Shown: piece by piece, positions 1 through 40,099 of the stretch
Numbering within the stretch: the first letter of the stretch is position 1
Layout of the letters: every line of letters begins with the position of its first letter
Source of the DNA: Gemmatimonadota bacterium
GTDB lineage: Bacteria; 4572-55; J002
DNA length: 40,099 bases
Assembly: GCA_003697105.1 (NCBI GenBank)
Contig: RFFQ01000009.1
Coordinates: 1 to 40,099 of the forward strand
Reading direction: 5' to 3'
Made by a program: the position numbers and the translations under genes
The notes under the pieces: generated by a model
Databases searched by the model: none
Told to the model about the DNA's origin: nothing
Seen by the model: only the letters and a program-made list of their open reading frames with translations

Positions 1-176
1 AGATCAATCTCCCGGTCACGATAAATCAGTTCATTTCCAAGCTTGCCCCGGCTGTCCTTATAGGTGAGTTCAATGGCAACAGAACCAATCCAGTTGACAT
101 CCACAACGGTTACAAAGCCATCCGGAAGGATGCCTTTTACAACTGCTCCACGTTTAAGTTCTTCAAGACGTGCCAT
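1..176 (-). CDS. SNF2-type DEAD/DEAH helicase, N-terminus only (cut by window edge)
   Basis: The 58 visible residues begin MARLEELKRGAVVKGILPDG and contain VVDVNWIGS, ELTYKD and ELIYRDRE. From memory of the family, this is the typical N-terminal domain of large SNF2-like helicases found in phage-defence loci (DISARM-like and DUF499/DUF1156-type loci). The start is the ATG at 174-176, 26 nt after the stop of the HTH gene, with a weak GAGA upstream, so the two genes probably form one leftward operon. No helicase motif is in view because the gene runs off the left edge. The family call rests on N-terminal similarity recalled without a search, so the exact defence type is unknown. Confidence 0.72.
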   Translation of the reverse strand, partial: MARLEELKRGAVVKGILPDGFVTVVDVNWIGSVAIELTYKDSRGKLGNELIYRDREID

Positions 177-202
177 TATGCTTCTCGCTTTGCCTGCATA
201 GG

Positions 203-397
203 TTACTCTTTTTGTGCCTTAGCACCATGCGCACCTCCGCCACGCACCCATTCATCCACCTCTTGCTTGCTGAATTTCCAAAGCCGACCGATTTTGTGAC
301 CCGGCATTTGCCTTTCACTTATCCACTTATAGACCGTATCCCGTTTGATCCCGAGATATGTCGCAATTTCATCCACGGAGAGCCATCGATCTTCCAT
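203..397 (-). CDS. Excisionase-family helix-turn-helix DNA-binding protein
   Basis: A 64-residue protein that is almost wholly a MerR/excisionase-like winged HTH (HTH_17 type). WLSVDEIATYLGIKRDTVYKW forms the helix-turn-helix, and GRLWKFSKQEVDEWV is the usual wing and closing helix. The basic C-terminal tail has no other domain. The ATG at 397 lies 7 nt after a GGAG, while an in-frame GTG at 400 is only 4 nt away, so the ATG is preferred. Such proteins often precede SNF2 helicase genes in defence loci, where they probably act as the local regulator. An excision factor for an integrated element is the alternative. Function is inferred. Confidence 0.85.
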   Translation of the reverse strand: MEDRWLSVDEIATYLGIKRDTVYKWISERQMPGHKIGRLWKFSKQEVDEWVRGGGAHGAKAQKE

Positions 398-538
398 CAC
401 TCGTCTCCACTCATTCCGAGCATCTCATAAGGTTGTCTCGCAACGGCTTCTTTCCATTCGGTTGATGATAGGTTTACCATGAACCAGACTCGGATTTATT
501 GGCCTTTTGTCCAGGCAAACCTGAATAAACAAGAATAA

Positions 539-566
539 AGTATATCAATCGAGGGTCTGATGTCAA
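539..566 (-). promoter_or_regulatory. Sigma-70-type promoter for the HTH-helicase operon
   Basis: On the minus strand there is a perfect TTGACA -35 box (561-566), a 16-bp spacer and a TATACT -10 box (539-544). Transcription would begin near 531, giving a leader of about 135 nt before the HTH start. No competing gene lies in this stretch. Confidence 0.7.
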
Positions 567-789
567 GGAACATCTCCAAGTCAGCCCTAACGAATGTATA
601 TCTGTAATAATCTACGGTGCATAATAGAAGGGATTGCCCAACCGGACAAGCTTTGGACTTCGTCCGGAGAAAACAGAGAATCTGGGGGCAAACAGAGAAT
701 GAAAGGCGGGAAAGAGGGTGAATCAGGCGGGTGAAGAACGGGTCTGGAAAGATGTGAAACGGGCGCAACCCCTTTAAAACAAGGGGAAA
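567..789. other. Intergenic stretch between ssrA terminator and island promoter
   Basis: Together with 398-538, this is the gene-poor gap between the HTH gene and ssrA. I see no convincing ORF with a ribosome binding site. The only structure is a small perfect hairpin, CCCCTT-TAAAAC-AAGGGG at 769-786, just past the ssrA terminator. If an island is integrated at ssrA, its attachment junction could lie near here. Confidence 0.4.
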
Positions 790-833
790 TAGAAAACCCG
801 TCGTCCCGAAGAATGACCCCGGAGAGACGGGTT
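790..833 (-). terminator. Rho-independent terminator of ssrA
   Basis: On the minus strand, AACCCGTC and GACGGGTT form an 8-bp stem (826-833 with 795-802) starting 14 nt after the tmRNA CCA end. It is followed by a U-rich tract (TTCTATTT). The inner loop is about 23 nt and may fold further. Confidence 0.65.
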
Positions 834-846
834 GGTCTTTTCTAAA

Positions 847-1212
847 TGGTGGAGGCGGCGGGACTCGAACCCGCGTCCGGAAATATCGCAACTGGAACTT
901 CTACATACATAGTACATGTTTTAGACTTAGCTGGTTAGTCGCCCATGCACAAGCTCCTAACACAGCGCATCTCGTAGATATTTAATCCCTGCCGCTCCGA
1001 GACCATTGGCAAGGACGAGTTCGTCTGGTCGGCGCTCCAGATACATCCGACGAACCGAGATGTAACGGAACGGAACTACGCCGCTAAGGCGAGTTCGTTG
1101 GTTGCGAAATTATAGTCCGCAGTTCTATTTTCCCAGCCGTTTTACGCGTCTGCCGGAACCACGCGGTATGCCATTCCAGTCTTGTCTATCCCCGTCGAAA
1201 CCTGTCGCCCCC
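847..1212 (-). ncRNA. ssrA: Transfer-messenger RNA (tmRNA)
   Basis: Rescues stalled ribosomes and tags the incomplete protein for degradation. The 5' end GGGGGCG (1206-1212) pairs with the 3' CGCCUCC before the ACCA tail, giving a 7-bp acceptor stem with one G-U pair. The T-arm GGTTCGAGTCC and an encoded CCA lie at the 3' end (847-849). The tag ORF is on the minus strand at 1120-1076: resume codon GCG, then GAC TAT AAT TTC and so on, to TAG. The tag would be (A)ADYNFATNELALAA, ending in the expected LAA. At 366 nt this is a one-piece tmRNA of normal length. Confidence 0.97.
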
Positions 1213-1323
1213 GTTTTCAAGACAGCATTTAAGTGCGCCTTAACATATATATTTCAGGTGATAATGTCAAGAGGAATACGAATTATCAGCTAGATATAAT
1301 CCATTTTGAGTCCGCATTTCCAC

Positions 1324-1352
1324 TTGACTTTTGCAGGGGTTTCGGGTAATCT
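1324..1352 (+). promoter_or_regulatory. Sigma-70-type promoter for the 1403-9779 operon
   Basis: TTGACT (1324-1329), a 17-bp spacer and TAATCT (1347-1352). It excludes the upstream TTG at 1331 as the start of the next gene, since that codon lies inside the promoter. Transcription would begin near 1359, about 45 nt before the TTG start at 1403. Confidence 0.7.
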
Positions 1353-1402
1353 ACAATACCTTTTATATCCTCCAATTTGCATCCCTTTATAGGAGTCATA
1401 CA

Positions 1403-2515
1403 TTGTATAAAACTGATTTAAAATCTGTACGGATTCTGAGTGTGCTGGTAATTTTGGCATTGGTCGGTCTTATTATTGTAGAGACCTCACAGGTTAATGT
1501 CCCCAAACCCTGGCAAACGGAAAAGCGCCGTGCCAGCAAACAAATGTTGCGCTGTATGGAAACCATTAAAGAATATCGATTAAAAAAGGGCGTTTTACTT
1601 AGCGATCCGGATTTAGACCCGCGGATCGCCGCGTTATTGGGGCAAAATTACACCGTGATCACCACGGATCGCGGTTCGTGGTCGGCAAAAATATCGGCAA
1701 TGAATCCCAATTTTGCCGCGGTTGTCGTCTCTATGTTCAAAGAAGCCGGATTACGTGAGGGCGATGTGGTCGCCGTCGGGTTTACCGGATCGATGCCGGG
1801 CATGAATATCGCCACGCTATGTGCCATCGATGCCCTGAAATTGAAGCCCATCATCATTACTTCCGTTGGTGCTTCTGAATGGGGCGCCAATGATCCTGAT
1901 TTTACGTGGTTGGATATAGAAGCATTGCTTTATAACGAGGGGCTTATCCCTGCCCGAAGTATCGCCGCTTCTATTGGAGGCGGGAAAGACATTGGGCGCG
2001 GATTAAGTGACTTGGGTCAAGAAGCCATCCGTAATGCCATTGCCCGCAATCAGGTTGATCTGATTTATCACAAGAATCTGGAAGCAAATATCCGCCACCG
2101 CATGGCAATTTATGATAGTGTCGCCAAAGCAATGCAACGCCCCATCCGGGCGTATGTGAATGTCGGCGGCGGCGTGGCAAGCCTAGGCTCAACGATCAAT
2201 AAAAAATTCATTCAGTCAGGGCTTTCCAAGTCGATGCCTCGACGAAATTTCCCTACCAAAGGTGCATTGATCCTGTTTGCCGAACGTAACATTCCCATTA
2301 TTCACCTTCTGGAAATCGAGCGGCTGGCGCGCCAGTACGGCATTTATTCTGCTAGTGAAGAATATGTCCCCGCAGAATTGCTTGAAGTCGGCGTGGGCGA
2401 TGTGTTTGAAGAACGGCGATACCATGTTGGAATCGCCGCGCTTGTTCTGGTAGTCTTGATCGGGATCATCAGTGTGCTGGTCTGGAAAGATTTCAAACGG
2501 CACCGCTTACCCTAA
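1403..2515 (+). CDS. Poly-gamma-glutamate system protein (PgsW-like membrane protein)
   Basis: A 370-residue protein with one membrane helix near the N-terminus (about 8-27) and another near the C-terminus (about 343-363), enclosing a large globular domain. The domain carries GDVVAVGFTGSMPGMN, SVGASEWGANDP, ASIGGGKDIGRGL and VNVGGGVASLGS, which I recognise as the poly-gamma-glutamate system protein family often found beside pgsB/pgsC/pgsA. None of those synthesis genes is in the window, so the role here is uncertain. The start is set at TTG 1403, which follows AGGAG (1391-1395) by 7 nt; the longer frame from 1331 overlaps the promoter. It is the first gene of the operon, 32 nt before the substrate-binding protein gene. 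Confidence 0.75.
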   Translation: MYKTDLKSVRILSVLVILALVGLIIVETSQVNVPKPWQTEKRRASKQMLRCMETIKEYRLKKGVLLSDPDLDPRIAALLGQNYTVITTDRGSWSAKISAMNPNFAAVVVSMFKEAGLREGDVVAVGFTGSMPGMNIATLCAIDALKLKPIIITSVGASEWGANDPDFTWLDIEALLYNEGLIPARSIAASIGGGKDIGRGLSDLGQEAIRNAIARNQVDLIYHKNLEANIRHRMAIYDSVAKAMQRPIRAYVNVGGGVASLGSTINKKFIQSGLSKSMPRRNFPTKGALILFAERNIPIIHLLEIERLARQYGIYSASEEYVPAELLEVGVGDVFEERRYHVGIAALVLVVLIGIISVLVWKDFKRHRLP

Positions 2516-2547
2516 TAATATCTTTTGTGTATAGTTTGAGGAATACC

Positions 2548-3507
2548 ATGCGCCTGAAATTATTGATGTCAATATGTTTGGTGTTGGTGTGGGTTCTAAC
2601 GGCATCTGCCCAACGGGTTTATGTCGCCATGAGTAATAGCAAACCTCACTATCAGGCGGCAGAAACCGGATTTTGGGAGGCGCTAAGCCAAGCCGGATTT
2701 CCAAAATCAGCTCTAACCACAAAAACATTTGATCTATCTATCGATAAAGGTCAATCAGCACTGGAACAAATTCAGGCAGAACCACCTGACGTAGTTTTAA
2801 CATTGGGTACGGGGGCAACCAAGTTCATCCGGGCTAAAGCCCCCGATATTCCGGTGGTCTTTGCGATGGTGATCTTTCCAAAACGAAATGGGTTAATCCG
2901 TAGTTTGAAACGCCCCGGTAACAACATCACCGGGGTCACCCTAGATGTGGCGATTGAGGATCAATTCAAGGTCATGCTCCAGACCCAACCCAGCTTAAAA
3001 CGGGTGGGTGTCATTTACAACCCGGAGGAAAATCGCCGTTTTATTACCCGCGCGGAAAAGGTCGCCGCGAATTATGGCTTAACGCTTGTCAAACAAGAGA
3101 TTCACCAGAGTAACAAACTCTCGCAGGCATTTGAAGCCCTCGCCGGCCAGATCGATCTCCTATGGATGATTCCCGATACAACCGTTTTTCCTCGGGACGC
3201 CAATAAACTTGCCTTTGCCCGCGATTATCTCATTAAAAATGCAACCCTGAAACAGATTTCAACATACGGGCTGGCTGAAAATTTCGTTCGTAGCGGCGCC
3301 ACGTTGTCGTTAATGGCGGATGTCACCGATGCCGGTAAACAAGCCGGTGAAATTGTCGCCCAACTCCTCAAAGGGAAACCAATCAGCCAGATTTCAGTAC
3401 AATATCCCCGAACCGTCCGCTTATCGCTCAATTTACGAACGGCAACCGCTATCAATTTACATATTCCTGCAGATGTTATCCAGCAGGCAGAACTAAAGAT
3501 CGACTGA
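2548..3507 (+). CDS. ABC-type substrate-binding protein (ABC_sub_bind/TrpX-like)
   Basis: A 319-residue exported binding protein. It has a signal peptide (MRLKLLMSICLVLVWVLTAS, cleavage near AQR) and the two-lobed fold of the ABC_sub_bind family: VYVAMSNSKPHYQAAETGF, DVVLTLGTGATKF, RPGNNITGVTLD, KRVGVIYNPEENR, and C-terminal GATLSLMADVTDAGKQAGE. Start ATG 2548 follows TTGAGGAA. Family members bind aromatic amino acids or other small ligands. No permease or ATPase gene is adjacent. A chemoreceptor gene starts 4 nt after the stop, so the protein may present ligand to that receptor rather than serve transport. Ligand unknown. Confidence 0.85.
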   Translation: MRLKLLMSICLVLVWVLTASAQRVYVAMSNSKPHYQAAETGFWEALSQAGFPKSALTTKTFDLSIDKGQSALEQIQAEPPDVVLTLGTGATKFIRAKAPDIPVVFAMVIFPKRNGLIRSLKRPGNNITGVTLDVAIEDQFKVMLQTQPSLKRVGVIYNPEENRRFITRAEKVAANYGLTLVKQEIHQSNKLSQAFEALAGQIDLLWMIPDTTVFPRDANKLAFARDYLIKNATLKQISTYGLAENFVRSGATLSLMADVTDAGKQAGEIVAQLLKGKPISQISVQYPRTVRLSLNLRTATAINLHIPADVIQQAELKID

Positions 3508-3511
3508 GTCC

Positions 3512-5227
3512 ATGGTCACCTTTCTGAAAAACATAAGTCTTCGCTGGAAATTCTTCTTGGGGTCGGGTTTGCTAGTCCTAATTTCCACGTTTTTGATGAA
3601 TTTCATCGCGGTGCATTTGGTCAAAGCCCGTGCGGAACTGGAATTTAAGCGACGTACCCAAGCTCTGGCAGAGAACCTCAGTTACAACGCCAAATTCGGG
3701 GTGCTAATTCAGGATAAAACAGAACTTGAAAATTTGACATCAGGCTTTATTGATAATGCGGATTTTGCCTATGTGGCGATTTATAGCGCTCAGGGGGATA
3801 CCCTCGCCCTGCGAATCAACCCGGCATTGCCCACCACCCGGTTGAGCCATTTGCTCCGGTGGGATCCGGCGTTGCTAGATGCGGAAACGTCGCGGAAACG
3901 AGCCTACGGCAATATGCGAGTATGGGAATGTACGCGATGGGTACAAGTGGAACATCAGAAATCCCTTCCGGAAGATGACCCCACCCTCCTCTATTACGAG
4001 GATGACCCCTATGAAGATTTTACCGCACCGAATACAACCGGTACTACCACTACCACCACTACCCAAATCGACCACTCGCAAGTAGAAGGTGTGGTGCGGT
4101 TAGCCCTTTCCATGCGCGCGCTGGAACGGGAAATTTTTAAAACACAACTGATTGGATTTCTATTTGCCATCCTATTTACCGCCATCGGTAATGGGTTTGC
4201 CTTTTTCTTTTCGGGGATCGTGGTGCGTCCTGTTTCGGAATTGACCCAAGCCACCCGGATCATCGCGGAAGGAAACTTAGAACACCGCATTGAAAAGACC
4301 AGCCAAGATGAAATCGGTCAATTGGCTCAAAATTTTAATGAAATGGCATTTTCCATTCGCGAAATTATCCGCCAATTGCGCATGATTGCCTCCCAATTAA
4401 CCAGTGCATCCGCCCAAATTTTAGATACCGCCAATAATGGCGCCAGTATGGCAGCCCAACAGGCGGTTTCCATCTCCGAAACCAGTGCGACAATTCAAGA
4501 GCTTGCCAAAACAGCGGAGCAAATTTCCGGTACGGCAAACCAAGTGTTTGACCGGGCAAATGCCACCTCCAGTAGTGTGAGTGATGGCGCACAAGCAATG
4601 GAAATGGCAACCGGTACCATGCATGAAATCAAACAACATACGGAATCCACCCAGCAGACCGTTCTGGAATTGGGTGAATTATCTACCCGCATTGGTGGAA
4701 TGAGCCAGATGATTGAAGAAATTGCGGATCGAACCAAACTGATCGCGTTTAATGCGGCAATTGAAGCTGCCGGTGCCGGGGAAGCCGGACGCCGGTTTAG
4801 TGTTGTCGCGAACGAAGTTCGTACTCTAGCCGCTCAAACCGCCTCGCTGACCAGCGACATTGAGGGGTTACTGGAAGAAATACAGGTTGCGGTCAAAAAG
4901 GCGGTGGAAGTCTCTGAAGCTAGTGTGGCAATGGTCGAAGAAGGAACAAACCGTTTGGAAGAAACCAGTAATGCCTTCAATCATATTCAAGAGATGATCT
5001 TACAAACCACCCGTTCTGCCCGGGAGATTTCCTTAGCCACCCGCCAGCAAGAAACCGCCAGCCATCAGGTGGTGGAAGGCATGTCGGAACTCGCCCAAAC
5101 GTCCCAGACCGCGGCTAGCGGGAGCCAACAGACCATGAACGCCGCCGCGGAACTGAATCGCCTCGCAGAACAACTTAAGCACATTGTCGATCGTTTCAAA
5201 ATCCATGATGAAGAGACGCAATTCTGA
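3512..5227 (+). CDS. Methyl-accepting chemotaxis protein
   Basis: A 571-residue membrane chemoreceptor. TM1 is at about 12-34, the periplasmic sensor at 35-210, TM2 at 212-236, HAMP at 237-287 (RPVSELTQATRIIAEGNLEH) and the cytoplasmic signalling helices at 300-560. The hairpin tip reads RTKLIAFNAAIEAAGAGEAG then RRFSVVANEVRTLA, matching the family with some substitutions. The sensor contains a threonine tract (about 175-184) from an ACC/ACT repeat, and acidic DDPYEDF. The start lies 4 nt after the binding-protein stop with no strong ribosome site, suggesting translational coupling. Its end overlaps the folP start. No cheA, cheW or cheR is in the window. Confidence 0.93.
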   Translation: MVTFLKNISLRWKFFLGSGLLVLISTFLMNFIAVHLVKARAELEFKRRTQALAENLSYNAKFGVLIQDKTELENLTSGFIDNADFAYVAIYSAQGDTLALRINPALPTTRLSHLLRWDPALLDAETSRKRAYGNMRVWECTRWVQVEHQKSLPEDDPTLLYYEDDPYEDFTAPNTTGTTTTTTTQIDHSQVEGVVRLALSMRALEREIFKTQLIGFLFAILFTAIGNGFAFFFSGIVVRPVSELTQATRIIAEGNLEHRIEKTSQDEIGQLAQNFNEMAFSIREIIRQLRMIASQLTSASAQILDTANNGASMAAQQAVSISETSATIQELAKTAEQISGTANQVFDRANATSSSVSDGAQAMEMATGTMHEIKQHTESTQQTVLELGELSTRIGGMSQMIEEIADRTKLIAFNAAIEAAGAGEAGRRFSVVANEVRTLAAQTASLTSDIEGLLEEIQVAVKKAVEVSEASVAMVEEGTNRLEETSNAFNHIQEMILQTTRSAREISLATRQQETASHQVVEGMSELAQTSQTAASGSQQTMNAAAELNRLAEQLKHIVDRFKIHDEETQF

Positions 5228-6083
5228 CTTTGCCCCTGCCGTCTTCCGTTGCCGTAAATTCCGGCTTGATTTTTCCACGCATACCCACATTATGGGCATC
5301 CTTAATGTCACCCCGGATAGCTTTTCCGATGGAGGAAAATATCTCAACCCGGAGCGTGCGGTAGAACGGGCACTTGAGATGGTTCAAGCGGGTGCAGACA
5401 TCATTGATGTGGGTGGAGAATCCTCGCGACCCGGTTCAGACCCGATTTCCGCCTCAGAGGAAGTGGACCGGGTACTACCGGTGATTGAGCAACTTGCTCC
5501 CCTTCTATCCTGCCCGATCTCTATTGACACATACAAAGTCCCTGTTGCCGAGGCGGCATTAACTGCCGGCGCTAGCATCATCAATGACATCAGTGGGGCG
5601 CAATTTGAACCCGCCATGGCAAATGTCGCAGCGCAATTTGATGCCGGCATGGTGTTGATGCACATCCGGGGGAATCCAAAAACCATGCAAAACGCCATTC
5701 GATACGAGCATCTGATCGAAGAGATTACCGGCTATCTCCAAAAGTGCATTGAGCATGTCCGCCGCGCCGGCGTGGGTGCGGATCAAATTTTGATCGACCC
5801 CGGCATTGGTTTTGGGAAAACGGTGGAACATAATTTACAAATTTTGCACCATCTGGATCAATTTCAAACATTACCCTACCCAATTTTAGTCGGTGCATCA
5901 CGGAAGTCTTTTATTGGCAAGGTGTTAAAGGATTCCACTGCCTCGCGTCTGGAAGGGAGTTTGGTGGCGGCAATTCTGGCGGCAGAACGTGGTGCGGCAG
6001 TCGTGCGAGTACATGATGTCGCCGAAACCCGTCGGGCGCTGACCCTCGCAGATGCAATCTTCTGTGCGAAATCCGTAACCTGA
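5205..6083 (+). CDS. folP: Dihydropteroate synthase
   Basis: Joins para-aminobenzoate to dihydropterin pyrophosphate in folate synthesis. The 292-residue TIM-barrel carries the pterin-binding signatures MGILNVTPDSFSDGG and IIDVGGESSRPG, then SIDTYK, INDISG, LMHIRG, DPGIGFGKT and GASRKSFIG, in normal order and length. The start is ATG 5205 or ATG 5208; both lie inside the end of the chemoreceptor gene (about 20 nt overlap), implying coupling. It is followed 32 nt later by cdaA. folP-cdaA order is common in several bacterial groups. Confidence 0.95.
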   Translation: MMKRRNSDFAPAVFRCRKFRLDFSTHTHIMGILNVTPDSFSDGGKYLNPERAVERALEMVQAGADIIDVGGESSRPGSDPISASEEVDRVLPVIEQLAPLLSCPISIDTYKVPVAEAALTAGASIINDISGAQFEPAMANVAAQFDAGMVLMHIRGNPKTMQNAIRYEHLIEEITGYLQKCIEHVRRAGVGADQILIDPGIGFGKTVEHNLQILHHLDQFQTLPYPILVGASRKSFIGKVLKDSTASRLEGSLVAAILAAERGAAVVRVHDVAETRRALTLADAIFCAKSVT

Positions 6084-6115
6084 GATTACTCACCCTTTAA
6101 ACCGAACACGGTGGC

Positions 6116-6871
6116 ATGATTCCAATCATCGGAAGTTGGCGCATCGGCATTTTGGACATTCTGGATATGCTGGTGGTCGGCTTTATTGTTTATCGCCTGC
6201 TGCTACTCATGCAAGGCACCCGTGCCAGCCAGATGGCATTAGGGTTACTGCTATTGATTTTTGCCTCGGTCCTCGCCCAGTTACTCCATTTGGGAGCGCT
6301 GGGCTGGATCGCCGAAACGGTGAAAACGGTGTGGGTGGTACTGTTTGTCATTGTTTTTCAACCGGAACTCCGGCGCGGGCTGATGGAATTGGGGCGAAAC
6401 CCCATTTGGCACGGTTTTGTAAAGACCCGCCCCGAACGAATCTCCGATGAACTGGTGCGAGCCATCCAACGCATGGCGGAACGTAAAATCGGCTCTATTA
6501 TTGCTATCGAGAGAGACGTCGGTCTCCGTAATTATGCGGAAACTGGTGTCTCCCTAGAAGCGAAAGTCAAGGCAGAATTGATCGGTGCAATTTTTACCGT
6601 CCCCTCACCATTGCATGATGGTGCCGTGATCATCCGGGGAAACCAAATCACGGCGGCACGGTGTATTTTGCCCCTTAGCCAACGTTCCGATATCGACGGC
6701 GCCTTGGGGACACGCCACCGCTCTGCCTTGGGGCTTTCCGAAGAAACCGATGCCATTGTCATTTTGACCTCGGAAGAAACCGGTGCAATCTCCGTCGCTC
6801 AGAATGGGCAGTTGCATTATCGCCTTACCATTGGTGATGTGGCAAAATACATTGAAGCCGCGTTGACATAA
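6116..6871 (+). CDS. cdaA: Diadenylate cyclase CdaA (c-di-AMP synthase)
   Basis: Condenses two ATP to cyclic di-AMP. The 251-residue protein has three N-terminal membrane helices (about 14-31, 37-58, 63-82) followed by the DAC (DisA_N) domain. Catalytic motifs are D168-G169-A170 (PSPLHDGAVIIRG) and R200-H201-R202 (GALGTRHRSALG), both intact. ETGAISVAQNG near 221-231 is also typical. The length and topology match CdaA rather than DisA or CdaS. No CdaR gene follows; the next gene is a histidine kinase 36 nt away. Confidence 0.96.
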   Translation: MIPIIGSWRIGILDILDMLVVGFIVYRLLLLMQGTRASQMALGLLLLIFASVLAQLLHLGALGWIAETVKTVWVVLFVIVFQPELRRGLMELGRNPIWHGFVKTRPERISDELVRAIQRMAERKIGSIIAIERDVGLRNYAETGVSLEAKVKAELIGAIFTVPSPLHDGAVIIRGNQITAARCILPLSQRSDIDGALGTRHRSALGLSEETDAIVILTSEETGAISVAQNGQLHYRLTIGDVAKYIEAALT

Positions 6872-6907
6872 TGTATCCCGTTAGACGCATTCCAATAAGG
6901 TACTCTT

Positions 6908-8911
6908 GTGAATTTAATGAACTCCATTTTGGATCAGGTCAATATTCAAACGGTTCTAAACGATTATGCTGAGATTCTCCAGATGCCGTTGGCGCTTCTC
7001 CGCCCTAACTGCAGCCTAATTGCGGTCGCGGAAACCATCCCGTTCACAGAAGATGTAACTACGTGCCATCCCTACTTACCTACCCCCGAATTCCTCATGT
7101 TTCAGGATGACCATGATCGGCTATGGACGGTAACACCACTGTCTGTCCACAATCACTCCGTAGAAGGATATTTGGTCAGCTATGAGATGCCACCGGAGAA
7201 CAATCGGGCGCTATTAGAACGGGTCAACCGCCTGATGGGATATCATCTGGTGCAATTGCTCATTAAAGACCTTAAAATACATCAAAAAGAGCAAGAACTG
7301 ACCCACCGTTACGAGGAACTTGAATTCCTTTATGAGGTGGGTGAGGTACTTAACAACATTTTTGATGTGCAGGAAGCCACCCAGCGCATTCTCTCCAAAG
7401 CGATGGAAGTCCTAAAAGTGGATAAAGGCTCCGTAATGCTCGTCGATAAACAGGGTGAGATGACGATTTTCGCCTCCAAGGGTATCCCAGCAGAGATCGC
7501 CCGAAAAACACGGGTGCGCCCCGGCGAAGGTATCTCTGGAAAAGTATTGGAAACCGGAGAACCGATGTTCTCCGAAAATATTGAACAAGAAGTGTACTAC
7601 CAAAACAAAGCCTTCAAACAGTACCGCTCCGGTACATTTATGAGCCTGCCAATCTCGCTCCCGACCGCCGGTAACAAACGTAAGATTCTGGGTGTATTGA
7701 ACTTAAATGATAAGATCAATGAAGAACCCTTCCACGCCAATGATCTGAAATTAGCCGGAATGATTGCCACTCAAGCGGCAATTTTCATTGAAAATGCACA
7801 AAATTATGAGAATATCCTCAATGAAAAGAAAAAGTTTGAAACGATCCTCACCGGCATGGGGGATGGCGTGATTGTTACCGATGAGAAATGCCAAGTGATC
7901 CTGATCAACAACATGGCTCGGAAATTATTGGAACTACCGAAATCCCAAGGGCTGGGTGACAATTTTTATGACATAATTGCCGCGTTTCAACTCTCGCTTC
8001 CGCTGGATTATCTCCGCAAAACCACCACCGAGACCCTCCATTACGAGGTCACAATTCGGGAACACCCCCTGCGCGTTTGTACGGCAACCATGACCCGCAT
8101 CTATGATAAAGACCAACGGTTGGTAAATACAATTGTCCTATTGCATGATATTACCGTAGAAAAAACGCAAGAATTGATGAAAACAGAGTTTCTCTCTTTA
8201 ATTTCGCACAAACTCCGCACACCTTTGGTCGGTTTAGTGGGCTATCCCCAATTTTTACTGGATGAAACATTGGGTAAACTAAATGACCAACAACGGCAAG
8301 CCATTGAAACTATCGGTAAACAAAGCCAATATTTGACCCGTTTAGTCGATCAACTCCTGCGCTTCACTGAACTGGAAAGCCAAAAATTGGAACTCCACAT
8401 TGAGGCACAGCACCCATACTTGCTCCTCAAAGCCGCTATCGATGAAAATATGAAAACCGCGAAACAAAAACAGATCGACCTCCAGCTAGACGCTAAAAAC
8501 CTTCCTCCATTTATCTATGTGGACGGAGAACGGGTGATCGAAATCCTAACTAATCTGATTAACAATGCGATCAAATTCAGCCCGGAAAATTCTGTTGTTC
8601 AGGTCAGTGCGGAAAAATTGAACGCCGAATGGTTGGAAATCCGTATAAAAGATAACGGAATCGGCATTGAAGCCGAGCATCTTGAACTCATTTTTGAGCG
8701 TTTCTATCAGGTGGAAGAATATTTTACCGGTCAGATTGAAGGAGTCGGTTTGGGACTTTCCGTTGTCAAACATCTGGTAGAAGCCCATCAAGGCAAAGTC
8801 TGGACAGAAAGTGTTTATGGAAAAGGGAGTACATTCTTTGTCCATTTGCCGATATCCCGATTGAAATCGCTTGCCAAATATGATTTTGACGAACTTGACT
8901 CCCAATATTAA
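6908..8911 (+). CDS. Sensor histidine kinase with GAF and PAS domains
   Basis: A soluble 667-residue kinase. Residues 1-120 form an unrecognised N-terminal domain, then a coiled coil (about 121-145), a GAF domain (about 145-300: VDKGSVMLVDKQGEM, RPGEGISGKVLETG), and a PAS domain (about 315-425: ILTGMGDGVIVTDEKCQVIL). HisKA has the phospho-acceptor H434 in LISHKLRTPLVGLV. The ATPase domain shows N-box NLINNAIKFSP, G1 DNGIGIE and G2 GVGLGLSVVKHLVEAH. There are no membrane helices. The GTG start follows TAAGG by 7 nt. No response regulator is adjacent; the nearest receiver protein is at 25552-25932. Confidence 0.93.
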   Translation: MNLMNSILDQVNIQTVLNDYAEILQMPLALLRPNCSLIAVAETIPFTEDVTTCHPYLPTPEFLMFQDDHDRLWTVTPLSVHNHSVEGYLVSYEMPPENNRALLERVNRLMGYHLVQLLIKDLKIHQKEQELTHRYEELEFLYEVGEVLNNIFDVQEATQRILSKAMEVLKVDKGSVMLVDKQGEMTIFASKGIPAEIARKTRVRPGEGISGKVLETGEPMFSENIEQEVYYQNKAFKQYRSGTFMSLPISLPTAGNKRKILGVLNLNDKINEEPFHANDLKLAGMIATQAAIFIENAQNYENILNEKKKFETILTGMGDGVIVTDEKCQVILINNMARKLLELPKSQGLGDNFYDIIAAFQLSLPLDYLRKTTTETLHYEVTIREHPLRVCTATMTRIYDKDQRLVNTIVLLHDITVEKTQELMKTEFLSLISHKLRTPLVGLVGYPQFLLDETLGKLNDQQRQAIETIGKQSQYLTRLVDQLLRFTELESQKLELHIEAQHPYLLLKAAIDENMKTAKQKQIDLQLDAKNLPPFIYVDGERVIEILTNLINNAIKFSPENSVVQVSAEKLNAEWLEIRIKDNGIGIEAEHLELIFERFYQVEEYFTGQIEGVGLGLSVVKHLVEAHQGKVWTESVYGKGSTFFVHLPISRLKSLAKYDFDELDSQY

Positions 8912-9047
8912 GACGTTTCTGATATTTTTACAGGGTTTAAGCCGTTCTATTACCAAACTCGATTCACCGGATTTCCAGAACGGATAGCCCGGGATTCCCT
9001 CAAAAAAAACCAGCAGACCCCATATCAATCTTATTGTACGAGATAAC

Positions 9048-9779
9048 ATGATGACTACACTTCTTTATTTAGAGCACCAACAGCAACTGACAGGTATTGC
9101 CCGAATCACCCAGATGCGTACCAGCGATTCTCACGGGGAAATTGAACTCGATCAGACCCTGTTTTACCCGCGAGGCGGCGGGCAACCAGCAGATATAGGG
9201 CAAATCGAAACGGAGACCGGCACATTTAAGGTCAACGATGTACGGATGCAAGATGGAATTGTTATCCATGTGGGAAAGGTGATCCGTGGATCCATGAAAG
9301 TGGGGCAGGACGCCACGTTACACGTTGATGCTACGGTACGGGAGCATCATGCCCAATTACATACGGCGGGACATTTGCTGGATGTCGCCATGCTCCATAC
9401 CGGCTTTGGATTCCCCCCCAATAAAGGGTATCACTACCCGGATAGCCCCTATGTGGAATATACCGGTATCATTCCCCCCGAAGACCGTCCCCGTGCCAAG
9501 ACTGCCTTAGAAACAGAAATGGATCGATTACGGTCTGAAGGGTTTGAGGTGCAACATCGCATTGTCCAGGCTGAGGATGTGCCACAATTGTGTTATGCGG
9601 TGCCAAGCCAACTTCCGGCGGACAAACCGATTCGCATTGTGACGGTCTATGGCGATAAAGGGATTCCCTGCGGTGGTACTCATGTGGCGAATATCAACCA
9701 ATTAAAACCCGTTCGGATAAAAAAAATCAAGGTGAAAAGCGGAAAAACCCGTATCACATATGTTCTCGAAGCGACATAA
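9048..9779 (+). CDS. Alanyl-tRNA editing protein (AlaX family)
   Basis: A free-standing editing domain that hydrolyses mischarged Ser-tRNA(Ala), or Gly-tRNA(Ala). The 243-residue protein carries the zinc-binding pairs H105-x3-H109 (HTAGHLLDVA) and C208-x3-H212 (PCGGTH), plus TLFYPRGGGQPADIG near the N-terminus, all hallmarks of the AlaRS second additional domain. It lacks the aminoacylation domain and the C-terminal C-Ala region, so it is an AlaX and not a broken alaS. The start may be ATG 9048 or 9051. A 136-nt gap separates it from the kinase gene, so it may have its own weak promoter. Confidence 0.93.
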   Translation: MMTTLLYLEHQQQLTGIARITQMRTSDSHGEIELDQTLFYPRGGGQPADIGQIETETGTFKVNDVRMQDGIVIHVGKVIRGSMKVGQDATLHVDATVREHHAQLHTAGHLLDVAMLHTGFGFPPNKGYHYPDSPYVEYTGIIPPEDRPRAKTALETEMDRLRSEGFEVQHRIVQAEDVPQLCYAVPSQLPADKPIRIVTVYGDKGIPCGGTHVANINQLKPVRIKKIKVKSGKTRITYVLEAT

Positions 9780-9913
9780 GCGAAAATATTTTTACGGGAT
9801 TTATCCGATCCGGTACTCAAAATAAGATAGCAAGATACCGATAAGAATAAATTTGGGTTGGAGACAAAATAAACGGGGACGATAACCTTCCCCTTCCAGC
9901 CCGGTTTTTCATA

Positions 9914-9957
9914 ATAAAACCGGCGAAGATGATAATATTGATCTTCGCCGGTTTTAT
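9914..9957. terminator. Bidirectional intrinsic terminator
   Basis: Perfect 17-bp arms (9914-9930 and 9941-9957) enclose a 10-nt loop. The GC-rich core CCGGCGAAGAT is flanked by A-runs and T-runs on both sides, so it can stop transcription in both directions. It lies between the convergent AlaX and cytochrome genes. Confidence 0.92.
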
Positions 9958-9978
9958 GTTGGGGTTTTTGGTTACGAT

Positions 9979-11214
9979 TTACTTTTTAGCGCGTAACTCT
10001 TCATCCATTGCTTTAATTTCGGCTAAATCCCGCTTCATTTCGCTCCAGCCGTACCATAGTGCATAGTCTGGGTTGTGATGAAAGGTACCTTGAAAGGTAC
10101 GCATCCGGTGTTTCAGATGCATCTCAAACAGCGTGTGTTCAATCGGCGTGGGAGCATCATGAAAAGTAAGCAGATCGGGGAAGGCATAGGCATAACTTTC
10201 TGGCTTTTCCAGAATGCCATCTTGATAAAGTCCAGCAACAATCCGGATGGCTTCTGCCAATAACCGGTCTGCCTGACGGATCATTTGATCCCCTTTTTCC
10301 AACTCTGCTTTGGCAAAATTTTCTGAGTGGCATTGACTGCAGGCCTGGATCATCTTATTTCGCTCGGCATCAAATGCTTCCTGCGTTAAACGCGCGACAT
10401 CGGCGGCTTTCACCACTTCAAGTCGCTCGGTGGGATTACCTTCGGGGTCTAATACTCCAAGCGCCTGTAAAATCGTAACTTGGTCGGCTTGCCACTGTTC
10501 ATCTTCCGGTAGTGGGAGGCGCACCCCCAAAAATCCCCATGCCGTCCGAACTTCATGATTACCATCTTGCATATGGCAATCTTGGCAGGTCGGCGCCGCC
10601 ACCTCTTCCGGCAACGTTCCATTTTGTTTTAATAGATACCGTACACCATGTTTGGAACTCGAATACATCTCCCATTGCGGATGATCAAACCCCATATGGC
10701 AGGTTTGGCAGGCTTGCGGTTGTTGGGCTTCTTTTTTAGAAAACGTGTGACGGGTATGGCACGCATCACAGGATGCCACCCCGAACCCGGCGCCATGTGC
10801 TTTCAACTCCGCAATTTCTTCTTCGGATTTCAAACCGATCTTATGGCAACCGCCACAACCTTTCATACCGTCTGCCAATTCCATCGGTAACCAGTGCGTT
10901 GTGGGCATCGCTTTCATCGCCGCCCAAGCAAGCGCGTGCTTCCCTTTTTTGTACTGCTCAACTTGGTCGCTATGACACATGTCACAGGTTTCTGGAGTGG
11001 GTATCTCGACTTTCGCCACATCATCTGCCGAAGTATGATTCCCACCGTGACAAATGTCACAGGTGATTCCATTCTCGCTATGCAGACTGTTCTGCCAATC
11101 CGTAACAATGCCGGGAGTTACCTCCTTATGGCATTCAATACAATCTTGACTAAACCCTGTTGCTACCCACAACAGGGTCATAATACACACAAAAAGTATC
11201 GAACGTAAACGCAT
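9979..11214 (-). CDS. Octaheme cytochrome c, hydroxylamine oxidoreductase-like
   Basis: A 411-residue periplasmic multihaem protein with signal peptide MRLRSILFVCIMTLLWVATG. It has eight CXXCH haem sites: CIECH, CDICH, CDMCH, CGGCH, CDACH, CQTCH, CQDCH and CSQCH. The haem spacing and the C-terminal region (LKHRMRTFQGTFHHNPDY, then WYGW) resemble the HAO/octahaem family, which includes hydroxylamine oxidation, nitrite reduction and hydrazine chemistry. Whether the catalytic-haem crosslinking tyrosine is present cannot be decided by eye. The start ATG 11214 is preceded by a strong AAGGAGG (11224-11230). The computed frame extends to 11298 but lacks such a site there. It follows oadB by 86 nt and may share its transcript. 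No quinol-dehydrogenase partner is adjacent. Confidence 0.82.
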   Translation of the reverse strand: MRLRSILFVCIMTLLWVATGFSQDCIECHKEVTPGIVTDWQNSLHSENGITCDICHGGNHTSADDVAKVEIPTPETCDMCHSDQVEQYKKGKHALAWAAMKAMPTTHWLPMELADGMKGCGGCHKIGLKSEEEIAELKAHGAGFGVASCDACHTRHTFSKKEAQQPQACQTCHMGFDHPQWEMYSSSKHGVRYLLKQNGTLPEEVAAPTCQDCHMQDGNHEVRTAWGFLGVRLPLPEDEQWQADQVTILQALGVLDPEGNPTERLEVVKAADVARLTQEAFDAERNKMIQACSQCHSENFAKAELEKGDQMIRQADRLLAEAIRIVAGLYQDGILEKPESYAYAFPDLLTFHDAPTPIEHTLFEMHLKHRMRTFQGTFHHNPDYALWYGWSEMKRDLAEIKAMDEELRAKK

Positions 11215-11300
11215 AAAAATAACCCTCCTTACAGGTTGTGAATGATAGAAACGGTCTTTCAAAGACCTACACCGGAAGGAATAGGTCTGATACAGCAACG

Positions 11301-12485
11301 TTACCGGAAAATTGCAAGTAAGACACCGGCGCCTACAGCGGAACCGATCACACCAGCGACGTTAGGACCCATCGCGTGCATGATCAAAAAGTTATTTGGG
11401 TCTTCCTCCTGTCCAATGGTATGAACCACTCGCGCCGAATCCGGTACCGCAGAAACACCCGCCGCACCAATCAACGGATTGATTTTTTCTTTGGAGACCA
11501 AATTCATCAATTTGGCAAATAGAACCCCTGCCGCGGTTGCCACCATGAATGACAGCGCCCCCATAATGAAAATAACAATGGACTGGGGTTTAAGAAAGGT
11601 ACTAGCTTGGGTGCTTGCCCCGACAGTTACACCTAATAGGATCGTCACAATATCAATAAATGGGTTGCGTGCGGTACGGGCAAGACGTTCGGTCACCCCG
11701 CTCTCTTTTAGTAAATTTCCGAAGAAGAGCATCCCCAACAAGGGGAGTGCCCCCGGCGCAATAAAGGTACACACTAATAACCCGACAATCGGAAAGAGAA
11801 TTTTTTGAATCTTGGTTGCCGGAGGAGGAGGAGCCATGCGGATGAGCCGCTCTTCCCGGGTAGTGAGCAATTTCATGATAGGTGGCTGGATGACAGGTAC
11901 CAACGCCATGTATGAATACGCGGAAATTGCAATCGCTCCCAATAAATCTGGGGCAAGTTGGGAGGAGAGGAAAATTGCGGTAGGTCCATCTGCGCCACCA
12001 ATAATCCCGATAGAGGCGGCGGCACGCCGTAAACGTTCGTGCGCACCCAGCAAACCGGCGGGGTCATCCATCAGCCCGGTTCCCGGAAAGGTCGCGCCAA
12101 CCCAAATTGCGGCAATAAAGGTTGCAAAAATACCGATTTGGGCGGCAGCACCGAGTAAAATCAACTTTGGTTTGGAAATCAAACAGGAAAAATCGGTCAT
12201 TGCCCCGATTCCCATGAAAATCAACGGTGGATAAACCCCGTAGAGCACTCCAAAATACAAATACCGCAAAACACTACCATCTTCATAAATCCCGATACGC
12301 AAGCCTTCCGGGATGGGCACATTACCGATCAAAATACCAAAACCAATTGGCACCAGCAGGAGCGGCTCATAATCCTTTTTGATCGCGAGATAGATGAATA
12401 CACATCCGACGACGATCATAATCAAGTTGCCCAGCTCGAAATTGGTAAACCCGGACATGCTAAGATATTGTCGAAATTCTTGCAA
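11301..12485 (-). CDS. oadB: Sodium-translocating decarboxylase beta subunit
   Basis: The membrane subunit that decarboxylates carboxybiotin and exports sodium ions. The 394-residue protein is highly hydrophobic with many helices and carries IIGGADGPTAIFLSSQLAPD, followed by further conserved runs such as GVTVGAS and GVSAVPDSARVV and HAMGPNVAGVIGSAVGAG at the end. This matches OadB/GcdB/MmdB. Start TTG 12485 follows AAGGAG by 8-9 nt. It is 17 nt downstream of the biotin carrier gene. The mmdA-type alpha subunit upstream suggests it acts on methylmalonyl-CoA. Confidence 0.95.
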   Translation of the reverse strand: MQEFRQYLSMSGFTNFELGNLIMIVVGCVFIYLAIKKDYEPLLLVPIGFGILIGNVPIPEGLRIGIYEDGSVLRYLYFGVLYGVYPPLIFMGIGAMTDFSCLISKPKLILLGAAAQIGIFATFIAAIWVGATFPGTGLMDDPAGLLGAHERLRRAAASIGIIGGADGPTAIFLSSQLAPDLLGAIAISAYSYMALVPVIQPPIMKLLTTREERLIRMAPPPPATKIQKILFPIVGLLVCTFIAPGALPLLGMLFFGNLLKESGVTERLARTARNPFIDIVTILLGVTVGASTQASTFLKPQSIVIFIMGALSFMVATAAGVLFAKLMNLVSKEKINPLIGAAGVSAVPDSARVVHTIGQEEDPNNFLIMHAMGPNVAGVIGSAVGAGVLLAIFR

Positions 12486-12502
12486 AATCGCGCTCCTTCC
12501 GT

Positions 12503-12916
12503 TTATTCAAACGTGATCAAAACTTGACCTTGTTGAACGGAATCTCCGTTTTTCACGTTGACATTCTTGATCTTACCCGAAACGGGGGAACTGATGTTGG
12601 TGTTCATTTTCATGGCTTCGATGACGACTAACGGGTCATTTTCTTTTACACTCGCACCCGCACTGACCTTCACTTCGACCACCGTTCCAGCAATCGGCGA
12701 GGTCAGTTCTTTTTTATTTCCTCCCGGCTGTGGAACCGGCGGTGACGCGGGAGCTGCCGCTGGGGGCACCCCGACATTGGACGAAACGGGCGAGGGCAAC
12801 GGAGCCCCTGTGGTCTGTGGAAAACCATACGACGAACCGCCAAGTTCATCGTCTTCCAGAAGTTCCACTTCCACATCGTAAGTAGTGCCATTGACGGTCA
12901 CACGTAACTTTTTCAC
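12503..12916 (-). CDS. Biotin carboxyl carrier protein of the sodium-pumping decarboxylase
   Basis: A 137-residue carrier that shuttles the carboxyl group from the alpha to the beta subunit. The N-terminal segment (1-25) precedes a Pro/Ala/Ser-rich flexible linker (about 30-70), then a biotinyl domain with the acceptor lysine in VIEAMKMNT (about 100-108) and GTVVEVKVSAGASV. Start is GTG 12916, 8 nt after AAGGAG. It lies between the oadG-like and oadB genes, the usual arrangement for the methylmalonyl-CoA and glutaconyl-CoA decarboxylase gamma subunit. Confidence 0.95.
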   Translation of the reverse strand: MKKLRVTVNGTTYDVEVELLEDDELGGSSYGFPQTTGAPLPSPVSSNVGVPPAAAPASPPVPQPGGNKKELTSPIAGTVVEVKVSAGASVKENDPLVVIEAMKMNTNISSPVSGKIKNVNVKNGDSVQQGQVLITFE

Positions 12917-13026
12917 GAGTTACACTCCTTAATTTTATAAGAATGATGGTGATAAATAATAGCGGATAGATTCAGATGATGTTCTGCTGAAATGTTTCAG
13001 ACCCTTCAAGATTTTTAAATTAACAC

Positions 13027-13371
13027 TTATGGCTGTTTTTCAATCCGATGAGACGCCATAACAGTTGCTCGACCTTGAATCGACCACGAGCTCGCCTCCG
13101 CAGGACCGCTACGATATCGAATTTTACGAATCCGTGCTTTGCCGTAGGCGGCTAACACCGCCGCGGAAATTGCGGCAACAACTTCTGGTGAAACACCGTG
13201 AACGGAATCAGACACTACAGAGGCATCTCCGGTTTGGGGCGATTTAGAACGCGTCAATAACGTATCAACCCGGTCAAATAGGCTCAAAATCCACGCAATA
13301 ACGATCAATGCCCCAAATACAATGCTGATGCCAATCGCTGAAATTTTGACACCGTAAAGAATATCTTCCAT
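13027..13371 (-). CDS. OadG-family small membrane subunit of the decarboxylase
   Basis: A 114-residue protein with one N-terminal membrane helix (about 10-30: ISAIGISIVFGALIVIAWIL) and a charged cytoplasmic tail with Ala-rich EVVAAISAAVLAAYGKARI. This is the pattern of OadG/MmdD delta or gamma subunits, which assemble the pump and anchor the alpha subunit. Start ATG 13371 follows AAGGA by about 10 nt. It sits between mmdA and the biotin carrier gene. Small size and weak sequence conservation make the call depend partly on context. Confidence 0.85.
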   Translation of the reverse strand: MEDILYGVKISAIGISIVFGALIVIAWILSLFDRVDTLLTRSKSPQTGDASVVSDSVHGVSPEVVAAISAAVLAAYGKARIRKIRYRSGPAEASSWSIQGRATVMASHRIEKQP

Positions 13372-13450
13372 AACATGCTATCCTTGTGACTGTAACCCCA
13401 AATCAAAACCGGGATGTTTTTAGAATGAATACATCCCGCAACATACTACA

Positions 13451-13505
13451 CTCACCAACTCCCGAACTCCCAAACTCCCAAACTCACTAAACTCACTAAA
13501 CTCAA
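13451..13505. repeat. Short degenerate tandem repeat between mmdA and oadG
   Basis: Consecutive units on the plus strand: CTCACCAA, CTCCCGAA, CTCCCAAA, CTCCCAAA, CTCACTAAA, CTCACTAAA, CTCAA. The period is 8 bp, then 9 bp. It ends 1 nt before the mmdA stop codon and lies within the operon, so it is transcribed. Confidence 0.85.
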
Positions 13506-13506
13506 T

Positions 13507-15060
13507 TTATAATGGGATCAATCCGTGTTTTTTGTGTGGACGGAGTTCTCGTTTTGTTCGCAGCGACTCCAACGCCAAGCTAAGGTAGCGCCGGGTATCT
13601 TTAGGTTCAATAATATCATCGATCAGGTTTCGAGCCGCGCCGACGTACGGGTTCGCAAATTCCGTTTTATATTTTTCGATAAACTCTTGAGTTGCCGCCT
13701 GTTTATCTTCAGCCGCGTTGATCTCCTTGCGATACACAATGCCAACGGCGCCTTCGGCGCCCATCACCGCAATTTCACCGGTGGGCCAAGCACAAACCCG
13801 GTCACATCCTAGGTCTTTACCACACATTGCCAAATACGCACCTCCGTACGCTTTCCGCAAAATTACGGAAATTTTCGGTACGGTCGCCGCCGAATAGGCA
13901 AAGAGCATTTTGGCGCCGTGCCGGATAATTCCGCCGTACTCTTGTTGAATGCCGGGCATAAAACCGGGTACATCCACAAACGTGACCAACGGAATATTAA
14001 AAGCATTACAAAAGCGCACAAAACGGGAAATTTTATCCGAACTATCAATGTCCAGAACACCCGCTTTGACCATCGGTTGGTTACCGACGATACCCACAGT
14101 ACGCCCATTCAAGCGAGCAAAACCGACAATGGCGTTTGCGGCAAAATGGTCTTGAACTTCTAGGAAATCACCATTATCGATCACCCGCCGGATCACCTCC
14201 CGCATATCATAGGGTTCGCGGGGATTATCTGGGATGATCTGATTTAATGCTAAATCCTCTACAATGGTAAGCTCTCCATCACCGAAATCGGGAGGGTCTT
14301 CCATATTATTCGAAGGGAGGAAACTCAGCAATTTTTTGCAGATTTGAGCCGCGTGTTCATCATTTTCTGCCACAAAATGAACAACGCCACTATAGGTCAT
14401 TTGGGCATATACCCCGCCTAACTCTTCAGCGGAAATATCTTCCCCCGTGACCTGTTTAATGACCGAAGGTCCCGTGATAAACAACTTTCCGGTATTTTTG
14501 ACCATGATAATAAAGTCCGTCAGGGCAGGCGAGTAAGCGGCACCTCCGGCACAGGGACCGGCAATGATGGAAATCTGGGGCACAACCCCCGACAACAAAA
14601 CGTTGCGATAAAATATTTTCCCATAACCACTGAGCGAATCGATTCCTTCTTGGATGCGAGCACCGCCGCTGTCGTTCACAAAGATGAAAGGTGCGCCGCA
14701 TTTCAGGGACATGTCCATCATTTGACAAATCTTATCCGCATGCATTTCACCAACGGAGCCCCCAGAGACGGTAAAATCCTGCGATGCTACAAATACTTGC
14801 CGCCCGTCTATCGTCCCGCCAACCGTGACCACACCATCTCCGGGCAACTCCTTACCTGCCATCCCAAATGCGGTACCGCGATGCTTTGAAAATAGGAACA
14901 TCTCTTGTGTGGTTTCTGGGTCGAGTAGCAATGCCACCCGTTCCCGGGCAGTGAGCTTCCCAGCGGCATGTTGTTTTTCAATCCGCTTTTCACCTCCACC
15001 CTTCCACAAACGTGCTTTTTCTTCTCGTAACCGCCTGATTTTATCATTCGTTTTATCCAT
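13507..15060 (-). CDS. mmdA: Methylmalonyl-CoA decarboxylase alpha subunit (acyl-CoA carboxyltransferase)
   Basis: Transfers the carboxyl group from an acyl-CoA, probably methylmalonyl-CoA, to biotin. The 517-residue protein has the two crotonase-like carboxyltransferase halves: GKLTARERVALLLDPET at the start, GDGVVTVGGTIDGR, NDSGGARIQEGIDSLSGYG, IAGPCAGGAAYSPALTDF, VDVPGFMPGIQQEYGGIIRH, AYGGAYLAMCGKD and GAEGAVGIVYRKEI. This is the PccB/MmdA family. The oadG, carrier and oadB genes downstream indicate a decarboxylase sodium pump rather than a biosynthetic carboxylase, and no biotin carboxylase gene is present. Start ATG 15060 follows AAGG by about 9-10 nt. Confidence 0.95.
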   Translation of the reverse strand: MDKTNDKIRRLREEKARLWKGGGEKRIEKQHAAGKLTARERVALLLDPETTQEMFLFSKHRGTAFGMAGKELPGDGVVTVGGTIDGRQVFVASQDFTVSGGSVGEMHADKICQMMDMSLKCGAPFIFVNDSGGARIQEGIDSLSGYGKIFYRNVLLSGVVPQISIIAGPCAGGAAYSPALTDFIIMVKNTGKLFITGPSVIKQVTGEDISAEELGGVYAQMTYSGVVHFVAENDEHAAQICKKLLSFLPSNNMEDPPDFGDGELTIVEDLALNQIIPDNPREPYDMREVIRRVIDNGDFLEVQDHFAANAIVGFARLNGRTVGIVGNQPMVKAGVLDIDSSDKISRFVRFCNAFNIPLVTFVDVPGFMPGIQQEYGGIIRHGAKMLFAYSAATVPKISVILRKAYGGAYLAMCGKDLGCDRVCAWPTGEIAVMGAEGAVGIVYRKEINAAEDKQAATQEFIEKYKTEFANPYVGAARNLIDDIIEPKDTRRYLSLALESLRTKRELRPHKKHGLIPL

Positions 15061-15127
15061 AATCGATACGCCTTATAATAAAACATGAGCCGATCCGACC
15101 TAAAAAGTCGACTAATTTATCGGACAT

Positions 15128-15156
15128 AACTTAGCACACTCACCCCCAGATTTCAA
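15128..15156 (-). promoter_or_regulatory. Promoter of the methylmalonyl-CoA decarboxylase operon
   Basis: On the minus strand TTGAAA (15151-15156), a 17-bp spacer and TAAGTT (15128-15133), about 65 nt upstream of the mmdA start. It is back to back with the plus-strand promoter at 15243. Confidence 0.55.
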
Positions 15157-15242
15157 TGATTTTTTCGCCTAAAATAGATAAAAACCTCTAAAAAGTGATA
15201 AAAACAACCTGCTTTTACCCAAACTCCGGTAAGATTTGATCC

Positions 15243-15272
15243 TTGACAAAAAAAGCAAAAACAGCATATCCT
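15243..15272 (+). promoter_or_regulatory. Promoter of the CXXC protein gene
   Basis: A perfect TTGACA (15243-15248), an 18-bp A-rich spacer and TATCCT (15267-15272). It is followed by AGGGGGAG at 15282-15289 and the gene start at 15333. Confidence 0.6.
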
Positions 15273-15332
15273 TATAAACAAAGGGGGAGATAGAAGAAAT
15301 TGTTTATCCAACACAAAACGGGAGGTTTGGTC

Positions 15333-15782
15333 ATGTGCCACAAATCAACGGTTTACGAAATTGAAGTTACTGAAGGGTGTTTACCGTTGGATTTATCATG
15401 TCCCAACGGTTGTTCCTTGATGGACCCAGAGCTAACCATCCACGACCAACCTGCCATCCGGTTGAAATTTGAATTTGAAGGACACACCGGCGAATTATAT
15501 CTGGATGCCATTTACGGGCGTTATCATAGCATCGTGGATACATCTATCCCCCCACAAGCTACCGTTACATTTTACTGCCCAACCTGTAATGCGGTGCTTA
15601 ACCATGAGACCGCCCGTTGTGACAGTTGTGAAGCGCCACTATTTACCATGTATCTACCCGATGGGGCGATACATTATGTTTGCACCCGCTATGGCTGCCA
15701 TCATTCATATATTGTCTCCATTGATGGCGAAATTGAATATCATTTTATCAAAAAAGAAGATACAGACCCTACAGCGGCGTGA
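15333..15782 (+). CDS. Hypothetical cysteine-rich (zinc-ribbon-like) protein
   Basis: A 149-residue protein of unrecognised family. It has paired cysteines: CPNGC near residue 23, CPTC and CDSC (about 82-100) arranged as a likely zinc ribbon, and CTRYGC near 117. N-terminal CHKSTVYEIEV lacks a signal peptide, so it is probably cytoplasmic. The ATG at 15333 follows GGAGG (15321-15325) by 7 nt. An upstream in-frame TTG at 15300 would add 11 residues and is less likely. It has its own promoter and is separated by 100 nt from the subtilase gene. Confidence 0.7.
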   Translation: MCHKSTVYEIEVTEGCLPLDLSCPNGCSLMDPELTIHDQPAIRLKFEFEGHTGELYLDAIYGRYHSIVDTSIPPQATVTFYCPTCNAVLNHETARCDSCEAPLFTMYLPDGAIHYVCTRYGCHHSYIVSIDGEIEYHFIKKEDTDPTAA

Positions 15783-15788
15783 TGCCTA

Positions 15789-15817
15789 TTGACGATTCCG
15801 TGTGTATCATATATTTT
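15789..15817 (+). promoter_or_regulatory. Possible promoter of the subtilase-BatA run
   Basis: TTGACG (15789-15794), a 17-bp spacer and TATTTT (15812-15817), about 65 nt before the subtilase start. It begins 6 nt after the stop of the preceding gene. Confidence 0.5.
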
Positions 15818-15882
15818 CAAAAGCCAAATTTAACCCCAATTGGATACCCTAAAACCTGATTGCACCCGAGTACTATACCGGA

Positions 15883-17574
15883 ATGCCACACCCATTGAGC
15901 CAAACACCAACCCCGCCATTACCCATCCGCCAACGTATGGAAGAGTGGATGGTCCGCATTTTAGACCGGCGCTATCCGGGTTGGGATCAAACCGAAGAAT
16001 CCGCCCAACATTTTGAACAGATTGCCCTCGAAACACTGCTGACCGCCCCCTACCAACTCGTGAGCACCAAATATTACGGTGTCGCGGAACAGCCGAATTA
16101 TCCGATCTTGCCAACCCCCTTGCGGGTCGGTGCCTCTGCCTCATGGCGGGGACGAGGTGTGACGGTCGCCCTGATCGACAGCGGTTTTTATCCCCATTAT
16201 GACCTGACGCGTCCCCACAACCGGATTGTGAAATTCGTGGATGTCACGGACGAAGCGCTCAGCGAGGCGGATTTTTACCGGCGCCAACCTCGTGCGTTGA
16301 GCTGGCACGGTACCATGACGGCGTGTGTGTTGGGGGGAAATGGTTACCAATCATACGGATTCTATCGCGGGATTGCTTCAGAAGTTCACTTTGTGCTGAT
16401 TAAAGTAATGACCCGGAAATATGGGCTAACTTTAGACCATCTGGTCAAAGCTCTTCAATGGGTACGGGATCATCACCGCGAATACAACATTCGGATACTA
16501 AATATTTCAGTCGGAGGTGAACGTCAATCCCCAAACATATCCTATCGAGCGAGCCGGACGGCAGAACTGGCAGAGCAACTTGTCGATCAAGGTCTGGTGG
16601 TCGTCAGCGCTATTGGTAACAATACGGCATCCACGCTGTTCCCGCCCGGCACGTCACCATCGGTGCTGGCAGTGGGTGGTTATCACGATCAGAATTCCAT
16701 CGATCCGGAAGATCGGACCATGTATCATTCCTCCTACGGCTGGACTGTGGACGGATTGCCTAAACCGGAAGTGGTTACACTGGGAAATTGGGTCGCCGCC
16801 CCCTTTGTGCCCCGTACTCCGCAAGCCAGAGAAGCCGCTCAGATCACCAAATTGCTGAACACCTCCGATTATGAGTTGGAATTACGCTTTGAAAAAAATC
16901 TGAAATACATCAATTTACCTAAAGAGTACCTGAAAGCTCCAACGTCCATCAAGCGGCAAGCTTTACGCCAACGCATGTATCACCCAACGTTGAAGGTGAT
17001 CCATCCCAACTATTTTCATGCGGAAGGTACTTCGGTTTCCGCACCAATTGTCTGCGGAGTGATCGCCCAGATACTCGAAATGGATACAACATTGCAACCG
17101 TATGAGATTCGTGAAATTTTGATTAAAACGGCGGATGCGATGGACCGTTCCATTCCCCAACTCCGGCAAGGTTTTGGGATGATCAATCCTCAACGGGCAC
17201 TGCAGGAAGTCGAACGGCGCAAAAGCGGTAAACGACCTACGTCACCCCATGTACAAGCACCGCAACGGAAAATTACGTTTTATCTCCGAGCGCCACAGGC
17301 GCACTCCGTCGCGGTTGCCGGTGACTTCAATGGTTGGAATCACCACCGCGATATGATGAAAAAGCAGAAAAAAACAGGCATCTGGCAGTTGGATTACCCC
17401 ATTTTACCCGACAATATTTATCATTATAAATTTGTGATCGATGGTAAAACATGGACGCATGACCCCGAAAACCACAGCCGGGACGTTGACCCCTACAACG
17501 GGTTTATCAGCCGGCTCCATGTTTCATCATTACTGAATACTAAATTTTTACCAAAATCCTGTACGAAAAAATGA
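15883..17574 (+). CDS. Subtilisin-like serine protease with C-terminal CBM48/AMPK-type domain
   Basis: A 563-residue S8 peptidase. The catalytic triad is D99 (VALIDSGFYPHYD), H142 (SWHGTMTACVLGG) and S384 (EGTSVSAPIVCGV), with the oxyanion Asn in AIGNN (246). An insertion of about 70 residues separates the oxyanion region from the serine motif. Residues about 462-547 form an E-set/CBM48-like glycogen-binding domain: FYLRAP, VAVAGDFNGWN, YHYKFVIDGKTWTHDP. There is no signal peptide or membrane helix, so the protein appears cytoplasmic unless exported otherwise. Its stop overlaps the next start (ATGA at 17571). Substrate unknown; the fusion suggests tethering to a glucan. Confidence 0.9.
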   Translation: MPHPLSQTPTPPLPIRQRMEEWMVRILDRRYPGWDQTEESAQHFEQIALETLLTAPYQLVSTKYYGVAEQPNYPILPTPLRVGASASWRGRGVTVALIDSGFYPHYDLTRPHNRIVKFVDVTDEALSEADFYRRQPRALSWHGTMTACVLGGNGYQSYGFYRGIASEVHFVLIKVMTRKYGLTLDHLVKALQWVRDHHREYNIRILNISVGGERQSPNISYRASRTAELAEQLVDQGLVVVSAIGNNTASTLFPPGTSPSVLAVGGYHDQNSIDPEDRTMYHSSYGWTVDGLPKPEVVTLGNWVAAPFVPRTPQAREAAQITKLLNTSDYELELRFEKNLKYINLPKEYLKAPTSIKRQALRQRMYHPTLKVIHPNYFHAEGTSVSAPIVCGVIAQILEMDTTLQPYEIREILIKTADAMDRSIPQLRQGFGMINPQRALQEVERRKSGKRPTSPHVQAPQRKITFYLRAPQAHSVAVAGDFNGWNHHRDMMKKQKKTGIWQLDYPILPDNIYHYKFVIDGKTWTHDPENHSRDVDPYNGFISRLHVSSLLNTKFLPKSCTKK

Positions 17575-18542
17575 GAAAATCGATTTATCTAATTGGGATA
17601 TGCCTATTGGCTGGGCTAGCCAGTATGGCTTACGCAGCGGATCCGGTGACGGCAACGGTCGAAGTCAGCCAAACGAAAATGACTATTGGGGATCAGATTA
17701 CGTTTACCCTAACAGTTCATCATGACCCGCAAGTGCCCCTCGGCCGAATTGACCCCACCCCCCAGCTAGTCGATAGCGCCGGATTTGAAATCATTGACCA
17801 AACCGTACCGGCGAACCCCGAAGAAATCCCCCAAATCTGGCGGTTTATCATCACCAGTTTTGAAACCGGCAACCGGCACATCCCACCCATTCCGATCCCG
17901 TACCAATTAGATGACGGCTCTACAAAAATCCTAAAAACAAATTCGATAGATGTGTTGGTGTCCAGTGTGATTGCAAAAGGAGATTCCGCAACAGAAATCC
18001 GCCCGATCAAGCCTGTGATCGATATGCCCGTGAATTATCTACCCTATCTGTTAGGATTACTCGGGCTGATTATCGCAGGGGTGGCGGCGTTTCTGCTCTG
18101 GAAAAAATATCACAAACCCAAACCCGCACCGGAAATGCCGAAATGGGTAAAACCTCAAGAGCCCCCCCATATCTGGGCGATTAAGGAACTCGAACGCATT
18201 GAGGCACTTCATCTACCGGAACGCGGGGAGTTTAAAGTGTATTACACGCAGGTCTCGGAGTGTATCCGGCGTTACATCGAATTACGCTTTGCTGTGGACG
18301 CCCTCGAACGTACCACGTGGGAACTCGCGCAGGATTTTCAAGGCATCGATTTAAATGAAACCCACAAAAAAGAGATTATCCAGTTCTTGGAAATCTGTGA
18401 TTTGATCAAATTTGCCAAAGCGACCCCCAATTTGGAAGATACCCGTTCCGCAATGGAGACCGCAAAATCAATTATTACGGCGACGAAGCCGAGTAACACA
18501 GAAAAAGAATCTATTAACGCGACATCATCTGAAGCCCATTAG
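17571..18542 (+). CDS. BatD-like membrane protein
   Basis: A 323-residue protein with a signal peptide (cleavage near AYAADP), an extracytoplasmic beta-rich domain (about 24-150: VTATVEVSQTKMTIGDQITF and TLTV), one membrane helix (about 158-178: LGLLGLIIAGVAAFLLWKKY) and a cytoplasmic helical tail with YYTQVSECIRRYIELRF. This layout matches BatD/oxygen-tolerance proteins, which accompany VWA proteins BatA and BatB. It is translationally coupled to the subtilase by ATGA overlap and lies 5 nt before the BatA gene. Its exact role in the family is unsettled. Confidence 0.75.
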   Translation: MRKSIYLIGICLLAGLASMAYAADPVTATVEVSQTKMTIGDQITFTLTVHHDPQVPLGRIDPTPQLVDSAGFEIIDQTVPANPEEIPQIWRFIITSFETGNRHIPPIPIPYQLDDGSTKILKTNSIDVLVSSVIAKGDSATEIRPIKPVIDMPVNYLPYLLGLLGLIIAGVAAFLLWKKYHKPKPAPEMPKWVKPQEPPHIWAIKELERIEALHLPERGEFKVYYTQVSECIRRYIELRFAVDALERTTWELAQDFQGIDLNETHKKEIIQFLEICDLIKFAKATPNLEDTRSAMETAKSIITATKPSNTEKESINATSSEAH

Positions 18543-18547
18543 AAATC

Positions 18548-19540
18548 ATGTTTCACTTTGCCAACCCGAAATTTCTATTTCTATTCATTCTGTTAATTCC
18601 CTTGCTGGTGCTCTACATCCGCAAAGAGCGCCAGAAACAGGGCAGTATCCAATTTTCCAGCCTGAAATTATTAGAGGGAATCGAAATACCCCTAACCGTA
18701 CAACTGCGCCATCTTGTCCTGTTCTTGCGCTTCATGGTGATCAGTTTGGTGATTTTAGCCCTCGCTCGCCCGCAATCCGGTGTATCAAACGAGGATGTGA
18801 CCACGGAAGGGATCGATATTGTAATGGTGCTCGATATTTCCGGCAGTATGCAGGCGTTGGATTTTAAACCCAAAGATCGGCTCCATGTGGCAAAGGAAGC
18901 CGGTAAGGAATTCATCGAAAAACGCAAAAATGACCGCTTGGGGCTTGTTGTTTTCGCTGGTGAAGCCTTTACCCAGTGCCCCTTAACCATCGACCATGCG
19001 GTCCTGATCGAGCTGATGGATGAAGTCCAAATTGGTATGATCGAAGATGGCACCGCAATTGGTACAGCAATCGCAACAGCGGTCAATCGACTCCGTGAAT
19101 CCACTGCCAAAAGCAAAGTAATTATCCTTTTGACGGACGGCGACAATAACGCGGGTAAAATCGACCCCCTTACCGCCGCGGAAATCGCTAAAACGCTTGA
19201 GATTAAAATTTACACGATTGGTGTCGGTAAAGGCGGGAAAGTCCCTTTTCCGGCGCGAGATATGTTCGGGCGTGAAACCATCGATTATGTCGAAATTCCC
19301 ATCAATGAAGCGTTGTTGCAGGACATCGCCGCCAAAACGGGAGGAGAATTCTTCCGTGCCACTGATAAACAACAACTGGAAGCCATTTACCAGAAAATTG
19401 ATGAATTGGAAAAAACCAAAATTGAAACCCATACCTACGTGCGCTACAGCGAGATGGTACACTGGTTTTTGCTCCCCGCTATTTTCCTGCTGGTGCTGGA
19501 AATCCTGCTGGCGAACACCCTTTTCCGCAAAATTCCCTAA
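18548..19540 (+). CDS. batA: VWA-domain membrane protein, BatA family
   Basis: A 330-residue protein with two N-terminal membrane helices (about 8-24 and 55-73), a von Willebrand A domain (about 88-280) and a C-terminal helix (about 304-324). The MIDAS metal site D96-x-S98-x-S100 (VLDISGSMQ), T in GTAIGTAIATA and D in LLTDGDNNAG are intact. This matches the BatA/aerotolerance operon protein. The usual partners MoxR ATPase, DUF58 and TPR BatC/E are not in the window, so the cluster is incomplete here. It is followed by the SpoIID lipoprotein gene 21 nt later. Confidence 0.88.
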   Translation: MFHFANPKFLFLFILLIPLLVLYIRKERQKQGSIQFSSLKLLEGIEIPLTVQLRHLVLFLRFMVISLVILALARPQSGVSNEDVTTEGIDIVMVLDISGSMQALDFKPKDRLHVAKEAGKEFIEKRKNDRLGLVVFAGEAFTQCPLTIDHAVLIELMDEVQIGMIEDGTAIGTAIATAVNRLRESTAKSKVIILLTDGDNNAGKIDPLTAAEIAKTLEIKIYTIGVGKGGKVPFPARDMFGRETIDYVEIPINEALLQDIAAKTGGEFFRATDKQQLEAIYQKIDELEKTKIETHTYVRYSEMVHWFLLPAIFLLVLEILLANTLFRKIP

Positions 19541-19561
19541 TCGCTGGAGACGATCTTAATC

Positions 19562-21172
19562 ATGCCCTTTCGTTCTTTATGTGCAGTTACCTTTTTGATC
19601 CTGTTGGCAGGTTGCGCCCGCACGCCAACCATCAAAATGACACCCTATCAATCGCAAATACTGACAGACGTTCCACAAAATCCGGAGATTTCCGTCGGTT
19701 TGGTCCCGGCAGCAACCCGATTGGCGGTAAGTCCTTCTCAGGCGTTGCGAATTGTGGATGAACAAACCGGGGAGCAGATCGTCACTTCCTCCGCCGAAAC
19801 ATGGATTTTTGAACACGTTCTACCGGCTGGGGCGCAAGGTGCCCGGGAGGTTTGGCAGTTACAACTAGCGGCCTATCAAACTCCTGAAACCGCTGAATCC
19901 GGCGTGGATCAGGTGCGACAAATTCTCCCTGTCGGTACGCCGGTTCATATTGTGCCGGATGGCAAATGGTACAAAATCCGGGTGGGAGAGTTTGACACCC
20001 GGCAAGCGGTAATCGCCCTAAAAGCGGATATCGACCAACACGGGCAATTCACCGATAGTTTCCCGATTCAGATCACACTACCGGCAACGGATCAGGGACA
20101 CATTCGTCTGCGAAATCAGGAGGGGGAATCACTCGGTTTTTTGTGGGAAGGTCCCTTGACAATCCAAGCGGTGAGTGGTCATCTCACCCATGAAGACCGG
20201 TCGTACCGGGGCGAATTGATCGTCGGTGTGAACCAATTGGGCACTATGTATCTGGCAAATCGAGTCACGGTAACGGCATATCTACAAGGCGTCCTTCCGG
20301 CAGAGATGCACCCCAGTTGGGCTTCAGAAGCATTGAAAGCCCAAGCTGTGGTCGCCCGAACGTACCTGATCAATCAACTGGAAGCCCATCTAAAAGAAGG
20401 GTTTAACGTTTGTAATAGCACTCACTGTCAGGTCTATCAGGGCTTGATGGGTGAAACGGAGCGTTCCAATCAGGCGGTGTTGGATACCCAAGGGGAGATT
20501 TTGGTTTTTGCCAACCAACCGATAAAAGCGGTCTATTCTTCTTGTTGTGGTGGTTATTCCGAACGGATCGAGAATGTATGGGACACACCCACCGCGTATG
20601 ATTACCTAAAGAGCCAATTTGATAGTGACCGGCGGCAATTTCACCCTTATCGTGAGCCGCATTGGCAACGCTGGATTAAATCCACGCCTGATGTGTTTTG
20701 CCGTAACAGTATCACCGCAAAAAACAACAGCGTGTTCCGCTGGGAGGTAACAAAGACACAAGCGGAACTGACGGCATCGGTTAAGCCGTATGCCAACGTA
20801 GGCACAGTGACCCGCATTGTGCCGCAGGAACGGGGTCAATCAGGGCGGTTGATGCGGATTACGGTTGAAGGAACTGCCGGTCAGGCTGAGATTGCACCGG
20901 AACTCAATATCCGGCGAGCTTTGGGGGGGCTGCGGAGTTCCGCCTTTGTGGTAAAGAAACGCGGTGACCAATTCATATTTCGGGGCGCCGGCTACGGGCA
21001 CGGCGTGGGTATGTGCCAAGTGGGTGCGGTCGGAATGGCAGAACGCGGCTATAATTATCGTGAAATCTTAGGGCATTATTATCACCATTGCCACCTCTAC
21101 TCCATCTATCAGGCGAATATTTACACCCGGCTCCAATGGCTGGATCAACAATTATGCCCCCGCCGGTCTTGA
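19562..21172 (+). CDS. SPOR and SpoIID/LytB domain lipoprotein
   Basis: A 536-residue wall-acting lipoprotein. The lipobox LLAGC places the acylated cysteine at 18. A SPOR-type peptidoglycan-binding domain spans about 95-172 (VWQLQLAAYQTPETAESGVD and WYKIRVGEFDTRQA). The SpoIID domain follows (about 215-500), with YLQGVLPAEMHPSW, EALKAQAVVARTYL, TQGEILVFANQPI, YSSCCGGYSE and the C-terminal GAGYGHGVGMCQVGA. In Gram-positives SpoIID is a lytic transglycosylase; here a role on peptidoglycan near division sites is inferred from the SPOR domain. A terminator-like hairpin overlaps its stop codon. A second SpoIID gene lies at 22965. Confidence 0.9.
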   Translation: MPFRSLCAVTFLILLAGCARTPTIKMTPYQSQILTDVPQNPEISVGLVPAATRLAVSPSQALRIVDEQTGEQIVTSSAETWIFEHVLPAGAQGAREVWQLQLAAYQTPETAESGVDQVRQILPVGTPVHIVPDGKWYKIRVGEFDTRQAVIALKADIDQHGQFTDSFPIQITLPATDQGHIRLRNQEGESLGFLWEGPLTIQAVSGHLTHEDRSYRGELIVGVNQLGTMYLANRVTVTAYLQGVLPAEMHPSWASEALKAQAVVARTYLINQLEAHLKEGFNVCNSTHCQVYQGLMGETERSNQAVLDTQGEILVFANQPIKAVYSSCCGGYSERIENVWDTPTAYDYLKSQFDSDRRQFHPYREPHWQRWIKSTPDVFCRNSITAKNNSVFRWEVTKTQAELTASVKPYANVGTVTRIVPQERGQSGRLMRITVEGTAGQAEIAPELNIRRALGGLRSSAFVVKKRGDQFIFRGAGYGHGVGMCQVGAVGMAERGYNYREILGHYYHHCHLYSIYQANIYTRLQWLDQQLCPRRS

Positions 21173-21203
21173 TCAAATTTTAACTTGATCAAATCGGCTT
21201 TTT
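21162..21203 (+). terminator. Terminator-like hairpin after the first SpoIID gene
   Basis: GCCG (21162-21165) with CGGC (21195-21198), and TTGATCAA (21169-21176) with TTGATCAA (21185-21192), around an 8-nt loop. It is followed by TTTTT (21199-21203). The stop codon of the SpoIID gene lies inside the left arm. The mismatch between the two stem parts makes it weaker than the others here. Confidence 0.55.
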
Positions 21204-21220
21204 GGCGTAGGATGCAGCAT

Positions 21221-21952
21221 ATGCGACGATTTATAGGATACATCATCATTACCGTTATCGGATTGAGCGGGTGCACCGGAGATTCCCCCCTTTCCGATGT
21301 GGTGCTAAGTGACCCGAGCCTTATCAAGCCGGTAATTACGTTAGAAAAATCGATTAATGCGCATGGAATCGCAAACCAAAAAATCGAGGTCTGGTTGTAC
21401 GATGAAAATGAAGATTCGATCCAACTTAAAGATGGCGGGGTAACGGTCAATGGGATTCCGATGGAGCGACGGCAAAGCTTTGTAACCCATGCCCCGTATT
21501 ACGGCATTGATCAGAACCGGTTACCGGTGCAACCCGATGAAGATTACACATTTGTTATCACGCTGGGTGATGGAGAAAATTATCGAGCGACACTTCATAC
21601 GCCAGAAGCACTTTACGCTTTCAACGTACCAGCGATTCATTCTCGAACGTTAGATATGACCCTGACATGGCTTCAGGCGGATACATATCCCATATATTTG
21701 AACTATCAATATACCTACCGTCGGGAAGGTGAAGATGCAGACCGACTCGGTGAGCGGGATTTTTATATCTCGCATCCGGAAGAAGGTGTTTACACCCTTC
21801 AGGCATCCGCGTTTCAAAGTCCGGATCATATTTCTCACGCCCACTTTGTGTTGAGTCGCCGCAAAGAGGGCTATATTGATTCCCGTTTCCGCCCGGGACG
21901 AGAGATTTCAGCGACATTTTCCATCGCCGCCGAGAGCGATATTGTGGATTAG
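21221..21952 (+). CDS. Hypothetical lipoprotein
   Basis: A 243-residue protein of unrecognised family. The start is ATG 21221, with AGGA about 8 nt upstream; frames starting at 21185 or 21212 lack a better site. The lipobox IGLSGC puts the acylated Cys at 18. The rest is beta-rich with no catalytic motif that I know: an early segment with KIEVWLYDENEDSIQLKDGG may be an Ig-like domain. It follows the terminator-like hairpin and overlaps by one base a possible GTG start of the permease. The location suggests envelope function. Confidence 0.7.
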   Translation: MRRFIGYIIITVIGLSGCTGDSPLSDVVLSDPSLIKPVITLEKSINAHGIANQKIEVWLYDENEDSIQLKDGGVTVNGIPMERRQSFVTHAPYYGIDQNRLPVQPDEDYTFVITLGDGENYRATLHTPEALYAFNVPAIHSRTLDMTLTWLQADTYPIYLNYQYTYRREGEDADRLGERDFYISHPEEGVYTLQASAFQSPDHISHAHFVLSRRKEGYIDSRFRPGREISATFSIAAESDIVD

Positions 21953-21978
21953 TGTTCACGGTTGAGGACTACAATCAA

Positions 21979-22968
21979 ATGTCAACACACAAATCACTCC
22001 ATTACCTGACCCAAGCCTCGATACACGCCATCCTGATTTTTGGGGCATTTATTATGCTGTTGCCCTTTTTGTGGATGGTTTCTACCTCGCTTAAATCCCC
22101 GACCGAAGTTCTGGCGTTCCCACCGAAGTTTATTCCACAGAAAAAATTATATTACCTTGCGGAAGATGGTACGTCATCTCAGGTCATCGAGGTGCTGGAG
22201 GAAACCCCAGAGACGCTAACCGTCCGGTTGATGGGTTCCAGTGTCGGGGGTATGGCACCACAAACCCTGCCGCGAACCTCATTTACGGAACGTCGTTTCC
22301 TTTGGGATAATTACGTGAAAGCCTGGAACACGGTTGATTTTCCCCGGTACTACCTCAATACTATTTTTGTGGCACTCACGGTGATGTTCGCCGTGCTATT
22401 TACATCCAGTATTGCGGCGTATGCGTTCGCGCGGATGCACTTTTTTGGGCGAGATAATCTGTTTATGCTCTTTTTAAGCATGATGATGGTGCCCATGCCA
22501 GTCTATTTGGTACCGACCTACTTGATCTTATCGTGGTTTCACTGGATTGATACTTATTATGCCTTGATTGTGCCGTGGATGGCGCATGTTTTTAGTATTT
22601 TTCTGTTACGCCAGCATTTCAAAACGATTCCCAAAGATTTATATGATGCCGCCGTAATGGATGGTTGTACTCATTGGACCTTTCTTTGGAAAATTGTAAT
22701 GCCGCTCTCAAAATCTGTGTTGGTGACGGTTGCGCTGTTTTCCATTATTGGCAGTTGGAATAGCTTTATGTGGCCCCTCATTGTCACTCACCGGGATGAA
22801 CTGCGCGTGTTACAAGTGGGCTTATCCTATTTTTCGCAGGAAAACGGGACGAAGCACGAACTCCTGATGGCGGCATCCACGTTTTGTATTGCACCCTTGC
22901 TAGTGCTATTCTTCCTTGCACAAAAGCAGATTATCGCCAGTTTTGCCCGGAGTGGATTGAAAGATTGA
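21979..22968 (+). CDS. ABC transporter permease, MalG-type (lone)
   Basis: The inner-membrane permease of a carbohydrate-type ABC importer. The 329-residue protein has about six helices. TM1 is LIFGAFIMLLPFLWMVSTSL, followed by a roughly 60-residue extracytoplasmic segment, then conserved NYVKAW. The EAA loop is KDLYDAAVMDGCTHWTFLWK followed by IVMPLSKS. ATG 21979 is chosen; an upstream GTG at 21952 overlaps the lipoprotein stop but has no ribosome site. No partner permease, binding protein or ATPase gene is adjacent. The last base region overlaps the next gene (TTGA at 22965). Confidence 0.88.
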   Translation: MSTHKSLHYLTQASIHAILIFGAFIMLLPFLWMVSTSLKSPTEVLAFPPKFIPQKKLYYLAEDGTSSQVIEVLEETPETLTVRLMGSSVGGMAPQTLPRTSFTERRFLWDNYVKAWNTVDFPRYYLNTIFVALTVMFAVLFTSSIAAYAFARMHFFGRDNLFMLFLSMMMVPMPVYLVPTYLILSWFHWIDTYYALIVPWMAHVFSIFLLRQHFKTIPKDLYDAAVMDGCTHWTFLWKIVMPLSKSVLVTVALFSIIGSWNSFMWPLIVTHRDELRVLQVGLSYFSQENGTKHELLMAASTFCIAPLLVLFFLAQKQIIASFARSGLKD

Positions 22969-24197
22969 TCCCGATCACACGCGTTTCCCTCTTTTTTCTG
23001 CTGATATTCCTCCTGCTTTTTTCCATTCCGAGCTTTAGTCAGGCAGACCGCACTATCCGGGTACAAGTATGGAGTGAAGATTCCCCTGACTTTGTCACCA
23101 TTTACGGACAATTTGCCATCCTGCGCGTGGTGGATGCGGTTCAAGACTCCGCCCTTATTGCCCTCAAACCCGGTACACCTATTTATATTCAGGCGCACTA
23201 TCCTCAATTAACCCTGCGAATTTACGATCACCTCTACCAACTCTCTCAGGTAAAATTAGAACCCGTCAGCCCCTTCGGATTGGTTGACTTGAACCAACCC
23301 GGGCGTCGCTCTATCTATCGTGGTACATTGGTTATCGTCCCGGCTGGGGAAAACCGGTTGGCCATTTACAACGATTTATCGCTGGAAGAGTACCTTAAAG
23401 GGGTTTTGCCCACCGAAATTTTGCCGGGCTGGCCCATTGAAGCCCTAAAAGCGCAAGCGATTGTTTCTCGCACGTATGCAATCAAAAACCGGCACCGTCA
23501 TGCGGAGACTTACGCGGATTTTTGTGATAATTCCCATTGCCAAGTTTATAACGGTTACGAGGCAGAGACATTTCGGACCAGTTGGGCAGTGGATGCGACG
23601 CGGGGGCAATTTATCACCTATCAGGGGGAACCGGCAGAGGTTTTTTTCCACTCTACTTGCGGGGGAATCACCGCCCGTGCGGATGAAATCTGGATGGAAG
23701 AATATTTTCCCTATTTGGTCAACGTATATGACTCAATTGATGGAGGGATTGATGCGTGTGCAGAATCACCCCATTATCAGTGGACATACGTTACCTCCCG
23801 GCAGGCATTACACACCGCATTACAGGACGATGCGCGCACCGATCCGGGGCGGTATTTAACATATATTTCGATTCGAGAGATCAATCAGAGTGGGCGGGTG
23901 GCGTCGGTCGATATTGTGGGAGAACAGCGTCACACCGTTAATGGATGGATTTTACGGCAAGTGCTTTCGCGGGTATGGGGATGGGAGTCCATCAAAAGCT
24001 CCCGGTTTCATCTTGTGCGTGACGGGGATCAGATCACCTTTACCGGGAAAGGGTTGGGGCACGGGGTGGGCTTGTGCCAGTACGGCGCCAAAAAAAGAGC
24101 CGAAGCCGGTTATACGGCTTCGGCAATCCTCCAAGTGTATTTTCCATATACAAAACTGGCTACGGTTTCTTCGGCTGCGAGCCATTCATATGATTAA
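22965..24197 (+). CDS. SpoIID/LytB domain protein (second copy)
   Basis: A 410-residue exported protein. It has an N-terminal hydrophobic signal segment (about 6-26, VSLFFLLIFLLLFSIPSFSQ) and a SpoIID domain: YLKGVLPTEILPGWPIEALK, AQAIVSRTYA, FHSTCGGITA and GKGLGHGVGLCQYGAKKRAE. Unlike the first copy it lacks a SPOR domain and lipobox. The start is uncertain: the TTG at 22965 overlaps the permease stop (TTGA) and follows GGAG by 10 nt. Its 3' end overlaps the convergent EAL gene by 38 bp and carries that gene's terminator. Confidence 0.88.
   Translation: MIPITRVSLFFLLIFLLLFSIPSFSQADRTIRVQVWSEDSPDFVTIYGQFAILRVVDAVQDSALIALKPGTPIYIQAHYPQLTLRIYDHLYQLSQVKLEPVSPFGLVDLNQPGRRSIYRGTLVIVPAGENRLAIYNDLSLEEYLKGVLPTEILPGWPIEALKAQAIVSRTYAIKNRHRHAETYADFCDNSHCQVYNGYEAETFRTSWAVDATRGQFITYQGEPAEVFFHSTCGGITARADEIWMEEYFPYLVNVYDSIDGGIDACAESPHYQWTYVTSRQALHTALQDDARTDPGRYLTYISIREINQSGRVASVDIVGEQRHTVNGWILRQVLSRVWGWESIKSSRFHLVRDGDQITFTGKGLGHGVGLCQYGAKKRAEAGYTASAILQVYFPYTKLATVSSAASHSYD
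24090..24124 (-). terminator. Terminator of the EAL-receiver operon, inside the SpoIID gene
   Basis: On the minus strand, a perfect 10-bp GC-rich stem (24115-24124 with 24099-24108, 6-nt loop) is followed by TC and seven T. It lies about 36 nt past the EAL stop, entirely within the C-terminal coding region of the convergent SpoIID gene. Confidence 0.88.
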
Positions 24198-25536
24198 CCA
24201 ACTCCTCACGCACGTCGGGGAACGTAAAATCTGGGCGAGCGATATAGTAGCCTTGCCCAAATTCCACATTCATTTCGCGCAACATCTCAAATTCTTCAAT
24301 GGATTCAATACCTTCCGCAATCACGTGGGCGCCGATTTTATCGGCAAAATCGATCAATGTTTCCAATAATTGTTGTTTGATTGGGGTTTTGTGGATGTTC
24401 TGCACTAAGGCATGATCAAATTTGAGAAATTTGGGACGCAGATACGCAATCGAATTTAAGCTGGCATACCCGGCACCCGCATCATCCACGGCAATCTCAA
24501 AACCTAAATCCTGAAAATACTTGAGTGATTTTAGGAAAATATCATAATCTTTAATTGCGGTACGTTCGGTAATTTCCAACACAACTTTGGAAGGCTCAAT
24601 ACCGTGTGACTGCATAAATTCCACGAATTGGGCTTGGCGGAATTCGGGGTCATCAATGGCGGACGGTTCGACATTGACAAATAATTTATAGTGATCCGCC
24701 ATTTTACTCGCATTGGTGATGGCATTTTCCCGGCACAGCCGATCCAATTTTAGCCCCAATCCGGCTTCCTGCGCAATCGAAAACAGGACTTCCGTATTCG
24801 GAAACCCCGCCTCTTTCGGGCTAACGGATAGGGCTTCGTATGCCATAATCCGTAGGTCTGCCATGTATATAATAGGTTGAAATGTGGTGGCAATTTGCCG
24901 TTCCGCAATGATGGACCGCAAGGTTTCGATCTGCTTGGTATGGCGCCGGCTTTCGTAGAGCGCCGCCATCCGTTTTGCTTCGTTTAATCCATGATAGATC
25001 AGGCGTTCGGCACGGACAACCCGGTTATTTGTAATGATTGCAAAACCACCGTTCAAACCCACTTTGCGGTAAATAGAATCAACCGGATACTGCCCGAGAT
25101 GGTCGTTTAATGCTTTAAACAAGCGTTCACTGACATGTTCCATATACTCTAGCGTGACGGATTTTTCATCCGGTTGCGAGAGGCAAAAAATCAAAAATTC
25201 GTCGCTCCGGGCGTATTCCATAGCGAGAACAACTTCACCCTGAATCACATTTCCGATCAGTTCATTGAGTTGCTGGGCAATTTCAATAATCAAATTATCA
25301 TAGGCTTGCCAACCATATTGGAGTTCCACAAGGGCAACCGTTTGGATGCTTAGGGAAATCACACCGATATGTTTATAGGACTCTAACGCCTTTTTTAGGT
25401 TGTCCACCACAACCGGCAAACTCGGCAGTTTACTGATATTATCGTAGAGCAATCGCTTTAAGCGAAGAAAATCAGAATGAGCTTGTGCGAGTGCTCGCTC
25501 TTCCGGTGTTATTTTAGGGTCGTGTAACAAAGGCAT
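24160..25536 (-). CDS. Degenerate GGDEF-EAL protein (c-di-GMP phosphodiesterase candidate)
   Basis: A 458-residue cytoplasmic protein. Residues about 40-200 resemble a GGDEF domain whose active site is degenerate (ARSDEF in place of GGDEF, 109-114). The EAL domain (about 205-445) retains E234-A-L, FVNVEPSAI, LEITERT, VDDAGAGYASL, K and D in FLKFD, IAEGIES and GQGYYIARP. Most metal and catalytic positions seem present, so phosphodiesterase activity is plausible, though DDFG has become DDAG. It is 15 nt downstream of the receiver gene, which probably controls it. Its end overlaps the SpoIID gene. Confidence 0.87.
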   Translation of the reverse strand: MPLLHDPKITPEERALAQAHSDFLRLKRLLYDNISKLPSLPVVVDNLKKALESYKHIGVISLSIQTVALVELQYGWQAYDNLIIEIAQQLNELIGNVIQGEVVLAMEYARSDEFLIFCLSQPDEKSVTLEYMEHVSERLFKALNDHLGQYPVDSIYRKVGLNGGFAIITNNRVVRAERLIYHGLNEAKRMAALYESRRHTKQIETLRSIIAERQIATTFQPIIYMADLRIMAYEALSVSPKEAGFPNTEVLFSIAQEAGLGLKLDRLCRENAITNASKMADHYKLFVNVEPSAIDDPEFRQAQFVEFMQSHGIEPSKVVLEITERTAIKDYDIFLKSLKYFQDLGFEIAVDDAGAGYASLNSIAYLRPKFLKFDHALVQNIHKTPIKQQLLETLIDFADKIGAHVIAEGIESIEEFEMLREMNVEFGQGYYIARPDFTFPDVREELVNHMNGSQPKKP

Positions 25537-25551
25537 TCTAACTCCGCACCT

Positions 25552-25932
25552 CTATGCAACAGATTCTCCAAGAACGTCACGAATTTTTTCCAACATGTGA
25601 TTATGATTAAATGGCTTAGCTAAAAAGTCGGCGGCGCCCTCTTTGGCACTTTGCAGACGGTCTTTGGGTTTATCCAAAGCGGTCAGCATAATCACGGGAA
25701 TCGATTGGGTGGCTTCATCCGTTTTGAGTAATTCTAACACTTCCCAACCGTTCATATGAGGCATCATAACATCCAAAAAGATGAGGTCAGGCTTTTCTTT
25801 TTGTAATTGGATAAACGCCATTTCACCGCTGGTTGCCCAAATGACATCATACCCGAACGTTTTAAGTGCGGTACGAACAAACTCAATGATGGCTTCTTCA
25901 TCATCGATAATCATGATTTTTGCTTTTGGCAT
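25552..25932 (-). CDS. Stand-alone response regulator receiver protein
   Basis: A 126-residue single receiver domain with no output. Acidic pocket D10-D11, phospho-acceptor D54 in IFLDVMMPHMNGWE, T84 and K106 (AKPFNH) are all present, so phosphorylation should be possible. It lies just upstream of the EAL gene, 15 nt apart, and probably acts in the same pathway by protein contact. Start ATG 25932 follows AAAGGTG. It is divergent from the PilZ gene. Confidence 0.93.
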   Translation of the reverse strand: MPKAKIMIIDDEEAIIEFVRTALKTFGYDVIWATSGEMAFIQLQKEKPDLIFLDVMMPHMNGWEVLELLKTDEATQSIPVIMLTALDKPKDRLQSAKEGAADFLAKPFNHNHMLEKIRDVLGESVA

Positions 25933-25970
25933 CGAACCAACACCTTTCGTAGGTAAAGTTGAATTTATGC

Positions 25971-26000
25971 TTGACGACGCGGCGGCAAATCCGGTATAAT
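25971..26000 (+). promoter_or_regulatory. Promoter of the PilZ gene
   Basis: TTGACG (25971-25976), 18-bp spacer, perfect TATAAT (25995-26000), about 50 nt before the PilZ start at 26053, whose ribosome site is AGGAG. Confidence 0.7.
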
Positions 26001-26052
26001 CGCGCCCACTTATATGTAACCCGAGTTAATCGCACCCTATAGGAGAATCCCA

Positions 26053-26445
26053 ATGAGAGTCACCGCGTCGGATCGCCGTAATTACGTCCGTTTTGAAGCC
26101 CATTTTCCTATTCGTCTGGGGGACCCGGAAGTCGATTCCCCTTCAACCCATACGATCAACGTTAGTGCCGGAGGAGCCTATTGCAGAATCCCCCAGTACA
26201 TCTCGCCGTTGACAAAATTGATGGTGACGATGCTGGTACCCCTTCCACAGGAAACCGGGACGGTTCAACAAGAAGTTATCCAATGCGAGGCCATTGCGGT
26301 TTGGGTGGACCCGGAAGTCGAAACGGATGACACCGAGGAATACAACCTCGGACTCTGGTTTTCGTCGATCTCGGCAACAGACCGCCGTAAAATCGCACGG
26401 TATATCGAACACCACTTACCATCGCACCTCGGAAAAATCGCTTGA
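26053..26445 (+). CDS. PilZ-domain protein (c-di-GMP binding)
   Basis: A 130-residue single-domain protein. The c-di-GMP contacts are the R9-x3-R13 motif (DRRNYVRF) and N36-x-S38-x2-G41 (INVSAGGAYC), both intact. The remaining beta-barrel (VTMLVPLP and so on) and the C-terminal helix DRRKIARYIEHHL fit PilZ. It has its own promoter, back to back with the receiver-EAL operon. It could relay c-di-GMP levels set by the neighbouring EAL protein. Its target is unknown. Confidence 0.9.
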   Translation: MRVTASDRRNYVRFEAHFPIRLGDPEVDSPSTHTINVSAGGAYCRIPQYISPLTKLMVTMLVPLPQETGTVQQEVIQCEAIAVWVDPEVETDDTEEYNLGLWFSSISATDRRKIARYIEHHLPSHLGKIA

Positions 26446-26563
26446 AAATATATCATATCTGGAATGTAATTGCAAGAAGTTATTTGGGCTGCACTTCTGC
26501 CGGCAAACATTGCCTTGTTGGAATTCAGGAGGAGCCTATCCCCCGTTTGAAAAAGGAAAGGTT

Positions 26564-27211
26564 ATGTCCGAACCACACCAAACAAAATCGTTTTTCGGCT
26601 TAGGCTGTTGGGGCTGTGCCGGAGTCATCATGGTGTCCGTAGTCGTTGCATTTCTGGTTGTCATTGGCGGGTTATATTGGTTTGTAAACTATCGCCTATT
26701 GCAACCCCAGCCTTACGCCAGTAACCACCCTCCCGAATTGCAAATCGAGGCAATCCAGCATTTGCAAGAAAAGATAAACACCCTTGCAGACCCCTCCCCA
26801 GTTGATACGCTAATTGTGCTTCATGAAGATGAACTAAACTACCTATTACACCAAGCCTTAGAACAAGCCGATTTTCAAGACCCGAAAGCACGGGAGAGTA
26901 TCAAAGTGTTTGAAGTTGATCTGGAAGGAGAATCCGTTGAAGGGCGCATCTCGATTCAAGCACGCGACCGCTTTTTGAACGTGCGGGTGAAAGGTAAAAT
27001 TGAGATTGATGGGCAAGATTTGCGCATTGCGGATTTAGAAGTTGATACCGGTGCGTTGGGTTTGGATGCTTACAACGAGGTCGTCCGTGGACGGATTCAG
27101 GAAGAATACAACCGGATGCGAAGTGATGACCAGATGAAGACGATTCTGGATAACATCGAATCCATCACGGTGGAAGAGGGTCACGCCGTGATCCGGATTC
27201 AGCACAAATGA
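26564..27211 (+). CDS. Hypothetical single-pass membrane protein
   Basis: A 215-residue protein with a cytoplasmic N-terminus of about 18 residues, one membrane helix (about 20-44: AGVIMVSVVVAFLVVIGGLY) and an extracytoplasmic domain of alternating strands and helices. The latter includes LIVLHEDELNYLLHQAL and GRISIQARDRFLNVRVKGKI. It loosely recalls YpmS/LmeA-like lipid-binding fold proteins, but I cannot assign a family. ATG 26564 follows AAAGGAAAGG. Its stop overlaps the SDR start (ATGA, 27208). Confidence 0.7.
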   Translation: MSEPHQTKSFFGLGCWGCAGVIMVSVVVAFLVVIGGLYWFVNYRLLQPQPYASNHPPELQIEAIQHLQEKINTLADPSPVDTLIVLHEDELNYLLHQALEQADFQDPKARESIKVFEVDLEGESVEGRISIQARDRFLNVRVKGKIEIDGQDLRIADLEVDTGALGLDAYNEVVRGRIQEEYNRMRSDDQMKTILDNIESITVEEGHAVIRIQHK

Positions 27212-28221
27212 CCTTGCTCGCAGGAAAAACCGTCGCGATCACCGGCGCAACCGGCTTCATTGGGGGGCATTTGGTCAAAGCATGTCTTCAAGCGGGAGCA
27301 ACGGTACGCGTACTTATCCGAAACCACCATTCCGCATTACCACCGTGGGGCACATCGGTACAGCGTGTTTCCGGCAATCTGGCGGATACGGGCGCCCTTG
27401 CCACCCTGATTCAAGACGCCGATGTGGTGTTTCATTGTGCCGCTACCCTTCAATTTTGGGGCGATTTCGAGAAATCATACCAAACCAATGTGACCGGCAC
27501 AAAAAATGTGGTTGAGGCGTGCTTACAATATCAGGCAAAACGACTCGTCCATGTGAGTACGGTTGGGGTACATGGTCCGGAAAAAGCACACTACCAGTCC
27601 GATGAAACCGCACCGTTTACCACCTATTTCAACACATATTTAACGAGCAAAATTCAGGCAGAAGAGCGGGTATGGGAAGCCATAAAGCAAAATCAGTTAC
27701 CGGCAACAATCATCCGCCCGGGACATGTTTATGGACCCAAAGACCATTCCTTCATTATCCAGACGATTTTGAACGGCTTGAAATATCGCTATTTGGTCTT
27801 CATCGGGGATGGGCGGGTGAATATCACCTTGACCTATATTGATAATCTGATCCACGCTCTCTTGTTGGCGGCAACCCGCCCCGAAGCATTAGGCGAGGCA
27901 TTCATCATTACGGATGGCAGTGACGTAACATTTTACGATTTTGTGGCGAGTATTGCCCAACACAGTGCTTTGCCGGTGCCCAGATGGCAACTACCAGTGC
28001 CCATTGCCCGGGCAGTCGTAATGCGGGTTCAACCTGTGCTGAACGTACTTTATGGTAAACAGCAAGCGCCTCCATTGGATTTGCTGGTCAACATTTTTGC
28101 ATCCCCACTCAATTTCGATATTTCCAAAGCCAAAAAACAGTTAGGATACCAGCCCCAAATCGATTTTGATGAAGGCATGCGCCGGACCATGGCGTATATT
28201 CTAAAAAATTCAGCGGGATAA
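27208..28221 (+). CDS. Extended short-chain dehydrogenase/epimerase
   Basis: A 337-residue NAD(P)-dependent enzyme. The Rossmann motif is GATGFIGG (13-20). The catalytic set is S117/T118 (VSTVGVHG) and Y144-x3-K148 (YLTSK), with IRPGHVYGP after it. The C-terminal half has LTYIDNLIHALLLAA and ends LGYQPQIDFDEGMRRT, typical of 3-beta-HSD/NAD-epimerase-like proteins. The substrate (sterol-like, sugar or isoprenoid) cannot be told. It is coupled to the preceding membrane-protein gene by ATGA overlap. Confidence 0.88.
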   Translation: MTLLAGKTVAITGATGFIGGHLVKACLQAGATVRVLIRNHHSALPPWGTSVQRVSGNLADTGALATLIQDADVVFHCAATLQFWGDFEKSYQTNVTGTKNVVEACLQYQAKRLVHVSTVGVHGPEKAHYQSDETAPFTTYFNTYLTSKIQAEERVWEAIKQNQLPATIIRPGHVYGPKDHSFIIQTILNGLKYRYLVFIGDGRVNITLTYIDNLIHALLLAATRPEALGEAFIITDGSDVTFYDFVASIAQHSALPVPRWQLPVPIARAVVMRVQPVLNVLYGKQQAPPLDLLVNIFASPLNFDISKAKKQLGYQPQIDFDEGMRRTMAYILKNSAG

Positions 28222-28226
28222 AATCC

Positions 28227-28255
28227 TTGCAAAACGAGTTTAAGTTATTTATGAT
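28227..28255 (+). promoter_or_regulatory. Promoter of the DUF4388-TPR gene
   Basis: TTGCAA (28227-28232), 17-bp spacer, TATGAT (28250-28255), with a ribosome site GAGGA near 28291 before the ATG at 28305. Confidence 0.55.
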
Positions 28256-28304
28256 TAACTGTATGAGAAGACCGTAATCCTTAAAACTGAACCGAGGATG
28301 TCGC

Positions 28305-29921
28305 ATGAGTGAATTTAGCGGTTATCTGAAAGATAAAGCCCTCGCCGAAGTCTTAAAAGACCTGTGGAATGATAAATCAACCGGTTGGTTAAGTGTTGTA
28401 ACCGATAAGCTTGATTTGGGCAATATTTACTTGCGGGATGGAATCATCACCTATGCGAATATTGCCAACCAGCAGGAGCGTACCGGTGATATTTTGGTGC
28501 GGCAAGGATACATCACCGAAGAGCAACTTCAACGTGCGATCCGCACCCAACAGGATAATTCGGATCGATTGTTAGGAAGCATTTTGGTTGACTTAAACTT
28601 TATCTCCAACGAAGACCTGAAAGAGGTATTGAAGGAACAAATTACCGAAACTATTTTTGTACTCCTCAATTGGGATAATGGCTATTACAATTTTGCACCG
28701 GATCGGGCGCCGGATACGACCTACATTCCGGTGGAAATTGATACAAATGATATTATTCGGGAAGGAACCGAACGCAAAGAATTGTGGCGCAAAATCCGCA
28801 GTGTTATCCCGAATAATGAGGTAATTCCACTGCAGAACGACGCCCGTGCCCGTGAATTTGACCTGATGACCCTCTCCCTGATCGAAGAACAGATTTTCTA
28901 CAGTGTTGATGGAACAAAAAGTGTTGCTCAGATCATCAACGAGATGGGGATGAGTGAATTTCAAACCCTTGAAATCCTACTAGGGCTTTACAATTTAGGC
29001 TTAATCCAAATGTACGATGTGGAGGCAGACCGGAAGAAAAAGGCACAGCAAGAAATTACGCGGTTGCTGGAAAACGGCAAAGCTCAGATTGAAGCGGGGT
29101 CTTACAACAGCGCATTTGATCTATTCCGGCGCTGTGTAGAACTGGACCCCGATCATTTGGAATCCCGCTTTTATTATGGCTTATGTGCCTTGATGACCGG
29201 TGAATTTGATGAAGCGGAAACAAGTTTCCGCCAAATACGGGAGGTGTACAACCGAAATTTTGCAGTCACGAACAATTTAGCACTCTGTTTAGAAAAGCTC
29301 GGTAAAGAGCAAGATGAAGTTGTGAAAATGTGGTCACGTTGTATTAAATTGCAACCGGAAAATCCCAAAACAAATATTAATCTGGCACTCTATTTATATC
29401 ATGTAAAAAATTATTTTTTGGCAGCAGACCAATTTCGGATGGCACAAGGGAAAAATGAGAAGGATGCCGCCGTATTATACTATCTGGGAGTGATTGCTTG
29501 CCATGAAAATGACATCAAAAAAGCAATAGAATATTTTGATAAAGCCGTCCGGACGAACCCAAATGCAGGTCAATTTCGCAACAATCTGGGTTGGGCTTTG
29601 ACAAAAGCGGGTAACTTGGAAGAAGCAAAAATCGAACTTCAGTATGCACTGCAAATTGACCCCAATGACTGGCGTGCCTATGTCAATCTGGGTAATGTTT
29701 ATTTGGAACAGCACGCCCTTGAGAAAGCCGAAAAAGCGTATCAAGCGGCTTTAGCCCTTCAACCGAAGTCGGGTTATATTTTGTTCAAGTTAGGCACGGT
29801 CTTTGTGCACAAAAAAGATCGAAACCAAGCCTTAAAATATTGGCAACAAGCCGCCGCGGTTAGCCCCAATAATGAGGCACTACAGGAGGCAATCCAGAAG
29901 CTACAACAAGTACCGGCATAA
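28305..29921 (+). CDS. DUF4388 and TPR domain protein
   Basis: A 538-residue soluble protein. Residues 1-130 form the DUF4388 domain (GYLKDKALAEVLKDLW, then GWLSV and IYLRDGIITYA), a module frequent in regulatory proteins. Residues 50-100 include GDILVRQGYITEEQLQRAI, a repeat seen in similar proteins. From about 245 a TPR array of roughly seven repeats follows (LEAGSYNSAFDLFRRCVELD-like, GNLEEAKIELQYALQIDP, LEKAEKAYQAALALQP). This looks like a scaffold or signal-relay protein. It has its own promoter and terminator and faces the cNMP/TPR operon across it. Confidence 0.85.
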   Translation: MSEFSGYLKDKALAEVLKDLWNDKSTGWLSVVTDKLDLGNIYLRDGIITYANIANQQERTGDILVRQGYITEEQLQRAIRTQQDNSDRLLGSILVDLNFISNEDLKEVLKEQITETIFVLLNWDNGYYNFAPDRAPDTTYIPVEIDTNDIIREGTERKELWRKIRSVIPNNEVIPLQNDARAREFDLMTLSLIEEQIFYSVDGTKSVAQIINEMGMSEFQTLEILLGLYNLGLIQMYDVEADRKKKAQQEITRLLENGKAQIEAGSYNSAFDLFRRCVELDPDHLESRFYYGLCALMTGEFDEAETSFRQIREVYNRNFAVTNNLALCLEKLGKEQDEVVKMWSRCIKLQPENPKTNINLALYLYHVKNYFLAADQFRMAQGKNEKDAAVLYYLGVIACHENDIKKAIEYFDKAVRTNPNAGQFRNNLGWALTKAGNLEEAKIELQYALQIDPNDWRAYVNLGNVYLEQHALEKAEKAYQAALALQPKSGYILFKLGTVFVHKKDRNQALKYWQQAAAVSPNNEALQEAIQKLQQVPA

Positions 29922-29924
29922 AAA

Positions 29925-29961
29925 AAGCTGTTTTCAGAACAAGTTGTCCTCAAAACAGCTT
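29925..29961. terminator. Intrinsic terminator between convergent genes
   Basis: AAGCTGTTTT (29925-29934) pairs with AAAACAGCTT (29952-29961), a perfect 10-bp stem. On the minus strand it continues into TTTTTTAT, making a strong terminator for the cNMP operon. On the plus strand it follows the DUF4388 stop by 4 nt but has a poorer T-run. Confidence 0.82.
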
Positions 29962-29987
29962 CTGCCTCCGTTCCCCTAAACCGTAAC

Positions 29988-30449
29988 TTAAAAGCCTGCC
30001 ATCGCGGATAATCCCCGATATTTATCGGTGGTCTCCATGACCCGTTCCGAGAGCGTTCGGAAAAACCCCCATAGCAATTTGTACCCGATATTCCGATTCA
30101 AGTACATTAATTTTTTAAAATCGGTACGATTGATGGTCAACAAAGTAGAAGATTCGTGTGCGATAGCGGTAGCGGATCGCGTGGATTGGTCGATCAACGC
30201 CATTTCTCCAAAATATTCACCTTCTCGCACAATTGCCAGTGCTTCCTCGCCTAATTCGCTAATAATTTTACTGATACGTACTGCCCCCGAAACCACAATA
30301 TAAAACTCATTTCCCTGACTATTTTCCTCAAAAATGGTTACCTCGGCGGGGTATGTCATTTTTTTGGTAATGGCGGCAAGCAATACAATTTCATAATCAG
30401 ATAACGTGTTGAATATGTGTATCTTCCGCAGTAATTGTGTTTTTGTCAT
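29988..30449 (-). CDS. Cyclic nucleotide-binding domain protein (CRP-like fold)
   Basis: A 153-residue single-domain protein. The cNMP-binding beta-roll is complete: FYIVVSGAVRISK, then GEYFGEMALIDQSTRSATAI (74-93), which keeps the Gly-Glu and Arg of a phosphate-binding cassette. There is no HTH, so it is a regulatory binding protein rather than a transcription factor. Its start overlaps the stop of the TPR protein (ATGA at 30446). The last gene of the operon before the terminator. Ligand and effect unknown. Confidence 0.87.
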   Translation of the reverse strand: MTKTQLLRKIHIFNTLSDYEIVLLAAITKKMTYPAEVTIFEENSQGNEFYIVVSGAVRISKIISELGEEALAIVREGEYFGEMALIDQSTRSATAIAHESSTLLTINRTDFKKLMYLNRNIGYKLLWGFFRTLSERVMETTDKYRGLSAMAGF

Positions 30450-32230
30450 GGCTGGGATGTTCCCTCCAACAGGTGCTGTACAATTTGTTGCTGTGCTAGC
30501 GCATTTTGTTGGTCACCCAATGCACGATAGACTCGTTCCAAAGCGGTATGAACCGTAACATCCTGTGGCGCCAATTGCCGCGCTTGCTGAAAATGATAGA
30601 GTGCATCATTATATTTTTGCTGAGTTTCATACAAACTGCCCAACCGTTTATGCAACTCCGGACTGGTGGGATGCGCCGAAAGGGCTTGCTTATACACGAT
30701 AATTGCCAATGAAGGACAATCGGTGGTGGCATAAATACTTCCTAATTCTAGCAACACATCCAGCCGGTTGGGGGCAAGTTGGTCGGCGATTCTCAAATCT
30801 TCAATTGCTCGTTGTTTATGCCCGCATTTTACCCGGCAGAGGGCACGTTGGTAATAAATATCGGCATCGGTGGGGGAAAATTTGAGCGCAGCTAAAAAAT
30901 GCTCTTCTGCTTTTTCGGGCTGAGCCAGAGCACACAGGGCAATTGCCAATTCTTTATGGGCAGCCACATCTGTTGGATGGCGCAACAAAATGGCTTCATA
31001 CGCTGCCACCCGCTGTTTATACCATATCGTCCGCGGGTCGTCCGGTTCGTACACTCGGGATTGATATTTTCGGGGCATCCGGGGAGGGATGGATTTATCC
31101 ACTTCATCGGGTATTATTATCTGTTCTTCTGTGGTAACCCGTTTGGCAGATGCGAGGAATTCTCTCTCAGGTGCTTTTGATGCCGTTGTGATGTCACTAT
31201 CTACCGTTTGATTCGTCTGAGGTTGCGTTCTCTTTATTGGAGGGGATACCGGTGATGGGGCATCGTGCTTAGAGACGTTCGTGTCCGTGATAAGTGGTGC
31301 CGGAGGCATTACCTCTGCCTCCGGGGCGTTTGCCGCGGTATCCTCTATTTCTGCAGAGGTTTCAAAATAATGGAACCAGTTGATCGTCAACGGTAACATA
31401 AAAAAGAGGAGTACAATAACCGCGGAGGCAGTAATCGGGTAAATATGTTCTTGCATGTACCGCCATAATGCGGGGAAACCGTACCCGGACGGCGCTTTTG
31501 ATGGCGGATAATACGTTTGAGTAGTTTCAATAGTTTTGGGTGACGATATAGGAGGCGCCGGTTTCGTTTCTGGAGGTTTCACTGGCGAGATGGTGCGATA
31601 AGACATCTTCGCGGCAAGCCCGTAAAGTTTGCTGGCTTTGTGGTGGTAATGGTCTCGTTCATATTGTTCTGCGGCCGACTTGAATGCCTGTTCTGCCGCT
31701 TTCCACTGTTCTAACTTTTCGTATAATCGACCGGCTTTCAGATATTCATCTGCGGCTTGCGTGTAGCGTTCCAACAGTTGCAAAATTTTACTTGCCGCCA
31801 AATGTGCTTTAGCCGCATCCTCGAAGCGTTCACAATCTGTTAGAATCAGTGCCGCCGTGATTCGCGCATCGGCAGCGTTGGGCAGAAGGTGTGCCTTTTC
31901 AAACTGGTTAGCGGACATGAGCCACATCGTTGCCGAGTTATCCCATTCCTCTGCCAAAGCATACATCAATCCAGCAATAGAATAGCGTTCTGCTCCTTGC
32001 TCCACGTTACCGGCATAAAGTGCCATTTTCGCACTATGCGAGAACGCATATCCGGCTTTACTACGCTGCAGATGTTCGGCATAACTTTCGCCGGCAATTT
32101 GCCAAGATTCTCCGGCATTCTGGTAGGCTTCCGGAGAATTTTCACGGTAAGCCGATTTTTCCTGTACCCGAGCTTGACGCTCTAACTCCAGTAATTCCGC
32201 AAGCATGGAAATGCTTCGGGATTCCCTCAT
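30446..32230 (-). CDS. TPR membrane protein
   Basis: A 594-residue protein with TPR-like helical repeats on both sides of one membrane helix (about 264-286: PITASAVIVLLFFMLPLTIN). The N-terminal half (1-210) has repeated Ala-rich helices such as RYTQAADEYLKAGRLYEKLE. A Pro/Thr/Ser-rich stretch precedes the helix, and a variable acidic stretch follows it. The C-terminal half (about 425-594) has about five canonical TPRs (LAIALCALAQPEKAEEHFLA, IYATTDCPSLAIIVYKQALS). Start ATG 32230 follows GAGGTG by about 7 nt. It lies between two cNMP-fold genes and is likely a docking scaffold. Topology: N-terminal half cytoplasmic, C-terminal half outside, inferred from lack of a signal peptide. Confidence 0.8.
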   Translation of the reverse strand: MRESRSISMLAELLELERQARVQEKSAYRENSPEAYQNAGESWQIAGESYAEHLQRSKAGYAFSHSAKMALYAGNVEQGAERYSIAGLMYALAEEWDNSATMWLMSANQFEKAHLLPNAADARITAALILTDCERFEDAAKAHLAASKILQLLERYTQAADEYLKAGRLYEKLEQWKAAEQAFKSAAEQYERDHYHHKASKLYGLAAKMSYRTISPVKPPETKPAPPISSPKTIETTQTYYPPSKAPSGYGFPALWRYMQEHIYPITASAVIVLLFFMLPLTINWFHYFETSAEIEDTAANAPEAEVMPPAPLITDTNVSKHDAPSPVSPPIKRTQPQTNQTVDSDITTASKAPEREFLASAKRVTTEEQIIIPDEVDKSIPPRMPRKYQSRVYEPDDPRTIWYKQRVAAYEAILLRHPTDVAAHKELAIALCALAQPEKAEEHFLAALKFSPTDADIYYQRALCRVKCGHKQRAIEDLRIADQLAPNRLDVLLELGSIYATTDCPSLAIIVYKQALSAHPTSPELHKRLGSLYETQQKYNDALYHFQQARQLAPQDVTVHTALERVYRALGDQQNALAQQQIVQHLLEGTSQP

Positions 32231-32250
32231 CACGACACCTCTGGGGGCGG

Positions 32251-32706
32251 TTAAACCGTGGCAAAAATATGTTTCAGTAAATTGTTGACATCCCTCAACC
32301 GCGTAGATTGTAAATGGCATAGATGGCGCAACATTTTATAAGCAAGATCACGATGTTCATCTAGCATCTGGTTGAACAAATCCCGATGAAATTCCAGTAA
32401 AGTGCAAGACTCCATCGCAGTGGCAGTTAAATATTGGGCATAATTGCTCACCAGCGAAATTTCACCCAGATAGTCACCGGGCTGAAGGATACCCATCTGC
32501 TGTACCCCCATAATGGGAATATCTTTGGATAGGCGAACCTTACCGCTAACCAGAATATAAAAATGGGGGGAGGGTTTATCTTCCTCCACGATACAGGCAC
32601 CAGCAGGGTAAGAGACCTGACGCGCGGTATCGACCACCATTTCGATTTCATCACGTGCCAAATCGCTAAAAATGGGCAAGGCACGTAATCGCTCGAGGTC
32701 TGCCAT
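32251..32706 (-). CDS. cNMP-binding-fold protein with degenerate cassette
   Basis: A 151-residue beta-roll protein like the one at 29988. The pattern FYILVSGKVRLSK and GDYLGEISLVSNYAQYLTAT is present, but the conserved phosphate-binding arginine is absent (YAQYLTAT in place of xxRSAT). It may not bind a cyclic nucleotide, or may bind another ligand. Lies between the phosphatase gene (9 nt upstream) and the TPR gene (20 nt downstream). Confidence 0.83.
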   Translation of the reverse strand: MADLERLRALPIFSDLARDEIEMVVDTARQVSYPAGACIVEEDKPSPHFYILVSGKVRLSKDIPIMGVQQMGILQPGDYLGEISLVSNYAQYLTATAMESCTLLEFHRDLFNQMLDEHRDLAYKMLRHLCHLQSTRLRDVNNLLKHIFATV

Positions 32707-32715
32707 TAGACGTAC

Positions 32716-34446
32716 TTACAATCGTTTGATAATGATGAGGGTTATGTCGTCGTATTGGGGTTCTTCGCCGACGTAGTATTGAAGCTCACTGCGGATTTTT
32801 TCAGCTAACTCGCGTGCGGATAAATGCGCAAAACGCCGAATAACATCAATCAAGGCGTCCTCGCCAAATTCTTCGTGATGGCTGTTGATGGCTTCATCCA
32901 CGCCATCTGTAAAAAACACGAGGGTATCCCCGGGTTGAATACCATAGAGATGTTGTGAGTAACTCTGATTGGGAAAAACACCTAAAATGAGTCCACTTTC
33001 ATTTAGCCGTTCGATCTCTCCATCGGCATGATGGATGATCGGAAAGCTGTGCCCGGCATTGCAGTAGGTGAGCGTTTTCTGCGTCTGGTTTAGAACCCCG
33101 TAAAAAAGGGTGATAAACTTTCCGGTTTCGGTGGTACGGCAAATCGCATCATTGACTTTGCTCATAATTTCCGAGATACTAAACCGGTTTTCAACTTGTG
33201 CCCAGAGGGTCGCTTGTAAACTCGCCATCAATAGGGATGCCGGTGTTCCCTTCCCGGACACATCTCCGATAGCAATTCCTAAATCTTGCGGTGTTATCGG
33301 AATAAAGTCAAAATAGTCACCACTCACATGCCGGCTTGGAATATTCATGCCAAAGATGTCAAAACCTTCTAGGGTAGGCGCACTTTTGGGTAATAACCGT
33401 TTCTGGATACTTCGGGCGACGCGTAGCTCTTCCTCCATGCGTTGTTTCTCAAGGGTTTCTTCAAAAAGACGGGCGTTCTCCAGAGCGATCATGGCTTGTG
33501 TTGCCAAAGCAGAAAGGTAATCCCGGTCGTGCTCGGTGAATTGAATATTGAGCCGTTTTTTCCCCAGGCCCATTATCCCATGAACTTCATCTTTAAGACG
33601 CATGGGTACAAGGACTTCTAAGTCCAGTGCGGAACAAAGGTCCCTCAAGGTCGTATCCGAAATTTCATGGCGGAGCATCGCCCGGTGGAAGTCTTGCACG
33701 AGTGCAGAGAAGTTCATTGCCCCCAACACGTGTTGTACCGCCCTCGTGACCCGAAATCCCTTGTACACCTTAATGACCGGTTTACCCGCGTCCTCCAAAA
33801 TAATGGCGCAACGGCTGATCATCAATTGCCCCATTAAACTGAGAATGAGAGTGTTCAAAATTTCGTCAGTGCGCAAGGTAGATGTCAACTCTTTTGTCAC
33901 ATCAAACAACGTTTGCATCTCATGGATTTTCAAATCCAGATGGCGGTTCGTGGTTTTCAACCGGTCATACATCAAACCGTTTGTGATTGAATTGGCGGAG
34001 ATATTTGCCAGAAAATGTAAAAAGATGAGTTCATCCTCGGTAAACCGCTCCCCAGATGCTTTGCCGCCCATGCCCAGCATTCCCCGGTTCACATGACGAG
34101 TACGAATGGGGAAAACCAGTTCGACACCCCACCCACGGAGCTGTTGCACCCACGGGCGGTCATCGTCTGGCGAAAGAAAAAGATAATCCGATTCAATGGG
34201 ATCATCGATAGTAAGCACCTGATCAATTAGCTGTTCCCGCCCTTTGCCACGCGCCAGTTTGATGGTGAAACGGTTCTGATCCTGCCGCAGTAAAATCAAA
34301 CCACGTGTTGTGGGGACCCTTCCAAGAGCGGTAAGCAAGATGTTATCTAGCACCGATTCTAGCGTCAATGCGGACGTCACAACTCGACCCACTTCAAACA
34401 GGGTATCCAGCGTAAAGAGTTTTTGCTCAATGTGTTGTTCAGACAT
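32716..34446 (-). CDS. GAF-GAF-SpoIIE (PP2C-type) phosphatase
   Basis: A 576-residue soluble serine/threonine phosphatase of the RsbU/SpoIIE family. Two GAF domains (about 15-170 and 180-335) precede a coiled linker and the RsbU-type region ARSIQKRLLPKSAP, then the PP2C domain (about 385-575). The latter has GDYFDF, AIGDVSGKGTPASLLMA, CNAGH, FTDGVDEA and YDDITLIIIKR, with metal-binding Asp residues preserved. In partner-switching systems it would dephosphorylate an anti-sigma antagonist, but no STAS or anti-sigma gene is visible. The cNMP and TPR genes downstream form an operon with it. Confidence 0.92.
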   Translation of the reverse strand: MSEQHIEQKLFTLDTLFEVGRVVTSALTLESVLDNILLTALGRVPTTRGLILLRQDQNRFTIKLARGKGREQLIDQVLTIDDPIESDYLFLSPDDDRPWVQQLRGWGVELVFPIRTRHVNRGMLGMGGKASGERFTEDELIFLHFLANISANSITNGLMYDRLKTTNRHLDLKIHEMQTLFDVTKELTSTLRTDEILNTLILSLMGQLMISRCAIILEDAGKPVIKVYKGFRVTRAVQHVLGAMNFSALVQDFHRAMLRHEISDTTLRDLCSALDLEVLVPMRLKDEVHGIMGLGKKRLNIQFTEHDRDYLSALATQAMIALENARLFEETLEKQRMEEELRVARSIQKRLLPKSAPTLEGFDIFGMNIPSRHVSGDYFDFIPITPQDLGIAIGDVSGKGTPASLLMASLQATLWAQVENRFSISEIMSKVNDAICRTTETGKFITLFYGVLNQTQKTLTYCNAGHSFPIIHHADGEIERLNESGLILGVFPNQSYSQHLYGIQPGDTLVFFTDGVDEAINSHHEEFGEDALIDVIRRFAHLSARELAEKIRSELQYYVGEEPQYDDITLIIIKRL

Positions 34447-34470
34447 GTTTCCGTTACATTTTATGATTTT

Positions 34471-34548
34471 TCAAGCGGTACCGGGTATGGGAGCATCCGG
34501 TGTTTCCCGCAGGTTATAGATATTAATATTCGATGAGTCTTCCGCCAT
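34471..34548 (-). CDS. Possible 25-residue small protein between rtcB and the phosphatase gene
   Basis: ATG 34548 overlaps the rtcB stop as TAATG and follows AAAGG by about 4 nt. The ORF encodes MAEDSSNINIYNLRETPDAP, then IPGTA and TGA. It lies 24 nt before the phosphatase start in the same direction. No family is recognised. The overlap is suggestive of translation, but such a short ORF may arise by chance. Confidence 0.3.
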   Translation of the reverse strand: MAEDSSNINIYNLRETPDAPIPGTA

Positions 34549-36026
34549 TAGCCTTTAACGACACAGATAGGGCGCATTCGCGCCACTTTTTTGGAGATAC
34601 CCGCACCATGTACGACATCTACCACCTGATTAACATCTTTATAGGCTTCCGGTGTTTCTTCCCGCACGGTGTCCCGTCCTTCATAGCGGACTAAAATGCC
34701 TTTTTTTTCTAATTCTTGGGGGATCGAACGCCCTTTGGTGAGTTTGATCGCTTTTCGCCGGCTAAGAACCCGCCCAGCACCATGACACGTTGAACCGAAC
34801 GTTTCATTCATGGCTTGTTGTGTTCCAACCAAAATATAAGAAGCGGTTCCCATATCCCCCGGAATCAACACCGGCTGTCCAATGGTTTGGTAGGCTTGAG
34901 GGATGTGAGGATTACCGGGACCAAAGGCACGGGTGGCGCCTTTGCGATGTACCATGACATCCACGGGCTGTTTTGAACGGCAGTAGATGCATTGATGTTG
35001 TTCTCGTTTGGCAATATTATGGGCGACATCGTAAATTTGGTGCATTTGGAGGCTCTTTGCCGAGGTTTTGAAGACCTGCTCAAAACTTTCCCGCGTCCAA
35101 TGGACAATCATTTGACGGTTTGCCCAGCCATAATTGGCAGCACACGCCATCGCGGCAAGATACTCTTGCGCCACATCACTTTGGAGCGGAGCACACGCCA
35201 ATTGCCGGTCTGGTAAATGCAAGTCATACCGGTCCATGGCCTCTTCCATCACATGCAAAAAGTCCGTACAAATTTGATGTCCAAATCCGCGCGAACCACA
35301 ATGGATCATCACCACCGCTTGCCCCTCAAATAACTGCATCACGCTGGCGGCTTGCGGGTCAAAAATTTTATCGACAATCTGCACCTCTAAAAAATGATTC
35401 CCAGAACCGAGACTGCCTAATTGAGGTGCTCCCCGTTTTCGTGCCCGTTCCGAAGGGATCGATTTATCCGCACCTTTCAAACAGCCATTTTCTTCGGAAA
35501 ACTCGAGGTCACTGTTCCAACCATAACCATTTTCTACCGCCCACTGACCGCCTTTGATCATCACCTGTTCTAAATCTTTAGGGCTGAGTTTGATTCGCCC
35601 TTTGCTACCAACACCACAAGGCACATTCCGAAAAAGGGTATCTACCAACTGCCGTTGTTTTTGCCGGATGTCCTTTTCGTGGAGTTCTGTGCGGAGCATC
35701 CGCACTCCGCAGTTAATATCGTATCCCACACCACCGGGGGAGATAATACCATCTGCCATCGTAGAAGCAACAACCCCCCCGATGGGAAAACCATAGCCCC
35801 AATGGATGTCGGGCATCGCCATGGCACGCCCGACGACGCCGGGCAACGTCGCGGTATTGGCAACTTGCGCCGGTGCTTGATCTTTCCGAATATGCCGGAT
35901 CAGCTCATCATTGGCAAAAATCAATCCGGGGACATTCATCCCTTCCTGATACGAGACAGGAATTTCCCACCGGTAGGAATCCACCTGACGTAACTCACCT
36001 TCCCAACGTTTCGAGAATTGGCTCAT
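34548..36026 (-). CDS. rtcB: RNA ligase RtcB
   Basis: The GTP-dependent ligase that joins RNA 2',3'-cyclic phosphate or 3'-phosphate ends to 5'-OH ends in tRNA splicing or RNA repair. The 492-residue protein contains GGVGYDINCGVRML (D103, C106), GSGNHFLEV (N210, H211), H242 in IHCGSRG, H336 in YDVAHNIA, the longer GSTCHGAGRVLSRRKA (H415 nucleotide-linked His), and GAGISKKVARMRP. All metal and GMP-linked residues are present. Start ATG 36026 follows AAGGG by about 8 nt; the frame reaching 36089 lacks a good site. No RtcA or RtcR gene is present. Confidence 0.97.
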   Translation of the reverse strand: MSQFSKRWEGELRQVDSYRWEIPVSYQEGMNVPGLIFANDELIRHIRKDQAPAQVANTATLPGVVGRAMAMPDIHWGYGFPIGGVVASTMADGIISPGGVGYDINCGVRMLRTELHEKDIRQKQRQLVDTLFRNVPCGVGSKGRIKLSPKDLEQVMIKGGQWAVENGYGWNSDLEFSEENGCLKGADKSIPSERARKRGAPQLGSLGSGNHFLEVQIVDKIFDPQAASVMQLFEGQAVVMIHCGSRGFGHQICTDFLHVMEEAMDRYDLHLPDRQLACAPLQSDVAQEYLAAMACAANYGWANRQMIVHWTRESFEQVFKTSAKSLQMHQIYDVAHNIAKREQHQCIYCRSKQPVDVMVHRKGATRAFGPGNPHIPQAYQTIGQPVLIPGDMGTASYILVGTQQAMNETFGSTCHGAGRVLSRRKAIKLTKGRSIPQELEKKGILVRYEGRDTVREETPEAYKDVNQVVDVVHGAGISKKVARMRPICVVKG

Positions 36027-36281
36027 ATTTTTACCCTTACTACGAAAATAATCGTGTATGAAAAAAAGGCATATTTCAATGTGTTTCACCCAGCCATAGC
36101 TGGCAGAAGTGCCGTTATCCGATGTGGAGACGCTTCAAATTCTAGGTGAATCAAATTCTGGGGAGATCACATCCCTTTTGCAAAAAGGGTAACGGTATCG
36201 TAATGGAAGGGAGGGCACAGTGTCAAGGTTTTTCACGAATCAAGTCCGCACACAAGAGAGCCGTTTCGCCCAAAAAACTTC
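36027..36281. other. Intergenic region upstream of rtcB and the glycosyl-phosphate transferase gene
   Basis: Together with 36311-36497, this divergent gap is 471 nt. No convincing long ORF is present. A small hairpin CCAGC-CATA-GCTGG lies near 36092-36106. No clear rtcB promoter was found by eye in this stretch. Confidence 0.4.
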
Positions 36282-36310
36282 TTGACTTCAATCTAAAGAT
36301 GCCATACATT
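36282..36310 (+). promoter_or_regulatory. Promoter for the polyprenyl-phosphate transferase-GGGPS operon
   Basis: TTGACT (36282-36287), 17-bp spacer, TACATT (36305-36310). This implies a leader of about 180 nt before the GTG at 36498. The leader holds an AGGAGG at 36363-36368 followed by a 9-codon ORF (GTG 36371 to TAA 36400), and the inverted repeat at 36437-36481. Confidence 0.6.
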
Positions 36311-36436
36311 TTGCGAAATTTCTTACAGATCGCCAACACAACGTGTTCCACCGTAAACCTTTAGGAGGTAGTGCCTATCGTAACTTGCTACGGTTACTAA
36401 TTACATATATTTGACAGGGGTTAATTTATAGCAAGT

Positions 36437-36481
36437 TTTTGTAAACAATGTTGTCCGATAAGTGGCATATTGTTTACAAAA
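36437..36481. repeat. Perfect 13-bp inverted repeat in the leader of the transferase gene
   Basis: TTTTGTAAACAAT (36437-36449) and ATTGTTTACAAAA (36469-36481) are exact reverse complements, separated by 19 nt. It ends 4 nt before the AGGAGG ribosome site (36486-36491) of the GTG start at 36498. It may be a DNA operator or an RNA hairpin controlling translation initiation. Confidence 0.85.
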
Positions 36482-36497
36482 TGATAGGAGGTTGATT

Positions 36498-37622
36498 GTG
36501 TCACATGTCATTATCTTCTTAGGTGCACTCTGTTGCGGTCTCATTTTTACCCCCTTGATGATCCGCCTTGCCCACATTCTGGATATTCTCGATAAACCGA
36601 ACCCCCATAATCCCGGTAAGATTCATCGCCAGCCCATCGCGTTATTAGGTGGAGTTGCCATCTACCTAACCGTGTTGGTAATAAGCGGGTTTGTGTTAGA
36701 CTGGAATTTACGTATCCTCGGGCTATTTAGCGCCCTAACGGTCATCATGCTATTGGGGTTAATTGATGATCTACGCGGACTCGATTATAAAGTGCGGTTG
36801 GGTGTCCAATTCTTGGTAGCTCTGTTTATTGTATTTGGTTTGGATATTAAGATTGCGTTTTTGGCAGAGTACCCCTTTATTGGATATCCGTTGACCTTGC
36901 TCTGGATTGTCGGGGTGACCAATGCGTTAAACCTGATGGATAATGTCGATGGTGCCACCGGCGGGGTGAGTTTTATTGCCGCGTTGGGATTATTTGGATT
37001 TGCCGTACTGACCGGAAATACGGTCGTTGCCACGTTATCGGTGACATTAGCCGGTGCCGTGCTGGCATTTTTGAGGTTTAATTTTAAGCCGGCGCGTATT
37101 TTTCTAGGGGATACGGGTAGTTTACTGCTGGGCTTGTTTCTTGCCACACTGGCATTGATAGAAACCCAAACGCTTGCTCCGTTTTCGTGGCATCATGCGT
37201 TTATCTTCCCCTTGCTATTGGGTGTACCAATCTACGATACAACATTGGCAACATTACTGCGGATTTACTACGGGCGTCCCGTCTATTTAGCGGATAAAAG
37301 TAACCTGACATACCGGTTGTTTGATGTGGGCTTCTCCCAACTTCAGACGGTCTTTATTGAATACGGTATGGGCATTTATTTTCTGTTATGTGCAATGACC
37401 CTCTGGTGGGCACCGCCCGCACACGGGATATTCCTTGTGCTTATCACCGTTGGATTTTTAACATTTCTCGGTACACGATTCGCCAAGCACAATAGTACCG
37501 TCCATGTGGCACCGTCCATCAAACCAACCAGTTCCCAACGGATTATCTCATATAAATTTCGGGAAAACAAACACCGCCCGAGTATTGAGGAATCCCTCCT
37601 TGCTCAACAGACTGACCACTAA
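36498..37622 (+). CDS. Undecaprenyl-phosphate sugar-1-phosphate transferase (WecA/TagO/MraY family)
   Basis: A 374-residue polytopic enzyme transferring a sugar-1-phosphate, probably GlcNAc-1-P, from a UDP-sugar to undecaprenyl phosphate, starting a glycan on the inner membrane. About ten helices are visible. Catalytic motifs: D90-D91 in GLIDDLRG, NALNLMDNVDG (145-152) and FLGDTGSLLLG (203-213). The usual histidine-rich loop appears as DKSNLTYRLFDVG, without the HHR of WecA relatives, so substrate choice may differ. GTG 36498 follows AGGAGG by 6 nt. It is not MraY by context, as no mur cluster is present. The GGGPS gene starts 17 nt downstream. Confidence 0.88.
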   Translation: MSHVIIFLGALCCGLIFTPLMIRLAHILDILDKPNPHNPGKIHRQPIALLGGVAIYLTVLVISGFVLDWNLRILGLFSALTVIMLLGLIDDLRGLDYKVRLGVQFLVALFIVFGLDIKIAFLAEYPFIGYPLTLLWIVGVTNALNLMDNVDGATGGVSFIAALGLFGFAVLTGNTVVATLSVTLAGAVLAFLRFNFKPARIFLGDTGSLLLGLFLATLALIETQTLAPFSWHHAFIFPLLLGVPIYDTTLATLLRIYYGRPVYLADKSNLTYRLFDVGFSQLQTVFIEYGMGIYFLLCAMTLWWAPPAHGIFLVLITVGFLTFLGTRFAKHNSTVHVAPSIKPTSSQRIISYKFRENKHRPSIEESLLAQQTDH

Positions 37623-37639
37623 CTTGATTTTTAATTGAA

Positions 37640-38407
37640 ATGACATTGGTAAAATGCCATTCTTATTTGCTAGAGCGCATCAAGCACCATTCCGCTTCGC
37701 GGGGTGGTGCTTTCTTACCTTTAATCGACCCCGATAAACAAGACTACGCCACGACGATCCGCATTGCCTGTCACTGCCAAGACGCCGGCGCCGATGCCAT
37801 TTTAATCGGAGGGAGTCTTTTATTTTCCAATGACTTAGATACGTTGATCCAAAATATAAAAGAAGAAGTATCAATCCCGTTGATTCTCTTTCCCGGGAGT
37901 TCGATGCACCTCTCCCCGTATGCGGATGCAATCTTTTATCTCTCGTTGATCAGCGGGCGTAACGCCAACTTGCTTATTGGGGAGCACGTTATTTCCGCAC
38001 CGATTATCCACAAATACCAATTGGAAGCCATCCCGACCGGATATATGCTGATCGAATCTGGTCGCGTTACCTCCGTCGAATTTGTCAGTAATACGCGCCC
38101 CATTCCTCGCAACAAGACCTCCATCGCTGTTGCCCATGCCTTAGCCGCAGAATATTTAGGTATGAAGTTAATTTATTTGGAAGGAGGGAGTGGTGCATTG
38201 CAAAGCGTACCGGTGGAAATGATCCGCGCGATACGAGAAGTTGTGCAGACCCCACTTATTGTGGGGGGCGGCATCCGTACCCCTGAAGAGGCGGCGGCAA
38301 AAGTTGAGGCGGGAGCAAATATTGTAGTGGTGGGTACCGCAATTGAGCAACAGGATGATCCTACGTTCGTTCGGACGATGGCAGCGGCAGTACACCAATC
38401 TGGATAG
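37640..38407 (+). CDS. Geranylgeranylglyceryl phosphate synthase-like (PcrB/GGGPS, group II)
   Basis: A 255-residue TIM-barrel that joins a prenyl diphosphate to sn-glycerol-1-phosphate, the first step of archaeal-type ether lipids in archaea. Conserved elements: D30-P-D32-K33 (LIDPDK), GGSLL (57-61), YLEGGSGA (E181), VGGGIRTPEEA and VVVGTAIE. The phosphate-binding motifs are complete and the length is normal for the family. Bacterial group II homologues occur in FCB-type bacteria. The prenyl chain length is not deducible here. The start ATG at 37640 has a weak ribosome site, and it lies 17 nt after the transferase gene. Confidence 0.9.
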   Translation: MTLVKCHSYLLERIKHHSASRGGAFLPLIDPDKQDYATTIRIACHCQDAGADAILIGGSLLFSNDLDTLIQNIKEEVSIPLILFPGSSMHLSPYADAIFYLSLISGRNANLLIGEHVISAPIIHKYQLEAIPTGYMLIESGRVTSVEFVSNTRPIPRNKTSIAVAHALAAEYLGMKLIYLEGGSGALQSVPVEMIRAIREVVQTPLIVGGGIRTPEEAAAKVEAGANIVVVGTAIEQQDDPTFVRTMAAAVHQSG

Positions 38408-38503
38408 GGTTTACCCTCCTCGGACGCTGCGATGAAGAGGCGCATCCCCTCTCCGACAATCCGTTAATTACCAAATCGATACAAAATAGACTCCAAACGC
38501 CAC

Positions 38504-38527
38504 AGCCGAAATTTACTTGCTTCGGCT
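38504..38527. repeat. Small intergenic hairpin
   Basis: AGCCGAA (38504-38510) and TTCGGCT (38521-38527) around a 10-nt loop, in the 284-nt gap between the convergent GGGPS and L,D-transpeptidase genes. There is no clear T-run on either strand, so it is at best a weak terminator. The rest of the gap shows no ORF. Confidence 0.5.
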
Positions 38528-38691
38528 ATGGAAAAGACTCCCACCGCATCATCACAAGCTAACGACACGGCTCACTTGCCGCGGGGATTTTGAACACAGA
38601 ACATCAATAAAACAAAAATCTTGAAAAAGGCTAATAACTATGAATTTTACACAGTGCTCCCGCCGTCAAGGGTAGCCAATGGTTAGCCCGC

Positions 38692-39423
38692 CTATTGTTC
38701 GCTAAATACGTATCTGCCGTTTTCCACTTCCACGTTGGGAGGAAGGTGACCATTATCTTCAAACCAGTCATAACCTTCTTTCAGATTCTCCCAAAATGAA
38801 TACCACTCTGAGTCTCTATGCCTCTCCATATTCTCATCCGTCATCCTAAAGGGGAATATATGAACTCTAAAATACGACTGACCGTTTCTAAATGCGGCAT
38901 CGCCCAAGGCATAGATTTCTTCAATCAAACTATCTGTCATGGCATAGCAACCAATGGACACACAACTGCCGTGAACCATTAAAGCACTGCCAGTTCGATG
39001 ATGATACCTGTCATATCTGTTTGGATAACCCAGATTGAATGACAAATGGAAATCACTCAAAGGATTTAGGCGGTTCGGGGTAACAAAATAAAACCCCTCC
39101 GGTGCTTTACCATCTCCCTGTCTTGTCTTTGGACCTAATCCACCAGAACCATAGGTACAGATGGGATAAGATTTGAATAAGTAAAAACGGTTCCCCTGTC
39201 TTATCCAAACTTCCAGAATCATTTCTTCCTTAAAAATCCTAATAAATATCGGTGCGCCATATTGTAACTCTTCGTTTTCGAGTTCTATTCTTAATTGTGG
39301 CGCCACACGATTTATTGCTTCACGTGAGCGTGGACTTGATGGAATACTATTTTGCGCATAGCATATTGATGCCAAAATAAAAATTGAAACAAACGTAATT
39401 GTTTTAATAGGTCTAATCACCAA
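38692..39423 (-). CDS. L,D-transpeptidase (YkuD family)
   Basis: A 243-residue exported enzyme that makes or edits 3-3 or lipoprotein cross-links in peptidoglycan, or trims the wall. The N-terminus is a signal peptide (about 1-23: ITFVSIFILASICYA). The YkuD domain (about 60-200) has APEGFYFVTPNRLNP and the active site HGSCVSIGCYAMTD, H151 to C159, the nucleophile. It belongs to the murein-peptide carboxypeptidase-like ErfK/YafK-type branch, judging by the SIGC-YAMTD pattern. The start is a TTG or GTG (39423 or 39420) after AGAGAAG. The VOC gene lies 48 nt upstream. Confidence 0.9.
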   Translation of the reverse strand: MVIRPIKTITFVSIFILASICYAQNSIPSSPRSREAINRVAPQLRIELENEELQYGAPIFIRIFKEEMILEVWIRQGNRFYLFKSYPICTYGSGGLGPKTRQGDGKAPEGFYFVTPNRLNPLSDFHLSFNLGYPNRYDRYHHRTGSALMVHGSCVSIGCYAMTDSLIEEIYALGDAAFRNGQSYFRVHIFPFRMTDENMERHRDSEWYSFWENLKEGYDWFEDNGHLPPNVEVENGRYVFSEQ

Positions 39424-39471
39424 ATTATAACTTCTCTTTTAATGTCTGGGTTAACATAGAGATAAAGGGAG

Positions 39472-39831
39472 TTATTTGCCGATAATCTCCAAATAAACAC
39501 CGTTGGGGTCTCTCCAATTTACATGCCGCAACCCATCCCGAGGACCTCCAACAAACTGTCGAGGCTCGCCCTCAAACCAAATAGAGTGGCGTAACTTCTC
39601 ATACGTGGCGTCAAAATCATCCGTGTAAAAACTCACATGTTGTTGATCGGGCACAATGCCCTCAAAATCTGCTTTAGCGACCAACACTACGGAAAAGCCC
39701 TCACCCGCTTTGAGGTATGTTGCTGTGGGGCGTTTCTCCTCAATCTGAAAACCAAGCAGCTGAGTGTAGTAAGCCACAGAGTCTTCCATGACATCAACTA
39801 CAATGGAGACATGATCAATTTTAGAAAACAT
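39472..39831 (-). CDS. VOC (glyoxalase/bleomycin resistance fold) family protein
   Basis: A 119-residue single vicinal-oxygen-chelate protein. It starts IDHVSIVVDVMEDSVAYYTQ LLGF, with the metal-binding His in DHVSI, further H in QHVSFYTDD and E in VYLEIIG, as in metal-dependent VOC proteins. The reaction cannot be told: methylmalonyl-CoA epimerase, glyoxalase and thiol transferase types share this fold. Given the acyl-CoA genes nearby, an acyl-CoA role is possible but unsupported. Confidence 0.85.
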   Translation of the reverse strand: MFSKIDHVSIVVDVMEDSVAYYTQLLGFQIEEKRPTATYLKAGEGFSVVLVAKADFEGIVPDQQHVSFYTDDFDATYEKLRHSIWFEGEPRQFVGGPRDGLRHVNWRDPNGVYLEIIGK

Positions 39832-39850
39832 CGCAACTTCCTTCGGTTAG

Positions 39851-39905
39851 CAGTGATCAGTGGGCAGTGCACAGTGTGCCGTTTACCAGTGATAACGGCA
39901 CACTG
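39851..39905. repeat. Heptad CAGTG repeats and a 12-bp inverted repeat
   Basis: CAGTG occurs at 39851, 39858, 39865 and 39872, exactly 7 bp apart, and again at 39887. The last unit begins a perfect hairpin: CAGTGTGCCGTT (39872-39883) with AACGGCACACTG (39894-39905), 10-nt loop. It lies in the 90-nt gap between the dehydrogenase and VOC genes and may act as a weak terminator. Confidence 0.85.
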
Positions 39906-39921
39906 CCAACGGATAAACGGC

Positions 39922-40099
39922 TTACTGATAATTGTAAAAGCCCATCCCGGATTTTCGCCCTAAGTGCCCCGCTTCGACCATCTTCACCAACAAGGGACAG
40001 GGACGATATTTGGGGTCTTTAAATCCTTCGTACAGCACTTCCATAATTGCCAAACAGACATCCAAACCGATGAAATCTGCCAAGGTCAATGGTCCCATG
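39922..40099 (-). CDS. 3-hydroxyacyl-CoA (3-hydroxybutyryl-CoA) dehydrogenase, C-terminus only
   Basis: The last 58 codons and the stop of a gene entering from the right edge. The visible part, [20 protein letters not shown], followed by [36 protein letters not shown] and Q, is the typical C-terminal domain of FadB/Hbd-type dehydrogenases, which oxidise 3-hydroxyacyl-CoA with NAD. The NAD-binding part is outside the window. It suggests a butyrate or fatty-acid pathway nearby. Confidence 0.93.

Follow-up and report, generated by a model that had tools for sequence, protein, structure and literature searches.

The window analyzed here comprises 40,099 nt and corresponds to a whole contig. A compact operon on the minus strand encodes a SpoIIE-type phosphatase, two stand-alone cNMP-fold proteins and a TPR membrane protein, and is faced by a gene on the plus strand:

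28305–29921, plus strand: protein with DUF4388, an MshEN-type c-di-GMP motif and TPRs (Pfam; NCBIfam NF053729)
29920–29961, minus strand: intrinsic terminator of the minus operon, hairpin at 29925–29961 (sequence and fold)
29988–30449, minus strand: cNMP2, stand-alone cNMP-fold protein, 153 aa (Pfam cNMP_binding, 78.9 bits)
30446–32230, minus strand: TPR membrane protein, most likely 594 aa (Pfam TPRs, hydropathy, charge, start site)
32251–32706, minus strand: cNMP1, stand-alone cNMP-fold protein, 151 aa (Pfam cNMP_binding, 65.2 bits)
32716–34446, minus strand: GAF-GAF-SpoIIE phosphatase, 576 aa (Pfam SpoIIE, 166.5 bits, and GAF matches)
34548–36089, minus strand: RtcB RNA ligase gene, no role assigned (Pfam RtcB, 599.9 bits)

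The minus-strand genes are separated by 9 bp (SpoIIE–cNMP1) and 20 bp (cNMP1–TPR), and the TPR and cNMP2 genes overlap by 4 bp. The terminator has a 10-bp stem (fold −27.9 kcal/mol, z = −4.2) and serves the minus operon, as its T run lies on the minus strand. The Pfam matches (SpoIIE, GAF, two cNMP_binding domains and TPRs) agreed with the minus-strand gene list of a preliminary description of this DNA. Its statement that no cyclase, STAS or anti-sigma gene is near also held, with zero matches to Guanylate_cyc, STAS and HATPase_c_2 on the contig. The DUF4388-TPR gene and the hairpin across which it faces the operon were found as described, with the amendments that the terminator belongs to the minus operon and that the protein has a c-di-GMP motif. 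The RtcB gene lies on the same strand, 101 bp upstream of the SpoIIE gene. Since no minus-strand terminator-like site was among those listed for this gap, the operon may start at RtcB, whose gene would then head the transcript.

The phosphatase consists of two GAF domains, a helical linker and a SpoIIE/PPM serine phosphatase domain. Asp 377, 395, 514, 566 and 567, which we take to be the metal-binding aspartates of the PPM domain, were invariant in an alignment of eight sequences. An AlphaFold model of the monomer contained helices at residues 137–189 and 305–351, the latter joining the sensor to the PPM domain, and structure comparison with this model revealed a resemblance of the PPM fold to RssB, Rv1364c, SiaA and SpoIIE.

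For the TPR protein, the most likely start is the ATG at 32230, 20 bp past the cNMP1 stop. The mechanically assigned start at 32320 overlaps cNMP1, and 32230, which stands behind AGAGG, is the better start. The protein has TPRs and one hydrophobic segment: N-terminal SNAP-like TPRs are followed by a transmembrane segment near residues 266–286 (hydropathy), an acidic/Pro-rich linker and C-terminal TPRs, and hydropathy and charge suggest an N-in topology. A single-sequence model was poor (pLDDT 54.5 overall), with values of about 90 in the C-terminal TPRs and a poor N-terminal half. When the full-length protein was searched against 98 genomes, the matches listed were almost exclusively to the C-terminal TPRs. 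Of the 20 genomes in the ortholog set, only the source genome contained the N-terminal half, and 385 other genomes yielded two weak partial matches and no convincing homolog.

In alignments, the phosphate-binding cassette of cNMP1 (GEISLVSNYAQYLTATA) has Gln in place of Arg and Tyr in place of Ser, and that of cNMP2 (GEMALIDQSTRSATAIA) contains both the Glu and the Arg, in line with the Arg status noted previously. The pairing of a competent with a degenerate domain had been regarded as distinctive. However, 9 of the 24 cNMP domains in the source genome of the window (G000, 5/12) and a class-mate genome (G001, 4/12) lack the Arg, so that such a pairing is unremarkable and, at this frequency, expected about half the time; it was dismissed as a signature. 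Both proteins matched solved chains of the PKA-R, PKG and CRP types. They resemble CRP-fold cNMP-binding proteins that stand alone and lack a DNA-binding domain, which have about 150 aa and PF00027 only, but solved relatives indicate no function for the operon context of the window. The best relative of cNMP2 (42%) is encoded on contig C15 of G001, elsewhere than the SpoIIE gene of that genome. Across the genomes of 18 SpoIIE relatives, G000 and G001, the cNMP2 search returned many proteins of CRP size and some short ones, none of which was traced to a SpoIIE locus. PADLOC matched only the cNMP part of Pycsar-type models at the window and made no defence assignment; with no cyclase on the contig, Pycsar-type defence, in which a cyclase neighbors a cNMP-fold effector carrying a TIR or membrane domain, was discarded.

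The facing DUF4388-TPR protein contains an MshE-related c-di-GMP motif (NCBIfam NF053729, 59.9 bits, cut-off 38), which is retained in its G001 relative. In MshEN c-di-GMP receptors, a spacer of 5 residues separates two motifs of 24 residues each (PMC5013675). Compared with these, the DUF4388-TPR protein has one nearly complete 24-residue motif, whereas its second motif, compared by eye, has neither the leading Arg nor the second Gly in register, and the motif is fused to DUF4388 and TPRs instead of a pilus or secretion ATPase. That this protein belongs to the module and ties it to polarity or motility control is suggested by the convergent orientation of its gene and the operon, and by a cNMP-SpoIIE fusion on contig C135 of G000 that is likewise convergent with a gene for a REC-DUF4388 protein. 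We consider this highly improbable: apart from its conserved c-di-GMP motif, the gene follows another on its own strand at a distance of 83 bp and has EAL and PilZ genes in its vicinity, and the closest G001 relatives of the DUF4388-TPR protein and of SpoIIE are encoded on separate contigs (C15 and C43, respectively). Enrichment of DUF4388 near SpoIIE was weak at best (1/10 loci within 3 kb, P = 0.20; 2/10 within 5 kb, P = 0.05) and was set aside. A phmmer match that had identified a TPR gene on C26 (L105) as encoding a DUF4388 protein was overturned by Pfam.

Relatives of the window SpoIIE protein were collected from 28 named loci, 18 of which contain full-length relatives (31–40% identity). 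A HATPase_c_2 gene lies upstream of the SpoIIE gene in 18/18 of these (in L053 with 3.8 kb inserted), and a STAS gene lies beside it in 17/18; in the remaining one (L040), the contig ends first. This arrangement is standard partner switching, and it is the observation that the preliminary description had named as speaking against a novel module. Unlike its relatives, the window SpoIIE gene has no adjacent STAS or HATPase_c_2 gene. Such adjacency is usual in this clade and not defining: the gene for RsbP of Bacillus subtilis lies outside the sigB operon.

A STAS–HATPase pair is present on another contig of the source genome (C83, L109; 7843–8211 and 8218–8691). It scored 166 (STAS) and 216 bits (HATPase) with HMMs of the relatives, which were built from four and five of their loci, respectively; 13 STAS and 13 HATPase matches among the relatives are independent of HMM building. 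The next-best candidates in G000 reached 49 and 59 bits among all 24 STAS matches and the best 7 of 40 HATPase matches. The C83 STAS protein scored above the cut-off of the NCBIfam anti-sigma-antagonist model (74.7; cut-off 53.45) and has an intact ISSAGLG motif; the HATPase scored below the cut-off for RsbW (131; cut-off 145), and its N-box and G-box residues are intact. The absence of STAS/anti-sigma genes near the window SpoIIE gene reflects gene separation, with the pair located on C83, and not a new pathway.

From the two genomes of the phylum, the triad clade (support 100/99) takes only the window SpoIIE and the SpoIIE of G001 contig C43. In a PPM-only tree of 84 rows, from which rows identical to or contained in others had been dropped, as had domain matches shorter than about 190 positions, the window SpoIIE weakly grouped (81/86) with the second-copy SpoIIEs L050_13405 and L051_9808. 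The full-length tree separated these two from it (98/98), with inner forks open. Five of the 84 rows, placed apart on a branch of 3.36, are receiver-type proteins included through a weak match (L041_6221, L042_3652, L046_9741, L048_9772 and L059_9732).

Links between cNMP and SpoIIE domains also occur elsewhere in G000, where two fusion ORFs at other loci have a cNMP domain N-terminal on a SpoIIE-type enzyme. Since a chance test would have been post hoc for the window locus, it was rerun without the window: of the 8 other cNMP loci, 2 have a SpoIIE domain no more than 500 bp away (P about 0.001, contig edges ignored). G000 also has 18 Guanylate_cyc (PF00211) matches, assigned by domain match alone and none of them on the window contig. 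Together with the fusions, these make a cNMP input to SpoIIE phosphatases plausible in the source organism. A search of 386 genomes with the fusion on contig C175 gave matches (E ≤ 1e-45) in three genomes besides G000, of which only G040:C57 covers both domains, with internal stops read through. In one distant locus (L061), a degenerate cNMP protein is encoded inside a HATPase-STAS operon. In G001, all 12 cNMP matches are more than 10 kb away from any SpoIIE match, and no cNMP or membrane TPR gene adjoins SpoIIE at any of the 28 named loci (0/28).

The cNMP-TPR-cNMP set beside SpoIIE was absent from G001 and from the named relatives, and the complete operon was seen in one genome only among those examined; G000 and G001 alone represented the phylum in the co-conservation search. 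The uncharacterized signaling module proposed earlier is only partly borne out: its genes are present and find a parallel in the cNMP-SpoIIE fusions elsewhere in G000, but the gene set does not co-occur in the relatives examined, the other observation that the preliminary description had named as speaking against a novel module, and the phosphatase family is tied to STAS and HATPase.

We consider it probable (about 60%) that the window SpoIIE is a partner-switch phosphatase split from its partners and equipped with lineage-specific cNMP and TPR accessories. At the level of sequence, its family membership, the gene neighborhoods and the presence of an intact STAS–HATPase pair are established. 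Its pairing with the C83 proteins we infer from the orthology of neighbors, and the biochemistry of the switch, including dephosphorylation of phospho-STAS, is presumed. A signal sensed by the two GAF domains would switch on the PPM domain through the helical linker, and this domain would dephosphorylate a STAS protein of the anti-anti-sigma type, which would then capture the RsbW-like HATPase kinase and free the target of the kinase. In this phylum, the phosphatase gene would have parted from the STAS–HATPase pair, leaving the pair alone on C83 and, in the lineage of the window, coming to head an operon that also encodes a TPR scaffold anchored in the membrane and two stand-alone cNMP-fold proteins. 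A role of these three proteins alongside the phosphatase is plausible, most likely as accessory inputs or localizers, with cNMP2 as a putative receptor for a cNMP (cAMP or cGMP) and cNMP1 as its presumed non-binding partner. Several observations weigh against this reading. The source genome contains 14 SpoIIE matches, so that crosstalk or another substrate is possible; the window SpoIIE groups weakly with second copies in the PPM-only tree; and the C83 HATPase stays below the RsbW cut-off. For the accessories, the fusions, the chance test and L061 are in favor, and the 0/28 named loci, the G001 distances and the occurrence of the operon in one genome are against.

It is possible, and somewhat unlikely in our judgment, that SpoIIE and the cNMP1-TPR-cNMP2 trio are chance neighbors sharing a transcript after a rearrangement, with the trio forming its own unit, or none, unrelated to switching. 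This would fit the restriction of the gene set to one genome, the position of the G001 SpoIIE gene beside pseudopilin-type and other genes and apart from the cNMP2 relative, and the near-absence of homologs of the TPR N-terminal half; RtcB, if part of the operon, would also speak for a loose gene grouping. The short gaps and 4-bp overlap on one strand, the common terminator and the two fusions argue against chance. A more elaborate and unlikely scheme is a membrane-anchored, cyclic-nucleotide-gated partner switch. Here the TPR protein would span the membrane, with one TPR half in the cytoplasm and the other in the periplasm, and would hold cNMP2 and its non-binding paralog cNMP1 around SpoIIE; envelope state and cAMP/cGMP would together determine how far a STAS protein from another locus is phosphorylated. 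In this scheme, degenerate cNMP domains, as also in L061, would be recurrent STAS/HATPase partners acting by protein contact alone. Very unlikely is a new self-contained module in which SpoIIE acts on a non-STAS target and is gated by the competent/degenerate cNMP pair on the TPR scaffold. The operon structure, the unusual TPR protein and the contig devoid of STAS and HATPase matches agree with it, but the phosphatase family is tied to STAS–HATPase in 17–18 of 18 relatives, the orthologous pair persists in G000, and Arg-less cNMP domains are common.

If the accessory role of the cNMP and TPR proteins is true, the locus would be a concrete case of cyclic-nucleotide input to a partner switch. 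Among the papers searched, we found little on such input; none mentioned SpoIIE, a cyclic nucleotide-binding domain and partner switching together, and three mentioned SpoIIE with cNMP. Even if the accessory role is false, the locus cautions against taking a SpoIIE gene without adjacent STAS/anti-sigma genes as the sign of a new pathway: the STAS–HATPase pair can leave the locus and persist elsewhere.

Among known systems, PP2c-type phosphatases with a C-terminal cNMP domain occur in Myxococcales, with cyclic-nucleotide regulation suggested (PMC2887360), and cNMP_binding is named in the legend of a PP2C domain figure (PMC12088040). In the G000 fusions, too, a cNMP domain and a phosphatase of the PP2C superfamily are physically joined, but with the cNMP domain N-terminal on a SpoIIE-type enzyme, and the cNMP domains of the window are separate proteins. 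As in RsbU of Bacillus subtilis and RsbZ of Clostridioides difficile (PMC12143880), the window phosphatase has an N-terminal sensor, a helical linker and a PPM domain, with a tandem GAF as in RsbZ, and its family has STAS and RsbW-like kinase genes as neighbors. In contrast to these systems, no sigma factor was identified among the neighbors of the C83 pair, and the phosphatase gene stands apart from the STAS–kinase pair, among cNMP and TPR genes.

The window, which is the whole of contig C143 of the 4.18-Mb draft genome G000, carries four minus-strand genes whose domains, as named in the preliminary description, were recovered with Pfam; the start of the TPR gene was corrected.

32716–34446, minus strand: SpoIIE phosphatase (domain search)
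32251–32706, minus strand: cNMP1, stand-alone cNMP-fold protein (domain search)
start corrected to 32230, minus strand: TPR membrane protein, between cNMP1 and cNMP2
29988–30449, minus strand: cNMP2, stand-alone cNMP-fold protein (domain search)

The SpoIIE and cNMP1 genes are separated by 9 bp, cNMP1 and the TPR gene (with the corrected start) by 20 bp, and the TPR and cNMP2 genes overlap by 4 bp, followed by a strong terminator 3′ of cNMP2 according to sequence and fold computation. Alignments agreed with the earlier distinction between the two cNMP domains, the conserved Arg being replaced by Gln in cNMP1 and present in cNMP2. The TPR protein has a single hydrophobic segment and is likely oriented N-in/C-out, because its downstream flank is strongly negative (net −7 over 30 residues) and its upstream flank slightly positive (+1). 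An RtcB gene (34548–36089, minus strand) lies 101 bp upstream of the SpoIIE gene; its best NCBIfam matches are models of intein-containing RtcB proteins, all below their own cut-offs.

A scan of named genomes with the window SpoIIE protein retrieved 28 loci, 18 of which (L039–L055, L059) align essentially over the full length with 31–40% identity. Most of these relatives are assigned to KSB1 or Calditrichota or carry no phylum label; the labels Ignavibacteriales, Bacteroidetes, Gracilimonas and Actinomycetota each occur once. Inspection of the gene neighbourhoods, six of them as one set, revealed genes for a short STAS protein and for a HATPase of the RsbW kind directly upstream of SpoIIE. HMMs built from four STAS and five HATPase proteins of the relatives detected the HATPase at 18/18 and STAS at 17/18 full-length loci (L041 and L042, almost the same in sequence, are not independent), the exception being L040, whose contig ends before the STAS position. 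At L053 the pair lies 3.8–4.3 kb away behind inserted genes. Among the ten shorter matches, both genes were upstream in five (L056, L057, L058, L063, L065), elsewhere on the locus in two (L061, L066), and neither was found by HMM search at L060, L062 and L064. Such an arrangement of genes is that of a partner switch.

As previously described, no STAS or anti-sigma gene lies near the operon, and the family search found neither STAS nor HATPase_c_2 on C143, but a matching pair occurs on contig C83 of the same genome. When all 24 STAS matches and the best 7 of 40 HATPase_c_2 matches of G000 were scored with the relatives' HMMs, this one adjacent pair reached 166 and 216 bits, respectively, and the next-best candidates 49 and 59 bits. 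It is intact (STAS motif ISSAGLG; HATPase N- and G-boxes) and adjoins unrelated genes, with no SpoIIE among its locus neighbours. The class-mate genome G001 has its pair on C23 (137 and 175 bits) and its SpoIIE relative (38–39% identity) on C43. Because pair and SpoIIE sit on different contigs in both genomes, the phosphatase gene has left the triad of SpoIIE, STAS and HATPase genes in both sampled genomes of the phylum. In an 84-sequence tree of the PPM domain only, the window protein and its C43 relative were the only proteins of the two genomes inside the triad clade (100/99), the former weakly placed beside two second-copy phosphatases; in a full-length tree it stays with triad members, with inner forks open. 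Family membership, neighbours and intact partners are read directly from the sequences. STAS proteins are described as substrates dephosphorylated by PPM phosphatases of this kind (PMC11418112), and we infer that the window phosphatase would act on the C83 STAS protein.

The set of SpoIIE, cNMP1, TPR and cNMP2 does not recur. At none of the 28 named loci, with short flanks in L040, L061 and L066, did a cNMP or membrane TPR gene lie next to SpoIIE; a cNMP gene was located 4–6 kb away at L056, L057, L061 and L063, and a DUF4388-TPR-like gene 2 kb away at L064. The N-terminal half of the TPR protein had no other match in 20 genomes searched, and only two weak partial TPR stretches among 385 other genomes. 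The best relative of cNMP2 (42%, C15 of G001) is far from that genome's SpoIIE relative. The pairing of an Arg-bearing with an Arg-less cNMP domain, formerly considered distinctive, was rejected as a signature, because 5/12 cNMP domains in G000 and 4/12 in G001 lack the Arg, which gives an expected frequency of about 47% for mixed pairs.

A functional tie of cNMP-fold proteins to this type of phosphatase is nevertheless plausible, because G000 encodes two cNMP-SpoIIE fusions (on C135, 396 aa and Arg-less; on C175, 483 aa and Arg-bearing), two of its eight cNMP loci outside the window are no more than 500 bp from a SpoIIE domain (0.05 expected, P about 0.001), and L061 (Myxococcota) encodes a 154-aa cNMP protein without cassette Glu and Arg directly after HATPase and STAS genes. 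The proximity survey of G001 revealed no cNMP locus near a SpoIIE domain. The L061 row (5609–8849) comprises HATPase_c_2, STAS, the stand-alone degenerate cNMP protein, a histidine kinase and a second STAS, and degenerate cNMP domains are possibly used in partner switching in Myxococcota. Since G000 contains 18 matches to class III cyclase domains, the organism could make a cNMP ligand. Another G000 SpoIIE locus with a second-messenger gene (L105, 4745–9243, on C26) has adjoining REC-GAF-GAF-PAS-cyclase, SpoIIE and TPR genes, and L101 (C15 of G001, 217000–233000) clusters DUF4388, STAS/HATPase, STAS, two SpoIIE and a cyclase gene.

We see no reason to assign the facing DUF4388-TPR gene (28305–29921, plus strand) to the minus operon. 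Its product carries an MshE-related c-di-GMP motif (59.9 bits, NCBIfam cut-off 38), also found in its G001 relative (44.1 bits), and placed inside or beside the DUF4388 region. Compared with the 24-residue MshEN pattern as given in PMC5013675, the first motif fits apart from a Thr where the pattern has Leu and minor changes at hydrophobic sites, and in the second neither Arg nor Gly is in register. EAL and PilZ genes are among the window neighbours (Pfam). Two further G001 DUF4388 proteins (L121, 6976–8004; L123, 5191–6345) also pass the cut-off, so modules that bind c-di-GMP may overlap with part of DUF4388. Elsewhere, the window contains a tmRNA gene (847–1212, minus strand, 179.4 bits) and a geranylgeranylglyceryl phosphate synthase family gene (37640–38407, plus strand; NCBIfam subfamily 300.9 bits, cut-off 247; GGGP equivalog 221.6 bits, cut-off 161.55). 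The latter represents a family of ether-lipid enzymes of archaeal type, here in a bacterial draft genome.

The original observation of the operon stands with corrections, whereas its interpretation as an uncharacterised signalling module does not pass the checks proposed along with it: the gene set is absent beside SpoIIE in relatives, and a standard STAS-HATPase pair adjoins SpoIIE there. What is left is a modest and testable reading, in which a partner-switch phosphatase separated from its partners has cNMP/TPR accessories specific to its lineage. In the structure model of the phosphatase (mean pLDDT 81, pTM 0.49), a long helix (305–351) leads into the PPM domain, and the nearest solved folds are the phosphatase domains of RssB, Rv1364c, SiaA and SpoIIE. 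By analogy with RsbU and RsbZ (PMC12143880), GAF signals would be relayed through a helical linker, by which the phosphatase domains would be paired and activated. Tandem GAF domains like those of the window protein are also carried by C. difficile RsbZ, as described in the same source.
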